A DNA stretch of 64,000 nt from the NCBI GenBank assembly GCA_003151515.1, contig PLXS01000038.1, positions 1-64,000 of the forward strand, in the 5' to 3' direction. The number at the start of each line of letters is the position of its first letter. Position 1 is the stretch's first letter. Position numbers and translations under genes: made by a program. Of the stretch, positions 1-64,000 are shown piece by piece. A model generated the notes under the pieces. The model was given only the letters and a program-made list of their open reading frames with translations, made no database searches and was not told where the DNA came from. This DNA is from Opitutaceae bacterium. Lineage in GTDB: Bacteria; Verrucomicrobiota; Verrucomicrobiia; Opitutales; Opitutaceae.

Positions 1-173
1 GCTCCACCATTGCGCAACACCGTCGCAAGTGCTGTCTCCAGCACATCGCGACGGCATAGATCGCCGAACAGGCTCCAAGCCCGCCAGCGAGGATCTTCCT
101 TCGCCTTGCGGTAAAGTGTCCGTTGAAGCGATTGAACCTTTGTGGGTGTGGGTACTTCCTTTTCAGGAATCAT
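1..173 (-). CDS. ltrA: Group II intron reverse transcriptase/maturase, N-terminus only (partial)
   Basis: From the ATG at 173 the minus strand encodes 57 residues that run off the left edge. They include LQRTLYRKAKEDPRWRAW, a basic aromatic segment, and then a segment ending NGGA. This is the RT0 region that precedes the GVDG motif in group II intron-encoded reverse transcriptases (LtrA family). The protein would bind its intron RNA, promote splicing and carry out retrohoming by target-primed reverse transcription. The start is preceded by an in-frame GTG one codon upstream and by a GAGGA-type ribosome site. The catalytic YADD motif and maturase domain would lie outside the window, so activity cannot be judged. 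Confidence 0.8.
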   Translation of the reverse strand, partial: MIPEKEVPTPTKVQSLQRTLYRKAKEDPRWRAWSLFGDLCRRDVLETALATVLRNGG

Positions 174-715
174 CACCAGTCCTCCGCTTCGCTGTTCACT
201 TCGACCAAGTGAGGCTCCTTCGCTCCACGGTGATTAGCCGCTTCATCGCTACTACGGGCCTCTCCGACCTCTGCCCCGGCCAAACGGGCCTCGCGGGATT
301 CCCCGCTTGGGCCCGCCGTTGGACCATAAAGTCCACCGGCGCAGATCTCCTCCCTTAACACCCCAACCTTTTCAGACATCCCGTGCCCGCAGACCACGCC
401 ATGGCGATGACTGGACAAGCCGTCATTATGGTCTCTCCCGCTTGCCGCAGGGTTTACCAGCGTCCAGCCCTGATAGCCTTCGCCCTTTTTCGACGGGCTC
501 GGCTCCATGGATTTTTTGGACTTCTCGGGGCTCATTTGATGGGCTTCACTTTCGTTACGGGCTGCCTGCCTTGCTTGCGGCTGCTCCCCACGCCCCCTCA
601 CGGGAGCGCAGTTACCGGGCATTCCCCGCTAAATGACATAATTGGCGGAGACGTTGTTTTCATACGTGGGTTGTGGTTTTCAGGAGCGCGACAATTAATG
701 ACCCTTTTTGCGAAC
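1..715 (-). mobile_element. Group II intron, 5' portion (truncated by window edge)
   Basis: Read on the minus strand, this stretch has the composition and phrases of a bacterial group II intron 5' ribozyme region. It contains the conserved segment with AGCGGGGAATGCCCGGTAAC, followed by the start of an intron-encoded reverse transcriptase at 173. The intron lies just downstream of the VapC-like gene, whose stop is at 739-741. The exact 5' splice site is not certain. A GUUCGC that resembles the GUGYG consensus begins at 715, but a start anywhere from about 640 to 715 is possible. A long open frame at 173-622 is ribozyme RNA read as protein and is not annotated as a gene. The rest of the element lies outside the window. 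Confidence 0.75.
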
Positions 716-738
716 ACCTCCGATTTCTCCGGAATACG

Positions 739-1134
739 CTACCAGATTGCAGAGATCTCCGAGGAAGCGCCAATGTTCGCGTCCCTTGTAATGAGAGGTA
801 ACCGGCGGATTTTCGCGGTGGCTGTGATGATCCGATCGAATTGATCGCCATGAGGGAGGCCCAGCTCTGGCGCTGTGATGGCGATCTCCAGATTAATGGG
901 AAACACGGTCAAGCAATTGAGCATGCTCCCAAGGATGGTCGCCGGAGACCCCTTGAACACGATGCGCCCGGAATTAAGCAGGAGACCCATTTCTTGCAGA
1001 GTCACGTCAGTGATGGCCAGTTGTTCGTGAGGCGTAGTGCCGATCGCGCGCGAGGCCTTGTTGCTCAAGCGCTCCTCGTCTGTGGCGGCCCAAAGAAAAG
1101 CGTGAGTATCCAGCAGGTATTTGAAGCGAGCCAT
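739..1134 (-). CDS. PIN-domain ribonuclease toxin, VapC type
   Basis: This 131-residue protein has the PIN-domain layout. It starts with LLDTHAFLW (first acidic residue), has a conserved acidic position in the middle, and ends with HGDQFDRIITATA and LPLITRDANI, which carry the last metal-binding aspartates. VapC toxins are Mg-dependent RNases that usually cut tRNA or rRNA and are held inactive by an antitoxin made from the same operon. The ATG at 1134 overlaps the stop of an antitoxin remnant (TGATG), the usual coupled arrangement. A TTG one codon earlier is possible. The gene looks intact, but only the end of its antitoxin remains and a group II intron lies directly downstream. Confidence 0.85.
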   Translation of the reverse strand: MARFKYLLDTHAFLWAATDEERLSNKASRAIGTTPHEQLAITDVTLQEMGLLLNSGRIVFKGSPATILGSMLNCLTVFPINLEIAITAPELGLPHGDQFDRIITATAKIRRLPLITRDANIGASSEISAIW

Positions 1135-1238
1135 CAAAGTGAGGGCTTCCAGCCTTCGTTCTGGAGTGTCGGCTTGGTTAGGTCATCTCGGAATTCGATC
1201 TTGCCCTTCGCAGAGCCAACCAAGGACTTTCGGGGCGC
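1134..1238 (-). pseudogene. 3' remnant of a Phd/YefM-type antitoxin gene
   Basis: The frame that ends in TGA at 1134-1136 encodes APRKSLVGSAKGKIEFRDD and a short tail. This resembles the toxin-binding C-terminal tail of Phd/YefM-family antitoxins, where a GSAKG(L/K)I segment is followed by an acidic DD. The DNA-binding N-terminal half is missing: upstream sequence in this frame shows no antitoxin-like residues, and the divergent permease gene starts at 1322. I infer a deletion or rearrangement that removed the 5' half of the antitoxin gene. The similarity is judged by eye over about 34 residues, so the family call is moderate. Confidence 0.5.
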
Positions 1239-1321
1239 CGCGGCCAATAGGGATTGCGCCGCCCGCGGCCGGATGGAAGGATGACGCTGGCCCTCCGCGT
1301 CACGTCCGCTTCCCCTTCGCA

Positions 1322-3706
1322 ATGGCCTCCGACATCCGCTACGCGATCCGCTCGCTGGGCCGGGCTAAGGGATTCACGTCGGTCACGATCCTCACCCTGG
1401 CCCTCGGCATCGGCTCGGCTGCCGCGATTTTCAGCGTGGTCGACTGGGTTCTTTTCCGCTCCAGCGGCTTTCCGGCCGACGTCTACGTGATCGGCTCGAC
1501 GAGCAAGTGGGCCCAGTTCAGCCCGGGCGTGATGGACCCACAGTTTCAGGCCTACCGCACCCAGACAAATGTCTTCTCTGACCTCGTGCTGAATTCCAGC
1601 CAGGCGCTCAACGTCGCCCTGGGCGCCGAGCCGGTGGATACGCACGTCAACGCCGTCTCGGTAAACTTCTTTCCGGTCTTCGGCATCACGCCCGCGCTTG
1701 GGCGCGGGTTCCTGCCGGGCGAGGATGTCGAGGGCCGCAACGACGTCGTCGTCATAAGCAACGATTTCTGGAAGAACCATTTTGCGGGGTCGGCGGATGT
1801 GCTGGGCCGGAAGATGCGGGTCGCCCAGAAAGTCTGCACGATTGTCGGCGTGCTGGGGGCGGGACAGAGGCTCCCTCCCTACGGCTACGCCAGGGTCTTC
1901 ATGCCGCTCGCCTACAGGCCCAATCCGATGCGGCCGTGGGAACCGTACCTCATTCTATTTGGGAAATTGCGCCCGGGCGTACCCCGCAAGCAGGCCGAGG
2001 CCGCCCTTGCCAATGCAAAGCCGGACTGGGACCCGCGCTTTGCACACATGCGCGACGGATTTAGGCCGGTCATCTCCACGGTCGCCGAGCAGCAGAGGTC
2101 GGACCGGCCTGAGGTGTACTGGGTGATGGTGGGCGCGGTCGGCTTCCTGTACATGATCGCCTGCCTAAACGCCGCGAATCTAATGATGGTCCGCATGTTC
2201 GGAAAACGGCGGGAGGTCAGCGTGCGCCTTGCGCTCGGTGGCGGCCCCTGGAGCATAGTAAGGCTGTTCCTCGCCGAGGGCGTCGGCCTGTCGCTCGCGG
2301 CCTGCGCTGCCGGGCTTCTGATCGCGAACTGGCTCATCCCGCTTTTCAACCTTGTGGCCGGAGACTCCCCGGAACGGGTCAACTGGTCCAGGTGGGCCCT
2401 TAACTGCAGGGCACTGACCGCCCTGGCCTGCCTGACCCTCGTCAGCTCGGCGGTGATTGTGATCGTGCCGTCCATGCGGATACTTCGCACGGGCATTCAG
2501 GCGGGCCTGAAGGAGGGCGGCGCCGCCCTCGGCGAAAGCCGCCGGCTCGCCCGTCTTCGCGGCACGTTCGTCGTGCTTCAGGCCTCGTTCGCAGTCGTCC
2601 TCCTGACCGGGGCGGGCCTCATGGTTCGAACGCTCCACAGGCTGCAGGACGTCGACCTCGGCTTCGATCCAGGCCGGCGCGTCAAGGTGAACCTCTATTT
2701 CCCAATCGGCTACACCGAAGTGCCGGCGGACCGCCTCTCCCTCATGGAGCGAATGAGGGACCGGTTCCAGCGCGTCCCCGGCGTTGCCGCCGCCGCCTTC
2801 GCCTCGGACTGCGTGCTTGCCGGATACAACCAGAGCGGCAACTCCCTCGCGCTCCCCGACGGCTCCACCGTCGACACGGGGCTGGCCTGGGTGACGCCGG
2901 AATTCCAGAAGGTGGCGGGACTCGTGATCAAGCGGGGCCGTTGGGTTGCCTGGGACTTCAATAACGAAGTCGACCTCAACGAGACGCTCGCGAAGGCCCT
3001 TTTCGGCCAGGAGGATCCCATTGGGCAGGTCGTTCGGATGAAGGGGGCGCCCGTCAAGGGGCCCGGGGGATACACCGTGGTGGGCGTCATCCGCGACATC
3101 CGCGAATCAGTGAGGTCGCCTCCGGCGAACCTGATGCTCTGGCCGGGATCCCAGTACCCGCCGACGATGACGAGCTTCGTCGTGCAGATGACCCGCGATC
3201 CGGGCCGCGAGATCGCCGGCCTGTTCCGGAAGGCGGCCTACGAGATCGACCCCAGGGTCGTCATGGCGCAGGCCGTGTCGATGATCGAGGCCCGCGACAG
3301 CCAGCTCTACTTTGAGCGCTTTGCGATGTCCGTGCTCAAGGTGCTCTCGGCCATCGCGACCCTGCTCACGGTCAGCGGGATGTTCTCCATGCCGGCGTAC
3401 ACCGTCGACCAGCGAAGGGGCGAATTTGGGGTCCGGGTCGCCGTTGGCGCCACGCCCGGCAGCCTGATGATGCTTGTGATGCGCCGCGCCATGTTCTTCG
3501 CCGGAATCGGGCTCGTCCTCGACGTGGGCGGCGCCCTGGCGATGACGCGCTACCTGCAGAGCCTTCTCTACGAGACCCCGCCCTACGACCCCGTGGTGCT
3601 CGCCCTGGTCGTCCTCGCGCTCGCATCCGCGGCGCTCGGCGCGAGCGCGATTCCCGCCTACCGCGCGGCGCGCGTCGACGTGTCGCTCCTGCTTAAGTCC
3701 GAATGA
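1322..3706 (+). CDS. ADOP/MacB-like FtsX-family ABC transporter permease
   Basis: This 794-residue membrane protein has the duplicated-permease layout of the orphan permeases common in Acidobacteria and some Verrucomicrobia. It has an N-terminal segment with LTLALGIGSAAAIFSVVD, a large extracytoplasmic MacB-PCD-like domain (about 60-260), a first FtsX block of three helices (about 270-450), a second soluble domain, and a second FtsX block (about 690-780) ending AYRAARVDVSLLLKSE. FtsX/MacB permeases work with an ATPase to drive export or mechanotransmission, but no ATPase gene lies nearby. The start at ATG 1322 is chosen because the family begins with M-x-S-D-(I/L)-R-Y-A. No clear ribosome site is visible. 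Upstream codons in the same frame lie in the toxin region. Confidence 0.85.
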   Translation: MASDIRYAIRSLGRAKGFTSVTILTLALGIGSAAAIFSVVDWVLFRSSGFPADVYVIGSTSKWAQFSPGVMDPQFQAYRTQTNVFSDLVLNSSQALNVALGAEPVDTHVNAVSVNFFPVFGITPALGRGFLPGEDVEGRNDVVVISNDFWKNHFAGSADVLGRKMRVAQKVCTIVGVLGAGQRLPPYGYARVFMPLAYRPNPMRPWEPYLILFGKLRPGVPRKQAEAALANAKPDWDPRFAHMRDGFRPVISTVAEQQRSDRPEVYWVMVGAVGFLYMIACLNAANLMMVRMFGKRREVSVRLALGGGPWSIVRLFLAEGVGLSLAACAAGLLIANWLIPLFNLVAGDSPERVNWSRWALNCRALTALACLTLVSSAVIVIVPSMRILRTGIQAGLKEGGAALGESRRLARLRGTFVVLQASFAVVLLTGAGLMVRTLHRLQDVDLGFDPGRRVKVNLYFPIGYTEVPADRLSLMERMRDRFQRVPGVAAAAFASDCVLAGYNQSGNSLALPDGSTVDTGLAWVTPEFQKVAGLVIKRGRWVAWDFNNEVDLNETLAKALFGQEDPIGQVVRMKGAPVKGPGGYTVVGVIRDIRESVRSPPANLMLWPGSQYPPTMTSFVVQMTRDPGREIAGLFRKAAYEIDPRVVMAQAVSMIEARDSQLYFERFAMSVLKVLSAIATLLTVSGMFSMPAYTVDQRRGEFGVRVAVGATPGSLMMLVMRRAMFFAGIGLVLDVGGALAMTRYLQSLLYETPPYDPVVLALVVLALASAALGASAIPAYRAARVDVSLLLKSE

Positions 3707-3712
3707 CCCGCC

Positions 3713-4222
3713 CTAGGGGGCAGGCGCCGCCGGCGCCGCCCCCGCAGAGGCGCAAAGCTCGTCGACCAGCCCGACCACGCGGGCCGCGGCGTCCTGCACA
3801 GCCGCCTCCACGGCGGCGGTCATCCCCTTTCCCAGGGTGAAGGGATCCTCGACCTCGACCGCCACGACCCGGACCCTTCGCGGCATAGGCAGCCCCAGCC
3901 TTCCGCCCAGGAAAAGCGTCTCTCCCACCCCGAGGAAGTGCGGCGCCGACAGCCGGCGCCCCTCGAGCTCGCCGGAGCCGAACTCGTGGATGCGCCCGGC
4001 CGGCGCTCGGCCGGTCTGGATCGCGTCCACGACCACGAGGGACTCAAAGCCCACGATCTCGTCCAGGAGCGCGAGCCCCATCTCCATTGTCTCACGCACC
4101 ACGGCGTCCGTGCGGCCGGCCAGCCGGGCGCCCGCCGCCCGCGCCACGTGAAGGCCGACGGCGTCGTCCGTCAGCATGTCGTTGCCGAGGCCTAGGACGA
4201 GGACCCTGCTAAGCTCCCGCAT
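3713..4222 (-). CDS. [NiFe]-hydrogenase maturation endopeptidase for the MvhA-type large subunit
   Basis: This 169-residue protein begins VLVLGLGNDMLTDDAVGLHV, the HyaD/HycI/HoxW signature in which early acidic residues and a later His bind nickel of the immature large subunit. A second acidic position is in VVVDAIQ, and the His near PHFLG fits the third ligand. The enzyme removes the C-terminal tail of the large subunit after nickel insertion. It is the last gene of the hdrCBA-mvhDGA-protease operon, 23 bp after mvhA, so MvhA is its probable substrate. MvhA here has a 26-residue tail after its last conserved His, which is consistent with this role. It differs clearly from the second protease at 54317-54835. 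Confidence 0.9.
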   Translation of the reverse strand: MRELSRVLVLGLGNDMLTDDAVGLHVARAAGARLAGRTDAVVRETMEMGLALLDEIVGFESLVVVDAIQTGRAPAGRIHEFGSGELEGRRLSAPHFLGVGETLFLGGRLGLPMPRRVRVVAVEVEDPFTLGKGMTAAVEAAVQDAAARVVGLVDELCASAGAAPAAPAP

Positions 4223-4245
4223 CGGCGTGGCCCCCTTTGTCCCGG

Positions 4246-5775
4246 CTACTCCTGGGTCAGCTCGCGCACGAGCCGCCCGTCATGGCCGAGGATGCTCACC
4301 TTGAGCGGAAGGTGCCCGGGCAGCGAGTGCGTGGCGCAGCCGAAGCACGGGTCGTAGGCACGAAACGCCATCTCGACCATGTTCAGCAGGCCCTCGGAAA
4401 CCTGGTTCGCCCTGATCAGGCCCTTCGCAGCCTTCTCCACGCTCATGGCGATGCGGGCGGCGTTGTTCTGGGTGGCCACGATCAGGTTCGCCTTGGTGAT
4501 CAGCCCGCGGGCATCGGTCTCGAAATGGTGGAACAGGGTGCCGCGCGGCGCCTCGACGACGCCGATGCCGACCGAGGGCTTGCCCAGGGGCAGCGTGCGC
4601 AGGTCGCTCCCGGCAATCCCGGGGTCTTCGAGCAGGGCCACCATGCTCTCCGCCGCCTGGATCATCTCCACGACGCGCGCCCAGTGGTTGGCCAGCGTGT
4701 GGTGGACGGGCTTACCCCCCAGCGTGGCGAAGAACTCCTCGTAGGCCCGCTGGGCCCGCGGCGTCGCCATGCCGTCCGAGGCGTTGAGCCTGGCGAGCGG
4801 AGCGACCGAGTACACGCTCGTCTGGCGCTCCTCGGAGAAGCCCTGCCAGCCCAGGGGCTTCAGGTAGCAGAACTTCATGTAGCTCCAGGGCTCCACGTGC
4901 TCGGCGATGAATTCCCTGTAGCGCTGCGCCGGGAACTTCGCGTACTGGCTGCCGGTCGCGTCGACGACGCGCAGCTCGCCGTCGTAGAAGTTCACCCGGT
5001 TCGACTCGTCGACGAGGCCCATGTAGCAGGTGCGGTGCGTGAACGTGTCCGAGGTGATGAGCTTCATGTAGTCGGGGTTCTTGAGCACGATGTCGTGGAA
5101 CACCTGGTCGGTGAAGAGCGCGAACTCCAGGGCGTCCCTGGCCGTCTCCCGCAGCCTCGGCAGGTCGGCCGGGTTGAGCCCCTTGGCGACGCCGCCCGGA
5201 AGGCCGAGCACGGGGTGTATGACCTTGCCCCCGAAATAGCTGATCAGCTCGCGCACGCGCCGGCGCATCGAGATGACGCGCATCGCGACGTCCGCCCCCA
5301 CCTTGGCGATGACGCCCGTGATGTTGCGCTCGGCCGCCGGGGCCTGCGGCCCCACGATGAAGTCGGGCCCGCCCAGGATGAAGACGTGCAGCGCGTGGTC
5401 CTCGAGTATGAAGGCGTTGTAGACGAGCTCGCGGATCTTGCGCGCCGTGGGCGTCGGCTTCACCTGGTAGAGGTCGTCGAGCGCCTTGGTGGCGGCCATG
5501 TGGTGCGCGGTCGGGCAGACCCCGCAGATGCGGCTCGTGATCTGGGGCATGTCCTCCGCCGGCCGGCCGATGCTGAACACCTCGAAGCCGCGCAGCTCGG
5601 GGATCTGCAGGTAGGCGCGCTCGACGTTGCCGGCCGCGTCCAGGTAGATGTCGATCTTGCCGTGGCCCTCGAGGCGCGTGACGGGATCGATGGTGATGCG
5701 GCGGCGCTCGGCCAGCGCCCCGGCGGCCGACCGCCTCTGGGCCTCGTTCCAGACGCTCTCCGTGGCGGCGTTCAC
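4246..5775 (-). CDS. mvhA: F420-non-reducing-type [NiFe]-hydrogenase large subunit MvhA
   Basis: This 509-residue protein has both nickel-binding motifs: RICGVC at about 82-87 and DPCFGCATH at 475-483, followed by a 26-residue tail that a maturation protease would remove. The N-terminal ITIDPVTRLEGHGK is the usual large-subunit opening. The sequence resembles group 3 cytoplasmic hydrogenases of the Mvh (methyl-viologen-reducing, Hdr-linked) type rather than membrane-bound uptake enzymes. No signal peptide is seen, and the small subunit partner lacks a Tat signal. It splits H2 and passes electrons through MvhG and MvhD to HdrA. Its start overlaps the end of mvhG by 4 bp. Confidence 0.95.
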   Translation of the reverse strand: MNAATESVWNEAQRRSAAGALAERRRITIDPVTRLEGHGKIDIYLDAAGNVERAYLQIPELRGFEVFSIGRPAEDMPQITSRICGVCPTAHHMAATKALDDLYQVKPTPTARKIRELVYNAFILEDHALHVFILGGPDFIVGPQAPAAERNITGVIAKVGADVAMRVISMRRRVRELISYFGGKVIHPVLGLPGGVAKGLNPADLPRLRETARDALEFALFTDQVFHDIVLKNPDYMKLITSDTFTHRTCYMGLVDESNRVNFYDGELRVVDATGSQYAKFPAQRYREFIAEHVEPWSYMKFCYLKPLGWQGFSEERQTSVYSVAPLARLNASDGMATPRAQRAYEEFFATLGGKPVHHTLANHWARVVEMIQAAESMVALLEDPGIAGSDLRTLPLGKPSVGIGVVEAPRGTLFHHFETDARGLITKANLIVATQNNAARIAMSVEKAAKGLIRANQVSEGLLNMVEMAFRAYDPCFGCATHSLPGHLPLKVSILGHDGRLVRELTQE

Positions 5776-6761
5776 GGGACGGCGGCCTCCTGCGCCGGCA
5801 GGTCGGCCTTTCGGCGGATCAGGGACTTCGGCAGGCCGTAGCGGTAGAAGGTGCCGACCGGGTCGGGAATGCCGTCAAGCACGCTGCCTATCGCCGCGTC
5901 GTCCCTTGCCGAGATGCTGGCGCACAGCGATGAGAGCATCTTCGCCCCCTGGTCCCTCACGCGCGACGTCGGCCCCATGCATCCGGTGCAGGGCATGTTG
6001 CCGGCGGGGCACGCGGCGTCGCAGCCCGCGCGGGTCGCCGGGCCCATGCACACGACGCCCTGCGCCAGGAGGCACTTCTGCGGGTCGATCAGGGCCTCGT
6101 GCGGCCTCCTGAACGCCTTGAAGGCCAGGTCCGTCGGCTTGCTCGAGCGCCGGGGGCACTCGGAGCAGAGCGCCATGTCCGGGGCGAGGACCGCGCCCCT
6201 CGCGGGAAGCTTGCCCGAGAGCAGCGCGCCTATCGCCTCCTGCGTCATCTTCGGCGTCGGCGGGCAGCCCGGCACGTAGTAGTCGACCTCGACGACCTGG
6301 TCCAGGGTCCGCACGACGTTGCGCAGCTCGGGCAGCTCGAGCTCCCTGCCGTCGTCCATGCAGGCGGTCTGCGGCCGCGTCTTCGCCGCGTTCGAGACGG
6401 TCGGCGCATCCTCGTAGACGAAGCGCAGCAGCTGCTCCCGCGTGAACAGGTTGGCGAGCCCCGGGATGCCCCCGCTGCAGGCGCACGCCCCGTAGGCGAT
6501 CAGGTGGCGGCTCTTGCGGCGCAGCAGGCGGGCCATCTCCTCCTGCTCGCTCGTGCGCACCGCGCCGTTCACGAAGGCCGCGAAGAGGCCCTTGTCGGGG
6601 AGGGCCCGCACGTCGCTCTTCTTGAAGTCCAGGGCCACCGGCCAGAACGCGATGTCCACCGCCTCGAGGACCCCTACGATCCCCTCGGCCATGTCCACGA
6701 ACGCCTCCTCGCACCCGCCGCAGGACGCGCACCAGTAGATCGCAATCCGGGGCTTAGGCAT
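5772..6761 (-). CDS. mvhG: [NiFe]-hydrogenase small subunit MvhG
   Basis: This 329-residue iron-sulfur subunit starts IYWCASCGGCEEA, with cysteines at 11, 14 and 17. It has YGACACSGG and a PGCPP motif near 185, the proximal-cluster ligands of hydrogenase small subunits, and extra cysteines further on (CSECP, CMGPATRAGCDAACPAGNMPC) that suit medial and distal clusters. There is no Tat signal peptide, so the enzyme is cytoplasmic. Related sequences are often labelled as NADH:quinone oxidoreductase 20 kDa-like, but position between mvhD and mvhA identifies it. It carries electrons from the NiFe site to MvhD/HdrA. The ends overlap both neighbours, suggesting translational coupling. Confidence 0.93.
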   Translation of the reverse strand: MPKPRIAIYWCASCGGCEEAFVDMAEGIVGVLEAVDIAFWPVALDFKKSDVRALPDKGLFAAFVNGAVRTSEQEEMARLLRRKSRHLIAYGACACSGGIPGLANLFTREQLLRFVYEDAPTVSNAAKTRPQTACMDDGRELELPELRNVVRTLDQVVEVDYYVPGCPPTPKMTQEAIGALLSGKLPARGAVLAPDMALCSECPRRSSKPTDLAFKAFRRPHEALIDPQKCLLAQGVVCMGPATRAGCDAACPAGNMPCTGCMGPTSRVRDQGAKMLSSLCASISARDDAAIGSVLDGIPDPVGTFYRYGLPKSLIRRKADLPAQEAAVP

Positions 6762-7254
6762 GCGCGGCCTCCTCCCTCGCCTCCGAGCCGGCGGCCTCGG
6801 CCTCGGTCCGGCCCGCCTCCCGGTCCCACTCCTCGAAGCGGCCGGGCAGGCCGAGCGGCCCCAGGGCGCGCAGCTGCTCGGTCATCTCGTTGACGATGAC
6901 GCGCACCTTGTCGCCCTCGGCGGCGGAGATCCACTCCAGGCGCAGGCGCCGCTCGTCGATCCCGAGCCCGCGCAGCAGGCGCCTGAGCATCTGGAAGCGC
7001 CGCAGCGTCTTCAGGTTGCCCTCGGAGTAGTGGCAGTCGCCGATGTGGCAGCCGCCGATGAGCACCCCGTCGGCGCCCTGCGAGAACGCGGAGAGGATGA
7101 ACTGCGGGTCGACCCTGCCCGAGCACATGAGCCGCACGACCCGCACGTTCGGCGCGTACTTGAAGCGCGAGACGCCGGCCAGGTCCGCGGCGGTGTACGT
7201 GCACCAGTTGCAGAAGAAGGCCACGATGCGGGGCTGGAAGGCGGCGTCAGGCAT
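6754..7254 (-). CDS. mvhD: Hydrogenase delta subunit MvhD ([2Fe-2S] protein)
   Basis: This 166-residue protein has the MvhD family pattern: FFCNWCTYTAADLAG near the start, VRLMCSGRVDP, and GGCHIGDCHYSEGN. The five or so conserved cysteines bind a [2Fe-2S] cluster. In methanogens and in some bacteria MvhD is the electron bridge between the hydrogenase and HdrA. The C-terminal 35 residues are Glu/Ala rich and probably disordered. It lies between hdrA and mvhG with 8-bp overlaps on both sides. Confidence 0.95.
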   Translation of the reverse strand: MPDAAFQPRIVAFFCNWCTYTAADLAGVSRFKYAPNVRVVRLMCSGRVDPQFILSAFSQGADGVLIGGCHIGDCHYSEGNLKTLRRFQMLRRLLRGLGIDERRLRLEWISAAEGDKVRVIVNEMTEQLRALGPLGLPGRFEEWDREAGRTEAEAAGSEAREEAAHA

Positions 7255-9244
7255 GGCTTAGGACCCCCTCTATCTCGCTCATGATCTCCTCGTCCTCGAA
7301 CAGGTGCTGGCGGATAGAGCCCGACGGGCACGCGGCGACGCACGTGCCGCAGCCCTTGCACAGCGCGGGGTTGATGCAGGCCTTGGCCTTCGCCTCGTCG
7401 AACGTGATCGCCGTGTACGGGCAGATGGGGATGCACGACTTGCACCCGGAGCAGTCCTCCTCGACGACGTAGGCCGTGTTCGGCTCCTGCTCAATGTAGC
7501 CGCGGTCGATGAGCGCCATGGCCTCCGCCGCCGCGGCGCCCGCCTGGGCGATGCTGTCCGGGATGTCCTTGGGGCCCTGGCAGCAGCCCGCGATGAAGAC
7601 GCCGTCGGTGAACGTGCTTACCGGGGCCAGCTTGGGGTGCTTCTCGAGGAACCAGCCCTCCGTGCCGCAGCTCATGTTGAAGAGCCGGCGCAGGTCCTGG
7701 GCGTCCGACTGCGGCTCCATGCCGACCGCCAGGACGATCATGTCCACCGGGATCCTGCGCACGAGGCCGGCCAGCGTGTCCTCGGCCCGGATGACGAGCT
7801 TGCCCTCCTCCTCCGGCGTCACCGCCCAGTCCGTGACCTCGGCCACGCGGCCGCGCACGAACTGGATCCCGTCCTTGAGCGACTTGTCGTAGAACTCCTC
7901 GCACCCCTTGCCGGGGGCGCGGATGTCCAGGTAGAAGACGGTCACGTCGGCGCCCGTGTGCTCGCGCACCAGCTGGGCGAGCTTCATCGAGTGCATGCAG
8001 CAGGTGCGCGAGCACCACCGGTTGGTCCTGTAGTCGCGCGAGCCCACGCACAGGATGAACGCCACGGACTGCGGCGTGCGCCCGTCGCGCAGCAGGAGCT
8101 CCCCGCCGGTCGGCCCCGAACTCGTGACCAGCCTCTCCAGCTCAATCGAGGTGACCACGTTCGGGTAGACGCCGTAGCCGTACTGGGGGATCCGCTTCGC
8201 GTCGAAGAGCTTGAAGCCGGTGGTGACGATGATGTTGCCCACCTTGATCTGGACCAGCTCCTCGCGCTGGGTGAAGTCTATCGCGCGGCGGTCGGCGCAG
8301 GCCTCGACGCAGGTCTGCTTGCACTTGCCCGACTTCACCTGCAGGCAGCGCGCCGGGTCGATGACGACGACCTGGGGGACCGCCTGCGGGAACGGGATGT
8401 AGATCGGCTTCCTCTTGCCCATGCCGACGTTGAACTCGTCCGGGAACTTCGCCTCCTTGTAAACGCACGCCCGGATGCACTCCTGGCAGCCGATGCACAG
8501 CTCCTCGTTAACGTAGCGCGGCTTGCGCTTGACCGTGACCTGGTAGTTGCCGACGTAGCCCTCGACCTTCACGACCTCGGAGTAGCTCCACAGCGTGATG
8601 TTCTCGTGGGCGCCGACGGCCGACATCTTCGGGGTGAGGATGCACGCCGCGCAGTCGAGTGTCGGGAAGGTCTTGTCGAACTTCGCCATGTGCCCGCCGA
8701 TGCTGGGCTCGCGCTCGACCAGGAAGACCTTCTTGCCCGCGTTCGCGAGAGTCAGCGACGCGTGGATGCCGGCGATGCCGCCGCCGACCACGAGGACGTC
8801 GGGGTGGACGCTCACGCGCTTCGTCTCGAGCGCGGTGTGGAACCGCACCCGCCTGACGGCGGCGTAGGCGAGCGCCTTCGCCTTCTCCGTGGCCGCGGCG
8901 TGGTCGGTGTGCACCCACGAGTCGTGCTCGCGGATGTTGACCATCTGGAAGAGGAAGGGGTTCAGGCCCCCGGCCTCGACGGCGTGGCGAAACGTGTGCT
9001 CGTGAAGCAGCGGCGAGCACGAGGCCACCACGATGCGGTTCAGGTTGTGCTCCCTGATGTCCTGCTTGATCAGCTCCTGGCCCGGGTCGGAGCACATGTA
9101 CTTGTAGTCGCGCGAGACCACGACGCTCGGCAGCCGGGCGACGTACTCGGCGACCGCCGGGCAGTCGACGACGCCGGCGATGTTCTGGCCGCAGTGGCAG
9201 ATGTAGAACCCGGTCCGGATCTCGGTGCCCGCGCCCGCGTTCAT
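7247..9244 (-). CDS. hdrA: Heterodisulfide reductase subunit A, flavin-bifurcating
   Basis: This is a 665-residue HdrA. The N-terminal domain has GFYICHCGQNIAG and further cysteines. A Rossmann FAD site GGGIAG is at about 154-159, followed by EPSIGGHMAKFDKTFPTLDC and CAACILTPKM, the HdrA-specific cysteine cluster. A ferredoxin insert (CIGCQECIRAC) comes mid-protein and two more [4Fe-4S] motifs (CSGCKSCIPICP, CKGCGTCVAACP) come at the C-terminus. HdrA carries the FAD that splits electron pairs, one to ferredoxin and one to the HdrBC disulfide site. The start at ATG 9244 overlaps the hdrB stop (ATGA). The open frame continues upstream only as out-of-frame reading of hdrB. Confidence 0.95.
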   Translation of the reverse strand: MNAGAGTEIRTGFYICHCGQNIAGVVDCPAVAEYVARLPSVVVSRDYKYMCSDPGQELIKQDIREHNLNRIVVASCSPLLHEHTFRHAVEAGGLNPFLFQMVNIREHDSWVHTDHAAATEKAKALAYAAVRRVRFHTALETKRVSVHPDVLVVGGGIAGIHASLTLANAGKKVFLVEREPSIGGHMAKFDKTFPTLDCAACILTPKMSAVGAHENITLWSYSEVVKVEGYVGNYQVTVKRKPRYVNEELCIGCQECIRACVYKEAKFPDEFNVGMGKRKPIYIPFPQAVPQVVVIDPARCLQVKSGKCKQTCVEACADRRAIDFTQREELVQIKVGNIIVTTGFKLFDAKRIPQYGYGVYPNVVTSIELERLVTSSGPTGGELLLRDGRTPQSVAFILCVGSRDYRTNRWCSRTCCMHSMKLAQLVREHTGADVTVFYLDIRAPGKGCEEFYDKSLKDGIQFVRGRVAEVTDWAVTPEEEGKLVIRAEDTLAGLVRRIPVDMIVLAVGMEPQSDAQDLRRLFNMSCGTEGWFLEKHPKLAPVSTFTDGVFIAGCCQGPKDIPDSIAQAGAAAAEAMALIDRGYIEQEPNTAYVVEEDCSGCKSCIPICPYTAITFDEAKAKACINPALCKGCGTCVAACPSGSIRQHLFEDEEIMSEIEGVLSHA

Positions 9245-10128
9245 GTTCTTGGCGCCACGGCCTCGCCGGCCTTGGCAGACGGCATCCTGAACGGTATGAA
9301 GCTCCTGCCGAGCGCGAGCTGCTTCGCGGGCAGGCCGAAGGCGATGCCCATCAGCTGCGTGAAGTACACGGTCGGGATGCGCACCGGGCCCCAGCGCTGC
9401 TCGATCTGGTGGTGGTAGGCGTCCAGGTTGAACTGGCACAGGGGGCAGATGGTCGCGATCACGTCGGCGCCTCGCCGCACGGCCTCCTTGAGCAGGATGT
9501 AGGTCAGGCGAAGCCCGATCTCGGGGAGCGTCCCCGTGAGGCTCGCCCCGCAGCACTTGGTCTTCAGGGGGTAATGGACGACCTCGGCGCCCAGCGTCGT
9601 GAGCAGCCGGTCCATCGTGGTCGGGTTCCACGCGTCGTCGAAGGTCGCGTAGGGCCGCACGACCTGGCAGCCGTAGTAGGGGGCCACCTTGAGCCCCTTC
9701 AGGGGGCGCACCACCTTCTCCTTGATGACGTCCAGGCCGATGTCGTTGACCAGCACGTCGAGCGGGTGGCGCACGCTCGTCGTGCCCTCGCACTTGAGGC
9801 CCGCGGCGCCGAGGCCCCGCTCGACGGCGGCGCGGATAGCCGGCGAATCCTCGATGTAGTGCTTGGTCTTGTTGAGGACCAGGTAGCACGCGCTGCAGGG
9901 CGTGATGAGGTCGCGGGCCCCCGCCTTCTCCGCGAGGGCGAGGTTGCGGGCGGCGAGCACGCAGGCGAGCTGCTCGTCCACCGACATGTACGCAGTCGCC
10001 CCGCAGCAGTTCCAGTCGTCGAGCTCGTTCATCTCGGCGCCCAGGTGCCTCATGACGGGCAGGAGCGACTCCTCGTAGGCGCGGCCCAGCCCCTTGAGCG
10101 AACATCCGGGGAAATAGCTGTACTTCAT
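9241..10128 (-). CDS. hdrB: Heterodisulfide reductase subunit B
   Basis: This 295-residue protein opens KYSYFPGCSLKGLG and has two CCG domains. The first has C-x-n-CCGATAYMS and a downstream PCSACY; the second has YGCQVV, KCCGASLTG and CPLCQ. Both are complete, so both non-cubane [4Fe-4S] clusters that reduce a disulfide should form. In methanogens the substrate is CoM-S-S-CoB. In a bacterium the substrate is unknown; a thiol cofactor or a protein disulfide is possible. The start and stop overlap hdrC and hdrA by 4 bp each. Confidence 0.95.
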   Translation of the reverse strand: MKYSYFPGCSLKGLGRAYEESLLPVMRHLGAEMNELDDWNCCGATAYMSVDEQLACVLAARNLALAEKAGARDLITPCSACYLVLNKTKHYIEDSPAIRAAVERGLGAAGLKCEGTTSVRHPLDVLVNDIGLDVIKEKVVRPLKGLKVAPYYGCQVVRPYATFDDAWNPTTMDRLLTTLGAEVVHYPLKTKCCGASLTGTLPEIGLRLTYILLKEAVRRGADVIATICPLCQFNLDAYHHQIEQRWGPVRIPTVYFTQLMGIAFGLPAKQLALGRSFIPFRMPSAKAGEAVAPRT

Positions 10129-10709
10129 GACCCCTCCTTGTCGCGGGCCGCGGCCGCGAGCATCGTTTCAAGTTCGCCGCGCCGCTGGATGCGCTCATGC
10201 TTGAGGACAAAGCGCCCGGTGCGGATGAGCCCGATCCCCTGCCGCCAGGAGCTGAGTACGGCCATCAGGTTGGCCTTCATGAAGAGCCGCATCACGAGCA
10301 GGGTCTCGGTGACGCGCCCCTTGGAGCGCACCATCGCCGTGAATTCCTTGGCGAGGATCGGGATCGGGAACCTCTTGGGGTAGACGCCGTCCCTGATGGC
10401 CCGCTGCTTGAGGGCGTACATGATGTCCGTGATCCGGATCTCGCGGGGGCATTCGACCGTGCAGCCGTAGCACGAGGCGCACAGCCAGATGCTGTTGCTG
10501 CGCAGCACCTCGTCCTTGAAGTCCGCGCGCACGAGCGCCATCACCTGCCGGGGCGAGAGCTCCATGTAGACGCTCAGCGGGCACGTGCCCGAGCAGGTGC
10601 CGCACTGGATGCAGGAGAGCAGCGTCTCGCAGCCGGGCACCGCCATGATCTCCCTTCCGAAGCCACGCACCCGCTCCGCCTCGTACTTGACCGTGCGTGT
10701 GATTCTCAT
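10125..10709 (-). CDS. hdrC: Heterodisulfide reductase subunit C
   Basis: This 194-residue subunit has two [4Fe-4S] motifs: CIQCGTCSGTCP (cysteines 33, 36, 39, 43) and CASCYGCTVECP (77, 80, 83, 87). It relays electrons from HdrA to HdrB. A strong ribosome site, AAAGGAGG, lies 8 nt before the ATG at 10709, as expected for the first gene of the operon. The C-terminal third is helical and basic, with no membrane segment. The promoter should lie in 10710-10930, where an inverted repeat is found. Confidence 0.95.
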   Translation of the reverse strand: MRITRTVKYEAERVRGFGREIMAVPGCETLLSCIQCGTCSGTCPLSVYMELSPRQVMALVRADFKDEVLRSNSIWLCASCYGCTVECPREIRITDIMYALKQRAIRDGVYPKRFPIPILAKEFTAMVRSKGRVTETLLVMRLFMKANLMAVLSSWRQGIGLIRTGRFVLKHERIQRRGELETMLAAAARDKEGS

Positions 10710-10775
10710 CGGTCGAGCCTCCTTTGACCGGCTTTGCTTTTTTGGGGGTTGCCGCTCCGCTCGCGGCGTATTTGC

Positions 10776-10812
10776 ACGATAGGCTTACCCCCTCCACAAA
10801 CCTTCCTATCGT
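10776..10812 (-). promoter_or_regulatory. Inverted repeat ACGATAGG-N21-CCTATCGT upstream of hdrC
   Basis: Two perfect 8-bp arms (10776-10783 and 10805-10812) are separated by 21 nt, 67-103 nt before the hdrC start. It could be a two-site operator for a dimeric regulator of the hydrogenase operon or a hairpin in the hdrC leader. The 21-nt centre-to-edge distance places the arms on about the same face of the DNA. The regulator is not known. Confidence 0.35.
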
Positions 10813-10912
10813 TTGGCCAAGTTCGCGCATTTCTTGCGTTTTGGCCCGGGGGGCGATTAACGCGCTTGTCGTCCGACTGCTCGCCATTCAGAAGGAAGTC
10901 CAGGTGGCGACA

Positions 10913-10925
10913 TTGACCCGGTCAA
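10913..10925. promoter_or_regulatory. Palindrome TTGACC-C-GGTCAA in the hdrC/EF-G intergenic region
   Basis: This is a perfect 6-bp palindrome with a one-base centre, placed in the middle of the divergent region. It may be a regulator site, or its first half may act as a -35 element for the plus strand. No matching -10 box at a normal distance was found. Confidence 0.25.
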
Positions 10926-11153
10926 AGTCCAACGGCCCCATGGCCGCACAGGCATGTACTTTGCGCTGATCCCCTTGCATATGCTTCCCTGCCACAACAT
11001 TGCGCGCCGCGGGGACAGGGGGCAGGGAGGAGAGAGCGCGGCGGCCGAATGCGGATATTCCTGGGGCGCCCGCCGAATCCGTTGTCGCCTCCGGCGGCCC
11101 TTTTTGTCTCTGATTCGGCCCTGGCCCCAGTCACCCCCGGCCCCCTACCCCTT

Positions 11154-13250
11154 ATGAAGGAATCTTACCAAACCTCAGACCTGAGGAATTTCGCCGTGGT
11201 CGGGCACGCCTCAGCGGGCAAGACCATGCTCTGCGAGGCGATGCTCATGTGCAGCGGGCGCATCGGGCGCATGGGCAGCATCGCCGCCGGCACGACGGCG
11301 TCCGACTACCATGCGAGCGAGCAGCAGCACAAGATCTCGGTCCAGGCCTCGCTGCTGAACACCGAGTGGCTCGACAAGAAGTTCAACATCATCGACACGC
11401 CCGGATACGCCGACTTCATAAGCGAGGGGATCGGCGCCCTGCGCGTGGGAGACTTCGCGCTCGTGGTCGTGAACGCCGCGCACGGCCTGGGGGTCGGCAC
11501 CGACGCGGTCTGGGACTACGCGAACCACTACGGCCTGCCGAAGATGATCGCCGTCAACGCGCTCGACAAGCCGAACACCGACTTTGACCTGATCGTGGAG
11601 GAAGCCCGGGACCACTTCGGAAAGAACGTCTTCCCGATGACCCTTCCCCTGGACGCCGGCCCCTCCTTCAGCCGCGTCCTCGACGTCCTGCGCAACGAGG
11701 TCGTCACCTACAAGCCGGGCGGCAACGGCCGCTACAGCGAGGAGCCCGCCCAGGGCGGGCTGGCCGACCGCGTCCACGAGTTGCACCGCCAGTTGGTCGA
11801 GTACGTGGCCGAGTCCGACGACTCGCTCATGGAGAAGTTCTTCGACAAGGGGATCCTCGGCGAGGAGGAGGTGCGCGCGGGGCTGCACAAGGCGGTCCAG
11901 AAGCAGGTGTTCGTCCCCCTCTTCGCCGTCTCGGCGGAGCGCAACGTCGGCGTCGCGCGCATGATGGACTTCATAGCCAAGTACGGCTCGGCGCCCACGG
12001 ACAGGGCCGACGTGCCCGCGCGCGACGCGGGCGGGCTGCCGGGGATCGTCTCGCTCACCCGGCCGGAGCCCGTCGTCTACGTGTTCAAGACGATGAACGA
12101 GCCCGGTGTCGGCGAGCTCTCCCTTTTCAGGGTCTACTCGGGCTCCGTCCACAGCGCCGAGGAGCTCTTCAACAAGAACAGGCAGGTGAACGAGCGCCTG
12201 GGGCAGATCTACGTCCTAAACGGCCACGATAGGGTCACGGTGCCCGCCCTGGTCGCCGGCGACATCGGGGCGACGGTCAAGCTGCGCGAGACGCGCACCG
12301 GCGACACGCTCTGCAGCCCGCGCTTCACCGTGGAGCTGCCCAAGGTCGAGTACCCCAACCCCAACATCCACGTCGCCGTGAAGCTGCGCGCCAAGGGCGA
12401 CGAGGACAAGCTCGCGGTCGGCCTGGCGACGCTCCAGCAGGAGGACCCCACGTTCCGCTACAGGGTCGACGACGAGGTGCACCAGACGATCATCTCCGGC
12501 CAGGGCGAGATACACCTCCAGGTCATCATCGAGCGGCTGGCGCGCAGGTTCGGCGTCAGCGTCGAGCAGGAGGAGCCACGGGTTCCCTACCGCGAGACGA
12601 TCCGGGCGCGGGCCGAGTCGCGCTACCGCCACAAGAAGCAGACCGGCGGCGCCGGCCAGTTCGCGGAGGTGTGGATGCGGATCGCCCCCGGGCCGCGCGA
12701 CAGCGGCATCGTGTTCACGGAGTCCCTCGTCGGCAACGACGTCGACCGCGTGTTCGTGCCCTCCGTCGAGAAGGGCGTGCGCAGCGTGGGCAACGAGGGC
12801 GCCTACGCCGGCTACCGGATCACCGACGTGAAGGTCGACTTCTACGGGGGCAAGATGCACCCCGTGGACTCGAAGGACATCGCCTTCCAGGTGGCGGGCT
12901 ACCACGCCTTCAAGGAGTCCTTCATGAACGCCTCGCCGTGCCTGCTGGAGCCGCTGTACACGGTCGCCATCACGACGCCCGGGGACTACGTCGGCGCGGT
13001 GCTGGGCGACCTGTCGTCGCGCAGGGGGCGAATCCTAGGCGTCGACTCCGAGGGCCACTTCCAGGTCATCCGGGCCACGGTCCCCTACAAGCAGCTCTAC
13101 CACTACAGCACGATCCTGCGCTCGCTGACAAGCGGCCGGGGCCGCCATTCCGAGAACTTCAGCCACTACGAGGAGGTGCCCATCGACCAGGTGGCGGGCA
13201 TCGTCGCCGAGGCCAAGGCGCGCAAGGACGCACTGGCGGCCGAGAAGTGA
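11154..13250 (+). CDS. Elongation factor G-like GTPase (divergent paralogue)
   Basis: This 698-residue protein has the EF-G domain order: G domain with P-loop GHASAGKT near 18, DTPGYADF, NALDKPN in the G4 position, then domains II to V ending with a typical EF-G C-terminal fold (GDLSSRRGRILG). The switch I region departs from canonical EF-G. Instead of the D-(x)n-E-(R/K)-GIT motif it reads DYHASEQQHKISVQ, as in EF-G2-type paralogues. It may act in translocation, ribosome recycling or another ribosome-linked step; the main EF-G is presumably elsewhere. The ATG at 11154 is chosen because it begins the conserved N-terminus, although no strong ribosome site is visible. Confidence 0.85.
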   Translation: MKESYQTSDLRNFAVVGHASAGKTMLCEAMLMCSGRIGRMGSIAAGTTASDYHASEQQHKISVQASLLNTEWLDKKFNIIDTPGYADFISEGIGALRVGDFALVVVNAAHGLGVGTDAVWDYANHYGLPKMIAVNALDKPNTDFDLIVEEARDHFGKNVFPMTLPLDAGPSFSRVLDVLRNEVVTYKPGGNGRYSEEPAQGGLADRVHELHRQLVEYVAESDDSLMEKFFDKGILGEEEVRAGLHKAVQKQVFVPLFAVSAERNVGVARMMDFIAKYGSAPTDRADVPARDAGGLPGIVSLTRPEPVVYVFKTMNEPGVGELSLFRVYSGSVHSAEELFNKNRQVNERLGQIYVLNGHDRVTVPALVAGDIGATVKLRETRTGDTLCSPRFTVELPKVEYPNPNIHVAVKLRAKGDEDKLAVGLATLQQEDPTFRYRVDDEVHQTIISGQGEIHLQVIIERLARRFGVSVEQEEPRVPYRETIRARAESRYRHKKQTGGAGQFAEVWMRIAPGPRDSGIVFTESLVGNDVDRVFVPSVEKGVRSVGNEGAYAGYRITDVKVDFYGGKMHPVDSKDIAFQVAGYHAFKESFMNASPCLLEPLYTVAITTPGDYVGAVLGDLSSRRGRILGVDSEGHFQVIRATVPYKQLYHYSTILRSLTSGRGRHSENFSHYEEVPIDQVAGIVAEAKARKDALAAEK

Positions 13251-13326
13251 CCCCCCCGGCCGCCGGGGACGGCTTATTCGGGCTCGATCCGGGCCGCGCC
13301 GGCGCATAGGGTCGCTCCTCCGCTTC

Positions 13327-14652
13327 ATGGACATCCCCGACAGCGACCTCGACGAGGCGCCAGCGCCCGGAGCACCGCGCACCGCCGCCCTGGCGGTGGT
13401 TTCGGTTGCGATTCCGCTCTTCATCCTCCTTGCGGCTGCCGCGCACGCCCGCGCGGTCCGGGAGGCCATCGCCTCGTTGCTCGGCCTCGGCTATTACGGG
13501 GACTCCAGTTGGAAGCTGGGGCCGGCGGCGTCCGCCGCGCTGGTGTTCGTCCCCGTGGCCGTCGTGGCGCTGGCGATCTTCGTGGCGGCATGGCGAAAGG
13601 GGCTGCACACCTGGAAGGTCGTCGGCCCTTGCCTCCTCGCGGTCGCCGGGATCCTAGCGTACCTGGCGGCCGACGACCCGGCCATCCGGCGCCCCATGAC
13701 CATGGAGACGCTCTCCCCGGTGTTTCCGGGGGCCGAGGACAGCTTCAAGATCCTGATGCGCTATGGCATGCGCGCGCCGCTTGGGAAGAATTTCAAGGCC
13801 CCCGTCTTCAAGGGCGCCTACCCCGACTGGAAGGACATCCAGTCGATTGTCGCCGTGCGCCCCGAGATCGAGGCTCACTGGCAGGCGCTGCTGCCGGAGA
13901 GGGCCTGGTGGGTTGAGATAAACGCCTTCGAGCGGATAGGCGACCTGACGCCGGTGGACGGCGACCTGATCGCCTTCCAGGTCCTGCGCACCGTGACGCA
14001 GCACGGCACGGCGATCGCCCGCCTGCAGGCGTTCGACGGCAACGGGGACGGGGCCATGGCGACGGTGATCCCGATCATCCAGGTCGGACGCAAGCTGCAG
14101 CCGACATCCCGTACGCTCGTGCGCGCCATGATGGGCGTGGTCATCGAGCGCATGGGCATCGAGGCCGCGGACTATGTGCTCAAGACGGCGCCCGTCTCGC
14201 CGAACGCTCGCGCAAGGCTGGCCGCGGCCCTGGAGGGCGGCGACGCCGAGGCCGGCGCGCGCCACCTGATCGCCATGAGCTATGCCTATGACGTGAGCGC
14301 CTGGATGCGGCCGGTCGGCGACGTGGTCGCGTCCGCCCGAAGCGGGGACGAGCCCCGCTGGATGAGGTTCCTCTTGGACGCGGCGGGCCCGTTCATATTC
14401 AATCCCCGCGCCACGTTGAACTCCTATGGCGACCTCTGCGCCGACATGCAGGATCTCGCGGCCCAGAGGGATTTCGCGAAGATGGGCCCCCGGGCCCAGA
14501 GGTACAACGACGTCGACGCGCGCCCCCGCTTCAAGAACATGCTGGCAGATTTGCTGACGAGTTCGAATGCCGCCTATGCGAAGGTCGTCGAAAACTACTG
14601 GAAGGCCGAGGACGAGCGCGTTGCGCTCCTTGCCCAGCTGAAGGAGCCGTGA
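13327..14652 (+). CDS. Membrane-anchored protein of unknown function
   Basis: I do not recognise a family for this 441-residue protein. Three hydrophobic segments can be seen near residues 18-40, 62-85 and 95-114. A soluble domain of about 320 residues follows and would face one side of the membrane. That domain is rich in Trp and Asp and has regular alpha-helical stretches but no known catalytic motif. It lies 76 bp after the EF-G paralogue and 35 bp before the phosphoribosyltransferase gene, so the three may be co-transcribed. A start at 13327 gives a short acidic N-terminus before the first helix. Confidence 0.7.
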   Translation: MDIPDSDLDEAPAPGAPRTAALAVVSVAIPLFILLAAAAHARAVREAIASLLGLGYYGDSSWKLGPAASAALVFVPVAVVALAIFVAAWRKGLHTWKVVGPCLLAVAGILAYLAADDPAIRRPMTMETLSPVFPGAEDSFKILMRYGMRAPLGKNFKAPVFKGAYPDWKDIQSIVAVRPEIEAHWQALLPERAWWVEINAFERIGDLTPVDGDLIAFQVLRTVTQHGTAIARLQAFDGNGDGAMATVIPIIQVGRKLQPTSRTLVRAMMGVVIERMGIEAADYVLKTAPVSPNARARLAAALEGGDAEAGARHLIAMSYAYDVSAWMRPVGDVVASARSGDEPRWMRFLLDAAGPFIFNPRATLNSYGDLCADMQDLAAQRDFAKMGPRAQRYNDVDARPRFKNMLADLLTSSNAAYAKVVENYWKAEDERVALLAQLKEP

Positions 14653-14687
14653 GGGGCGGGGCCCGCGCGCCGGGCCTGGCAGGGACG

Positions 14688-15347
14688 ATGATGACAAAGC
14701 GATTCCGCAACAGGACCCAGGCCGGCGAGCTCCTAGCGGAGAAACTCGCGGGGTACGCCGGCGCCGGGGGCATCCTCGTGCTGGCGCTGCCCCGCGGGGG
14801 CGTGCCGGTCGCCGTCCCCGTGGCCCTGCGCCTGCGGGCCCAGCTCGACGTGCTCACCGTGCGCAAGCTGGGGGTGCCCGGGCACGAGGAGCTCGCGATG
14901 GGCGCCATCGCCTCGGGCGGAGTGCGCGTCCTGAACCTCGAGGTCGTGGGCGCGCTGCAGATTCCCGACGACATCGTCGAGCGCGTCGCCTCCCGCGAGC
15001 AGAGGGAGCTCGAGCGGCGCGAGCGCGCCTACCGGGGCGACCGCCCCGCCCCCGCCCTGGCGGGCCGCGACGTGGTCCTCATCGACGACGGCATCGCCAC
15101 CGGATCGACGATGCGCTCGGCGATCGGTGTGGCGCGCGGCGGGCACGCGCGGCGGGTGATCGTCGCCGCGCCCGTCATCGCGGCCTCGACCGTCCACGAG
15201 ATGAGGAAGGTGGCGGACGACGTCGTGTTCGTCCTCGACCCCGACGATTTCGTGGGGGTCGGAAAGTGGTACGACGACTTCACCCAGACGACGGACGAGG
15301 AGGTGAAGCTTCTCCTCGCCTCGGCGCAGCCGCGCCCCGCGGGCTAG
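14688..15347 (+). CDS. Phosphoribosyltransferase family protein
   Basis: This 219-residue protein has a type I PRTase fold. LALPRGGVPVAVPVA is near the start, and the PRPP-binding loop VVLIDDGIATGSTM is near residue 130, with the two acidic residues and the GxxTGST turn intact. The C-terminus (DFVGVGKWYDDF) matches the predicted-phosphoribosyltransferase family often fused or linked to dienelactone hydrolase-like proteins. Its substrate base is unknown. The double ATG at 14688/14691 is preceded by CAGGGA. The upstream in-frame ATG at 14649 lies next to the previous gene's stop and lacks family similarity. Confidence 0.85.
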   Translation: MMTKRFRNRTQAGELLAEKLAGYAGAGGILVLALPRGGVPVAVPVALRLRAQLDVLTVRKLGVPGHEELAMGAIASGGVRVLNLEVVGALQIPDDIVERVASREQRELERRERAYRGDRPAPALAGRDVVLIDDGIATGSTMRSAIGVARGGHARRVIVAAPVIAASTVHEMRKVADDVVFVLDPDDFVGVGKWYDDFTQTTDEEVKLLLASAQPRPAG

Positions 15348-15502
15348 GCGGTCTGGCCCAGCTTGGCGGCCAGCTCGCAGATCCCCGAGACGACGCTTCG
15401 CACGTCGAGAACCCTGGCCTTTCGCCGGGTCTCCGAGGGGGGTGCACCCGGACGCGATGACGACGGGCGTGCCCGCGCGGACCTCCGCGATCTCCAGCCG
15501 GG
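15344..15502 (-). pseudogene. Frameshifted fragment of an unidentified gene
   Basis: The minus strand reads LTRLEIAEVRAGTPVVIASG in one frame. Across a run of C residues (about 15438-15446) it continues in another frame as RRKARVLDVRSVVSGICELA and ends LGQTA with a stop at 15344-15346. Both parts look protein-like (amphipathic, GC-rich third positions) but no start codon precedes them. It lies directly downstream of the radical SAM gene. It may be a decayed gene, or a read error in the C run may have split a real one. The family is not recognised. Confidence 0.3.
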
Positions 15503-16577
<1,075 letters not shown>

Positions 16578-16588
<11 letters not shown>

Positions 16589-17990
16589 CGCCCTGCCCTC
16601 CCTTCTGGCCGGCGGGCTTCTCCCCGTAGGCCGTCGCCGTGAACCGCTCGATCCTGAAGGGCTCGTCCGGCGCGATCCCCGCCTTGCGCAGCGCCACCGA
16701 AAGCTGCTCCTGGGCCGTGTCGATCCCCTCCAGCGCCGGAAGGAGCACGCCGCTTCGCCCGTCGCGGGCCGTCACCAGCACGCCGTACGCGGCCGGGTCG
16801 AGCTGCTGCGCCGAGGCCACCTCCTCGCGCTTCCCGATCAGCGTCACCGTGTAGCGCAGGTGCGCCAGCTCGTCGGCCGAAACGGGCGCAAAGCGCGGGT
16901 CCCTGAGCACGGCGGACGCCGCGTTTCGCCGGGTCTCCGCCACAAGGTCCGTCTCGCGCCCCACCATGGCTCCCACGCAGCCGCGCAGGAGTCCAGCGTC
17001 CGTCTCGACCGTGACGAACACGGCCCCCTTTTGCGCCAGCACGCCGGCGGCGCGCCATGGCGGCGAGCTCCGGCCGTTGCGAATGCAGGCCTCGGCCGCG
17101 CACCGCGCGACCTCCGGCAGCTCCTCGGGGCGCGAGACCGCCCTGGCGGCTTCCTCCGCCTTGGCGCCCCGGGGGGCGCCCGCCGACCCCCGCTCAAAGA
17201 GTATCGCCACGCAATAGCCCACGCCGAAGGGACCCTCGTAGCTGAGCACCTCGTGGTGCCCCGCGGCCGTCAGGCCGGATGCTGCCAGGGCGACCCGGGT
17301 CGGGTCCATCACGTCCTCGGCCGCCCTCTCCTGCAGTATCGGGTTGATGTGCCGCAGCTCCCCGAACTCGCCCCTCCTCAGCAGGCCGACGAACTCCTCG
17401 TCGAAGCGGTGCGCCTCGGGGTCGTAGCCCGCGGGCGCGGCCGGGACCAGCCTGTGGCTCATGTCGCCGCTCGCGATGACCGCGGTGCGCCTGCGAAGGC
17501 CGGCCGCCGTCGCCGCTATCGCCTGGCCGAGCTCGTCCAGGCCCCCCTCGTCGGGATAGTCCAGCCCGACCACGACGGTCGGGCCGTCCCAGCCCTGCGA
17601 CGCGAGGTAGCAGAGGGGCACGAGCGCCCCGTGGTCGAGCTCCTCGTCGGTGATCCCCCAGGTCTTCAGGCCGCGCAGGCCGGCCTCCACCTCGAGCCTG
17701 TCGGCAAACTTCCTGTCGAAGGGCAGGTCCACGCCCTCCTGCGGCGACCCGAACTGGCTCATCGATCCGCGCACGCGCGCCAGCCTCCAGATGCCGAAGG
17801 AGCCCGACCGGCGCGGCGAATGCGGCGATATCACCACGATGGACTCCGGGCGCGCGGCGAGCGCGTGGCGGGCGACCGTCTTCATGGCCCGTGCCGTGGC
17901 CTCGACCTTCGCGAGGTTATCGCCGCCAACCCCCGGCACGAGGATCGGCGCGTGCGGCATCAGTCCGGCAAATGCAATCCGCTTCTCCAT
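16578..17990 (-). CDS. Fused Memo / AMMECR1 protein (AmmeMemoRadiSam A+B)
   Basis: This 470-residue protein joins two families. Residues 1 to about 265 are a Memo/LigB-like class III extradiol dioxygenase fold (GLMPHAPILVPG, ISPHSP, SGDMSHR, with the metal-ligand His positions). Residues from about 285 are AMMECR1, with the family signature LRGCVG near 355 and a GVLVTARDG..GVLLPAL segment. The two domains are separate genes or fused in different genomes. With the radical SAM enzyme downstream they form a conserved set of unknown chemistry. A good ribosome site (AAGGAG) lies before the ATG at 17990. Confidence 0.9.
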
Positions 17991-18050
17991 TGCTTATGAA
18001 TCTCCTTCCCTTGGCCGGGAGTGTACCCCCAAAACGGACGAACGACAACT

Positions 18051-18917
18051 CTAAGTTGGTCGGGGCTCCCCGGCCCGCGGGGCCGCCGTCCCTGCGGCGA
18101 ACCCAAGGGCTAGGCCCGAAGCAAAGCCGGCCGCGTGGGCGCCCACGTCTATGTTCAGCCCGCCCGCCCCGTACAGCCCCAGGAGCGCCATCCCCGCCGC
18201 GAGGGGGCCAAGAAGCGCGCGCCAGCTGCGCGCCGTGCCCTCGCGCAGGACGGCGCGGACGGCTCGCCCGGTCAAGAGCCCCAGCCCGGCGAAGATCGCC
18301 GTGGAGGCGCCGAGGGACCGGTACGGCCCGGGGTAGTTGACCGCCGCGATTGCCAGGTTCCCGGCCACCCCGGCGAGCGCCAGGCCGATCCAGCCCCTGG
18401 CGCGGCCAAACGTCGAGATGACCGCTGAAAAGGCGAATATCCCGGTCAGGGCGTTGGACACCAGGTGGCCGACGTCCGCATGGAGAAACAGCGCCGTGGC
18501 GGCGCGCCACCACTCCCCGCGCCCGAAGACCGCCTCGGAGTCCAGCTCGCCGGCATCCTCCAGGCTGCCGGGCCAAAGGCACTGGCAGCAGTAGACCCCG
18601 ACCACCAAGGCAGCCCAGAGCAGGGGCGTGGCGAGCTCGAAGCCGCGCACCGGCGCCCTCTCGCGGGGCCGCGGCGGCCAGCCGACGCTCTCGCGCTCAT
18701 AGCACGCGAGCTCCTCCCTCACCTCCCCGGCGCCCCGCGCCTCCACGAGGAGCCGGAATGCATCCCCGGCGCGCACCAGCCAGTAGGGCCGCCCCATGGC
18801 GAGGACGACCAGCCCGTGCTCGAAGCCCTCCGCGGCCGTGGCGTAAACGCCCGCCTCGGCGAGATCCTCCGTGGAGGGATCGCCGACGCCTTCCGCGGGC
18901 GGGTCGTTTTGAGGCAT
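18051..18917 (-). CDS. Rhomboid-family intramembrane serine protease
   Basis: This is a 288-residue membrane protein. A soluble N-terminal region of about 100 residues comes first, then six or seven helices. Rhomboid marks are HADVGHLVSNA (the HxxxN type loop), GASTAIFAGLG with the nucleophile Ser, and AHAAGFASG with the catalytic His. The Ser motif is GAST rather than the usual GxSG, which may weaken activity. Start ATG 18917 (MPQNDPP) is preferred over an upstream frame start without support. Proteases of this family cleave membrane proteins within or near the bilayer. Confidence 0.8.
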   Translation of the reverse strand: MPQNDPPAEGVGDPSTEDLAEAGVYATAAEGFEHGLVVLAMGRPYWLVRAGDAFRLLVEARGAGEVREELACYERESVGWPPRPRERAPVRGFELATPLLWAALVVGVYCCQCLWPGSLEDAGELDSEAVFGRGEWWRAATALFLHADVGHLVSNALTGIFAFSAVISTFGRARGWIGLALAGVAGNLAIAAVNYPGPYRSLGASTAIFAGLGLLTGRAVRAVLREGTARSWRALLGPLAAGMALLGLYGAGGLNIDVGAHAAGFASGLALGFAAGTAAPRAGEPRPT

Positions 18918-19029
18918 GGGATGGACACCGGCCGCCCGAGAGGCACCCGGGCCGGGCACAGGATCGCGCCGATCCCGCGCACCCGCAACTGCGCAGCGGC
19001 GCGCCCGTCAATGCCCTCCGAGGGCTTCG

Positions 19030-19890
19030 CTACCGCACGCAGGCGTGGCTGCGCGCCCGGGCGCGGCGTATCAGCGGGCGGCAGGCCCTGAGGCGGCCGG
19101 CATTCTCGGACTGCATCTGCGCGCTGAACGGCTGCGCGGCTTCGGCGCCAAGCCTGCCCTGGGACACGAGGCGGGCGATCCTGCTGATGAGCAGGTCGCG
19201 GTCGTGGACCTGCCCTATGACGCCCTGGCACGCGCTCAGGCTTTGGGAGAGCTTGCCGTCGCGGTTGCCGTGCCAGACCGGGCCCAGAGCCTCCAGGATG
19301 ATGTGCAGCCTGCGCAGCTGCACCCTCGCGCGGTGGCGTTCCCGGGGCCCCGGGGGCGGGTCGGAGGCAAGCGTGGCCAGGGACCCCGCCGCGCGCCGAA
19401 GCCGCTGCTCGATGTACTCGCGAAGCCGCATGGCCGCCCGCCCGCCCCCCGGGCCGGGCCCGGGCACAAACCCCTCAAGCCGGCGCGAGGCCCTGTCTCG
19501 CCCGAGCTCGCGCGCGGCCCCGCGCGCCTGGCGCTTCCTGAGCTTCTTCAGGCGTGCGACAAGGGGCTCCATCTCCCGCGCATGAAGGGCATCGCCCCTG
19601 ATCATCCGCAGCTGCACCTGGGTGTCGCGCAGCGCCCCGAGCGCGGCCAGCTGCGCCCTGAGCTGGCGCCGGACCGCCGGGTGCCTTCCTCCCGCGGCCC
19701 GCATGAGCTCCACGCAGGCCAGCAGCCTACGGATCGAAACGCGCAGGTCATGGACCGCGGGGCGGGAAAGCCGGCGCCTGCATTGCGAGAGCCACCGCCG
19801 GTATTCCCTCGCGCAGGCGCCGTAGCGCCGGCACAGGTGCGGCCATACCAGGTCGCCCGGCAGGGCGCCGCGGCCGGCCTTAGTCCACAT
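19030..19890 (-). CDS. CHAD-domain protein
   Basis: This 286-residue, strongly basic, helical protein has the conserved histidine pattern of CHAD domains. The first repeat has VHDLRVSIRRLLACVELM and LGALRDTQVQL. The second has HRARVQLRRLHIILEAL and IGQVHDRDLLI. CHAD domains bind polyphosphate and are often encoded near polyphosphate enzymes; a PPK2 gene lies 6 kb away. It is just downstream of the RAM-domain gene, and start codons overlap its end by 11 bp if ATG 19890 is used. No catalytic motif is known for the family. Confidence 0.85.
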   Translation of the reverse strand: MWTKAGRGALPGDLVWPHLCRRYGACAREYRRWLSQCRRRLSRPAVHDLRVSIRRLLACVELMRAAGGRHPAVRRQLRAQLAALGALRDTQVQLRMIRGDALHAREMEPLVARLKKLRKRQARGAARELGRDRASRRLEGFVPGPGPGGGRAAMRLREYIEQRLRRAAGSLATLASDPPPGPRERHRARVQLRRLHIILEALGPVWHGNRDGKLSQSLSACQGVIGQVHDRDLLISRIARLVSQGRLGAEAAQPFSAQMQSENAGRLRACRPLIRRARARSHACVR

Positions 19891-20152
19891 CGATCGCCTT
19901 GCCACCCTCCCGCTTGTCGTAGCTGCGGAAGGCGAACATCGTCTCGCTCTCGACGATGCCGTCCGTCTTGAGAAGGTGGTCCGTGATCACGCACTCGATC
20001 ATCTCGACCGTGTCGCACTTGACGATCACCAGGAGGTCGAACCTCCCCGAGATTGAGTACACGTCGGTGACGGCCGGGATGTCCAGGAGCCTCTCGGCCG
20101 TGCCGGTGATCTTCTTGGGGTCGTTCTTTAGCAGTACAATAGCTGTGGCCAT
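19880..20152 (-). CDS. Stand-alone Lrp/AsnC ligand-binding (RAM) domain protein
   Basis: This 90-residue protein corresponds to the RAM domain of Lrp/AsnC regulators (ATAIVLLKND at the start, VYSISGRFDLLVIVKC in the middle). There is no helix-turn-helix. Single-domain RAM proteins form rings that bind amino acids or other small molecules and can modulate full-length regulators or enzymes. A strong ribosome site (CGGAGGAAGG) precedes the ATG at 20152, which fixes the start. Confidence 0.88.
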   Translation of the reverse strand: MATAIVLLKNDPKKITGTAERLLDIPAVTDVYSISGRFDLLVIVKCDTVEMIECVITDHLLKTDGIVESETMFAFRSYDKREGGKAIDVD

Positions 20153-20308
20153 GCGCCTTCCTCCGTTGGTTATTCTTGGAAATGGGGTGTCTCTTTGGGG
20201 GGCCAATAATGATGTCTCAGGCGCCGGTTGTCGAACCGCGCGGGGTGAAAGAAGGCCCCCGAATGCCCGCGGGACAGGCGCCTAATCCGGGCGCAGCGGC
20301 AGCGGGCC

Positions 20309-20845
20309 TCACGGCCAGACGGCCGGCGGCGCCCCTGCGGGCTTTGCCTTGGCGCCCTCCATGAGCCTCTTGTCGGCCTTGGCGAAGGCCCTCACGGCAT
20401 CGTCCTTCGGCTTCAAGTCCATCGTGCCCTTGAGGCACGCGTAGAGGGCGCTCACGCGCGCGCCGGCGTCGGACACCGCCGCCAGCTTCGTCTCCGGGTG
20501 CCTAACGAACACCTTCTGGAGCACCTCCTTCTTTGCGTCCCTCTCGCACAGGAACACGGTGGCCTCGCTGTCGTTCTCGGAGCAGTAGAGCTCCATGATC
20601 GTCGTCTCGGTGCCCTTCTGCGGGTCGTAGACCTTCGACCACACGGTCGCGTAGCTTTCCGACATGTCGAGCCTCGCGTCCGTCACGAAGGCGAAGGCCC
20701 CGGGCCTGCCTTCGTCGACCCAGTACAGGTACCAGGTGGCGCCGGGGCCGGGCTGCTTGGGCCCCTGGTCCTGGCCCCGCAGGAGCGGGGCGCAGCAGGC
20801 AAGCGCCGCCGCCAGAAGTGCCCGGAACGCGGCCTTGGCTTTCAT
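20309..20845 (-). CDS. Secreted protein of unknown function, possibly adhesin E-like
   Basis: This 178-residue protein has a signal peptide (MKAKAAFRALLAAALACCAPLLRG). The mature part starts with a WYLYWVDEG segment and has YCSENDSEATVFLCE with two cysteines that could form a disulfide. The strand-rich mature region recalls surface adhesin E-like domains, but the resemblance is weak. The ATG at 20845 is chosen because it places the signal peptide at the N-terminus; an upstream start at 20875 adds ten residues. I cannot assign a function. Confidence 0.65.
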   Translation of the reverse strand: MKAKAAFRALLAAALACCAPLLRGQDQGPKQPGPGATWYLYWVDEGRPGAFAFVTDARLDMSESYATVWSKVYDPQKGTETTIMELYCSENDSEATVFLCERDAKKEVLQKVFVRHPETKLAAVSDAGARVSALYACLKGTMDLKPKDDAVRAFAKADKRLMEGAKAKPAGAPPAVWP

Positions 20846-20998
20846 CTCGGTTGCCTTCTTTGTGCCTGCGTTCACCTGGGTTGATTTTGGGCCGTCGCGG
20901 CTTCGCTATCGCGTCATCCTAGGATCGCCAAAAACGCCCGGATCACTCGCCATTTATTGGCAAAGATGCGTCATCGTTTGCCGCCGCGCCGCGCCGCC

Positions 20999-22630
20999 CT
21001 AAACCTCGAAGGTGATCGCCGGGCGAAGCGCGCACACGCTGCCGGTCGACTCCACCGCGATGGCGCAGATGTCGTCGTCAAACTCGTTGCGGCCCGTGAA
21101 GGCCCGGATCTCGGCGATCAGCCGGTCTATCATCTCGCCCCCGGACGACGAGAAGTCGCGGCCGACCGACTCCCTCAGCCTCGCCTCGCCGAACATCAAG
21201 CCGTCGGCGTTGCTGGCCTCGAAGAGGCCGTCGGTGTAGAGCAGCAGGCAGTCCCCCGGGTCGAAGGAGGTCGTCGAGCTCGTGTAGGCGAAGTTCTCGA
21301 CCAGGCCCGCGGCCGGCTCGGGGTCGGGGCTCACGAGCGCGTCGACGCAGGCTCGGGCGCCCCGGCGCACGAGCGGCCAGGGGTGCCCCGCGTTGCTGTA
21401 GGAGAGCGTCCCGGACTCTATGTCGATGACGGCAAAGCAGGCCGTGGCAAACACGAGCTCGCCCGTCTGCTCCATGATGGGCATGAGTCCCCGGTTGATC
21501 TCCCCGATCACGTGCGCGGGGTCCGACGCCCTCTCCTCGAGCTCCTCGACGACCCCCCGGATGAGCGCGGTGAGCAGGCCCGCGCGCACGCCGTGGCCCA
21601 TCACGTCGCACACGAGCACCCCGCACCTCGAGTCCGAGATCGGCAGGATGTGGACGAAGTCGCCCCCGAGCGTCGTCGCCGGGATGTAGCGGTGCGCGAA
21701 CCTGAGCGTGCTCGCCTCCGCGGGCACCCCGCGGGGGAACACCGGGTACGCGCGCGGCAGGAAGGCCTCCTGGATGCGGCACGCCATCCTGAGGTCGGCC
21801 TCCATCGCCTCCGAGGCACGCCGCAGCTCGTCCTCCGCCTGCTTGCGCCGGGTGATGTCGTGGCTGACGCCCACTATCCCGCTGATGCCGCCCTGGGAGT
21901 CGCGCAGGGGCACCTTGGTCGTGAGCGACCAGTGGACGTTGGCGCCGGACCCGAAGTCGGAGCGCTCGAGGTTGAGGATCGGAGCCCCGCCTCCGAGCAC
22001 CTGCCGGTCGTCGTCCTCGGCCTGCTGCCCCCGCTCGCCCGGGTGGAAATCCTTGATGGAGCGGCCGAGCGCGTCCTTCTGCTCCTTGACCCCGAGCGAG
22101 TCCAGGTGGGCGCGGTTGTTCAGGACGTACCGGCAGTCCGCGTCCTTGACGAACACGCGGCTGGGGAGGTGGTCGATGATCGTTCGCAGGAGGTTGCGCT
22201 CGCGCGTGAGCAGGCCCTCCGTGTTCTTGAGCTCCGTGATGTCGCGCGTGAGCCCGAAGGTCCCGATGATCTCCCCGGCGGCGTTTCGCCAGGGCATCTT
22301 CGTCGCCGAGCCCCAGAAGACGGTCCCGTTGTGCCTCGTGATGCGCTCGAGCATCCCGATCATGGGCATGCCCGTCTCCATGATCCGCTTTTCATCCCTG
22401 AGGGCGCGGTCGGCGTGCTCGTCCGTGAAGAAGTCCTTGTCGGTCTTGCCGACGCACGCCTCGGACGACGCGGCGCCCAGGGCCCTCGCGTGGGCCGGGT
22501 TGTTCCTCACGAACCGGCTCTGCCTGTCCTTGAAGTAGATGTGATCCGGTATCGAATCCATCAGCAGCCTGAGGATCGTCGAGTCGAGCGCGTCGCCCCT
22601 GGGCAGCGGATCTGTCTGGGTGGAGTCCAT
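20999..22630 (-). CDS. PAS-PAS-PP2C (RsbU/SpoIIE) serine phosphatase
   Basis: This 543-residue protein has two PAS domains. The first is about 15-135, with IPDHIYFKDRQSRFVRNNPAH; the second is about 140-260. A linker helix and a SpoIIE/PP2C domain (about 300-520) with metal-binding aspartates in GGDFVHILP, VCDVMGHG and GDCLLLYTDGLFEA follow. Such proteins dephosphorylate anti-anti-sigma factors in response to a PAS-sensed signal. No anti-sigma or STAS partner lies next to it. The ATG at 22630 (MDSTQTDP) is preferred over a GTG at 22696, since neither has a clear ribosome site. Confidence 0.88.
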   Translation of the reverse strand: MDSTQTDPLPRGDALDSTILRLLMDSIPDHIYFKDRQSRFVRNNPAHARALGAASSEACVGKTDKDFFTDEHADRALRDEKRIMETGMPMIGMLERITRHNGTVFWGSATKMPWRNAAGEIIGTFGLTRDITELKNTEGLLTRERNLLRTIIDHLPSRVFVKDADCRYVLNNRAHLDSLGVKEQKDALGRSIKDFHPGERGQQAEDDDRQVLGGGAPILNLERSDFGSGANVHWSLTTKVPLRDSQGGISGIVGVSHDITRRKQAEDELRRASEAMEADLRMACRIQEAFLPRAYPVFPRGVPAEASTLRFAHRYIPATTLGGDFVHILPISDSRCGVLVCDVMGHGVRAGLLTALIRGVVEELEERASDPAHVIGEINRGLMPIMEQTGELVFATACFAVIDIESGTLSYSNAGHPWPLVRRGARACVDALVSPDPEPAAGLVENFAYTSSTTSFDPGDCLLLYTDGLFEASNADGLMFGEARLRESVGRDFSSSGGEMIDRLIAEIRAFTGRNEFDDDICAIAVESTGSVCALRPAITFEV

Positions 22631-22803
22631 CGGATCGGGTATTCGGTCAGCTGCCGGCGCAGGTGCGCCGGTCGGCCGGGAGGGTGCGGATTTCACACAA
22701 AGGAAGCACGTTTGGCAACGCTTCGCGGCCGACCGCGTGCGCGGCGGGAGCGGGCGCGCCGCGCCGGCGTTGTCGCATCTCGTTGATGCGCCAACTGGTG
22801 CGC

Positions 22804-24972
22804 CTAGTGGGTCAGCCGCGACACCATCGCGTATATGATCAGCGCCAGCAGGACCAGGCCCAGGCCGAAGAACAGGAAGCCGAACGAGCGTGCGATCTTC
22901 TTGCTGCTCTCCCAGGAGTCCCTCACGCGGTGCTCCTCGAGGCGGTTGCCGGCAACCAGCCGGTCGTACCAGCGCTTGCGGTCGTGGATCAGCTCGGTCT
23001 TCGAGATGCGCCCGGAGAAGATGACCGTGTCCATCGGGAACTTCTCAATGCGGAAGTGGGTGTTGAAGAAGTGGACGGTGAAGATGAACCCGGCGGCGAG
23101 GAGCGCCTCGTCCGAGTGCAGGAGCAGCGCGATGTTGATCACCCAGCCCGGCAGGAAGCGGGTGAAGAAGCCCGGGTACCACATGACGAGCCCCGATGAG
23201 CCGATGATGAAGATGCCCCAGAACACCGCGAAGTAGTCAAAGCGCTCCCAGTAGGTCCAGCGGTCGAACTGCGGCTTGGCCCCCTTGCCGAAGAACCACT
23301 TCTGGTGGGCGACGAAGTCGCGCCAGTCCTGCAGGGACGGCACCATCGAGTCGGGGCCGAACGCCGCGCCCCAGGCGCGCCTGAGCGAGAACCGCCCGGT
23401 CGCCGGGTCGCGCACGCTGGCTCGGTTGCGCCACAGGCACGCCACGAGGTCGAACAGGTGCAGGCCGAAGTACGTGAAGGTGATGATGGCCCCGAAGCGG
23501 TGGAGCGCCCGGGCGACCTCGGCGCCTCCCAGGATGCTGAAGATGAACTGCGCCCAGCCGGTGTAGTAGAACTTGAGCGGCATGCCCGTCAGGACGAGCA
23601 GCAGGAAGCTCGTGACGACGAGCAGGTGCAGGAACCTCTCGAAGACCGTGAAGCGGGTGTAGACGTCGTCGTCGGCGGTCGCGCTCACCTTGGCCTCCCG
23701 GAACGTCTTGGTGTCGTTCAGGTACAGGTAGACCGAGCGAACGACCCACAGGAGCGTGTGCAGCCCGAAGAAGGCGAAGACCCCGATCAGCAGCGCCGTC
23801 ATCCCCACGTAGACCGCGTGCAGGCCCGGGTAGTGGGCCGCGTCGCGGGGGTCCGCGTGCGGCTGGAACAGCGTGAACTTCGGGCCGACGCCCGGGTGGC
23901 ACTGCTGGCAGGTGGCGAGTATCCGGCCCTTGGACAGGTGCGAGCGCGGGTCGGAGACCGGGAACACGTCGTGGTGGCCGTGGCAGTCGTAGCAGGCGGC
24001 GACGTCCGAGGCGACGTTCGGGCGGCCGAGCGCCATGGCCTTGCCGTGGTAGGTCTCTCGGTAGTGGACCAGGCGGTCCTCGTGGCACTTGCCGCAGACC
24101 TCGTCGCTGGCCGCCTTGAACGACTGGCCCGCGGGCGCCTCGATCTGGTGGGCGCTGTGGCAGTCGGTGCACACGGGCCCCTTCGAGTCGCCCTTGGCCA
24201 GCAGCTGCCCGTGCACGCTCTGGTTGTAGGTCGCCTCGATCCCCAGGTGGCACTGGCCGCAGGTCTTCGCGATGTTGGCGTGGTTCGTGCGGGAGCTCTG
24301 GTCGACGTTGCGCTTGATGTCGTGCACGCCGTGGCAGTCGTCGCACGAGGGGGCGACGATGAGCCTCATCTTGATGAGCGCCTGACCGTGGATGCTGTCC
24401 TTGTAGTAGTCGGCCGTGTGCGCATTCATCCGGTACGCGGCGATGAGCTTCGGGTCGCTGTGGCACGTCGCGCACGTCTGCGGCAGGTTGAGCTTGAAGA
24501 CCGGCGAATCGAGCTGCTTGACGGGCACGATCTCGTGGGCGTTGCCGTGGCAGCTTATGCAGGTCGCCGCCGCGGAGGCCCCCATGGCGTGGCTCATCCC
24601 GTGGATGCTCCTGGCGTACGCTTGCGCCTCCTTGCCGTGGCAGGACGCGCACTGCGCGGACGGAAGCTTGTCGTCGTGAGGCACCGACGCGACCGTCGCG
24701 TGGCAGTCCACGCACATGAGCTTGCCGTGCACCGACGCCGTGAAGGAGGCCGCCTTGATGACCTGGATCTCGGGGTTGGACTCGGTGTCCGCGTCCTTGG
24801 GGTGGCCCGGCGGCAGCGCCTCGTGGCAGTCCATGCAGTCCTCGTTCGGCACCCTCTTGGCCGGCGCGGCCTGGGCGGGCGCGGCCACCGCCGGGGCCGC
24901 GCGAAGCCCGGCCGCGGGCAGCGCGGCGATGCAGGCGGCCGCGAGGAGGCGGTGCAGGGTTCGGAGGCTCAT
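22804..24972 (-). CDS. CbcL-like fused undecahaem cytochrome c / membrane cytochrome b
   Basis: This 722-residue protein has a signal peptide (1 to about 30). A periplasmic domain with eleven CxxCH haem-c sites follows (CMDCH, CVDCH, CASCH, CISCH, CATCH, CDDCH, CGQCH, CTDCH, CGKCH, CYDCH, CQQCH). From about 390 there is a cytochrome b-type membrane domain with five or six helices and several His in membrane segments (FLHLLVV, LHRFGAII, YFGLHLF). The layout matches CbcL of Geobacter, an inner-membrane quinol oxidase that passes electrons to periplasmic cytochromes during metal reduction. The role here is inferred from that layout. A related gene lies at 26620-28803. Confidence 0.88.
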   Translation of the reverse strand: MSLRTLHRLLAAACIAALPAAGLRAAPAVAAPAQAAPAKRVPNEDCMDCHEALPPGHPKDADTESNPEIQVIKAASFTASVHGKLMCVDCHATVASVPHDDKLPSAQCASCHGKEAQAYARSIHGMSHAMGASAAATCISCHGNAHEIVPVKQLDSPVFKLNLPQTCATCHSDPKLIAAYRMNAHTADYYKDSIHGQALIKMRLIVAPSCDDCHGVHDIKRNVDQSSRTNHANIAKTCGQCHLGIEATYNQSVHGQLLAKGDSKGPVCTDCHSAHQIEAPAGQSFKAASDEVCGKCHEDRLVHYRETYHGKAMALGRPNVASDVAACYDCHGHHDVFPVSDPRSHLSKGRILATCQQCHPGVGPKFTLFQPHADPRDAAHYPGLHAVYVGMTALLIGVFAFFGLHTLLWVVRSVYLYLNDTKTFREAKVSATADDDVYTRFTVFERFLHLLVVTSFLLLVLTGMPLKFYYTGWAQFIFSILGGAEVARALHRFGAIITFTYFGLHLFDLVACLWRNRASVRDPATGRFSLRRAWGAAFGPDSMVPSLQDWRDFVAHQKWFFGKGAKPQFDRWTYWERFDYFAVFWGIFIIGSSGLVMWYPGFFTRFLPGWVINIALLLHSDEALLAAGFIFTVHFFNTHFRIEKFPMDTVIFSGRISKTELIHDRKRWYDRLVAGNRLEEHRVRDSWESSKKIARSFGFLFFGLGLVLLALIIYAMVSRLTH

Positions 24973-25118
24973 GCGATGGGTGAACGAGGGCCGCGACCCT
25001 CATCTTCACCCATCATCGCCGTTCCGGGCCGCACAATCGTCGCATATTTTGGCCATCCCTGTGCGAATCTTGTGGAACTGCCCAGATTGCAGGGACAAGC
25101 CAAAGCCCCCGCGGGCCG

Positions 25119-25499
25119 TCACTTGGGCGGCGTGTCGTCCATCACCTCGTTCGCGGGCTTTACGAGGCTGTCGTCGTGCTTCGCGGCGTTGACCTCCGCC
25201 TTCTTGACGGCGTTACCGTAGAAGCTCTGGGGCTGGTCGGCGATGACCGGCTTCGGGGCCGCCGGCTTAGCGGCCGCGCCGCCCAGGCTCGCCAGGGGCA
25301 CCGTCCCGGTCTGGCCCTTGTAGAGGACGGACGCCGTCTTGTCGGTTCGCCCCAGGACCTCGACCACCGTCCCCGCCTTGAGCGAGACGAGGCTCCTGTC
25401 CGCCTTCATGACCGTGCCCTTCGCGACCACGGCGTCCTCGGCGAGGCATGTGCCCGCCGCCAGGAGAAGGGCCAGGATGCGCAGGACCTTGTGCGCCAT
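25119..25499 (-). CDS. Small secreted SH3-like protein
   Basis: This 126-residue protein has a signal peptide (MAHKVLRILALLLAAGTCLA). A short beta domain with VSLKAGTVVEVLGR and VLYKGQTGTVPLASL follows, the pattern of an SH3-like fold, then an Ala/Pro linker and a hydrophilic tail. An AAGGA ribosome site precedes the ATG at 25499. It lies between the two CbcL-like cytochrome genes, next to PPK2. The function is unknown; SH3-like domains of this kind often bind peptidoglycan or partner proteins. Confidence 0.7.
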   Translation of the reverse strand: MAHKVLRILALLLAAGTCLAEDAVVAKGTVMKADRSLVSLKAGTVVEVLGRTDKTASVLYKGQTGTVPLASLGGAAAKPAAPKPVIADQPQSFYGNAVKKAEVNAAKHDDSLVKPANEVMDDTPPK

Positions 25500-25556
25500 T
25501 GGCCCATTCCTTGACGCCGCGCCCCGGCGTGTCAACCGGGCTCGCCCGCCCCCCTC

Positions 25557-26486
25557 CTAGTAGAGCTCGGGCACGATCATCTCCGGCCGGATGGGCTCGC
25601 GCCTGTAGTCCGGGTGGTGCACGCGCGGCGGCAGCACGATCTGCTCGTGCTTCACCTCGGAGTACTTCACCTGGGAGAGGAGGTGGTGGATGCAGTTGAG
25701 GCGGGCCTTCTTCTTGTCCGCGCCCTGGACCACCCACCAGGGGGACTCCGGCCGGTGCGTGCGCTCGAACATGACCTCCTTCGCCTTGGTGTAGAGCTCC
25801 CAGCGCTTGCGCGACTCAAGGTCCATCGGGCTCAGCTTCCACTGCTTGAGCGGGTCGTTGATCCTGCAGCGGAACCGGAACTCCTGCTCCTCGTCGGGGA
25901 TCGAGAACCAGTACTTGATCAGCTGGATCCCGGAGCGGATCAGCATCTGCTCGAAGTCGGGCACCGAGCGGAAGAACTCCTCGTACTCGGCGTCCGTGCA
26001 GAAGCCCATGACGCGCTCCACGCCGGCCCTGTTGTACCAGCTGCGGTCGAAGAGGACCATCTCGCCGGCCGCGGGAAGGTGCGCCACGTAGCGCTGGAAG
26101 TACCACTGGGTCTTCTCGCGGCTGGAGGGCGCCGGCAGCGCGGCCACCCGCGCGACGCGCGGGTTCAGGCGCTGGGTGATGCGCTTGATGACGCCCCCCT
26201 TGCCCGCCGCGTCCCGGCCCTCGCAGACGATGACCAGGCGGTGGTTCGTCTCGACGATCCAGTCGTGCATCTTCACGAGCTCGCCCTGCAGGCGGAACAG
26301 CTCCTTGAAGTAGTGGTTCCTGGCCTCGCGGTCCCTGTCGTGGGCGAGCGGCCTGAGCGGGGCGTTAGGCGTCAGCTTCTCCCAGTCCTCGCGCTCCATC
26401 TCGAGCTCCTCGTCGTAGTCGTCGATCAGCTCGCGGTGCACCCGCTTCATGAGCTCGCTTTCCGCCATTGTTGGGTCGTCGGGCAT
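25557..26486 (-). CDS. ppk2: Polyphosphate kinase 2 (class I)
   Basis: This 309-residue protein has the PPK2 set: Walker A GRDAAGKGG (about 100), DRSWYNRAGVERVMGFC with Walker B and the substrate-binding Arg, and the lid segment RPESPWWVVQGADKKKAR. The length fits a class I enzyme, which uses polyphosphate to make nucleoside triphosphates or the reverse. It lies between the two CbcL-like cytochrome genes. The start at 26486 is tentative; an ATG six codons later (26468) is an alternative. Confidence 0.93.
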   Translation of the reverse strand: MPDDPTMAESELMKRVHRELIDDYDEELEMEREDWEKLTPNAPLRPLAHDRDREARNHYFKELFRLQGELVKMHDWIVETNHRLVIVCEGRDAAGKGGVIKRITQRLNPRVARVAALPAPSSREKTQWYFQRYVAHLPAAGEMVLFDRSWYNRAGVERVMGFCTDAEYEEFFRSVPDFEQMLIRSGIQLIKYWFSIPDEEQEFRFRCRINDPLKQWKLSPMDLESRKRWELYTKAKEVMFERTHRPESPWWVVQGADKKKARLNCIHHLLSQVKYSEVKHEQIVLPPRVHHPDYRREPIRPEMIVPELY

Positions 26487-26619
26487 TGGGATGGATTAAC
26501 GTGCGCCCGCTACCCAAGTAGCTATTGAGCGCCGTCGCAAGCGGCCACTGGCCGCCGGCAGCCCCGGCGGGCCATAAGTAACGTATTCGCAACAATCTAA
26601 ACCCTGCGCCCGCGCGCCC

Positions 26620-28803
26620 TCATCCGGGCCCCGGGCCTCCGGGCGGCCCCTCGTTCGGGCCGCTCGCGCCCTCCCCCTCGCCCTTCAGGCGCTCGAGCTC
26701 CAGCGGGTGGTCCTCCATCATCTCCTTCTCCGAGAGCCACCCCGTGAGCCACGAGAGGTTCATCGGATAGATGTCAGGGTTGAAGATGACGAAGTAGAAG
26801 TGCCAGACGATGATGGCCAGCGTGGCGAGGATCGCCTCGTAGAGGTGGATGGTGCGCGAGACGTCGTAGCCGAGCTTGGTGAAGAGGTGGATCGAGGTGT
26901 TCTCGAACCAGAGGAGCGCCCCGGTGATGCCCATGACGATCGAGCCCCACATCATGGCCCAGTACTCTGTCTTCTCGATGTAGCTGAAGCGCCCGAACTT
27001 GGGCTTCTGCGGCGCAAGCCCGGTGTTGTAGCGAAGGATGCCCCAGGCGTCCGTCAGGTCCTTCGGCTGCGGCAGCAGGTCCAGGAAAAGCCTGCGGCCG
27101 CGCGCGGTGAAGGCCAGGTACGCGAAGTGCCACGCTCCCGCGGCGACCAGGGTCACGCCCGCGATCCTGTGGATCGCGCTTCGCCACTGGAACACGTTGG
27201 CGAACCTCTCGCGGATGTGGATCACCCACCACGCGTCCGGGAAGCGCAGCATGAAGCCGGTGACGACCAGCGTCACGAAGCTTATGACCAGCGTCCCGTG
27301 CTGTAGGCGCTCGTTCACGGTCATGCGCAGGTACAGCCGATGGGGGATCGCCTCCTCGACGATCGTCCCCTTCTGGATGCCGATCTTGCGGCGTATCTTG
27401 CGAATGATGTCCAGCCCGTTGTGCAAGATCATCCCCCCCAGGACGACCCCGATCAGCCAGACGTAGATGGTCGCGATCCAGTACACCGCGGGCTCCTGCC
27501 GGTTGTCCCTGCTCGCGTTGACGTGGACGGGGGTGGTCGCGAAGCGCTTGTCCGCGCCGGCGTGGCACTGGCCGCAGGTCTGGGCCAGGTTGGCGCGGTT
27601 GACCGGCGAGAGCGGGTCCGAGGACGGGCGGATGGCGTGCGCGCCGTGGCAGCTCGCGCAGTTGACCGCGACCACGGAGCCGCCGCGGGCGGCGAGGCCG
27701 TGGTAGCTGTCGGCGAAGGTCTCGACGCGGTCCGTCGCGAGCCCGTAGCGCTCGCCCAGCTTCACCGAGCCGTGGCAGGTCCCGCACACCATCTCGGAAA
27801 CGTTGCGCAGGGAGACCGGCGAATTCGGGTCCTTGGCGTGGAGGATCTGGTGCTCGCCGTGGCAGGTCGTGCACGCGGGCGCGTCGGAGAGGCCCTTGCG
27901 AAGCGCCGCGCCGTGGGCGCTCATCGCGTACTCCCGCGCCTCGTCCCTGTGGCAGCGGGCGCAGGTCGCTATGATGTTGCGCAGGCTCACCCGGGAGCCC
28001 GCCGAGAGCGCCCCCGCGGTCTCGTGGCTTCCGTGGCAGTCGACGCACGTGGCCGCGTTGGCGTTGCCGCCCGCCAGGCTCATGCCGTGGACGCTCTTGT
28101 CGTAGGAGACGATGAAGCCGCGGCTGACGGCGGAGTCCGCCAGCACCTTGCTCTGGTCGCGGTGGCAGGAGAGGCACAGGCGCGTCTGCTCGCGCTTCAT
28201 CGCGAGCTTGTCGCCGGACGTTATCGGGTGCGCGTGGCACGTGAGGCAGTTCGGGGCCTCGGCCCTTCCGGCGGCAAGGGCCGCGCCGTGGGCCGAGCCC
28301 TGGAACCTCTCGACATCCCTCGCGTGGCACGCGGCGCACGAGGCGGCGAGCTTGGGCCCGGCGAAGACGGACTTGGCCCCCGAGGCATCCATGGTGTCGT
28401 GCGAGCTGTGGCAGGCGACGCAGTCCGTCGAGCTCGAGCCCGCCTTGGGCGGCAGGGCGAACGCCGCATGGAAGGGGTGCGTCTTCGCGGTGTCCTCGTG
28501 GCAGCTGCGGCAGTCGACCGGCGCGACGCGCCCGTGGCTCGGCCGAGCCTTCGCGTCCACGCCGTCGTGGCAGTCGGTGCAGCCGAGGGATCCGTGAACG
28601 GACGCCGCGACCACGTGCGCGTCGGCGTAGAGCGGCAGGGTGCGGCCGTCGCGAGTCACCGTCAGCCGGCGGTCGGAATGGCACACCAGGCAGTCCCGGT
28701 CGCCGGCGCCTGCCTCGGCGCGCAGGATGGTTGCGCACGCATAGGCCGCGGCAGCGGCGAGGGCGAGCCGGATGAGGACGCCTTGTGGGGTCGGAGCGCG
28801 CAT
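26620..28803 (-). CDS. CbcL-like fused 13-haem cytochrome c / membrane cytochrome b
   Basis: This is a 727-residue relative of the cytochrome at 22804-24972. A signal segment (1 to about 28) is followed by thirteen CxxCH sites (for example CLVCH, CTDCH, CRSCH, CVACH, CAACH, CLTCH, CLSCH, CVDCH, CARCH, CTTCH, CGTCH, CASCH, CGQCH). A C-terminal membrane cytochrome b domain has His-bearing helices (ERLQHGTLV, IHRIAGVTL, HLYEAILAT) and the same end, with a cytoplasmic tail rich in Gly/Pro. I infer a quinol-linked electron exit route. It is divergent from the small cytochrome c gene at 28975. The ATG at 28803 was chosen to start at the signal segment. Confidence 0.85.
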   Translation of the reverse strand: MRAPTPQGVLIRLALAAAAAYACATILRAEAGAGDRDCLVCHSDRRLTVTRDGRTLPLYADAHVVAASVHGSLGCTDCHDGVDAKARPSHGRVAPVDCRSCHEDTAKTHPFHAAFALPPKAGSSSTDCVACHSSHDTMDASGAKSVFAGPKLAASCAACHARDVERFQGSAHGAALAAGRAEAPNCLTCHAHPITSGDKLAMKREQTRLCLSCHRDQSKVLADSAVSRGFIVSYDKSVHGMSLAGGNANAATCVDCHGSHETAGALSAGSRVSLRNIIATCARCHRDEAREYAMSAHGAALRKGLSDAPACTTCHGEHQILHAKDPNSPVSLRNVSEMVCGTCHGSVKLGERYGLATDRVETFADSYHGLAARGGSVVAVNCASCHGAHAIRPSSDPLSPVNRANLAQTCGQCHAGADKRFATTPVHVNASRDNRQEPAVYWIATIYVWLIGVVLGGMILHNGLDIIRKIRRKIGIQKGTIVEEAIPHRLYLRMTVNERLQHGTLVISFVTLVVTGFMLRFPDAWWVIHIRERFANVFQWRSAIHRIAGVTLVAAGAWHFAYLAFTARGRRLFLDLLPQPKDLTDAWGILRYNTGLAPQKPKFGRFSYIEKTEYWAMMWGSIVMGITGALLWFENTSIHLFTKLGYDVSRTIHLYEAILATLAIIVWHFYFVIFNPDIYPMNLSWLTGWLSEKEMMEDHPLELERLKGEGEGASGPNEGPPGGPGPG

Positions 28804-28974
28804 GGAGTGTGGGCGGACGTGTCCGCCTGGAGTCGCAGGGGATACTGCCACGGCGCCCGGGAGCGCGCTGCGCGCTTTTTGGCAAAAGCGCTGCGTCTTT
28901 GCGCGGCGGGAACCGGGCCGTTCCTCCTTGCGCGATTTTCGCCCGGGGCCAAGGATGGCACGTGGAGAAATCCC

Positions 28975-29307
28975 ATGAAAAAACTTACGGCGACTGCCGT
29001 CACGGCGCTGCTCCTAATTGGCCCGTCCGCCCTCGCGGCGACGGCCTCCGAGAACTGGACGCACCACTGCGCGTCCTGCCACGGCGCGGACGGTGCCGGC
29101 AAGACGAAGATGGGCAAGAAGTCGGGCGCCAAGGACCTCACGAGCGCCGACTACCAAAAGAGCTTCACGGACGACCAGCTCTTCACGCACCTGAAGGCGG
29201 GCGAGAAGGACGCCGACGGCAACGTGAAGATGAAGGCGTACGCCGACTCGATGTCCGAAGACGAGCTCAAGGGGCTCGTCGGGTTCGTGCGCGCGCTCGC
29301 CAAGTAG
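28975..29307 (+). CDS. Periplasmic monohaem cytochrome c
   Basis: This 110-residue protein has a signal peptide (MKKLTATAVTALLLIGPSALA). A class I cytochrome c domain with one CASCH haem site, an axial Met candidate in KAYADSM, and a C-terminal helix (LVGFVRALA) follows. It could accept electrons from the CbcL-like protein encoded divergently next to it. A ribosome-like GGAGAAA lies before the ATG at 28975. Its stop is 7 bp from the convergent beta-helix gene. Confidence 0.93.
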   Translation: MKKLTATAVTALLLIGPSALAATASENWTHHCASCHGADGAGKTKMGKKSGAKDLTSADYQKSFTDDQLFTHLKAGEKDADGNVKMKAYADSMSEDELKGLVGFVRALAK

Positions 29308-29314
29308 CGCGGCC

Positions 29315-31759
29315 TCAGTCGGCCTCGCTTCGCACCCGCCACGGGTGCCTGTAGGGTCCCATCTCGCCAAGCGGGATCGGGTCGAGGAGCAGCCGCCTGA
29401 GCACAGGGTCCGCGCGCAGGGCGGCCTCGTCGGAGAGCACCCTGGGGCCCATCTCCGCGCGTGTCACGGCGTCCAGGGCCGCCCGGCAGCCGCCCTGATC
29501 GTTTAGGAGCGGCTCCCCGCACCGGGAGAACACGTTGCGGCAGGCGTAGTTCACGTCGACGTCCTCCCTTATCCTCAAGAGCGCCGGGTAGCGCGCCAGG
29601 TACAGGGGCGAGGCGGCCTGGGCGAGGAACGGGCCCATCGAGTCCAGCCAGCGCTTGGGCCCGAACGGGCTGAACGAGATCCCCGCCCGGCAGCCGACGA
29701 AGAGGTTCCCGTCGACCAGGTTCGCCTGCCCTCCGTTCACCTGCACGGCCCCGAAGAGGCGGGCGCCGCAGTCCTCGAACACGTTGCCGTAGACCGCGGT
29801 TCCCGAGACCAGGTCGTCCAGGCGCACGGCCGCGGCGCCGACGCGCGTGCCGCCGTCAATGTCTGCGAAATAGTTCCAGCGGTAGACGTTGCCGCGGTAG
29901 AGCGGGTTCCCCCACATGTCGACCCCGCCCTGGTCGTCGGACTCCTGGACGACGTGCCTGACCACGTTGAGCTCCACCAGGTGATCGTTTCCATCGACCC
30001 GCATCGCCGACGAGGGCATGCCCTCGAACAGGTTGTGGGCGATCCTGCCGCCGCATCCGCTCAGGTGCACGGCCGGCGTGTAGGTGCGCTTGGCCCGCGA
30101 GATGTCCCGCACCGTGCAGTCCTCGACGAAGAGGTGGCCGGACTCGAGAGTCGAGCGGTCCCCGCATGACGCGTCGACCCCTCCGCATCCCATGGTGTGG
30201 ATCAGGCACCCGAAGACGCCGTGGCCAACGCCCCCGCGGATGACGACCGCGTCGCCTCCGAAGCGGCGGATGGTGCAGCCTGCGACCAGGCAGTCCGCCC
30301 CGCCGTCCACGTGGATGGCGTCCCCGCGGCCCTCCTGCATGACCAGGCCGAGGAGGATGACGTCATGGGCGCCCGAGATTGCGACAAAGGGGCGCGCGAA
30401 GCAGCTTAACTCGGCGGCGGCGCGCACGGGGTCCGCCCCGGCGGGGGGAAGCCAGTAGAGCCTGCCGCTCCTGCGGTCCAGGTACCACTCGCCGGGGTCG
30501 TGGATCTCGCTTCGCACGTTCACGGCGCGGTAGCGCTGGCCGCTGCGGTAGCCGTAGGCTGCGTAGGGGCGCGCGAGGGTCATCACCCTTGTCTGCGGGT
30601 CGATCGACTCGACCCTCTGGAATTCATCGGACCAGTCCCAGTACCAGTAGCCGAGGAGCCTCACGTCCGGCTCGTGCGTCCAGAGCGACTCGCGCTCGTC
30701 CCCGTAGCGGAACCTGCCGTCCAGGCAGCCGTCGGCGGCTCCGTTGCTCATCACGGGCTGCGAGCCAAGGGTCTGCACGATGGTCATGAAGCCGCGCTTC
30801 GGCCAGCGCGCGAGCGGCTGGGGCTCCCCGCGAAAGTACAGCTGCGGGCTTGCGCGAAGCGCGGTCGGGTCGCCCCAGTCGGCGACGCCCTGCGCCGCGA
30901 GGTCGCACTCGAGCACGCGGGCTCGAACCGCCGGGTCCCACTCGGCCCGCGCCGCGGGATCCGAGACCGGCCCCCACCCCCGCAGGCGCACGCCTCCCGT
31001 GAGGACCGCCGCCTCCCCTTCGGCGGCCTCATAAACCACGGGCGCGCCCGGCGCGCCCGAGTCCCCGGCTGAAAGCTCGAGCGTCTGCGTGACCGGGTAC
31101 GGGCCGCCATGGACCACCACCCTCACGCCGCCGCCCGGAAGCCGCCCCCCGCCGGAGCGCCTGAGCGCGCGGACGCCGTCCCGGGCCTCGCGCAGCGTCG
31201 CAAACGGGCTTGCCTCGGATCCGTCGCCCGCCGCGCCCCGCCGGGCGGCGACGTGGAACACGGCTCCCGGCTCCCCGAGCACCGGCAACGGGGCCCTGTA
31301 TGCCGCCGGATCGCGGGCCGGCAGGCCCCTTTGCGCGCGCTCGACCTCGCCGGCCAGCCGCCGCGCCATGTCCCGGTGGGCCTGCTCGAGATCCCCCCGG
31401 GCTGCCATACGAGCGAGGATGTCCAGGGCTCCGGCCCTGTCGCCCTTCTCCAGGGCCACCCGGGAAAGCCCGAATAGCGCGAGCCCCCGTGCGAAGGCGG
31501 GCGAGGCGGCGTCTGCCGCCGCCACCCGGAAGTCCCGGGCCGCCTCGTCCAGCCTGCCCCCGGCATAGGCGTCGCAGGCGGCCTCGAGCGACGGGGAGCA
31601 CATGGGCGCAGGCGGGGCGGGCGGCGCCCCGCCGGCCGCCCCGGGCGCCGCGAGGCCCAGCGCAAGCCGCAGCACGCGGTAGATCGCAAGCGCCCCCGCG
31701 CCGCGACCCGCGTCGGGCTTGTCCGGCTTCGTCTCGCTTGTCGTGCGGCCTCTGGGCAT
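29315..31759 (-). CDS. Secreted right-handed beta-helix protein with N-terminal TPR-like region
   Basis: This 814-residue protein has a weakly hydrophobic, signal-like stretch near 25-45, then helical TPR-like repeats (about 55-145), a discoidin/beta-helix entry (YPVTQTLELSAGDSG near 230), and a long right-handed parallel beta-helix (about 450-720) of repeated GN.F/I.D/N.x.. turns. Proteins of this build in Lentisphaerae and Verrucomicrobia are often polysaccharide lyases or glycoside hydrolases. No catalytic motif is certain. Reading continues upstream only as an out-of-frame shadow of the CoA synthetase gene; the ATG at 31759 is the most plausible start. Confidence 0.7.
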   Translation of the reverse strand: MPRGRTTSETKPDKPDAGRGAGALAIYRVLRLALGLAAPGAAGGAPPAPPAPMCSPSLEAACDAYAGGRLDEAARDFRVAAADAASPAFARGLALFGLSRVALEKGDRAGALDILARMAARGDLEQAHRDMARRLAGEVERAQRGLPARDPAAYRAPLPVLGEPGAVFHVAARRGAAGDGSEASPFATLREARDGVRALRRSGGGRLPGGGVRVVVHGGPYPVTQTLELSAGDSGAPGAPVVYEAAEGEAAVLTGGVRLRGWGPVSDPAARAEWDPAVRARVLECDLAAQGVADWGDPTALRASPQLYFRGEPQPLARWPKRGFMTIVQTLGSQPVMSNGAADGCLDGRFRYGDERESLWTHEPDVRLLGYWYWDWSDEFQRVESIDPQTRVMTLARPYAAYGYRSGQRYRAVNVRSEIHDPGEWYLDRRSGRLYWLPPAGADPVRAAAELSCFARPFVAISGAHDVILLGLVMQEGRGDAIHVDGGADCLVAGCTIRRFGGDAVVIRGGVGHGVFGCLIHTMGCGGVDASCGDRSTLESGHLFVEDCTVRDISRAKRTYTPAVHLSGCGGRIAHNLFEGMPSSAMRVDGNDHLVELNVVRHVVQESDDQGGVDMWGNPLYRGNVYRWNYFADIDGGTRVGAAAVRLDDLVSGTAVYGNVFEDCGARLFGAVQVNGGQANLVDGNLFVGCRAGISFSPFGPKRWLDSMGPFLAQAASPLYLARYPALLRIREDVDVNYACRNVFSRCGEPLLNDQGGCRAALDAVTRAEMGPRVLSDEAALRADPVLRRLLLDPIPLGEMGPYRHPWRVRSEAD

Positions 31760-31942
31760 GGATGGGTTTTCCGGCGCTTTCCCGGAGTCGCCCTTGGGGC
31801 CCACGATGAAGGGCGGATCGGACGCGCTCTGCAATCCCAGGCTCGCGCGCGGCGCCGGTGTGGACAAAGGCGGCGGGCCCCGGCAACTTCGCGCCAACCC
31901 CTCCCGCGCCCTGCCCCAGGCCGCCGCGCGGCCCGCCCCCCC

Positions 31943-33859
31943 ATGAACCCCGTTGACCTTGTCGGCGCCTCCCTGCGCGACCCCGACGCATTCTGGTCCG
32001 AGCAGGCCCGCGCCGTCGACTGGCGCGAGCCCTTCGGGCGGATCTGCGACTACTCGCGGCCGCCCTTCGCCCGGTGGTTCGTCGGGGGCCGCCTGAACCT
32101 CTGCCACAACGCGGTCGACCGCCACCTGCCCGCCCGCGCGGGCCAGCCCGCCATCCATTTCGTCTCCACGGAGACGGGCGAGTCGCGGGTCATCACCTAC
32201 GCCCAGCTGCACCGCGAGGTCGTCCTCATGGCGGCGACCCTGCGGTCTCTCGGCCTTCGCAGGGGCGACCGCGCCGTCCTCTACCTGCCCATGGTGCCCG
32301 AGGCCGCCGTCGCGATGCTGGCCTGCGCGCGCCTCGGCGCCGTCCACTCGGCGGTGTTCGCGGGCTTCGCGCCGCCAAGCCTCGCGAGCCGCATCGACGA
32401 CGCCGGCGCGCGCGTCGTCATCACCTGCGACGCGGCCATGCGCGGCGGGAAACTGGTGCCGCTCAAGCGGATGGTGGACGAGGCGGTCGCGCTCGCCCAG
32501 ACGAAGGTCGAGCACGTGCTTGTCGTCAACCGCGGCCTCGACAGGGAGGGCGCGGCAACGTCGCCGCGCGACCTGGACTACGCCGCGGCGTCGGCCCGGC
32601 ACGCGGGCGAGGACGTGCCCTGCGAGTGGCTCGAGTCGGGCGAGCCGAGCTACCTCCTCTACACGAGCGGGACGACCGCGAAGCCGAAGGGGATCCAGCG
32701 GGACACGGGAGGCTACGCCGTGGCCCTCGCGGCGTCGATGCGCCACATCTTCGACGGAAGGCCCGGCGAGACCTATTTCTCGACAGCGGACGTCGGGTGG
32801 GTGGTCGGCCACTCCTACACCATATACGGCCCGCTCATCGCGGGCATGACGACCGTCATATACGAGGGCCTGCCGACGAGGCCCGACGGGGCCATCTGGT
32901 GGAAGATAGCCTCGGAGAGCGGGGCCACGGTCATGTTCTCGTCCCCGACGGCGATACGCGTGCTCAAGAAGGAGGACCCCGCGCTCATCCACAGACATGA
33001 CCTCGGCAGGCTGCGCAACCTGTTCCTTGCGGGCGAGCCTCTGGACAAGCCGACCTCCGAGTGGATCCGCGACGCGCTCGGCCACGTGTCGGTCATCGAC
33101 AACTACTGGCAGACCGAGACGGGCTGGCCGATCCTCACCCTCATGCCCGGGGCGGGCCCCGTGCACGTGCGTCCGGGATCCCCGGGGTTCCCCGCCTTCG
33201 GATACCGGGCGGCGATCGTCGACCCGGTCGACGGCGAGCCGGTGGAGCGCGGGCAGAAGGGCGTGCTCGCCATCGGGCTGCCGCTGCCGCCGGGCTGCAT
33301 GAGCACCGTCTGGAGGAACGACGACGTGTTCTCGAGGCACTACTGCGGGCAGTTCCCGGGAAAGCTGCTCTACTCGACCTTCGACTACGCCGTTCAGGAC
33401 GAGGACGGCTACTACTACATCCTCGGACGGTCGGACGACGTCATCAACGTGGCCGGCCACCGCCTCGGGACCCGCGAGATCGAGGAGGCCGTATCCTCGC
33501 ACCCTGCCGTCGCGGAGGCGGCGACCGTCGGGAAATCCGACGAGATCAAGGGGCAGGCCATCGCGTGCTTCGTCGTGCTGAAGCAGCCGGAAAGGTACGC
33601 GGGCGCACAGGCGCAGGAGGCGATCAAGCGCGAGATCGAGGAGACGGTGGTCAGGAGCGTCGGGGCGCTTGCGCGACCGTCGCTCATCGCGATCGTGCCG
33701 GCGCTCCCCAAGACCCGCTCCGGCAAGATCGTTCGCCGCGCCATCCTCGCGATCGCCGAGGGGCGGCCCGCCGGCGACCTGAGCACCATGGAGGACGCCT
33801 CGACCCTGGACGGGATCCGCCGTGGGGTCGCGGCCCAGCCCGGCGGCCTTGGGGGCTAG
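31943..33859 (+). CDS. prpE: Propionyl/acetyl-CoA synthetase (PrpE-like)
   Basis: This 638-residue AMP-forming acyl-CoA synthetase has YTSGTTAKPKG (ATP-binding loop, about 235), the A5 motif YWQTETG near 385, GRSDDVINVAGHR (A8), and the C-terminal catalytic Lys in TRSGKIVRR. Sequence features such as the opening DPDAFWSEQA and PVHVRPGSPG are typical of PrpE rather than Acs, though acetate use is possible. It activates propionate or acetate with ATP and CoA. It is divergent from the beta-helix gene and 93 bp before an esterase gene. Confidence 0.9.
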   Translation: MNPVDLVGASLRDPDAFWSEQARAVDWREPFGRICDYSRPPFARWFVGGRLNLCHNAVDRHLPARAGQPAIHFVSTETGESRVITYAQLHREVVLMAATLRSLGLRRGDRAVLYLPMVPEAAVAMLACARLGAVHSAVFAGFAPPSLASRIDDAGARVVITCDAAMRGGKLVPLKRMVDEAVALAQTKVEHVLVVNRGLDREGAATSPRDLDYAAASARHAGEDVPCEWLESGEPSYLLYTSGTTAKPKGIQRDTGGYAVALAASMRHIFDGRPGETYFSTADVGWVVGHSYTIYGPLIAGMTTVIYEGLPTRPDGAIWWKIASESGATVMFSSPTAIRVLKKEDPALIHRHDLGRLRNLFLAGEPLDKPTSEWIRDALGHVSVIDNYWQTETGWPILTLMPGAGPVHVRPGSPGFPAFGYRAAIVDPVDGEPVERGQKGVLAIGLPLPPGCMSTVWRNDDVFSRHYCGQFPGKLLYSTFDYAVQDEDGYYYILGRSDDVINVAGHRLGTREIEEAVSSHPAVAEAATVGKSDEIKGQAIACFVVLKQPERYAGAQAQEAIKREIEETVVRSVGALARPSLIAIVPALPKTRSGKIVRRAILAIAEGRPAGDLSTMEDASTLDGIRRGVAAQPGGLGG

Positions 33860-33952
33860 GTTTTCTCGGGGCAAAAGAGGAATCCGCCGCGCCTCGCCCT
33901 TTGCGCCCGCAGACCGCCCGGGCGAGATTCGGGCGGCCAAGAACCCCCACCC

Positions 33953-34858
33953 ATGCGCCTATCGCCCGTTCTCATCGCCCTTGGCGCCGCCTCCATCGCC
34001 TGCGCCTCGCAGCCCTCCGGCCGCCTCGAGCGCCACCCCGATTTCCCGTCGGCAGTCGTGCCGCCGCGCGAGGTCGACGTCTGGCTTCCTCCCGGCTACG
34101 ACACGAGCCCGGCCGAGCGCTATCCGGTCATCTACATGACCGACGGCCAGAACATCTTCGAGCCGTCCACCTCCTACGGGGGCACATCCTGGGAGGTCGA
34201 CAAGGCCCTGGAGCGGATGATCGCCGCCGGCACGACCCGGGGCGCCATCGTGGTCGGCATCTGGAACACGGGAATGGGGCGCATGGCCGAGTACATGCCG
34301 AGGAAGGCCGCGCCCACGGATGACATCAAGGACGTCACCGACATCTTTGACCAGCCCTCGCGGCCGATCATCTCGGACCAGTTCCTCAAGTTCGTCGTGG
34401 ACGAGCTCAAGCCGCACGTCGACCGCGCCTACCGAACGCTTCCCAGGGCGGACCACACCTTCATGATGGGCTCCAGCATGGGCGGCCTCATCTCGGCCTA
34501 CGCGATTGCCGAGTACCCCGGCGTCTTCGGCGGCGCCGCCTGCCTTTCGACGCACTGGCCGGCGGGCGGCGGCTCGGTGATCGAGTACCTGAAGGGCCAC
34601 CTGCCCGACCCCGCCACGCACCGGATCTATTTCGACCACGGGACCGGGACCCTCGACTCGCACTACGCGCCTTTCCAGGCGCGCATGGACGGGGCCATGC
34701 GCTCCCGAGGGTACCAGGAGGGGGTCAACTGGGTCACCCGGGTGTTCCCCGGGGCGGAGCACTCGGAGAAGTCCTGGAGGGCGCGCGTCGAGATCCCCTT
34801 GGCGTTTCTTCTGCAGGCTGCTAAGCCGGGCAATTCCGCGCAGAGCCTGGTTCACTGA
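33953..34858 (+). CDS. Secreted esterase D-family alpha/beta hydrolase, probable lipoprotein
   Basis: This 301-residue protein begins with a hydrophobic stretch ending in SIAC, a plausible lipobox (Cys 18). The mature domain is an esterase D/YbbA-like alpha/beta hydrolase with the nucleophile in GSSMGG, an Asp in the segment YFDHGTGTLD, and the His in FPGAEHSEKSW. These form a complete Ser-Asp-His triad. It resembles enzymes annotated as iron-enterobactin or polysaccharide esterases. The substrate is not predicted. Confidence 0.85.
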   Translation: MRLSPVLIALGAASIACASQPSGRLERHPDFPSAVVPPREVDVWLPPGYDTSPAERYPVIYMTDGQNIFEPSTSYGGTSWEVDKALERMIAAGTTRGAIVVGIWNTGMGRMAEYMPRKAAPTDDIKDVTDIFDQPSRPIISDQFLKFVVDELKPHVDRAYRTLPRADHTFMMGSSMGGLISAYAIAEYPGVFGGAACLSTHWPAGGGSVIEYLKGHLPDPATHRIYFDHGTGTLDSHYAPFQARMDGAMRSRGYQEGVNWVTRVFPGAEHSEKSWRARVEIPLAFLLQAAKPGNSAQSLVH

Positions 34859-34976
34859 AGGCGCCTTGGGGGAAGCCCGGGACCGCAATCGAGCGCGCCC
34901 TGGCCTAATGTAGCGGGTTGCCCGGCCCTGCGCGCATGGCCGGCGGCCTCATCCCCTGGGACTGCTTCCGTCCATG

Positions 34977-36638
34977 CTAGGGCCTGGATCCGTCTCCATC
35001 GCCCGCGAGGTCCATCCGGCAGCTGCTCAGATGCCCGATCTCCTCGGCCAGCCGGGGCGCCGCGGTCGGCGCCTGGCTCAGCGAGCCTTCCAGGGCGGTC
35101 AACTCGTCGCTGGCGCAATCCCAGACCCGCTCGACAAGCGCATCGATCTCGGCGGCCACGCTATCGCGCCAGGCGGCGGCCAAGCGGAAAAGGTTTTTCT
35201 CCGCCTCATAGCGCGACTTGAGAAAGAGCGAATGCTCGATCAGCGGACGCAGCGGCGCAAGCGGCAGTATCGGCGCAAGCATTTCGAACGCGGCATCGAA
35301 TGCGAAGCCGACGTCCACGGGGGGTGCTCCCGGCGCACGCGACTCGAGCACGACCTCGCGTGGCGCGAGCTTGACGCCGAGCGCCGCCTGCACGTGGCCG
35401 GCAAGCCGGCCGTGAAACGCCTCCAGGGTCCGCTCGAGGTGGTCCCGGGTCTTTTCGAGCGGCGCGCAGAACAGTGCGGACTCCCTGCTGGATATGTCGC
35501 TCAGCTCCCGCAGCAGAAATGCCCCCAGCCACTCCCGCCAACGGCGCAGGAACTCGGGCAGCGGCACGCGCCACTCGGCGAACCGCGAGGCTAGCTCCTC
35601 CGCCAGGCGGGCCTCGAGTGCCCGCTGCGCCGGAAGGAGCGCGGCAAGCGAATCGTCGATAGTGCCCCCAATCCACTGGCGCGCGAGGTCGCGCATCTCG
35701 ACGCGCATGATCTTAAGTTGGCGCCGTTCCAAGGCGAGCCGCTGGGCCAGGGCTCTGCGGGCGGATTCGACCTGGGTCGCCGCAACAAGTGCGATCCGGG
35801 CGTGCTCAATGGCCTGGGCCGCAAGCGAATCGAGCTTGTGCCGGAGTATCCTCCTCAAGGTACTCCCGCGCTGGCGCAGAAGGGGAAGCAGGACGTCCCT
35901 TTCAAACTCCACCTTGTATTCAGCGTGCGCCGGCAGCACAGAGTAGAAATGAACGCGCGGCGCCTGTCCGCCCTGGCGGCCGAGCTGTTCATCGACAAAC
36001 GCCCGAACCTCGATGCGCTGCGCGTCATCCAACAGGTCGGCCTTGGTCAGGAGCAGCGTGATAGCGGGCGTGTGGCGCCTCAGCTCGGCAAGCAGCGCAA
36101 GGTCGCGCTCGGAGAGCGGCGCGTCGACGCTTACGGTAACGATCGCGGCCCCAACGTTGGGCAGCCATTCGAGCGCGGCGGCTGTGTTGTGGGCGAAGGC
36201 GCTGCCGAGTCCCGGTGTGTCCACGAATTGAAGCGGCGCAAACCTTTCCAGCGACGGCAGTTCGATGTCCACCGCGGCGACGCGGCGCACGTTGTCGGGA
36301 TTCTCCTTCTCGCTGACGTAACGGCCGATTTCCTCGAGGCCTATGGCGCGCGAGGCGCCGTCCAGGAATAGCGCCCTGGCGCGCTCGATGGCCCCGTAGC
36401 GCAGCTTCGTGATGACGGCGGTCAGCGGCACGACGCCAATCGGAAGCGCGTCGCGGCCGGCGATGTGATTGAGCAACGAGCTCTTGCCCGACTTGAATCG
36501 GCCAAGCACCGCAACATCAAGGCTGTCGTCGCCGCGGAGCATCGTGCGGCAAGCGCCAATTTTCGACTGCAGATTGGGCAGCCCCAGCTCGTCCGCCAGG
36601 CGGGCGATTCGGTCCAGGAGGTTGTCGTCGGGCGTCAT
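34977..36638 (-). CDS. Dynamin-like GTPase A of the five-gene operon
   Basis: This 553-residue protein has a dynamin-family GTPase domain: P-loop GRFKSGKS (46-53), a switch Thr in PLTAVI (about 73), DTPGLGS (140-146) and TKAD (198-201). A long alpha-helical stalk-like region follows to the end, with a hydrophobic patch near residues 430-460 that could be a membrane-binding or paddle segment. Dynamin-like proteins assemble on membranes and remodel them on GTP hydrolysis; bacterial pairs occur in phage-defence and cell-envelope roles. The start at ATG 36638 lies 17 bp after the upstream gene's stop. It is the last gene of the operon. Confidence 0.8.
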   Translation of the reverse strand: MTPDDNLLDRIARLADELGLPNLQSKIGACRTMLRGDDSLDVAVLGRFKSGKSSLLNHIAGRDALPIGVVPLTAVITKLRYGAIERARALFLDGASRAIGLEEIGRYVSEKENPDNVRRVAAVDIELPSLERFAPLQFVDTPGLGSAFAHNTAAALEWLPNVGAAIVTVSVDAPLSERDLALLAELRRHTPAITLLLTKADLLDDAQRIEVRAFVDEQLGRQGGQAPRVHFYSVLPAHAEYKVEFERDVLLPLLRQRGSTLRRILRHKLDSLAAQAIEHARIALVAATQVESARRALAQRLALERRQLKIMRVEMRDLARQWIGGTIDDSLAALLPAQRALEARLAEELASRFAEWRVPLPEFLRRWREWLGAFLLRELSDISSRESALFCAPLEKTRDHLERTLEAFHGRLAGHVQAALGVKLAPREVVLESRAPGAPPVDVGFAFDAAFEMLAPILPLAPLRPLIEHSLFLKSRYEAEKNLFRLAAAWRDSVAAEIDALVERVWDCASDELTALEGSLSQAPTAAPRLAEEIGHLSSCRMDLAGDGDGSRP

Positions 36639-36655
36639 TGCCGCGCGCGGGGGGG

Positions 36656-37588
36656 TCAGCTCGTCTGGCGGCCACCCGCCAGCGGGGCGCTCTCCTTTTC
36701 GCGGAATGCCCGTCCGACGACTTCCTGAATGGTCGCACGGCACATGGACGGGAACTCAATCAGGAGCCTCTCGGTCGCGCCAAACGCGCCTATTGAAAGC
36801 TCGAGAGCGCCAAGCGGCCCCTCGTTCTGGATGAAGCGGTGGTCGCGCAGCCGCGAACGCGGCAGAAACGTCGCGACCTCGCCGTACTTGTTTTCACGCC
36901 CCACGTGCAGCAGGCCGTTCGCCCTTTCCTCGGCGATGAGGACCAGCCCGTGTCCGCCGAGCGCAAGCGCCGCCTCGGGCGCCAATTCATGCTGAAACCA
37001 ACGGCTCTCGTCCGTGGTGGCAGCAGGCCAGTGGGCAACGGCGCACACCCGATCGCCGGGCAACAGCGCGCTCCGAGCAGAGCTTCGGAATTTCACCGGC
37101 AGCGCGTCCAACGCCGGGGGATCCGCTCCATGGTCAGCTTGCGCGCCGGGCGGAATGCCGATGATCCCGCGAAGCAGGAGCTGAAACGCCTCCAGATATA
37201 TCGGCTTCCTGACCGTGTTGAACGCCAGCGTGACGGACCGCGCCCGCGTGCCCTCGGCATATAGGATCCTGAGGGCGCCCGAGAGCAGGATTTCGGCGAG
37301 TTCGAGGCTGATCGTTCCTGAAAAATCGCATCGGGCGACCGCGACGCCGCCGCCCGGGGTGCGCTCGATGCAGGTCCATCCGGCGCCTGTCACGGCCAGC
37401 ACGCTTGGGCCGCTCGCGCATCGGGCGGATTCACACCCGGGGGTGTAGACCAGCAGCTGAGCGGCGCTGCCTTGAAGCGCCCGGCGAAGCGGCGAACGAA
37501 ACGCCTCCGGCGCGTCAGCAGCCTCCCTCAGCCGGCACGGGGGCTGTTGGAGATCGCTCTCGGCTCGATCGGGCGGCGGCATGGTCAT
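36656..37588 (-). CDS. Protein of unknown function, two PH-like domains suspected
   Basis: This 310-residue protein has no motif I can name. By eye it falls into two similar halves, each with a run of short beta-strands then a helix. The first half runs through VLAVTGAGWTCIERT and ends in a helix (YLEAFQLLLRG). The second has GHGLVLIAEER, KYGEVATFLPRSRL, and ends ATIQEVVGRAF. This recalls bacterial PH-like domains, which often target membranes. It overlaps the AAA ATPase gene by ATGA and is 17 bp before dynamin-like GTPase A. Its role is inferred only from place. Confidence 0.6.
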   Translation of the reverse strand: MTMPPPDRAESDLQQPPCRLREAADAPEAFRSPLRRALQGSAAQLLVYTPGCESARCASGPSVLAVTGAGWTCIERTPGGGVAVARCDFSGTISLELAEILLSGALRILYAEGTRARSVTLAFNTVRKPIYLEAFQLLLRGIIGIPPGAQADHGADPPALDALPVKFRSSARSALLPGDRVCAVAHWPAATTDESRWFQHELAPEAALALGGHGLVLIAEERANGLLHVGRENKYGEVATFLPRSRLRDHRFIQNEGPLGALELSIGAFGATERLLIEFPSMCRATIQEVVGRAFREKESAPLAGGRQTS

Positions 37589-38286
37589 GGGGCTGTCAGC
37601 TGGGCCGTGACGCTCGTGATGCGGGCGTGCACAGAGAGCAGGCGCAATCCCGAGGCCTTCCCCAGGTCATACCTGCGGACGCGCAGCTCGTCGACGAGTG
37701 CCGCAAGGGTGCCGGGATGGCCCGCGGCCAGCCGGTGCAAGCGGGTGGACGAAGCCAGGAGTGCGGAGCGGTTGCCGGGATAATACGCGGCCGCGAGGAA
37801 CGCCCTTGTCTCCTGCAGACTGAACGGGGGGACGGTGAGGCGCTCGAAGTGGAACAAAAAGGGCCAGGCGTGTCCGATGGCGAGCGGCTGGGTGGAAGAG
37901 GCGACCAACCACACCGGCTGGCGCGTGAGCATGAACCGCACGAAGTGGGCGACCTTGGGCGGAACTCGCTGCACGCTCTCAAGCGCCAGCGGCCGGCCCA
38001 AGGCGGGCAGTCGAGCGGTAAGCCTGTGGACTCGGGCGGCAAGTCTCAGCCCGTCCGACTCAAGGCCGGCCAACGGCTCAAGGACGCCGAGCAGGTCGCC
38101 AAGACATCGCGATCGGGGCACGACGAGGAAGGGATGGTCCTGCGACAGCTCCCCCAGGAGCCGGCTCTTCCCGACGCCCGGCGGTCCGACCAGGAGCACA
38201 TGGCGCCCGGCGCGGTAGCTGGCTGCAAGGCGGTCCAGCAGGGCCCGCCTGCCGACAAACGGGGGTTCGTGGGTCTGCGTGCTCAC
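37585..38286 (-). CDS. AAA ATPase, ORC/Cdc6-like, small
   Basis: This 233-residue protein has Walker A GPPGVGKS (34-41), a downstream hydrophobic beta-strand with an acidic end consistent with Walker B, and a compact length without a clear extra domain. Similar small AAA proteins act as switches that load or activate partners. The GTG start at 38286 overlaps the stop of the upstream dynamin-like gene (GTGA), and its own stop overlaps the next gene (ATGA), so translation is coupled. Confidence 0.78.
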   Translation of the reverse strand: MSTQTHEPPFVGRRALLDRLAASYRAGRHVLLVGPPGVGKSRLLGELSQDHPFLVVPRSRCLGDLLGVLEPLAGLESDGLRLAARVHRLTARLPALGRPLALESVQRVPPKVAHFVRFMLTRQPVWLVASSTQPLAIGHAWPFLFHFERLTVPPFSLQETRAFLAAAYYPGNRSALLASSTRLHRLAAGHPGTLAALVDELRVRRYDLGKASGLRLLSVHARITSVTAQLTAP

Positions 38287-40265
38287 CGGGCGGGCTGGGA
38301 ACCCCAGTTCCTCAGCAATTCAATGTCCCGCGCCGTCTCCGGCGGCATGGGGCCAGCGGGGGCTGCAGCGCAGGCTCCCGCAGCCTCTTTGAGTCCCGCC
38401 TGGGCATCAAAGTGCGACGCGAGATCGTCCAGATAGCGTCGGCTCCAGCCGACGAGGGCGTGGCCGTAGTGGCGCAAGGCGTCGTCGAGGGCCCTCGAGA
38501 ACCGCGCCCGGAGGTGCCGGCGAAGCGCGGCCCGCCGGGTCGCCGCGGTCGGCCATCGCCGCCACCCTGCCCGCACGCACCCGGCGTCGACGACCGGCGC
38601 GGGATCGAACAGGGGGCGCGACCCCGGCTGGGGGAACGCGAACCCGGGGAGCGCGCGCCCCGCCTCCTCCCGCGCATCCCTGAGCAGCGATTCGAAGCAC
38701 TCGGCGTACAGCGCCGCCGATCGACCCAGCTCCCGGGCCAGCGCAGCCCGCAGCTCGTCCCCGGTCTCGAGGACGGCCAGGGGCGCCGCAGCCGCATCGA
38801 GGGCGCTGCCCGGACGGGGAGCCGCCGAGAACGGCAGGTTGGAGGCGCGCCGACGCGCCTCCTCGATGGCGGCCCGCGCGGCGCCAAGCTGGGCGTGGAC
38901 TTGCGATGCGGACTGTATGGCGACGCATCCGCCGCCACGGCGCGAGAGCGCGGCGGCGACCGCGTCGCGCAGGGCGCCGATCTTGCGCCGAAGCGTTGCG
39001 GCAGCGAGTTCGCGGTGCCGAGACCGGCGCGGCCCCAGGGCCTCGTCCCACCAGTCTTGCGCAAGCGCGGCGTGGCCGGCGGCCACGCTGACCAGGGATA
39101 CGGGGACTTCGCTCCCCAGGGCGCCGGAGAACTGGCTGGCGACGTAGGCGCGCATCTTCTCCCTGTCGGGAGCCACCAGCAGGTCGGCCTTGCTGACGAC
39201 AACCAGCACCTCGGCTCCCCCTTGGGCCAGCGAGCTCGCGACCTCGATGTCCTCCTCGCAAGGAGCGGCCGAGGCATCGATGAGAAGCACTCCCGCGTCG
39301 CATCGGGGCAGGAAGGCGAGGGTCTGCGCCGCGCCCGCAGTTGCAAGCGACCCGAGGCCGGGCGTGTCGACAAAGCAAACGTCGCCCTCCAGGCGCCGCG
39401 AAGGCAGCTCAAGCAGAATTTCGGCGACGTGCCTGCAGTTGCCGGGGTTGCTCTCCTCGGACGCAAACTCGCCGATCGCCGCGGCGTCGATGCGCTCGGG
39501 CCTGCCGGTCGCGAACGAGATCGTCGCCGACGCTGCGCCGCCGCCGACTATGCGAATGGGCACCGCGGTCACGGGGGTGACGCCGGTCGGCAGCACGTCG
39601 GTCGCAAGCAGATGGTTCAGCAGTGAGGACTTGCCGCAGCTCACCCGGCCGACAAACGCGACGGTCCACCAGCTCTTCTCCAGCCGGCCGATGAGATGGC
39701 TTAAGGCCGGGCGGAACTCGACGAAATCGTGCGCCGTGACGATGCGTTCAAGTTCGCGCAGAAGCCGCGCCTCATCCGTTGTCTGGTCCAATCGGGCGAG
39801 CGCTGCGGCGAGGTCGGCGCCGACGCCGACCGCCGCATAGCGTCCAAGCGCGTCCAGGCTGGCGCGGATCTCGGCCTGAATGGCGGCCATGCGGGAGGCG
39901 GTTGCGTCGTCAAGCGCGCCGTAGCCCCTGAGGTATTCCGGGCCGAGTTCCTCGAGCGATACCGCGGCCGCGGTGAGCGAGCTGCGCATGCTCCGCATGG
40001 CGCTGATCTCGGGCGCCCCGATTGGAATCTCGCAAGACTCCAGCGCGGCGCGAATCGTGCGCCGTATGCGGGCAACCTGGGCCGCGATGACCTTGCGCTG
40101 AATTGGCGTGGCGTCGGGCACCACGGGCGCGAACACGGCATCGGCGCCCGCCTCCGCGGGGGCCACGGCACTCAGGCCGTCGCCAAGGAGCCGGTCGATA
40201 TACTTGAGCCCGGCCAGGAGCGCGTTCCGGTGGTAGTCGTTGAGGTTGGGCGCCGTGCTGGACAT
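38283..40265 (-). CDS. Dynamin-like GTPase B of the five-gene operon
   Basis: This 660-residue protein has an N-terminal helical region of about 200 residues, then a dynamin-like GTPase domain: P-loop GRVSCGKS (206-213), a switch Thr in PVTAVPI, DTPGLGS (300-306), SKAD (358-361). A helical C-terminal region ends in a hydrophilic tail. The extra N-terminal domain sets it apart from GTPase A of the same operon, so the two probably form a heteromeric pair. The start at ATG 40265 is 7 bp after the phosphoesterase stop. Confidence 0.8.
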   Translation of the reverse strand: MSSTAPNLNDYHRNALLAGLKYIDRLLGDGLSAVAPAEAGADAVFAPVVPDATPIQRKVIAAQVARIRRTIRAALESCEIPIGAPEISAMRSMRSSLTAAAVSLEELGPEYLRGYGALDDATASRMAAIQAEIRASLDALGRYAAVGVGADLAAALARLDQTTDEARLLRELERIVTAHDFVEFRPALSHLIGRLEKSWWTVAFVGRVSCGKSSLLNHLLATDVLPTGVTPVTAVPIRIVGGGAASATISFATGRPERIDAAAIGEFASEESNPGNCRHVAEILLELPSRRLEGDVCFVDTPGLGSLATAGAAQTLAFLPRCDAGVLLIDASAAPCEEDIEVASSLAQGGAEVLVVVSKADLLVAPDREKMRAYVASQFSGALGSEVPVSLVSVAAGHAALAQDWWDEALGPRRSRHRELAAATLRRKIGALRDAVAAALSRRGGGCVAIQSASQVHAQLGAARAAIEEARRRASNLPFSAAPRPGSALDAAAAPLAVLETGDELRAALARELGRSAALYAECFESLLRDAREEAGRALPGFAFPQPGSRPLFDPAPVVDAGCVRAGWRRWPTAATRRAALRRHLRARFSRALDDALRHYGHALVGWSRRYLDDLASHFDAQAGLKEAAGACAAAPAGPMPPETARDIELLRNWGSQPAR

Positions 40266-40272
40266 GGCGATG

Positions 40273-40998
40273 CTAGGTGCTTGCCGGCGTGGGATCGCCG
40301 CCGGTCGCCAGAATCCGCGCCAGCTTGAGCGCTGCCTCCGGCGGCGCGCACGCGGCGAGATCGGCGGCGGTTGACTGGAAGTCATAGTCCACGCGCCGAA
40401 GCTCCACCCCCCCCTCGCGCCACAGGGCATAGCAGGAACGCGGATCGCCATGCTTCGGCTGTCCGACGCTGCCGGGATTGACGATGGTGGTGCGGCCGAT
40501 CCGGAGGGCGAAGGGCAGGTGCGTATGCCCTGCCAGGAGGAAGTCGGGCCACCCCGCGAGCGCGCATTCGCGCTCCCATTGCCTGATGTCGTCCGGAGCA
40601 ACGTACCCGTACAGAGGATCGGACGGGGCCGCATGGCACATAAAGATGACGGCGCCTTCGAACGGCTGCGTGGCGCGGATCGGCAGGCGCGCGAGGTAGT
40701 CCTTTGCGTCGGGGCTGATGCGCCCCTCCGTGTAGCGCTGCATGTCAAAGGCCAGCGCTCGGTAGGCTGCCGAGCATCGGGGGCTTTCGCCGCAGCCGAG
40801 CGCCCGGTCGTGGTTGCCCTGCACGACCCATCCGGCGGTTGCATTCTCGCGCACCCAATCTATGCAGGCCGTCGGGTGCGGGCCGTAGTTGACGATGTCA
40901 CCCAGGCAGGCGACGGCATCCACCCGCGGCTCGGCAGCGATCACGGCCCGCAGCGCGGGCCAGTTGGCGTGAATGTCCGAGAGGATAAGTAAGCTCAT
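40273..40998 (-). CDS. Calcineurin-type metallophosphoesterase, first gene of the dynamin operon
   Basis: This 241-residue enzyme has the full set of metal-binding motifs: SDIHAN (D8, H10), GDIVNYG, GNHD, a His in MCHAAPS, and GHTHLPF. It is close to the YfcE/ApaH-like group with a wide range of possible substrates (cyclic nucleotides, dinucleotides, phosphodiesters). A crcB-motif riboswitch ends 31 nt before its ATG at 40998. A downstream leader segment can pair with the riboswitch 3' strand and would cover the start codon. It leads the five-gene operon. Confidence 0.9.
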   Translation of the reverse strand: MSLLILSDIHANWPALRAVIAAEPRVDAVACLGDIVNYGPHPTACIDWVRENATAGWVVQGNHDRALGCGESPRCSAAYRALAFDMQRYTEGRISPDAKDYLARLPIRATQPFEGAVIFMCHAAPSDPLYGYVAPDDIRQWERECALAGWPDFLLAGHTHLPFALRIGRTTIVNPGSVGQPKHGDPRSCYALWREGGVELRRVDYDFQSTAADLAACAPPEAALKLARILATGGDPTPAST

Positions 40999-41040
40999 GA
41001 CTCGCTACCGATTCAGTGAAGCACTGCTTGGTAGGAGTCA
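40996..41040 (-). promoter_or_regulatory. Putative expression platform of the second fluoride riboswitch
   Basis: On the minus strand the aptamer's 3' strand ATGACTCCTACC (41041-41030) can pair with GGTAGCGAGTCAT (41009-40997), with one bulged base. This pairing would cover the start codon of the phosphoesterase at 40998. When fluoride holds the 3' strand in the aptamer pseudoknot, the start would be free. This is inferred from complementarity only. Confidence 0.55.
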
Positions 41041-41089
41041 TCATCCCGGAGGCGTTTTCCCGCATTAGCGGTGGGCAAACTCCATTGCC
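41030..41089 (-). promoter_or_regulatory. Fluoride (crcB-motif) riboswitch aptamer, upstream of the dynamin operon
   Basis: The minus strand from 41089 reads GGCAAUGGAGUUUGCC. This is a stem (GGCAA/UUGCC) whose loop GGAGU can pair with ACUCC in the downstream GAUGAUGACUCCUACC. That stem-loop and the 3' U(G/A)AUGANUCCUAC strand are the hallmarks of the crcB (fluoride) aptamer. In between lie a CCGC/GCGG stem and an AAAACGC segment that stands where AACCGC is usual. The pseudoknot pairing is intact. It lies 103 nt after the universal-stress gene and 31 nt before the phosphoesterase gene. Confidence 0.78.
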
Positions 41090-41191
41090 GCTGCGTAAAT
41101 CTAGCCGGTAATCGTTGAGTGTAAAGTTCGGGGTGGCAGAATTGTGCTGTCGAGTGGAGGACTTGCTCGAGGCCGAGGGCGCTATGAGCCG

Positions 41192-41638
41192 TTAGGCCTG
41201 CTTGGCCGGGATTCCCGACTTCACAACTAGGACGCTGCAATGGGCATGATCCGCGATCCGGTCGGCGGTATCGCCGAGCAGCCTGCCCCACAGGGCAGAA
41301 TGGTCGCTGTGGCCTACGACAATGAGGTCATAGTTGCCTTCGGCGGCGAACTTGATGATCGCCTTGGCCGGATGGCCGCGGGCGACCTCGCAGCGTATGG
41401 ATTGGCCTAGTTGCTTGGCAATCTCGGCTACCTCCTTCTGGCGCTCGGCAAAATACTCATCAGCCGCCTCGGACTCCTCCTCATACTCCCCAGGCAGGTC
41501 CGAATGCCGCGGAAGCGGCTCGCGAACCCAGAGCGCGGTAACATGCCCTTCGAATCTGTCAGCCAGCTCGGCGCCGGCGGAGAGAGCGGCCTTGCCGCCC
41601 TTTGAACCATCGTAACCTACGAGGATTTGCTTGTACAT
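41192..41638 (-). CDS. Universal stress protein (UspA family)
   Basis: This 148-residue protein has the Usp pattern: KQILVGYDGSKGGKAAL at the start and the nucleotide-binding GHSDHSALWGRLLGDTADRI with a C-terminal CSVLVVK. UspA proteins are common members of fluoride-riboswitch operons. It is the last gene of the three-gene operon after the first riboswitch, 20 bp after the antiporter stop. Its exact role is not known. Confidence 0.92.
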   Translation of the reverse strand: MYKQILVGYDGSKGGKAALSAGAELADRFEGHVTALWVREPLPRHSDLPGEYEEESEAADEYFAERQKEVAEIAKQLGQSIRCEVARGHPAKAIIKFAAEGNYDLIVVGHSDHSALWGRLLGDTADRIADHAHCSVLVVKSGIPAKQA

Positions 41639-41658
41639 TGGGCTCCTGATGTTTCCGG

Positions 41659-42870
41659 CTAGCGCCCTTCTGCGCTAGGTTTTGCTGTTATTCGCGCGGC
41701 ATAGATGCGCCCCCACTCGTGCATGGCCTCGAGTGTAGGCTGAAAAAAGCGCTGTGCAATGAATGTCGGCACGAACGCGCTAAGGATCACGACGGTGACC
41801 AATATGGTGTACTGTCTCTCGTCGATGATCTTGTTCTGCAGGCCGAACAGCGCGGAGATCGTGCCGAAGGTTAGGCCCGTGGACATGAGCAGCGTCGTGT
41901 AGTTCGCCTCCCGGCGGCCCATGTAAAACAGCCTCGTCAGCGGCCACACGCCGACGAACTTTGTCAGCAGCTTGAGCGCGAGCAGGACGGTGATCGCGCC
42001 AAGGGCGGCCCACAGGGCGGGAATGGACACGAACAGCCCGGCCTTGATGAAGTAGAACGGCGTGAAGATCGTGAACGCTATGGTCCGCATCCGGTGCACA
42101 AGCGTCTTGTCGCGCAGGAAGACGCCGGCGACGACAAGGCCCACGAGGTACGCGGGCAACACGGCCTCGCTCTTGGCCGTGGACGCAAGCCCTCCGAGGA
42201 AGAACAGGATGAAGAAGATGAACTTCACCTCCGGCTCGCTCACCCGCGTGGCGCCGAGGTGGGTGATTATGAATCTTGTCCACCTCGGCATGTACCAGAG
42301 CATGACGCACATCACCGTGACGAAAACGAGCATCCACAGGTTGAAGTCGGCGAACAGCGTGCCGAGGGCCAGCACGGTGCCGAAGTCGGTGATGAAGCAG
42401 GCGGCCAGGATCGTCTTCCCCAGGGCGGTTTCGCTCTGCTTGCCCTCGATCATCACCGCGAACACCACGGCGACAGAGGTGGTCGATAGCGCGATTCCCG
42501 CTATCTGGGCCTGGTGCATCGGCCATCCGAGGACGAACTGGGCAAACGCCCAAACGGCCGCGAACGGCAGCAGGAAGGAAAGGATGCCGATCGACAGGCT
42601 GGCCCGCAGGTTTGCGCGCAGCGAGGCCGGGTCGATCTCGGCACCGGCCAGGAACGTGAGAACGCCGCTGCCGAGAAGGGCCAGGAAGTTGGTCCACTCG
42701 GTCGTCTTCAGGATGTGGTGTCCGCCGCCGAAGTTGATGTTGCCCGCGACCACCCCGACCACGATCTCGACAAGCGCAACGGAGATGCCGGTTCGGATGG
42801 AGATCAGGCTAGCCGCAAACGCCAGGCCCATCCAGATCGCCGCCACATACCAGACGTTTTCGAGATTCAT
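41659..42870 (-). CDS. Cation/proton antiporter (CPA2-type Na+/H+ exchanger)
   Basis: This 403-residue membrane protein has about 11-12 helices and CPA2-like features such as FLAGAEIDPASLR in the helix 4/5 region, SEAVLPAYLVGLVVAG, and TFGTISALFGLQ. Antiporters of this type are linked to fluoride riboswitches and are thought to help pH or ion balance when HF enters. It lacks the TrkA-N regulatory tail common in KefB/KefC. It is encoded 18 bp after the DUF190 gene and before the universal stress gene. Confidence 0.9.
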   Translation of the reverse strand: MNLENVWYVAAIWMGLAFAASLISIRTGISVALVEIVVGVVAGNINFGGGHHILKTTEWTNFLALLGSGVLTFLAGAEIDPASLRANLRASLSIGILSFLLPFAAVWAFAQFVLGWPMHQAQIAGIALSTTSVAVVFAVMIEGKQSETALGKTILAACFITDFGTVLALGTLFADFNLWMLVFVTVMCVMLWYMPRWTRFIITHLGATRVSEPEVKFIFFILFFLGGLASTAKSEAVLPAYLVGLVVAGVFLRDKTLVHRMRTIAFTIFTPFYFIKAGLFVSIPALWAALGAITVLLALKLLTKFVGVWPLTRLFYMGRREANYTTLLMSTGLTFGTISALFGLQNKIIDERQYTILVTVVILSAFVPTFIAQRFFQPTLEAMHEWGRIYAARITAKPSAEGR

Positions 42871-42888
42871 GGTATTCGGGCTTAAGGG

Positions 42889-43263
42889 TCAGCCCGCGCA
42901 GGCCGGTCCATCGTGCAGAGGCGGCTGGGCCTTGCCACCGCGATAGAAGATGACGCGCGCCTTTTCCAGGGTCACCAGGCCGCTGTGCATCATCTCCTCC
43001 AGCGCGGGGAGGAACGCGTTTATCTTCTCATCGCTGTCCACGATCTCGATCACGAGCGGCAGGTCGTCGGACAAGCGCAGGATCTTTGTCGCGTGGATGC
43101 GGCTCGATTTTCCGTATCCCAGGTTCGCGCGAAGCACGGTCGCTCCCGCAAGGTGCATCTCGCGAGCCTTGAGCACGATCGCCTCGTAGAGCGGCCGGTG
43201 GTGCCAGCGGGCGGTTTCGCCAACGAAGACGCGCAGAAGGAGGGATTCCTGGGGTATTTCCAC
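42889..43263 (-). CDS. DUF190 (PII-like) protein
   Basis: This 124-residue protein opens with LLLRVFVGETARWHHRPLYEAIV and continues in the DUF190 pattern (ATVLRANLGYGKSSRIHA, LPLVIEIVDS). DUF190 proteins resemble PII-like trimers and are often encoded with crcB and other fluoride-response genes. The gene starts with GTG at 43263. Its leader contains the first fluoride riboswitch and a 28-codon reading frame. No CrcB/Fluc gene lies in the window. Confidence 0.9.
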   Translation of the reverse strand: MEIPQESLLLRVFVGETARWHHRPLYEAIVLKAREMHLAGATVLRANLGYGKSSRIHATKILRLSDDLPLVIEIVDSDEKINAFLPALEEMMHSGLVTLEKARVIFYRGGKAQPPLHDGPACAG

Positions 43264-43290
43264 GGCTGGGTCGGGCGGGCTCGCTTCCCG

Positions 43291-43377
43291 TCAATGGCCG
43301 GCGATTCGGCTCTGGCAAGCCCCGCATTGGACGAGCGCCGGGCGCGCTTCGGGTTCGGTCCGCAGTGAGGGAGTCAT
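43291..43377 (-). CDS. 28-codon leader reading frame between riboswitch and DUF190 gene
   Basis: From ATG at 43377 the minus strand encodes a 28-residue peptide with a CGAC (CxxC) pair and stop at 43291. It is preceded by AGGAA 12 nt upstream, which lies in one arm of the riboswitch expression hairpin. It might be a short translated leader that couples riboswitch state to DUF190 translation, since DUF190 itself starts with GTG and lacks a clear ribosome site. It could be a chance frame. Confidence 0.3.
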   Translation of the reverse strand: MTPSLRTEPEARPALVQCGACQSRIAGH

Positions 43378-43388
43378 GGTTTGATTGT

Positions 43389-43418
43389 TTCCTGTGAAGA
43401 TGCCCGCATTCACAGGAA
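43389..43418 (-). promoter_or_regulatory. Expression-platform hairpin of the first fluoride riboswitch
   Basis: A perfect 10-bp inverted repeat, TTCCTGTGAA-N10-TTCACAGGAA (minus strand), joins the 3' strand of the aptamer to a downstream segment that includes the AGGAA ribosome site of the 28-codon frame. The hairpin and the aptamer pseudoknot exclude each other. It has no U run, so translational control is more likely than a terminator. Confidence 0.55.
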
Positions 43419-43484
43419 TCATTAGCGCTGACCAAAAGTCAGGCGGTTCTCCCACCCGGGGATGGGACGGCAGAGTCCATTGCC
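43411..43484 (-). promoter_or_regulatory. Fluoride (crcB-motif) riboswitch aptamer, upstream of DUF190-antiporter-usp
   Basis: From 43484 the minus strand reads GGCAAUGGACUCUGCC (stem GGCA/UGCC). An optional CCCA-stem insert follows, then AACCGCC with a hairpin (CUGAC-UUUUG-GUCAG), and the 3' strand GCGCUAAUGAUUCCUGUG. The AACCGC and GCUAAUGA segments match the crcB consensus, and the loop GGACUC can pair with GAUUCC at five of six positions. Its target operon (DUF190, antiporter, UspA) is made of classic fluoride-response families, which supports the call. Confidence 0.75.
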
Positions 43485-43577
43485 AAGCGCAGGGGTAGCA
43501 TCAAGCCGCGCAACCGCAAACAAAAATCGACTCCCTTGGGCGGCCCTTGCGCCGCAAGGGAATCGGGCGCGTCCGCG

Positions 43578-45161
43578 CTATCGCCACAGGTACCTCCAGC
43601 CGCGCGCCTCGATGGTCATGGGCTCGCCGTTCAACTCCACCGAGGCAGGCTGGTCGTTGAAGTTCTCCACAACCCAGCTGTTCGAATTAAAGAGATAGAG
43701 CGCCACGCCGTTGGGCGCGCGGAAGGTCGCATGGAGCGCCGCCAGCAGTGGGCGGCGCATGGCGTCCAGCGCGGGCTGGTCCCATTGCAGCAGGGAGCGC
43801 GGCTTGCCGTTCACCGCGAGCACCTGGACGTTCGGCGCGTCCAGGTCGACCGTGCCCTTCAGCCTGTCCTTCAGGCCGTCGGTCACGAGCGTCGGCCTGC
43901 CGCTGCGGACGAATTCGGCCAGCTCGCCCGCGAGGTTCGGGTCCGACAGCGCCTGCTCGGAGAACATGGCCGCCGGCTCGTTCGCGGGAAACCGATGGCA
44001 CGGGGCGAGCGGCAGGCCGAGCATGCCGGCAAAGTCAAACACCAGGGCCTCGTCCAGCGGCTGGCTGTTGGGCGGGTTGTAGGCCGCAACGCCGACAGGG
44101 CGATGGCTCGCGACCTGGGCGGCGACATCGAGCAGCTCGGGCATGGCGGCCCTCAGGGCCGCCACATCATCCGGCCCCGGCCCCCTGTGCAGGCCGCTGT
44201 AGTTGAAGAGCATCGACTCGCGCGCCCCGCCAAGGACGGTCTGGCGCGCCTGCTCGACGTAGGTGTGCGGCGTCGTCCCCAGGGAGTCGAACCAGCCTCC
44301 GCCGCACTTGTCCCCGCCGATGCCCCCCAGCCAGCGCATGATGAAGTAGCCCCCGTACGCAGGCAGGCCGCCCCAGCGCGGGTCGTTGAAATCCCGGGTC
44401 TCCGTCCCCACCCAGATGCGGTCGAACGCCGCCGTCTCGCTCGCCACATCGTAGCCGCGCTGCGCGAATCTGTCGTGCCAGTTCGGATACTTGATGATGA
44501 TCCGGACACGGGGATTGACCCGCCGGGCCGGGCCCAGGACGCGGCCCATCGACACGCGCAGCATCAGCTCCCGGCGGTAGTCGCTCCACGTGTCGCCGTC
44601 GACCGGATAGCGCCCGTCGCCGACCACCGCCACGCGGGCCTTGCGGGCCGCGTCGCACTCGGGGCAGGCGCACTCGGTGAAGTAGAAGTCGTCGATCATT
44701 ATCTCATCGAAGAGGCCGGCGGCGTACTCGAAGATCGACTGCAGCTTCTCCTGCGTCGGCTGGTCCGTGTAGCAGGAGATCTCCTCGCTCCAGCCCGTCG
44801 AGCGCTTGCCCACCTGGGTGGTCGTCACGCAGCCGGAGACCAGGAAGCCCCTCGCCAGGAAGCGCTCCTTCGCGCGCAGCAGGGTGGCGCGCTCGGCCCA
44901 GTAGGCGCCGCGGTAGGCCTCGATGTAGACGCGCGTCACGCCGTTCTCGAGGCACCAGCCGATGGCGCGGTCAATGTCCGCCTCCGAGGAGAGCGAATCG
45001 CGCACGTCCTGCGCGGTGAAGAGGACCGAGAAACGGTGGGCGTCGGCCCGGCTCTGGGCCAGCGCCCAGAGAGGCTGCTGGGCGCCCGCGGCCGCGTCCG
45101 CCGCCGGACAGGACCAGGCGCAGAGTTGCATCGCCATGACTGCCGCCAGGCATCTTTTCAT
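43578..45161 (-). CDS. Secreted glycoside-hydrolase-like (TIM-barrel) protein of unknown substrate
   Basis: This 527-residue protein has a signal peptide (MKRCLAAVMAMQLCAWSCPA). The mature domain looks like a (beta/alpha)8 barrel: GVTRVYIEAYRG, GLFDEIMIDDFYFTEC with possible catalytic or metal acids, and WYWD-free later strands. A small C-terminal beta domain ends ARGWRYLWR. A CxCxxC cysteine set (TECACPEC) follows the DD pair. Similar proteins in Opitutales are usually annotated hypothetical. The ATG at 45161 starts the signal peptide. Confidence 0.65.
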   Translation of the reverse strand: MKRCLAAVMAMQLCAWSCPAADAAAGAQQPLWALAQSRADAHRFSVLFTAQDVRDSLSSEADIDRAIGWCLENGVTRVYIEAYRGAYWAERATLLRAKERFLARGFLVSGCVTTTQVGKRSTGWSEEISCYTDQPTQEKLQSIFEYAAGLFDEIMIDDFYFTECACPECDAARKARVAVVGDGRYPVDGDTWSDYRRELMLRVSMGRVLGPARRVNPRVRIIIKYPNWHDRFAQRGYDVASETAAFDRIWVGTETRDFNDPRWGGLPAYGGYFIMRWLGGIGGDKCGGGWFDSLGTTPHTYVEQARQTVLGGARESMLFNYSGLHRGPGPDDVAALRAAMPELLDVAAQVASHRPVGVAAYNPPNSQPLDEALVFDFAGMLGLPLAPCHRFPANEPAAMFSEQALSDPNLAGELAEFVRSGRPTLVTDGLKDRLKGTVDLDAPNVQVLAVNGKPRSLLQWDQPALDAMRRPLLAALHATFRAPNGVALYLFNSNSWVVENFNDQPASVELNGEPMTIEARGWRYLWR

Positions 45162-45276
45162 CACCCGAAACTGGCGCCGGTCGCGCGCCAAAGACAAACA
45201 AAATGCCCCGGCGCGCCCCATCTGCCAGCCCGTCAGCCGTGCCGCCCGGAGGGCTTGGCACGGGGGAACGGCTACA

Positions 45277-45819
45277 TCACTTCGGCGCCGGGACCGGGAG
45301 CAGGCGGAAAGAGTCGAGGAATCCCTGGGCGTCCTTGCCCGCCTCGGAGTTGGGTCGGCCCGTGAATGTCACCTGGAAGAGGCGGTCGCCGACGACGTAC
45401 AGCCTCATGCGCTCCACCGACACCCGGTTGGGGCCGTCGATCAGGACCTCGAGGCCCGCGACATCGCCGAGCTTGCAGTCGCCCTGGCTGCGGATCGTCC
45501 CCTTCGCCTTGTCCGCGGCATCCTTGGCCATGTCCTTGTAGATGGCCGCGGCGCCGGTGCTTGCCACGTAGCCCTCGGGATAGTCGCAGTAGATCACCGT
45601 GAAGAATTCGGCGCCCTGGGCCGCGTAGGTCCTGCATAGGATGACCTGGCCGGCGTCCATATCGATGATCTGGTTGCTGCGGCTGACCGCAGCCGGGAAT
45701 GTCGCGGCAAAATGCCCGTCGGCATCCTCCACCACTGCCGGGTCGGCGCGGCCTGTGGCAGCCAGCAGCACCGATAGAATGAAGGCCTTGCAGCCAAATC
45801 TGTTGAATGGGGTTCTCAT
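45277..45819 (-). CDS. Small secreted protein, PsbP/LpqN-like fold suspected
   Basis: This 180-residue protein has a signal peptide ending near ATGRA. A domain with DGHFAATFPAAVSRSNQ and a C-terminal VGDRLFQVTFTGRPNSEAGKDAQGFLDSFRL follows. This pattern is typical of small PsbP-like or DUF1795-like secreted proteins that report on stress or bind the envelope. A promoter is seen at 45847-45876. The role is unknown. Confidence 0.65.
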   Translation of the reverse strand: MRTPFNRFGCKAFILSVLLAATGRADPAVVEDADGHFAATFPAAVSRSNQIIDMDAGQVILCRTYAAQGAEFFTVIYCDYPEGYVASTGAAAIYKDMAKDAADKAKGTIRSQGDCKLGDVAGLEVLIDGPNRVSVERMRLYVVGDRLFQVTFTGRPNSEAGKDAQGFLDSFRLLPVPAPK

Positions 45820-45846
45820 GGGGACAGAAAGAACTCAACCGACTGT

Positions 45847-45876
45847 ATAGTATCGTCCCCGGGCCCGCGGTTTCAA
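45847..45876 (-). promoter_or_regulatory. Sigma-70-like promoter for the gene at 45277-45819
   Basis: On the minus strand, TTGAAA (45876-45871), an 18-nt spacer and TACTAT (45852-45847) are in front of the ATG at 45819. The spacing is near ideal. Confidence 0.5.
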
Positions 45877-45926
45877 CAGGGGCGCCCGGGGCGGGGCGCC
45901 GTCAGGCCCGGGAGACCTGTCAGCAA

Positions 45927-45953
45927 CGTTGGCTGTTGGCATCCAGGCCAACG
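45927..45953. repeat. Inverted repeat CGTTGGC-N13-GCCAACG
   Basis: A perfect 7-bp hairpin lies about 140 bp downstream of the methyltransferase stop and before the next minus-strand promoter. It could be a terminator-type hairpin, although no U run follows on the minus strand. Confidence 0.3.
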
Positions 45954-46095
45954 GTTTAGCCCGTCCAGTTGCGGCGCTCACGCCATGTATTATTCGAATG
46001 AATATCTGAGGCCCGCAGTTCGCGCCGCTCAACTGGACACTGCCGCGGCCCGGGCCGCATCATTCGCCCCCGCTTGCGCCAGGGCGGCGCACCGG

Positions 46096-46857
46096 TCACT
46101 TCCAGAGCAGCGTCAGCCCCAGCTGCGAGATCCGGGCGGCGGCGGTCATCAGCCGAAGAAGTCCCCAGAGACGCTCCATCTGCAGGGCGAATCCGCTGCG
46201 GGCGCTGATATAGTCGCGCCTGTAGACGCATCGCCCCCCGACGTGCGGGATCGGAAGGAAAAGCGCCCTGCGAAACCCGACCTGCCTGCCGAGCTTCCAG
46301 ACCTTGGACGGGGGCAGCTCCTTCTCGTGCACGCCGTAGGTCTCCACGGCGTGCAGCGCGCGCGGGTCGCGGCTGTGCCCCCTGCCCGGCTCAAACGCGA
46401 AGAGCACGCCCCCGGGCCTGAGCGCCCGCCACGCCGACTCGACCGCGGCCCTCTCGTCCTCGGCGTGGTGCAGCGAGTCGTAGAAGAGGGCGTAGTCGAA
46501 GCTCCTTTCCGACTTGAACCCCTCGTAGTCCGCCTCGACGAACTGGACGCCCGTGGCGTTCTCCTCCAGGGCGACGGAGCGGGCGATCCCGATCGCGTCG
46601 GGGGAGATGTCGACCCCGAGGACCTCGAATCCCGCGCGCGCCAGTATGCGCGAGGTCCAGCCCGTCCCGCACCCCAGGTCGAGGACGGCGCCCGGGGGCG
46701 GCCCGATCATCTGCAGGAGCGCCCCCATGTCGACGAGGTACTTGCCGCAGTCCCTGTCCGAGTACGGCTTTCCCCGGGCATGGCGCAGGCCGTCGGGCCC
46801 GAGCCGCGCGTAATAGGCCCTCTCGCCGGCCTTGGGATCATCCGAAGCGCCCTGCAT
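46096..46857 (-). CDS. Class I SAM-dependent methyltransferase
   Basis: This 253-residue protein has the SAM-binding motif I VLDLGCGTGWTSRIL near residue 65, post-I acidic residue in GVDIS, and motif III LRPGGVLFAFEP. It has a helical C-terminus ending SQLGLTLLWK with hydrophobic residues. The substrate is not predicted. The ATG at 46857 begins the conserved part; the frame upstream of it is a GC-rich chance extension. Confidence 0.88.
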   Translation of the reverse strand: MQGASDDPKAGERAYYARLGPDGLRHARGKPYSDRDCGKYLVDMGALLQMIGPPPGAVLDLGCGTGWTSRILARAGFEVLGVDISPDAIGIARSVALEENATGVQFVEADYEGFKSERSFDYALFYDSLHHAEDERAAVESAWRALRPGGVLFAFEPGRGHSRDPRALHAVETYGVHEKELPPSKVWKLGRQVGFRRALFLPIPHVGGRCVYRRDYISARSGFALQMERLWGLLRLMTAAARISQLGLTLLWK

Positions 46858-46927
46858 TCGCGCCAAGCATCGAAGGCGGCGAAGCCGATGGCAAGGGCGC
46901 GCGCGGGCCGGGCCCTGAGGCCCGCCC

Positions 46928-47053
46928 CTACCTCGGCAGATACGCCGCCGCCCTCTTCTCCCAGGCCGATGCCCTATCGGCCCGTCCCCAGGCGCCGTAG
47001 GCGTCGGCAACGCGCCGGTCCGCCTCGCCGATCAGGTGCTGGTCGATCGCCGG
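46928..47053 (-). pseudogene. C-terminal scrap of a Ser/Thr kinase TPR region
   Basis: A frame different from the sigma gene just upstream encodes EADRRVADAYGAWGRADRA and ends with a stop at 46928. This resembles the last TPR-like turn (A-D-A-Y-x-x-W-G) at the C-terminus of the large serine/threonine kinases that often follow ECF sigma genes in Verrucomicrobia and Planctomycetes. The rest of the kinase is missing. The identity rests on a short stretch. Confidence 0.4.
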
Positions 47054-47481
47054 CACATCGGAAGCGCGCCCAGGGCGGAGAGCTCGCGCTCGGGATCGAG
47101 CTTGTCCCACTCCAGGAAATGGGCCCCGCCCCCGCGCTTCTGCGCGTTCTGCCTCTCATAGTGGCTGCCCAGGAAGTGCCTGAGCGCCCCGATCAGGTAC
47201 CCGCGGAAGCGGCCCTTCGCCGGGTCCCCCCGCTCGAGGAAGTCGCTGTCCAGAAGGTACGCGAAGAAGCCCTGCGTCAGGTCCTCGGAGTCCTGCACAG
47301 AGTGGCCGCGCCTTCGCAGGTAGCTGTAGATCGGCAGCCAATACGCGGAGCAGAGCTTCTCGAGCGCGGGGCCGCGGGCCGCCGAGCCCCGCCTGGCCTC
47401 GAGGACGACGCTCCACTGGGTCGGCGAGAAGCCGGCGCCCGCGGCGGGCTGTGTGTCTCGGGTCGCCCTCTCGTCGGTCAT
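47032..47481 (-). pseudogene. ECF-like sigma factor gene, truncated after region 2
   Basis: The frame from ATG 47481 encodes the start of an ECF-type sigma factor: FSPTQWSVVLEARRGS, LCSAYWLPIYSYLRRRGHS, DSEDLTQGFFAYLL and the region 2 end GRFRGYLIGALRHFLGSHYERQ. After KRGGGAHFLEWDKLDPERE the similarity stops; region 4 (the -35-binding helix-turn-helix) is absent. The frame runs out in a new stop at 47032, next to the kinase scrap. I infer an internal deletion that joined the sigma gene to the end of the kinase gene. Confidence 0.6.
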
Positions 47482-48020
47482 GTATGGGAGGAGAGGACCG
47501 GACTCCCGCCCGGTCGGCCGGGCATACTTCCGGCGGCCCGCTGGGCGGTCAAGTCGCGCTTGGGCCCGGCGCATGGCCCCCCAAAGGGGCGATTGTCCGC
47601 GGCCGGGGATTGTGCCACATTTCGCCATGCACGCGCCCGGAGCCACTGCGGCCCTTTTCTGCGGCGGCGGCCGCGGTGGTCATCTGCGCCCCTGTTCGCC
47701 GAAGCGCCTCGGCGTTTTGAATGATGCTTCGATTCCGCGCGCCTTTCAACTGCGCGGTCGTCCGATTTCAGCCGAAGCTCCATTAGGGTTTCTCAAGTCA
47801 AGCATAGGCCGCTCAAAACCGGCCATTGTGCCCTGAACCCCGCAGCCGGTTTTCACCCCCCTGTATTCAATAACTTGCATGTCATTAATGAACAAGATAT
47901 TATGACTTTATTCCACCTGAGGCTCTTTCTGGTGGACCTGCCGGACCGACAAACAATGCGCATCTTTCGCCATAAGATGACATGCAGGGAAATCATCGAT
48001 CGGACACACTGCGGGCCCCT
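47482..48020. other. Divergent intergenic region with an AT-rich promoter island
   Basis: This 539-bp region separates the sigma remnant from the CoA-transferase gene. From about 47840 to 47990 it is clearly AT-rich against the GC-rich background, and it holds a promoter (47875-47903). I see no intact gene, riboswitch or repeat in the rest. Confidence 0.6.
47875..47903 (+). promoter_or_regulatory. Sigma-70-like promoter for the CoA-transferase gene
   Basis: TTGCAT (47875-47880), a 17-nt spacer and TATTAT (47898-47903) lie in the AT-rich island. Transcription would start near 47910, leaving a 5' leader of about 110 nt before the ATG at 48021. Confidence 0.55.
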
Positions 48021-49358
48021 ATGATTGATACCATCGAGACGCACAGGAGATCGTCCTCGTTCTGGCTTTCGGCGCGCGCCAAGGCTGTCGCCCCGGCGGA
48101 CGCCGTCGCGGGCATTCTAAGCCGCACGAACCTGTTCATCCACGGAGCCGCTGCCACGCCGACGCCGCTGATCGAGGCGATGGCCGCCCGCAGGGACCTC
48201 GAGGCCGTGCGCCTCTACCACCTGCACACGGCCGGGCCGGCGCCGTTCGCCGACCCGGGCCGCGAGAGGGAGTTCCTCTCGAACTCGCTCTTCGTCGGGG
48301 CGCCGCTGCGGCCGGCGATAGCGGCGGGCCGCGCGGACTTCGTCCCCATCTTCCTCTCGGACATCCCCGGGCTCTTCACCAGCGGCATGATCGAGCTCGA
48401 CGCGGCGCTCCTGCAGCTGTCGCCGCCGGACGAGCACGGGCTGTGCTCCCTGGGGACCTCGGCCGACGCCGCGAAGGCGGCCGCCGACACGGCCCGCATC
48501 GTGATCGCGGAGATCAACGAGCAGATGCCGCGCACGCACGGCAACAACGTCGTCCCGTTCAGCCGCGTCCACGCCTTCATCGCGACCGACAGGCCGCTGC
48601 ATGAGCACAAGGCGAGCCCGGAGACGCCCGTCGAGGCGCGAATCGGCGAGATCGTCGCCGGCCTGATCGAGAACGGCTCCACGCTGCAGATGGGCATCGG
48701 CGGCATCCCGGACGCGGTGCTCCTGCGCCTCAAGGACAAGCGCGACCTGGGCGTTCACACCGAGATGTTCTCGGACCGCGTGATAGACCTCGTGGAGTCG
48801 GGCGCCGTGACCAACAGGTACAAGGCCGTGGGCCAGGGGCGCATCACGACGAGCTTCATCAACGGGACGCGGCGGCTGTTCGACTTCGTGGACGACAACC
48901 CGCTGGTCATGTTCTACCCCTGCGACTGGACGAACGACACCTCGATCATCCGCCAGAACCCGAAGGTGGTGGCGATCAACTCGGCGATCCAGATCGACCT
49001 CACGGGGCAGGTCTGCGCCGACTCGATCGGGCACCGCATCTACTCCGGGATCGGCGGGCAGATGGATTTCATCCGCGGCGCGGCGCTTTCGCCCGGCGGC
49101 AAGGCCGTGATTGCGCTGCCATCGACGGCCTGCAAGGGGACGGTTTCGCGCATCGTGCTCCAGCTCGAGGCGGGCTCGGGCGTCGTCACGACGCGGGGCC
49201 ACGTCCACTGGGTCGCCACGGAATACGGCGCGGTCAACCTGCACGGCAGGAGCCTGCGCGAGCGGGGCGAGGCCCTGATTTCGATAGCGCACCCCGACTT
49301 CCGCGCTGGGCTCCGCAAGGAGCTCGCCTCCGTCAGGCATTTCACTCCCTTGGGCTAG
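48021..49358 (+). CDS. Acetyl-CoA hydrolase/transferase family CoA-transferase
   Basis: This 445-residue protein belongs to the 4-hydroxybutyrate/succinyl-CoA:acetate CoA-transferase family. It has GNNVVPFSRVHAFI in the N-terminal half, GIGGIPDAVL, the catalytic Glu in TEMFSDRV, and the C-terminal GIGGQMDFIRGA, STACKGTVSRIV. Such enzymes move CoA between acyl groups (for example succinyl-CoA to acetate) without ATP. The ATG at 48021 begins after a leader with a sigma-70-like promoter. Confidence 0.9.
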   Translation: MIDTIETHRRSSSFWLSARAKAVAPADAVAGILSRTNLFIHGAAATPTPLIEAMAARRDLEAVRLYHLHTAGPAPFADPGREREFLSNSLFVGAPLRPAIAAGRADFVPIFLSDIPGLFTSGMIELDAALLQLSPPDEHGLCSLGTSADAAKAAADTARIVIAEINEQMPRTHGNNVVPFSRVHAFIATDRPLHEHKASPETPVEARIGEIVAGLIENGSTLQMGIGGIPDAVLLRLKDKRDLGVHTEMFSDRVIDLVESGAVTNRYKAVGQGRITTSFINGTRRLFDFVDDNPLVMFYPCDWTNDTSIIRQNPKVVAINSAIQIDLTGQVCADSIGHRIYSGIGGQMDFIRGAALSPGGKAVIALPSTACKGTVSRIVLQLEAGSGVVTTRGHVHWVATEYGAVNLHGRSLRERGEALISIAHPDFRAGLRKELASVRHFTPLG

Positions 49359-49410
49359 GCCCGGCGCGCCCGGCGAGGGCGTCGTCAAGAAACGACGAGC
49401 CTTAGCCAAA

Positions 49411-49995
49411 ATGCGCGCAGAGGGCCTGGACCACCAGGTCTATTGTAGATCACGTCCCGTGAACACAGAAACCACTACGCCGTGGGATAAGACCGCGGTT
49501 GCCGCCCTGACGCCCCTGCAGGCCTCCGACAAGCGCTACAAGATACTCGAAGCCCACATCAAGAAGTACCAGGGCAGGCAGGACGCACTCATCGAGGTGC
49601 TCCACAAGGCTCAGGAGCTCTTCGGGTTCCTCGAGGACAGCCTGCTGCTCTTCGTGGGCTCGCGCCTGAAGCTGCCCCCGAGCCGCGTCTACGGGGTCGC
49701 GACCTTCTACCACTACTTCAAGCTGAAGCCCCAGGGCGCGCACACCTGCGTCGTGTGCCTGGGCACGGCCTGCTACGTGCGCGGGTCGGACCGCGTGCTG
49801 GCCGCGATCGAGCAGAGCGCCGGGATCAAGTCCGGCGAGACCACCGAGGACAAGCAGCTCTCGCTCATGACCGCGCGCTGCATCGGCGCATGCAGCATCG
49901 CGCCCGCGGTCGTCTACGACGGCGTGATCCACCCCAAGCAGGACCCCGAGTCGGCGCTGGCCCAATTGAAAGGATGGCTTCCCCATGGTAATTGA
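49411..49995 (+). CDS. hoxE: Bidirectional hydrogenase diaphorase subunit HoxE
   Basis: This NuoE-like [2Fe-2S] subunit opens, after a variable N-terminus, with [20 protein letters not shown] and [16 protein letters not shown]. It has the cluster motif [11 protein letters not shown] and a downstream CIGACSIAP. HoxE joins HoxF and HoxU in the diaphorase of group 3d hydrogenases. The start may be ATG 49411 or GTG 49459; the family N-terminus varies and neither has a strong ribosome site. It overlaps the HoxF start. Confidence 0.9.
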
Positions 49996-51622
49996 AGATC
50001 TAGTCGAGATCGCGGAGAAGGAGCGCGCGGGCGGCAAGAAGACGATCATCCGCTGCTGCATGGCGGCGAGCTGCATGTCGTCGCGCTCCGAGGCCGTCAA
50101 GGCGGGCCTCGAAAAGGCCGTCAAGGACGCGGGCCTCTCCGACCAGGTCGAGGTGCGAGGCGTCGGCTGCATGCGCCTGTGCTGCCAAGGCCCGCTTGTC
50201 GGCGTCGAGCCGGGAAACATCCTCTACCAGAAGGTCGAGCCCGAGGACGCGGCGTCTCTCGTCGCCTCCACCCAGGGGGCGCCGACCGACGTCGAGCGGG
50301 GCGACCCCGAGCAGCCCTTCTTCAAGAAGCAGCTCTCGATCGTGCTGTCCAACAGCGGGGTCGTCGACCCCGAGCGCATCGAGTCCTACATCGGCGCCGA
50401 CGGGTACAAGGCCCTTCACTCGGTGCTCTTCGAGATGACGCCGAAGGAGCTGATCGACCACATCATCGCGAGCGGGCTCCGCGGGCGGGGCGGCGCGGGC
50501 TACCCCACGGGGCTGAAGTGGGCGACGGTCGCCAAGACCCCGTCGGCCCAGAAGTACGTGGTCTGCAACGGCGACGAGGGCGACCCGGGCGCGTTCATGG
50601 ACCGCAGCGTCCTCGAGAGCGACCCCCACAGCGTCCTCGAGGGCATGGCGATCGCCGGCTACGCGGTCGGGGCGAACCAGGGCTTCATCTACGTGCGCGC
50701 GGAGTACCCGCTCGCCATCAAGCGCCTGCAGATCGCGATAAGGCAGGCGAGGCAGATCGGGCTCATCGGGAGCGGCATCTTCGAGTCCCCGTTCCACTTC
50801 ACGGTCGACATCCGCATCGGGGCGGGCGCCTACGTGTGCGGCGAGGAGACCGCGCTCATGGCCTCGATCGAGGGCAAGCGCGGGACGCCGCGGCCGCGGC
50901 CGCCGTTCCCTGCGGAGAGCGGCCTGTGGAACAGCCCCACCCTCATCAACAACGTCGAGACCTTCGCCAACATAGCCCCCATCGTGCGCAAGGGCGCCGA
51001 CTGGTACGCCTCGATCGGCACGGCGAAGAGCAAGGGGACGAAGGTGTTCGCGCTCGCGGGCAAGATCGAGAACACGGGGCTGATCGAGGTGCCGATGGGC
51101 ACCACGCTGCGCCAGATCGTCGAGGAGATGGGGGGCGGCGCCCCCGGAGGCGCCAGCATCAAGGCCGTGCAGACGGGGGGCCCGTCCGGCGGGTGCATAC
51201 CCGCCAACGAGCTCGACACGCCGGTCGACTACGAGTCGCTGACGCGCCTGGGCTCCATCATGGGCTCGGGCGGCATGATCGTCATGGACGAGTCGACCCG
51301 CATGCCCGAGGTCGCCCGCTACTTCATGGAGTTCTGCATGGACGAGTCCTGCGGCAAGTGCATCCCGTGTCGGGCCGGCACGGCGCAGATGCACCACCTC
51401 CTCGACCGGATCGTCAAGCGCCAGGGCACCGCGCGGGACCTGGCGACGCTCGAGGAGCTCTGCGACATGGTCGCGCGCACGAGCCTGTGCGGCCTGGGCC
51501 AGAACGCGCCCAACCCGGTGCGCAGCACCCTGCGCTACTTCCGCAACGAATACCTCGCGCTGCTCGCCCCGGGCTCCAACGGGCAGCTGGCGCGCGAGGA
51601 GCAAACGGCGAACAGCCACTGA
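49985..51622 (+). CDS. hoxF: Bidirectional hydrogenase diaphorase subunit HoxF
   Basis: This 545-residue protein has an N-terminal thioredoxin-like [2Fe-2S] domain ([18 protein letters not shown]), then the NuoF-type NADH/FMN domain with [16 protein letters not shown] and a flavin-site segment ([19 protein letters not shown]). The C-terminal cluster motif is [16 protein letters not shown] with a late Cys in SLCGLG. It oxidises or reduces NAD(H). It is the second gene of the hox operon. Confidence 0.95.
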
Positions 51623-51626
51623 CCCG

Positions 51627-52343
51627 ATGGCAGCCAAGACACTCAACATCAACGGCAAGCAGGTGAGCGCCGACGAGGGGGCAACCATCCTCGAGGCCGC
51701 GATCGAGGCCGGGATCAAGATCCCGACGCTCTGCCACCTGGACGGAGTCTACGACGCGGGCGCCTGCCGCCTGTGCCTGGTCGAGGTGACCGGCGTCAAC
51801 AAGCTCCTGTCGGCGTGCACGACGCGCATCGCCGAGGGCATGGAGGTGCACACCGACACCGAGCAGCTGCGCAAGTACCGGCGCATGACGCTCGAGCTGC
51901 TCTTCGCCGAGCGCAACCACACCTGCTCCGCGTGCGTGTCCAACGGCCACTGCGAGCTCCAGGCGCTCGCCTGGCAGAACGGCATGGACCACGTGCGCTA
52001 CGACTACTGCTTCCCGCGCTGGAGCGTGGACGCGAGCCACCCGCGCTACGGCCTCGACCACAACCGCTGCATCCTGTGCACGCGCTGCGTGCGCGTCTGC
52101 TGGCACATCGAGGGCGCCGGCACGAAGAACGTGGCCGGCCGCGGGGCGAAGTCCTTCATCATCGACGACCTCGCCCAGCCCTGGGGGGACTCGGAAACGT
52201 GCACGTCGTGCGGCAAGTGCGTCATCGCGTGCCCGACGGGCGCGCTCTTCACCCGCGGCTCCACCGTCGCGGAGATGGAGCGCGACCCGTCAAAGCTGGC
52301 GTTCATCGTGAACGCCCGTGAAAGGAAGCAATGGGTCGTCTAA
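51627..52343 (+). CDS. hoxU: Bidirectional hydrogenase diaphorase subunit HoxU
   Basis: This 238-residue protein resembles NuoG's N-terminus. It has a [2Fe-2S] plant-type site ([15 protein letters not shown]), a His-ligated cluster region ([15 protein letters not shown]), and two [4Fe-4S] motifs ([23 protein letters not shown]). It passes electrons between HoxF and the hydrogenase dimer. It ends by overlapping hoxY by 13 bp. Confidence 0.95.
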
Positions 52344-52879
52344 GAATAGCCACCGTCTGGCTGGGGGGATGCTCCGGCTGCCACATGTCGTTCCTCGACC
52401 TGGACGAGTTCCTGATCGACCTGGCCGGCAAGGTCGACCTGGTCTACAGCCCCCTGATCGACGTCAAGGAGTACCCCGAGAACGTCGACGTGTGCCTGAT
52501 CGAGGGCGCCGTGTGCAACCGCGACAACCTGGAGATGCTCCTGGACGTGCGCGAGCGCACGAAGGTGCTCGTCTCCTTCGGCGACTGCGCGGTGACCGGC
52601 AACGTGCCGGCGATCCGCAACCAGCTCGGGGCCCGCAGCAGCGAGAACGTCCTTCAGACCGCCTACATCGACAACGCCCAGGCCAACCAGAGGCTGCCGT
52701 CCAAGGATGGCATCATTCCCACGCTCCTGGAGCGCGTGCGCCCGATCCACGAGGTCGTGGCCGTCGAGGCCTACATGCCCGGCTGCCCGCCGTCGGCGCA
52801 GAGGATCCGGGCGCTCCTGGAGTGCGTCCTCGAGGGCCGGCCGCCAAAACTGGAGGGCGAGATGCTCAGGTTCGGCTAG
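52331..52879 (+). CDS. hoxY: Bidirectional hydrogenase small subunit HoxY
   Basis: This 182-residue protein has the proximal-cluster cysteines GGCSGCHMS near the N-terminus, SFGDCAVTG and PGCPPSAQ. It is the short small-subunit type without medial and distal clusters, typical of group 3d enzymes. It links HoxH to the HoxEFU diaphorase. Confidence 0.95.
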
Positions 52880-52899
52880 AGGGCCGAGAGGAATTTCCC

Positions 52900-54324
52900 A
52901 TGGGCAAGCGCATTGTAATCGACCCGGTGACCCGCATCGAGGGGCACGCCAAGATCAGCATCTTCCTGGACGACGCAGGGCACGTGACCGACGCCGAGTT
53001 CCACGTGGTGGAGTTCCGCGGCTTCGAGAAGTTCTGCGAGGGCCGCCCCTACGGGGAGATGCCGTCCATCACGGCGCGCATCTGCGGGATCTGCCCCGTG
53101 AGCCACCTGCTGGCCTCGGCGAGGGCCGGCGACGCCATCATGGCCGTCGCGATCCCCCCAGCCGCGGACAAGCTGCGCCGGCTGATGAACCTGGGCCAGA
53201 TCGTCCAGAGCCATGCGCTCAGCTTCTTCCACCTGAGCGCGCCCGACTTCATCCTGGGCTGGAACGCCCCGCAGGCGACGCGAAACGTCTTCGGGCTGAT
53301 CGCGGCCGACCCCACCCTCGCCCGGGCGGGCATCCGGCTTCGCCAGTTCGGCCAGGAGATCATCGAGGCCCTCGGGGGCCGCAAGATCCACCCCGCCTGG
53401 GCGGTGCCGGGCGGCGTGCGCAGCGGCATCACCGACCAGGGCCGCGCCCGCATCCGCGAGCGCCTGCCGGAGGCGTTCGCCACGGCCGAGAGCGCGCTTC
53501 GCCTCTTCTGGAAGGCCCTGGACGAGAACCGCGAGGAGGCGCTCATCTTCGGCAACTTCTCGTCGCTCTTCATGGGCATGGTGACCGCGGACGGGACGTG
53601 GGAGCACCACGGCGGCAACCTGCGCTTCGTGGACAGCGCCGGCAGCGTCGTCGCCGACCAAATCGACCCCGCGCGCTACCGCGACTACATCGCCGAGTCC
53701 GTGCAGGAGGCCTCCTACCTGAAGACGCCTTACTTCAAGTCGCTCGGGCTTCCCAACGGCATCTACCGCGTCGGGCCCCTGGCCAGGCTCAACATCTGCG
53801 AGAGGATGGGCGTTCCGCGCGCCGACGCCGAGTACCGGGCGTTCCGCCAGATGAGCCGCGGCAGCGTGACCTCGTCCTTCCTCTACCACCACGCCCGCCT
53901 GATCGAGATCCTCGCGGCCCTCGAGTACATCGAGCGCGCGATCGAGGACCCCGAGCTCTCGACGAAGCACCTGCGGGCGGACGCGGGCGTGAACGCGCTG
54001 CGCGGGGTCGGCGCGAGCGAGGCCCCGCGCGGCACCCTCTTCCACGACTACACGGTCGACCCCTCCGGGCTCCTCAAGTCCGTTAACCTGATCGTCGCCA
54101 CCGGCCACAACAACCTGGCCATGAACCGCACCGTGGCGCAGATCGCCAGGCACTACGTCCAGGGCGACGACATCCCGGAGGCGGTCCTGAACCGCATCGA
54201 GCACGGGATCCGCTGCTACGACCCCTGCCTGAGCTGCTCGACCCACGCCGCCGGCATGATGCCGATGAAGGTCACGCTCGTCGGGCCGGGCGGCAGGATC
54301 CTGCGGGAGGTGACCCGTGGATAA
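52900..54324 (+). CDS. hoxH: Bidirectional hydrogenase large subunit HoxH
   Basis: This 474-residue protein has RICGIC (L1, cysteines 62 and 65) and DPCLSCSTH (L2, 441-449) with a 25-residue tail for removal by a protease. The DPCLSCSTH form is typical of NAD-linked group 3d enzymes. The ribosome site GAGAGGAA precedes the ATG at 52900. It overlaps the HoxW-like protease by 8 bp, which suits its role as that enzyme's substrate. Confidence 0.96.
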
Positions 54325-54835
54325 CGTGCTCCTTGTCGTCGGATTCGGGAACACCCTGCGCTGCGACGACGGCGTGGGCCCGCGGGTCGCCGAGTCGGTC
54401 GAGCTCCTGGGCCTTCCCGGCGTCCTCACCCTCTCCTGCCACCAGCTGACCCCGGAATTGGCCTACCCCGTGTCGATGGCCGGCAACGTGGTCTTCGTCG
54501 ACGCCGCGGTCGACGACCCCGGCACCCTCTCCATAAAGCGCGTCGAGCCCACGCGCTCGTCGCTTGTCCTCGAGCACGCGCCAAGCCCGCAGACGCTGCT
54601 CGCCCTCTCGCGCGACGCCTTCGGGCGCGCGCCCGATGCGTGGATGATCACCGTCCCGGCGGAGGTGCTGGGCTTCGGCGAGGAGCTCTCCCCCGTAGCG
54701 AAGCGCGGCGTGAAGAAGGCCGTGCAGGCCATCAGGGACCTGCACGGCGAGCTCGCGGTCAGGGGCCAGCGTCAGGCCGGCGCGGATCCGGCCTCGGCGG
54801 GCACCGACCGGCCGCACGTCCACGTGCGCACGTAG
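54317..54835 (+). CDS. hoxW: [NiFe]-hydrogenase maturation protease, HoxW-like
   Basis: This 172-residue protein has [18 protein letters not shown] and a later acidic VFVDAAV with a His in LEHAPSP that complete the nickel-binding set of this endopeptidase family. It removes the HoxH tail. Its 3' end overlaps the convergent adenylate kinase gene by 64 bp. The mvh operon has its own protease at 3713-4222. Confidence 0.92.
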
Positions 54836-55542
54836 ATCTCCTCCGGCGTCCCGTGCGCGGGAACGTTGATGAGGAGGCCCTTGCGGGTGTACCAGTCGAC
54901 CAGGGGGCGGTTTGTCTCCTCGTAGGCCTTGAGCCTGGTGATGATCGCCTCGGGCCGGTCGTCGTCCCGCTTGAAAAGGGGCTTGCCGCACCTGTCGCAG
55001 ATCCCGGGGACCTGCGGGGGCTGGCGGGTCTCGTGGTAGACCGCCTTGCACTCGCGGCAGACGAGCCTGCCGCTCAGCCTCTCGACGATCTCCTCGCTCG
55101 GCAGCTCGTAGTTGAAGACGGCGTCCAGGGCGACCCCCTCGCGCTCGAGCAGCTTCTCCAGGGCCTCGGCCTGGGCCACCGTGCGCGGGAACCCGTCCAG
55201 GACGAACCCCCCGCAGCAGCGAAGGCAGCGGCCGCGCTCGGAGACGAGCGCCATCATGGTCTCGTCGGAGACGAGCGCCCCCTCCCGCATGCTCGCCAGG
55301 GCGGCCTCGAGCGCCGGGGAGCGGGTCTCGCTGCCCCTGCACTGGGCGGCCCGCAGGATGTCGCCGGTCGAGAGGTGGCAGGCGTTCAGGCGATCGCAGA
55401 GGATCTCGGCCTGCGTGCCCTTGCCGACGCCGGGGGCGCCCAGCAGCACGATGCGCCAGGGCTGGCCCGGGGGCGGATCCGGGGGGTTCGCGCAGCGGTC
55501 GCTGCCGCCGCCAAGCCACGCCTGGCGGTCAGGCTTCTTCAC
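54772..55542 (-). CDS. adk: Adenylate kinase with zinc-binding lid
   Basis: This enzyme has LLGAPGVGKGTQAE (P-loop), HLSTGDILR, and FVLDGFPRTVAQAE. The LID carries four cysteines (CRECKAV, CDRCGKP) for a structural zinc. It converts AMP and ATP to two ADP. A GTG at 55542 is preferred, giving 256 residues; an ATG at 55596 would overlap the DHOD-like gene by 68 bp. It ends the nifJ-DHOD-adk minus-strand cluster. The N-terminus is longer than usual by about 30 residues. Confidence 0.92.
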   Translation of the reverse strand: MKKPDRQAWLGGGSDRCANPPDPPPGQPWRIVLLGAPGVGKGTQAEILCDRLNACHLSTGDILRAAQCRGSETRSPALEAALASMREGALVSDETMMALVSERGRCLRCCGGFVLDGFPRTVAQAEALEKLLEREGVALDAVFNYELPSEEIVERLSGRLVCRECKAVYHETRQPPQVPGICDRCGKPLFKRDDDRPEAIITRLKAYEETNRPLVDWYTRKGLLINVPAHGTPEEIYVRTWTCGRSVPAEAGSAPA

Positions 55543-56542
55543 GGGGAGTGGTGACCCTCCAGGCCTGGAGGATTCGGATGTAGTTGGCCCTCTCATAGGC
55601 GGACGGGTCCGGGCAGCGGCGCAGGTTCATCGCGCCCCGGAACTCGTCGACGCTGGAGTAGCCGTGCTCGCCCATCCAGATGCGGATGCCGTCGAGGAGC
55701 CTCGGGAAGAGGTGCGGTCCGTGGCGCAGCAGCGCCGAGACGACCTGCACCGTGTGGGCCCCGGCGAAGAGCGCCTTGAGGGCGTCCTCCGAGCTGTGGA
55801 CGCCGCCGCTGGCGGAGAGCGACAGGCGCACCTGGGGCGACACGATGGCAAGCCAGCGCAGCCGCAGCAGCAGCTCGGACGAGTCGGAGAGCCTCAGCTG
55901 GGGAAGCACCTCCATCTCGTCCAGGTCGAAGTCCGGCTGGTAGAACCGGTTGAAGAAGACGACGCCCGCGGCGCCCGCGTGCTCGAGGGCCAGGGCGAAG
56001 TTCGCCGGGGACGTGTGGAAGGGCGAGATCTTCACCGAGACCGGGACCTTCACCGAGCCGCACACCTGCCGGACGATCTCGATAAGGTCGGACTCGACCT
56101 CGCCGGCGAGGACGCCCGCCCGCGTGACCAGCTGGTAGAGGTTGAGCTCGACCGCATCCGCCCCGGCCGCCTCGAAGCGCCTGGCGTAGTCGATCCAGCC
56201 GCCCGGCCGCGCGCCGTTCAAGGACGCGATGACCGGGATCGTGAGCGTGGACTTCAAGGCCTCAATCTGGCGCAGGTACTGGTCCGGCGCCAGCTGGTAC
56301 TCCGAGTAGTTCGGGAAGTAGGAGGTGGCCTCGGCGTAGCTCTCCGCGGGCGTGTCGATGTTGAAGGAGAGGGCGCGGATCTCGGCCTCGATCTGCTCCT
56401 CGAAGAGGGAGCGCATCACGACCGCCGCCGCCCCCGCGTCCTGGAGGTCGCGGGCCGACTCGATGCTGTCGCAGAGGGGACCCGCACCGACGATGAGCGG
56501 GTTGGAGAGCTTCAACCCTAGGTACTGCGTGGATAGGTTCAT
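55529..56542 (-). CDS. Dihydroorotate dehydrogenase-like flavoprotein linked to PFOR
   Basis: This 337-residue TIM-barrel protein is of the DHOD class. It begins with LSNPLIVGAGPLCDSI and has a segment with SVKISPF, and a phosphate-binding SASGGVHS and V(Q/S)SALL region. Proteins of this subgroup are encoded next to pyruvate:ferredoxin oxidoreductase in many genomes and their reaction is not settled. The start ATG overlaps the nifJ stop (ATGA). The pyrimidine-pathway enzyme may be elsewhere. Confidence 0.87.
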   Translation of the reverse strand: MNLSTQYLGLKLSNPLIVGAGPLCDSIESARDLQDAGAAAVVMRSLFEEQIEAEIRALSFNIDTPAESYAEATSYFPNYSEYQLAPDQYLRQIEALKSTLTIPVIASLNGARPGGWIDYARRFEAAGADAVELNLYQLVTRAGVLAGEVESDLIEIVRQVCGSVKVPVSVKISPFHTSPANFALALEHAGAAGVVFFNRFYQPDFDLDEMEVLPQLRLSDSSELLLRLRWLAIVSPQVRLSLSASGGVHSSEDALKALFAGAHTVQVVSALLRHGPHLFPRLLDGIRIWMGEHGYSSVDEFRGAMNLRRCPDPSAYERANYIRILQAWRVTTPREEA

Positions 56543-59500
56543 GTCTGGGCCTTGGTTGGGATTGGGGCCGCGGGCGCGGCCTGGGGTGCCGGCGCTGGAG
56601 CAGGCCCGTTGCCGGAGGGCGCATGCTCGGAAAGCTGCTTGTAGCGGGCGTAGCGCTTGGTGGACTGCTCCTGAGCCAGGACCCCGAGCTCGGCCGCCCG
56701 GGCGGGGGCCACGCTCTTTAGCATGCTGAAGCGAGTCTCGTTCGCCATGAACTTCGAGAGCTCCACCTTGGGGGCCGCCGAGTCGAGCTTGAACGGGTCG
56801 CCGGTGCCGACCAGGCGCGGGTCGTAGCGGAAGAGCGGCCAGTAGCCGCTGTCGACGGCGAGCTTCTGCTGCTCGAGGCCCAGGTGCAGCGGGAAGCCGT
56901 GGGCGATGCAGTGCGAGTAGGCGATGATGATCGCCGGGCCGTTGTAGGCCTCGGCCTCGCGGAAGGCCGTGATCGTCTGGCTGTCCTTGGCGCCGAAGGC
57001 CACGCGGGCGACGTAGACGTAGCCGTACTGCATGGCCATGAGCGCCAGGTCCTTCTTGGCGAGGCCCTTGCCCGCGGCGGCGAACTTCGCCACCGCGCCG
57101 ATCGGCGTCGCCTTTGAGGACTGGCCGCCCGTGTTCGAGTAGACCTCGGTGTCGAGGACCAGGACCTTCACGTTGGAGCCGCTCGCGAGCACGTGGTCGA
57201 GCCCGCCGTAGCCGATGTCGTAGGCCCAGCCGTCGCCGCCGAGTATCCAGACCGACTTCTTGACGAGGTCGTCCGCCGTGGCGAGGAGCCGGCGCGCGTC
57301 GGCCCCGTCGACCCCGCGCAGGATCTCGCGCAGGGCGGCGACGCGGCCCCTCTGGGCCGCGATGCCCGACTCCGTCGACTGGTCGGCCTGCAGCAGGGCC
57401 TGCTTAAGGCCCGGCGTCAGGCGGTGCTCGACCCTGTCCAGCAGGGAGCGCGCGTTCGCCATGCGCTGCTCCATGGCGAGGTTGAGGCCCATGCCGAACT
57501 CGGCGTTGTCCTCGAAGAGCGAGTTCGCCCAGGTGACGCCGCGGCCGTCGCGGTTCGAGCAGTAGGGCGTCGTCGGCAGGTTGCCGCCGTAGATGGACGA
57601 GCAGCCGGTCGCGTTCGCGATGACCAGCCTGTCCCCGAAGAGCTGCGTCAGGAGCTTCACGTAGGGCGTCTCGCCGCAGCCGGCGCACGCGCCCGAGAAC
57701 TCGAAGAGCGGCGCCATGAACTGCGAGCCCTTGACCGTGGAGGTGTCCAGGCGGCTGCGGTCCGGGTCGGGAATCGACAGGAAGAAGTCCCAGTTCGCCC
57801 GCTCGGCCGCGAGCTTCGGCTCCTGGGCCACCATGTCGATCGCCTTGTGCCTCGGGTTGGTCTTGTCCTTGGCGGGGCAGACCTGCACGCACAGCGAGCA
57901 GCCCGTGCAGTCCTCGGGCGCCACCTGGAGCGTGTAGCGGTTGCCCGGGAACTCCGTGGAGCGGAAGGGCGTCGATACGAACCCGGCCGGGGCGCCGGCG
58001 AGCGCGTCCGGCCCGTAGAACTTGGCCCTGATCGTCGCGTGCGGGCAGACGAGCACGCACTTGTTGCACTGGATGCAGATCGCCGGGTCCCACTGCGGGA
58101 TCTCGAGGGCGATGTTGCGCTTCTCGAAGCGGGACGTGCCCGTGGGCCAGGTGCCGTCGACCGGGATCGCGCTCACGGGCATGAGGTCGCCCTGGTTCGC
58201 GAGCAGCCGCGCGGTCACCTTCTGGACGAATTCCGGGGCGCCCGAGTACGAAGGCGGGACGGTGGCCACCGCGGCGGCGTCGGGCGCCGCGGGGATCGGG
58301 ACCTCGTGCAGGCCGGCCAGGGACGCGTCGACGGCCGCGAAGTTCATCTTGACGATCTGCTCGCCCTTGCGGGCGTAGGTCTTGGCGATCGCCTTCTTGA
58401 TCTGCGCGATGGCCTCGTCGGCCGGGAGCACGCCCGACAGGGCGAAGAAGCACGTCTGCAGGACCGTGTTCGTGCGCCGGCCCATGCCGGCCCCCTGCGC
58501 GACGCCGGTGGCGTCGATGACGAAGAGGCGCAGCTTCTTGTCGATCAGCTCCTGCTGCCACTCGCGCGGGAGCCTCGTCCAGGTCTCCAGCGGCGGGTAC
58601 GGCGAGTTGAGGAGCACGGTCGCCCCAGGGGCGGCGTAGGCCAGGATCTCGGCCCTGCCGATGAACTGGAAGTGGCTGCACGCGACGAACTCCGCCCGGC
58701 TGATGAGGTACGGGGCCCGGATGGGCTTCGGGCCGAAGCGCAGGTGCGAGACCGTCATCGAGCCGGACTTCTTCGAGTCGTACACGAAGTAGCCCTGGGC
58801 GAAGTTGTCGGTCTGCTCGCCGATTATCTTGATCGAGTTCTTGTTGGCGCCGACCGTGCCGTCGGCCCCCAGGCCGAAGAACACGCAGCGGCGCACCTCG
58901 GGCGCCTCCAGGTCGAAGCCGGCGTCGAAGGGAAGCGACATGCCCGTGACGTCGTCCGTGATGCCGACCGTGAAGTGGACGGGCTTGCCCGGGCCCGCGA
59001 GGTGCTCGAACACCGCCCTGACCATGCCCGGGGTGAACTCCTTGGAGCCCAGGCCGTAGCGCCCGCCCAGGACCCTGGGCTGCGCGCCGCCGTTGCGCCC
59101 CTCCGTGAGGGCCGCGACGACGTTCAGGTAAAGGGGCTCGCCGAGGCATCCCGGCTCCTTCGTGCGGTCGAGCGCCGCGATCGACTTCACGGTTGGCGGG
59201 AGCGCCGCCAGGAAGGACTTGACGCAGAACGGCAGGAAGAGCCGCACCGCGACGGCGCCCACCTTCTCGCCGCGCGCCGCGAGCCAGTCGACGGTCTCGA
59301 ATATCGTCTCGACGCTGCTTCCCATGGCCACGATCACGCGCTCGGCCTCGGGGTGGCCGTGGTAGTCGAAGAGGTGGTAGGAGCGCCCGGTGACGGCCCC
59401 CAGCCTGTCCATCGCCGACTGGACGGCCTCCGGCACGGCGTCGTAGAAGCGGTTCACGGACTCGCGGCCCTGGAAGTAGACGTCGGGGTTCTGGGCGGTG

Positions 59501-60165
59501 CCCCGCAGCGTCGGGCTGTCCGGGGTCATCGCGCGCGCCCTGAACTGGGCGATGTCCTCCTCGTCGATGACCGAGCGTAGGATCCTGTCGGCAAGGAGCG
59601 CGATCTTCTGGACCTCGTGGGAGGTGCGGAACCCGTCGAAGAAGTGGATGAACGGCACGCGCGTGCGCAGGCTCGCGGCGTGCGCCACGAGCGCCAGGTC
59701 GTGCGCCTCCTGGGCCGAGTCGCTGCACAGGAGCGCGCTTCCGGTCGCCCGGCACGCCATGACGTCCTGGTGGTCGCCGAAGATCGACAGGCCCTGGGCC
59801 GCCAGGGCGCGGGCGCTCACGTGGCACGTGAAGGGCAGGAGCTCGCCGGCGATCTTGTAAAGGTTGGGGATCATCAGGAGCAGCCCCTGCGACGCCGTGA
59901 AGGTCGTCGTCAGGGTGCCGCCCAGGAGCGCCCCGTGCACCGCGCCCGCGACGCCGCCCTCCGACTGCATCTCAACGATGCGCGGCACCTGGCCCCAGAG
60001 GTTCACCTTGCCGCCGGCGGCCCACTCGTCGCAGAACTCCGCCATGGGCGAGGAGGGGGTGATCGGGTAGATCGCTACGAGCTCGTTGAGGCGGTAGGCG
60101 ACGGAGGCCACCGCCTCGTTGGCATCACACGTCAGGTACTCGGGGGGGGACAGCAGGTCAGCCAT
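56539..60165 (-). CDS. nifJ: Pyruvate:ferredoxin (flavodoxin) oxidoreductase
   Basis: This single-chain 1208-residue enzyme has domain order typical of PFOR: N-terminal YPITPSSPMAEF, the transketolase-like domain, the gamma domain, two [4Fe-4S] motifs (CIQCNKCVLVCP, CTGCSLCVQVCP), and the TPP domain with GACAGCGETPY and NATGCSSIYGG. It oxidises pyruvate to acetyl-CoA and reduces ferredoxin, which may couple to HdrA or the hydrogenases. It is divergent from hupE; two inverted repeats lie in its upstream region. Confidence 0.96.
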   Translation of the reverse strand: MADLLSPPEYLTCDANEAVASVAYRLNELVAIYPITPSSPMAEFCDEWAAGGKVNLWGQVPRIVEMQSEGGVAGAVHGALLGGTLTTTFTASQGLLLMIPNLYKIAGELLPFTCHVSARALAAQGLSIFGDHQDVMACRATGSALLCSDSAQEAHDLALVAHAASLRTRVPFIHFFDGFRTSHEVQKIALLADRILRSVIDEEDIAQFRARAMTPDSPTLRGTAQNPDVYFQGRESVNRFYDAVPEAVQSAMDRLGAVTGRSYHLFDYHGHPEAERVIVAMGSSVETIFETVDWLAARGEKVGAVAVRLFLPFCVKSFLAALPPTVKSIAALDRTKEPGCLGEPLYLNVVAALTEGRNGGAQPRVLGGRYGLGSKEFTPGMVRAVFEHLAGPGKPVHFTVGITDDVTGMSLPFDAGFDLEAPEVRRCVFFGLGADGTVGANKNSIKIIGEQTDNFAQGYFVYDSKKSGSMTVSHLRFGPKPIRAPYLISRAEFVACSHFQFIGRAEILAYAAPGATVLLNSPYPPLETWTRLPREWQQELIDKKLRLFVIDATGVAQGAGMGRRTNTVLQTCFFALSGVLPADEAIAQIKKAIAKTYARKGEQIVKMNFAAVDASLAGLHEVPIPAAPDAAAVATVPPSYSGAPEFVQKVTARLLANQGDLMPVSAIPVDGTWPTGTSRFEKRNIALEIPQWDPAICIQCNKCVLVCPHATIRAKFYGPDALAGAPAGFVSTPFRSTEFPGNRYTLQVAPEDCTGCSLCVQVCPAKDKTNPRHKAIDMVAQEPKLAAERANWDFFLSIPDPDRSRLDTSTVKGSQFMAPLFEFSGACAGCGETPYVKLLTQLFGDRLVIANATGCSSIYGGNLPTTPYCSNRDGRGVTWANSLFEDNAEFGMGLNLAMEQRMANARSLLDRVEHRLTPGLKQALLQADQSTESGIAAQRGRVAALREILRGVDGADARRLLATADDLVKKSVWILGGDGWAYDIGYGGLDHVLASGSNVKVLVLDTEVYSNTGGQSSKATPIGAVAKFAAAGKGLAKKDLALMAMQYGYVYVARVAFGAKDSQTITAFREAEAYNGPAIIIAYSHCIAHGFPLHLGLEQQKLAVDSGYWPLFRYDPRLVGTGDPFKLDSAAPKVELSKFMANETRFSMLKSVAPARAAELGVLAQEQSTKRYARYKQLSEHAPSGNGPAPAPAPQAAPAAPIPTKAQT

Positions 60166-60211
60166 ATGCTAGATAGTGCCACGGGGTCACCCGGCTCTCT
60201 GCGCAGCAATT

Positions 60212-60235
60212 GGCAATCGTGTCGCAGATATTGCC
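60212..60235. promoter_or_regulatory. Inverted repeat GGCAAT-N12-ATTGCC between nifJ and hupE
   Basis: Perfect 6-bp arms with a 12-nt gap lie 47 bp upstream of the nifJ start. It is a possible operator for the pyruvate oxidoreductase gene. The regulator is unknown. Confidence 0.3.
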
Positions 60236-60271
60236 GGTTCCCCCCGGGGCCCAGTTCAAGAACGGCACAAT

Positions 60272-60281
60272 ATTGCGCAAT
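60272..60281. promoter_or_regulatory. Palindrome ATTGCGCAAT between nifJ and hupE
   Basis: A perfect 10-bp palindrome lies about 120 bp before hupE and 107 bp before nifJ, near the centre of the divergent region. It may act on either gene. Confidence 0.25.
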
Positions 60282-60399
60282 TGATGCGCACCGGGGCACC
60301 CGCCCCCGTGCTAACCTTGCCGCCGATGAACTCAGCTGGCGCACCCGCGGACACCCGCGCAGGGCGCCTATCCCGCAATACTTTAAGTCCAAAGAAACA

Positions 60400-60981
60400 A
60401 TGAAGACAAACCAGAGACTCCTCGCCGCGGCGCTCTTCCTGGCCGCGATCCCCGCGGCAAGCGCGCACCCGGGCCACGACGGCGCGACCGGGCTGACGAG
60501 CGGCTTGCTGCATCCGCTCACGGGTTGGGACCACCTCCTCGCCATCATCGCCGTGGGGCTCCTGGCCGCGCAGCTGCGCGCCCCCCGGCTCCTTCCGGCC
60601 GTCTTCCTCGCCGCCATGAGCCTCGGGGCGCTCCTCGGCCATTGGACCGGGCCCGTGTCCGGGCTTGAGCAGGGCATCGCCGCCTCGGTCTTCGTGCTGG
60701 GCCTCCTCGTGGCCCTGCGGGTGCGGATGCCCGCGGGCGCGGGAGCCGCCTGGGCCGGCGCGTTCGCCCTGCTGCACGGCGCGGCCCACGGGGCCGAGAT
60801 GCCCGCCTCGGCGGGCGGACTCGCCTACGGCTGCGGCTTCCTGGCGGCGACCGCCCTCCTCCTCGCGGCCGGCGTGGCCGCGGGAAGCCTTTCGGCGCGG
60901 CTTCCCGGGCGCGCATCGCGCGCCCCGGGCTGGATAGTCGCCGCCGCCGGCCTGGCCCTCATGGCCATGGCCTCGCAATGA
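60400..60981 (+). CDS. hupE: HupE/UreJ-family nickel transporter
   Basis: This 193-residue protein has a signal peptide (MKTNQRLLAAALFLAAIPAASA) and the family motif HPLTGWDHLLAIIAVG with conserved His and Asp, then five or six helices with HGAAHGAEMP. HupE proteins bring nickel to hydrogenase maturation. It heads the hupE-hypA-hypB-hypF run. The ATG at 60400 starts the signal peptide. Confidence 0.92.
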   Translation: MKTNQRLLAAALFLAAIPAASAHPGHDGATGLTSGLLHPLTGWDHLLAIIAVGLLAAQLRAPRLLPAVFLAAMSLGALLGHWTGPVSGLEQGIAASVFVLGLLVALRVRMPAGAGAAWAGAFALLHGAAHGAEMPASAGGLAYGCGFLAATALLLAAGVAAGSLSARLPGRASRAPGWIVAAAGLALMAMASQ

Positions 60982-61009
60982 CACCTTGGCATCGAAGGCC
61001 TTACCCAAA

Positions 61010-61354
61010 ATGCACGAAGTCGGCATAATGGAATCGGCGCTCGACGCGGTGACCGCACAGGCCCGCGATCATGGCGCCATCCAAGTTCACCGGATCGTGT
61101 TGAGAATCGGCGCGCTCTCCGGGGTAGAAAAAGACGCGCTCCGACTCGCCTTCGATGCCGTAGCGAGGGGTACGCCCGCGGCGGGCGCCGATCTCTTCAT
61201 TGAGACGGTGCCTGCCCGCGGGCGTTGCCCCGAGTGCGATCTGGAGTTCGACGTGGAGTCGGACTTCGTGTTCACATGCCCGAAGTGCGGGCGGATCTCC
61301 GGCGAGCTCGTGCAGGGGCGCGAGCTCGAGTTGGCGACGATCGAGATGTCGTAG
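61010..61354 (+). CDS. hypA: Hydrogenase nickel-insertion protein HypA
   Basis: This 114-residue protein starts MHEVGIMESAL, with His2 as the nickel ligand, and has the zinc motif CPECDLEF..CPKCG. It works with HypB to load nickel into the large subunits encoded in the window. The ATG at 61010 was chosen so that His2 is in place; the upstream frame lies at the hupE end. Confidence 0.95.
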   Translation: MHEVGIMESALDAVTAQARDHGAIQVHRIVLRIGALSGVEKDALRLAFDAVARGTPAAGADLFIETVPARGRCPECDLEFDVESDFVFTCPKCGRISGELVQGRELELATIEMS

Positions 61355-61368
61355 CGGGGGGCAAGCCT

Positions 61369-62058
61369 ATGGACGCCGCCCTGAAATCCCCGCCGAAGGC
61401 CGCCACCCGCACGATCGAGGTGCGCATGAGCCTGCTAGAGGGCAACGACCGGCAGGCCGCGCGCAACCGCCGGCGCTTCCGGGAGGCCGGCATCTGCGCG
61501 CTCAACCTCGTCTCCTCGCCCGGGGCGGGCAAGACGGCGCTCCTCGAGCGCACCCTCTCGGAGTTCGGGCGCACGACGAGGTGCGCCGCCGTCGTGGGCG
61601 ACCTGGCCACGGACAACGACGCCAGGCGGCTCGGCCGCTTCGGCGCCCCGGTCAGGCAGATCACGACCGGCTCGGCCTGCCACCTGGACGCGGGCATGGT
61701 CGCGCGGGCCGTCGAGAGCCTCGACCTCGCGGGCGTGCGGGTCCTCTTCATCGAGAACGTGGGCAACCTCGTGTGCCCCGCCTCGTTCGACCTGGGCGAG
61801 AGCCTGCGGGTCGTGCTGCTGTCCTGCGCCGAGGGCGAGGACAAGCCGCTCAAGTACCCCCCGATCTTCAAGTCCGCGCACGTCGTCATCCTCACCAAGA
61901 TGGACGTCGCGGGGGTCCTCGGCTTCGACCGGGGGGCCGCCGCAGAAAACATCCGCCGGATCGCGCCCCAGGCGCGCCTGATCGAGCTGTCGGCTCGCAC
62001 CGGCGAGGGGATAGCCCCGTGGTACGAGCTGCTGGGCTCGCCCCCCGGAAGGGCCTGA
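61369..62058 (+). CDS. hypB: Hydrogenase nickel-incorporation GTPase HypB
   Basis: This 229-residue GTPase has the P-loop SSPGAGKTALLE near 47, ENVGNLVCPASFDLGE, and the G4-type TKMD. It lacks a long N-terminal His-rich nickel-storage tail; a short variable N-terminus is seen. A GGGGG ribosome-like site precedes the ATG at 61369. It transfers nickel with HypA. Confidence 0.95.
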   Translation: MDAALKSPPKAATRTIEVRMSLLEGNDRQAARNRRRFREAGICALNLVSSPGAGKTALLERTLSEFGRTTRCAAVVGDLATDNDARRLGRFGAPVRQITTGSACHLDAGMVARAVESLDLAGVRVLFIENVGNLVCPASFDLGESLRVVLLSCAEGEDKPLKYPPIFKSAHVVILTKMDVAGVLGFDRGAAAENIRRIAPQARLIELSARTGEGIAPWYELLGSPPGRA

Positions 62059-62062
62059 CGCC

Positions 62063-64000
62063 ATGGTCGCCCGCAAGCACGCCAAGCGCGCCAACTCAGA
62101 CGTGCTGCTGCGGGTCCGCGGCACCGTCCAGGGGGTCGGCTTCCGCCCCTTCGTCCAGCGCGTGGCGACGCGCCTGGGGCTGCGCGGCTGGGTGCGCAAC
62201 GACGCCGAGGGCGTCCTCATCCGGGCCGTCGGCCCGGCCAGCGTCGTGACGGCCCTCGAGCGCGCGCTCACGCGCGAGGCCCCCGGGGCGGCCCGCGTCG
62301 AGCGCGTGGAGGTGAGCCCGACGACGGCGCCCGACGACGGCGAGGCGAGCCCCTTCGAGATCGTCGCCAGCGGCCCCGGCGGCATGGGCGCGTCGGCCGC
62401 GATAACCCCCGACCTGGCGCTCTGCCCGCAATGCAGGCGCGAGCTCCTCGACCCGCGCGACAGGCGCCACCTCTACCCCTTCATCAACTGCACCCAGTGC
62501 GGGCCGCGCTACTCCATCATCGAGCGCCTGCCCTACGACAGGCCCGCGACGACCATGAGGGCCTTCCGGATGTGCCCGCAGTGCGCGGCCGAGTACGCGG
62601 ACCAGGGCAGCAGGCGCTTCCACGCCCAGCCCAACGCCTGCCCGGTGTGCGGCCCGCGGGCGTCCCTGCGCGGGGCGTCGGGCGAGCCCGTGGACGCGGC
62701 GGACCCCGTCGCCGGGGCCGCGCGGCTCCTTGGCGAGGGCCGCATCCTCGCCGTCAAGGGCATCGGCGGATACCACCTGATGGTCGACGCGCGAAACGAG
62801 GCCGCGGTGGCCGAGCTTCGCCGGCGCAAGCACCGCGACGAGAAGCCGCTCGCCGTCATGTTCCCGGACCTGTCCGCGCTGCGCGCGGCGGCGGAGGTGG
62901 CGGAGGCGGACGCCCTCCTGCTGGCCTCGAGCGCCGCGCCGATCGTCCTCCTGAGGCGCCGCCCCCAGGCGGCGCTCGCCCCGGGCATCGCCCCGGGCAA
63001 CCCCTGGGTCGGGGCCTTCCTTCCGTACGCGCCCCTGCACGTGCTTCTCCTCTCGGCCTTCGGGCGCGCCGTGGTCGCGACGAGCGCCAACCTGGCGGAG
63101 GAGCCGCTCTGCACCGAGGAGAACGAGGCCCACCATAGGCTCTCCGGGATCGCCGATGCCTTCCTGGAGCACGACCGGCCGATCGCGCACCCCGTTGACG
63201 ACTCGGTCGTTCGGCGCTCGCAGCGCGGGGCGATCCTGCTTCGCCGCGCGAGGGGCTACGCCCCGTCGCCGCTGCGCCTGCCCGGCCAGGTCGAGGGGAC
63301 CTGGCTCTGCGTCGGAGCCCAGATGAAGAACGCGGTCGGCGTCGCCTTTGGCGACCAGCTCGTCCTAAGCCCCCACATCGGGGACCTGGACGCACCCGCG
63401 GCGCGCGCCGCCTTCAAGCGCACGGCCGCGATGCTCGGCAGGATCCACGGCTCCCGGTTCACGCAGGTCGTCTGCGACCGCCACCCCGACTACGCGTCGA
63501 CGCTGCACGCGAGGTCGAGCGGGCTGCCGTGCGTGGGCGTCCAGCACCACCTCGCCCACGTCCTCGCCTGCCTCCTGGAGCACGGCCGCAGTCCCGACGG
63601 CGTCCTGGGCGTCGCGTGGGACGGCACCGGCTACGGGGAGGACGGCACGATCTGGGGCGGCGAATTCCTGCTCCTGCAGAAGGGCGCCGCGCGCCGCTTC
63701 GGCCGCCTGCGCCCGTTCCGGCTGCCCGGAGGCGAGGCGGCGATCCGCGACGCGAGGCGCACGGCGCTCGCGCTCGCGCACGCCGCGGGCGACCCCGGGC
63801 TATGGACGCTCGGGCGGCGCCTGCAGTTCAGCGAGGCCGAGGCCGGCCTGCTGGGGACGATGCTGACGCGCCGCATCAACTCGCCCGTCACGACCAGCGC
63901 GGGGCGCCTCTTCGACGCCGTCGGCGCGCTCCTGGGCCTGGGTTGCCGCAACAGCTTCGAGGGGCAGGTGCCGCTGGCGCTCGAGGCGGCCGCCGCCGGC
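62063..64000 (+). CDS. hypF: Carbamoyltransferase HypF, C-terminus cut by window edge
   Basis: From ATG 62063, 4 bp after hypB, the frame stays open to the end of the window (646 codons). It shows an acylphosphatase domain (VRGTVQGVGFRPFVQRV), two zinc fingers (CPQCRREL..CTQCGPRYS and CPQCAAEY..CPVCGP), a YrdC-like domain, and the start of the Kae1-like domain (HHLAHVLAC, WDGTGYGEDG). HypF makes the cyanide ligand of the NiFe site from carbamoyl phosphate with HypE. Usual length is about 750-800 residues, so roughly the last 100-150 are missing. Confidence 0.95.
   Translation, partial: MVARKHAKRANSDVLLRVRGTVQGVGFRPFVQRVATRLGLRGWVRNDAEGVLIRAVGPASVVTALERALTREAPGAARVERVEVSPTTAPDDGEASPFEIVASGPGGMGASAAITPDLALCPQCRRELLDPRDRRHLYPFINCTQCGPRYSIIERLPYDRPATTMRAFRMCPQCAAEYADQGSRRFHAQPNACPVCGPRASLRGASGEPVDAADPVAGAARLLGEGRILAVKGIGGYHLMVDARNEAAVAELRRRKHRDEKPLAVMFPDLSALRAAAEVAEADALLLASSAAPIVLLRRRPQAALAPGIAPGNPWVGAFLPYAPLHVLLLSAFGRAVVATSANLAEEPLCTEENEAHHRLSGIADAFLEHDRPIAHPVDDSVVRRSQRGAILLRRARGYAPSPLRLPGQVEGTWLCVGAQMKNAVGVAFGDQLVLSPHIGDLDAPAARAAFKRTAAMLGRIHGSRFTQVVCDRHPDYASTLHARSSGLPCVGVQHHLAHVLACLLEHGRSPDGVLGVAWDGTGYGEDGTIWGGEFLLLQKGAARRFGRLRPFRLPGGEAAIRDARRTALALAHAAGDPGLWTLGRRLQFSEAEAGLLGTMLTRRINSPVTTSAGRLFDAVGALLGLGCRNSFEGQVPLALEAAAAG

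Follow-up and report, generated by a model that had tools for sequence, protein, structure and literature searches.

According to PMC11139923, bacteria resist fluoride by exporting it, by balancing their pH, and by holding spare copies of the enzymes that it inhibits. The genes reported with fluoride riboswitches encode exporters, antiporters, pyrophosphatase, HAD proteins, enolase, and formate hydrogen lyase (PMC11139923), and mutS, K+/Cl- transport and formate hydrogen lyase genes were named with the motif in the 2010 paper that described it (PMC2864571). The terms 'dynamin' and 'GTPase' are absent from that paper (PMC2864571) and from the main text of the 2024 review of microbial fluoride resistance (PMC11139923). 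In the GI3 operon of Enterobacter cloacae FRM (PMC5533749), which its authors think was acquired horizontally, a riboswitch leads an island with an exporter, UspA, enolase and pyrophosphatase, an arrangement shared with the loci presented here. They differ in their further genes, as no dynamin, AAA or calcineurin-like phosphoesterase is named for GI3 in the relevant sections of PMC5533749.

Several bacterial dynamin-like proteins (DLPs) are also related to the proteins of this locus. Mycobacterial IniA (PMC6715688), a stress-induced DLP, is, among solved structures, the closest relative of the first dynamin described below. Membrane cutting by IniA has been seen in vitro, and a role in keeping the plasma membrane intact under drugs was suggested by the authors. 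In comparison with the dynamins here, IniA is induced by cell-wall drugs and is not known to be controlled by a riboswitch, and the overall similarity is low. DynA of Bacillus subtilis is likewise a DLP guarding membranes under stress and, when phages attack, apparently helps the membrane to stay intact (PMC8844932). The dynamins here differ from it in having only weak scores against the NCBIfam model (36.2 and 29, cut-off 1600). The DLPs of PDB entries 5owv and 5oxf (PMC6104087), taken here to be from C. jejuni, form a pair of two different DLPs, as do those of this locus. In the present case, however, the two are separated by AAA and unknown genes and stand under a fluoride riboswitch.

The stretch of DNA analyzed here (the window, 64 kb in length) contains a fluoride riboswitch aptamer (RF01734) on the minus strand, at positions 41098-41025. 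The covariance model is matched over its whole length (1-64) with 43.3 bits, above the cut-off of 34 (E 1.1e-8 for the 64-kb window), and this is the only gathering-level RNA match in the window (Rfam). As in other members of the family, the aptamer is located in a 5' leader, has the first stem and the pseudoknot, and is associated with predicted ON logic through a mutually exclusive hairpin. The first stem is GGCA/UGCC (41089-41086 paired with 41077-41074), the pseudoknot GGAGU/ACUCC is complete (5/5 pairs), the 3' strand is UGAUGACUCCUACC, and there is one mismatched pair in P2. There are two differences from the known family: the window copy leads to dynamin-like GTPases, and the Opitutia copies (Opitutia being a class of Verrucomicrobiota) have an extra small hairpin, in the window CCGC-UAAU-GCGG at 41071-41060 (minus strand), between the first stem and the AAC linker. 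The computation shows a genuine fluoride riboswitch, an ordinary member of its family; that it binds fluoride and changes expression is inferred. In the Opitutia aptamers inspected by eye (the window copy, L010 at 9662-9589, and L001), the letters of the extra hairpin differ from copy to copy.

A promoter-like site, TTTACA-16-TAGATT, is located at 41125-41098 (minus strand), its last base being the first of the aptamer match. It agrees with the consensus at 9/12 positions, and it is the one site found in the consensus scan, compared to a mean of 0.1 in shuffles. The segment CTTTACAC is identical in the leader of the window and in that of G028, a second genome from the window's family; read by eye, the -10 box of G028 is the poorer one. 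The leader probably begins its own transcript, as suggested by the promoter-like site and the identical segment, an inference from computation.

The predicted expression platform is an alternative hairpin, AUGACUCCUACC...GGUAG(C)GAGUCAU, at 41041-40997 (minus strand). AUGACUCCUACC contains the pseudoknot strand and is paired with the region just 5' of the start codon and the first two bases of that codon. The hairpin occupies the A and the U of the codon (40998-40996), and the G lies just outside. Because the same 3' aptamer strand is used in both, the hairpin and the pseudoknot are mutually exclusive, by computation only. Folded alone, the 45-nt hairpin has an energy of -21.4 kcal/mol. With its 3' flank the value is -24.2 kcal/mol, compared to a mean of -13.2 for 500 mononucleotide shuffles, 0.2% of which are as low; the equivalent segment of G028 has -21.3 kcal/mol (0.8% of shuffles as low). 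The G028 hairpin has lost one pair relative to the window, and no compensatory change is found between the two Opitutia sequences. Since a search of 40900-41300 gave no intrinsic terminator, control is likelier at the level of translation. The translational switch is supported by the folding and by its retention, with one mismatch, in G028; it is computed only and remains an inference.

In the proposed mechanism, an ON-type switch with its own promoter would lead into a five-gene operon. Without fluoride, the aptamer 3' strand would block translation of the phosphoesterase gene by pairing with the region of its ribosome-binding site and start codon. With fluoride and Mg2+, the pseudoknot would form, the hairpin would open, and the tightly packed operon would be made. 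The first gene after the switch is that of the phosphoesterase, and the dynamins would be under its control only if the operon is one transcript, which is a caveat for the explanation favored below. Fluoride control of the operon is well supported by the sequence; induction by fluoride itself is inferred, without experiment.

The operon encodes, in order, a metallophosphoesterase, dynamin 1, an AAA_16 ATPase, an unknown protein and dynamin 2, all on the minus strand and separated by short gaps or overlapping. The calcineurin-like metallophosphoesterase (40998-40273; Pfam Metallophos_2, 3.4e-21; best PDB relative 3rqz) is near YfcE, and it is filed only as Metallophos_2 since it falls below the NCBIfam yfcE cut-off (51.6 compared to 56.25). 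Dynamin-like GTPase 1 (660 aa, 40265-38283) has a Dynamin_N match of 4e-19 on the long open reading frame (ORF). The P-loop ATPase (37585-38286) overlaps the end of dynamin 1 and is just recognized as AAA_16 (9.4e-8, 33.2 bits, cut-off 32.6). The reading frame that follows (310 aa, 37588-36656) is of unknown family, with no Pfam, NCBIfam, PADLOC or PDB-sequence match at the thresholds used. Dynamin-like GTPase 2 (553 aa, 36638-34977) has a Dynamin_N match of 4.1e-18 on the long ORF and matches chain C of 5owv with E 5.9e-18. This gene order is shown by computation.

Upstream of the operon, on the same strand, are the genes of a DUF190 protein (43263-42889; Pfam 6.2e-39), a cation/proton antiporter of the Na_H_Exchanger family (42870-41659; 2.8e-39) and a universal stress protein, UspA (41638-41192; 1e-31). 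The best NCBIfam match of the antiporter is the CPA2 family, under its cut-off (103.9 compared to 238.3). This group is headed by a second fluoride aptamer at 43493-43406 (minus strand), below the cut-off with 26.4 bits (E 2.8e-4 when 5 kb are searched and 4.8e-5 for the genome) and with 4/5 pseudoknot pairs. After it, in 43377-43263 (minus strand), a hairpin UUCCUGUGAA/UUCACAGGAA covers an AGGA box, and a 28-codon ORF (ATG at 43377) is in frame with the GTG start of DUF190, a TGA stopping the ORF before it. A third fluoride aptamer of the window genome precedes crcB and has the best score of the genome, 46.2 bits. Behind this riboswitch (L001, 1480-770, minus strand), crcB is followed by a DUF190 frame that matches profile positions 4-40 only, as if the frame changes.

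The original prediction, made from the letters of the window, had proposed a crcB-motif fluoride riboswitch. The covariance search with RF01734 upholds this, together with the pseudoknot, the 3' strand described above, and the stem, given there as GGCAA/UUGCC. The proposed span of 41089-41030 held in part, the model match being longer at both ends. A downstream complementary segment over the start codon is present, covering all but its G, and the ligand switch on translation is supported by the folding and by G028, in the absence of an experiment. The proposed dynamin/AAA/phosphoesterase operon also held, with the start of dynamin 1 at 40265 and not at the upstream end of the long ORF. The aptamer at 43493-43406 had been missed.

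Both dynamins are above the Pfam cut-off of 27 for Dynamin_N (69.7 bits for dynamin 1 and 66.4 bits for dynamin 2). In a genome-wide search, the operon genes have 74 and 70 bits, and the two further matches, weak and partial at 23-24 bits, come from frames of 458 and 435 residues and may possibly be other GTPases. As there is no other strong Dynamin_N gene in the genome, no evident housekeeping dynamin exists of which the dynamins of the window could be spares. The nearest solved structures to dynamin 1 are IniA and the GTP-binding protein 5owv; IniA is both its best Foldseek match and its best PDB sequence relative, and the best PDB relative of dynamin 2 by sequence is 5owv. The AlphaFold model of dynamin 1 is of modest quality (pLDDT 68.6, pTM 0.44), and its full fold is not established. 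With this model, the only one searched with Foldseek, IniA, BDLP and 5owv/5oxf top the list with TM-scores of 0.27-0.41. The closest relatives are membrane-active DLPs (IniA, BDLP, 5owv/5oxf), with the fold evidence limited to dynamin 1 and its modest model. No strongly hydrophobic segment stands out in the two window dynamins (best 19-residue means of 1.35 and 1.52). An anti-phage reading was also considered and rejected, the only PADLOC scores being weak and LeoA-like.

The arrangement recurs in G028. Here the genes of CrcB, DUF190, antiporter, UspA and enolase are followed by a fluoride riboswitch (45.1 bits), which leads to genes for a metallophosphoesterase, a dynamin and an AAA-like protein, and then to an MFS gene. 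The identities to the window proteins are 59% for the phosphoesterase, 56% for dynamin 1 and 60% for the AAA protein, the last of which has only 24.4 bits in G028 (below the 32.6 that Pfam requires). A search for a second dynamin in G028 was negative, and a weak aptamer match of 19.7 bits lies before its crcB. The leader around the aptamer and the hairpin is conserved between the two genomes, as shown by their comparison.

The operon is rare and sporadic around the window, as shown in the family and phylum samples. Of 252 genomes of the family, two have a full-length dynamin 1 and one more has a partial match; the full-length gene is absent from all 12 other genomes of the same genus that were searched. 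At E 1e-30, only the window's own genome has it among the 387 of the phylum sample. A contig profile search gave no match from one sequence and three loci from two sequences, one of them G028 again. In three genomes related to that of the window, four loci were checked (two are one and the same gene), and no fluoride riboswitch lies within about 1.5 kb of their dynamins.

Dynamins behind fluoride riboswitches are also found in Acidobacteria. Two contigs (L012 and L013) encode a dynamin about 45% identical over 437 residues, and in both a fluoride riboswitch (45.6 and 43.2 bits) leads through an unknown gene and an AAA gene to the dynamin. L012 has three riboswitches. All of the first four dynamin 1 relatives examined (window, G028, L012 and L013) are in riboswitch-led units. 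Homology between the unknown protein of the window and the unknown first gene of the Acidobacteria unit is unsupported (E 0.056).

A search of 396 Acidobacteria genomes with a four-sequence alignment (E 1e-25) gave 43 dynamin matches in 37 genomes, 36 of which have a fluoride riboswitch (over the cut-off in 34). A riboswitch on the contig and strand of the dynamin precedes 36 of the 43 matches (two of the aptamers score under the Rfam cut-off), and the distance to the dynamin match is at most 1.5 kb in 30/43 and at most 200 bases in 27/43. The seven others are in G759 (two genes), G819:C35, G924, G858, G861 and G672. The G759 dynamins are a few kb from a riboswitch cluster on the opposite strand that includes enolase, crcB and DUF190, that of G858 is preceded by DUF190 and enolase up to the contig start, that of G861 has riboswitches roughly 2.3 kb downstream, and that of G672 starts at a contig edge; nothing fluoride-linked was seen near those of G819:C35 and G924. 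Among the neighbors in 40 fetched loci (tblastn), enolase, crcB, DUF190, antiporter, UspA and HAD genes are found in many, not all. The phosphoesterase was not seen by tblastn in these 40 loci, some of which are cut by contig ends.

The four-sequence profile was built from riboswitch-linked dynamins, and a whole-family control with PF00350 was therefore used, in 119 Acidobacteria genomes that are a subset of the 396. The search gave 39 rows, which were reduced to 34 genes by dropping 5 second segments. Matches above 60 bits are referred to as strong, a line set after a gap from 72.7 to 53.1 bits had been seen. In the 6 kb upstream, 21 of the 25 strong genes have a same-strand riboswitch (one aptamer below the cut-off), and none of the 9 weak ones does. 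The four strong genes without one comprise three in tandem in G686 and one at a contig edge. Five of the weak matches have two segments (44-53 bits), and the other four are partial (30-32 bits) and may possibly be other GTPases. Conversely, 21 of the 63 fluoride riboswitches in these genomes lead to a strong dynamin. Riboswitches are borne by 18 of the 19 genomes with a strong dynamin, compared to 23 of the 100 others (Fisher p 3e-9). As the genomes are related and thus not independent, the p values overstate the significance; what counts is the effect size. The genome at the center of the draw, G615, was chosen as a carrier of the trait, and without it the count is 19/23. In 17 of the 19 strong-dynamin genomes, there is no Dynamin_N match at E 1e-6 beyond the riboswitch-linked or contig-edge copies. 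The association is shown by these computations. The claim that a fluoride riboswitch stands before a dynamin operon is supported by the covariance model, the arrangement in G028, and this association.

On plasmids, a tblastn search with dynamin 1 matched 6 of 72,556 records, three of them from Burkholderia. In two of these (L024 and L106), a riboswitch (50.9 and 50.7 bits) is followed by a hypothetical gene and the dynamin, in islands that contain DUF190, pyrophosphatase, MutS, enolase and other genes, with four riboswitches each. The phosphoesterase is not among the listed genes of the two islands. The dynamin of the third Burkholderia plasmid is the same as the first. Hydrogenase/NADH-dehydrogenase-like genes are located beside DUF190 in both islands, where MutS and pyrophosphatase genes are present in the plural. 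In Lichenicola, a riboswitch leads a crcB-UspA pair, from which the dynamin gene diverges without having its own riboswitch. The Lysinibacillus and Anabaena records, and one of the two Pseudomonas records obtained with dynamin 2 as query, show no riboswitch within about 6 kb or in the stretches fetched. Tandem dynamin sets without a riboswitch in the stretches searched are found on Lysinibacillus, Pseudomonas and Anabaena plasmids and in G686:C105. Three tandem sets of three dynamins (L097, which is G686:C105, L026 and L104), likewise without a fluoride riboswitch in the searched stretches, make a useful outgroup. The broader idea that any dynamin adjoins fluoride riboswitches is rejected on the weak Acidobacteria matches (0/9), the plasmid dynamins, and the relatives of the window genome.

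The GTPase motifs are largely intact in the fluoride-linked set (G1 in 47, G3 in 48 and G4-like in 44 of 48 ORFs, with loose patterns). A tree was built from 68 GTPase domains, with three ORFs excluded (a duplicate, a fragment and one poorly aligned). The riboswitch label changes 8 times on this tree, compared to 20.8 times in shuffles, none of 500 being as low. A split separates the fluoride-linked rows, together with five unlinked ones, from the rest. This deep split has weak support (60/92), and a single origin is therefore not shown.

The best explanation, held with moderate confidence, is that the fluoride riboswitch drives a DLP operon and that the DLPs remodel or protect membranes. They would do so when HF enters the cell and collapses the proton gradient, in analogy to IniA under drug stress and DynA under phage stress. 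The membrane function of the fluoride-linked DLPs rests on this analogy, both membrane binding and remodeling being inferred. The DLPs of the window would belong to a wider, fluoride-linked set that occurs in Opitutia, Acidobacteria and Burkholderia, often in islands with crcB, DUF190, antiporter, UspA, enolase or pyrophosphatase, and the set would also adjoin fluoride genes on an Acetobacteraceae plasmid. A bolder reading, for which the balance of evidence is slightly favorable, is that related DLPs in Verrucomicrobiota (Opitutia), Acidobacteria and Proteobacteria are a dedicated, riboswitch-controlled determinant of fluoride resistance, its membrane-remodeling arm. The best explanation is slightly weakened by the two additional weak Dynamin_N matches in the genome and by the 4 of 9 control matches that are perhaps not dynamins.

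Two alternatives are unlikely. In the first, the riboswitch and the operon are real, and the dynamins are fluoride-sensitive GTPases over-made to offset their inhibition, like enolase and pyrophosphatase. These two enzymes share the islands and are known fluoride targets (PMC11139923, PMC5533749). Fluoride-metal complexes mimic phosphate in GTPases, which is a further point for this alternative. The original prediction had given such mimicry by AlFx and BeFx as its rationale; it is not the favored explanation here, and no evidence bearing on AlFx or BeFx was obtained. Over-making explains duplicated essential enzymes, however, and the window genome has no other strong dynamin; nor do 17 of the 19 strong-dynamin genomes in Acidobacteria have unlinked Dynamin_N copies, contig-edge genes aside. 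In the second, the dynamins, with the phosphoesterase or AAA protein, deal directly with fluoride damage by some other means: they might sense metal-fluoride complexes, for instance, or clear phospho-enzymes or nucleotides that have stalled. The repeated occurrence of phosphatases near fluoride riboswitches (PMC11139923) and the leading place of the phosphoesterase gene in both Opitutia operons speak for it. The phosphoesterase is not a constant partner, however, being unseen in the 40 Acidobacteria loci, some cut by contig ends, and among the listed genes of the two Burkholderia islands.

A third alternative is very unlikely. Here the dynamins are passengers, a defense or stress cassette that landed in fluoride islands, and the riboswitch serves their neighbors. 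The islands do look mobile, being plasmid-borne in Burkholderia and sporadic in the family of the window, and there are the weak LeoA-like PADLOC scores. On the other hand, the riboswitch is within 200 bases of 27 of the 43 Acidobacteria dynamin matches, which leaves little room for another gene, and tandem dynamin sets elsewhere (Lysinibacillus, Pseudomonas and Anabaena plasmids and G686:C105) have no riboswitch in the stretches searched. Finally, a chance match or decayed relic, for which the single P2 mismatch could speak, is all but excluded by the aptamer score of 43.3 bits (E 1.1e-8) and by the leader kept around aptamer and hairpin in G028, the two grounds on which chance was rejected.

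The riboswitch family itself is known, and the new part is what it controls and the recurrence across phyla. No paper joining fluoride riboswitches and dynamins was found in the literature searched, in agreement with the original prediction, which had known of none before dynamin-like GTPases; a mention in the gene lists of the 2012 paper that identified the ligand (Baker 2012) is not excluded. If the explanation is true, there would be a membrane arm of the fluoride response that is absent from the accounts found, with dynamins under direct riboswitch control. The recurrent link suggests that membranes may also be a fluoride target or a line of defense, and fluoride becomes a clear candidate for what induces one group of bacterial dynamins.

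The pseudoknot was compared, by a fixed-register reading, in 41 aptamers, 40 that lead to dynamins and the one before the antiporter group of the window. The reading of the G760 aptamer is out of register because its Rfam match is partial. The pseudoknot is fully complementary, with G-U pairs allowed, in 35 of the 41, and four variants are changed on both sides: GGAAU/AUUCC, GGCGU/ACGCC, GGCAU/AUGCC and GAAGU/ACUUC.
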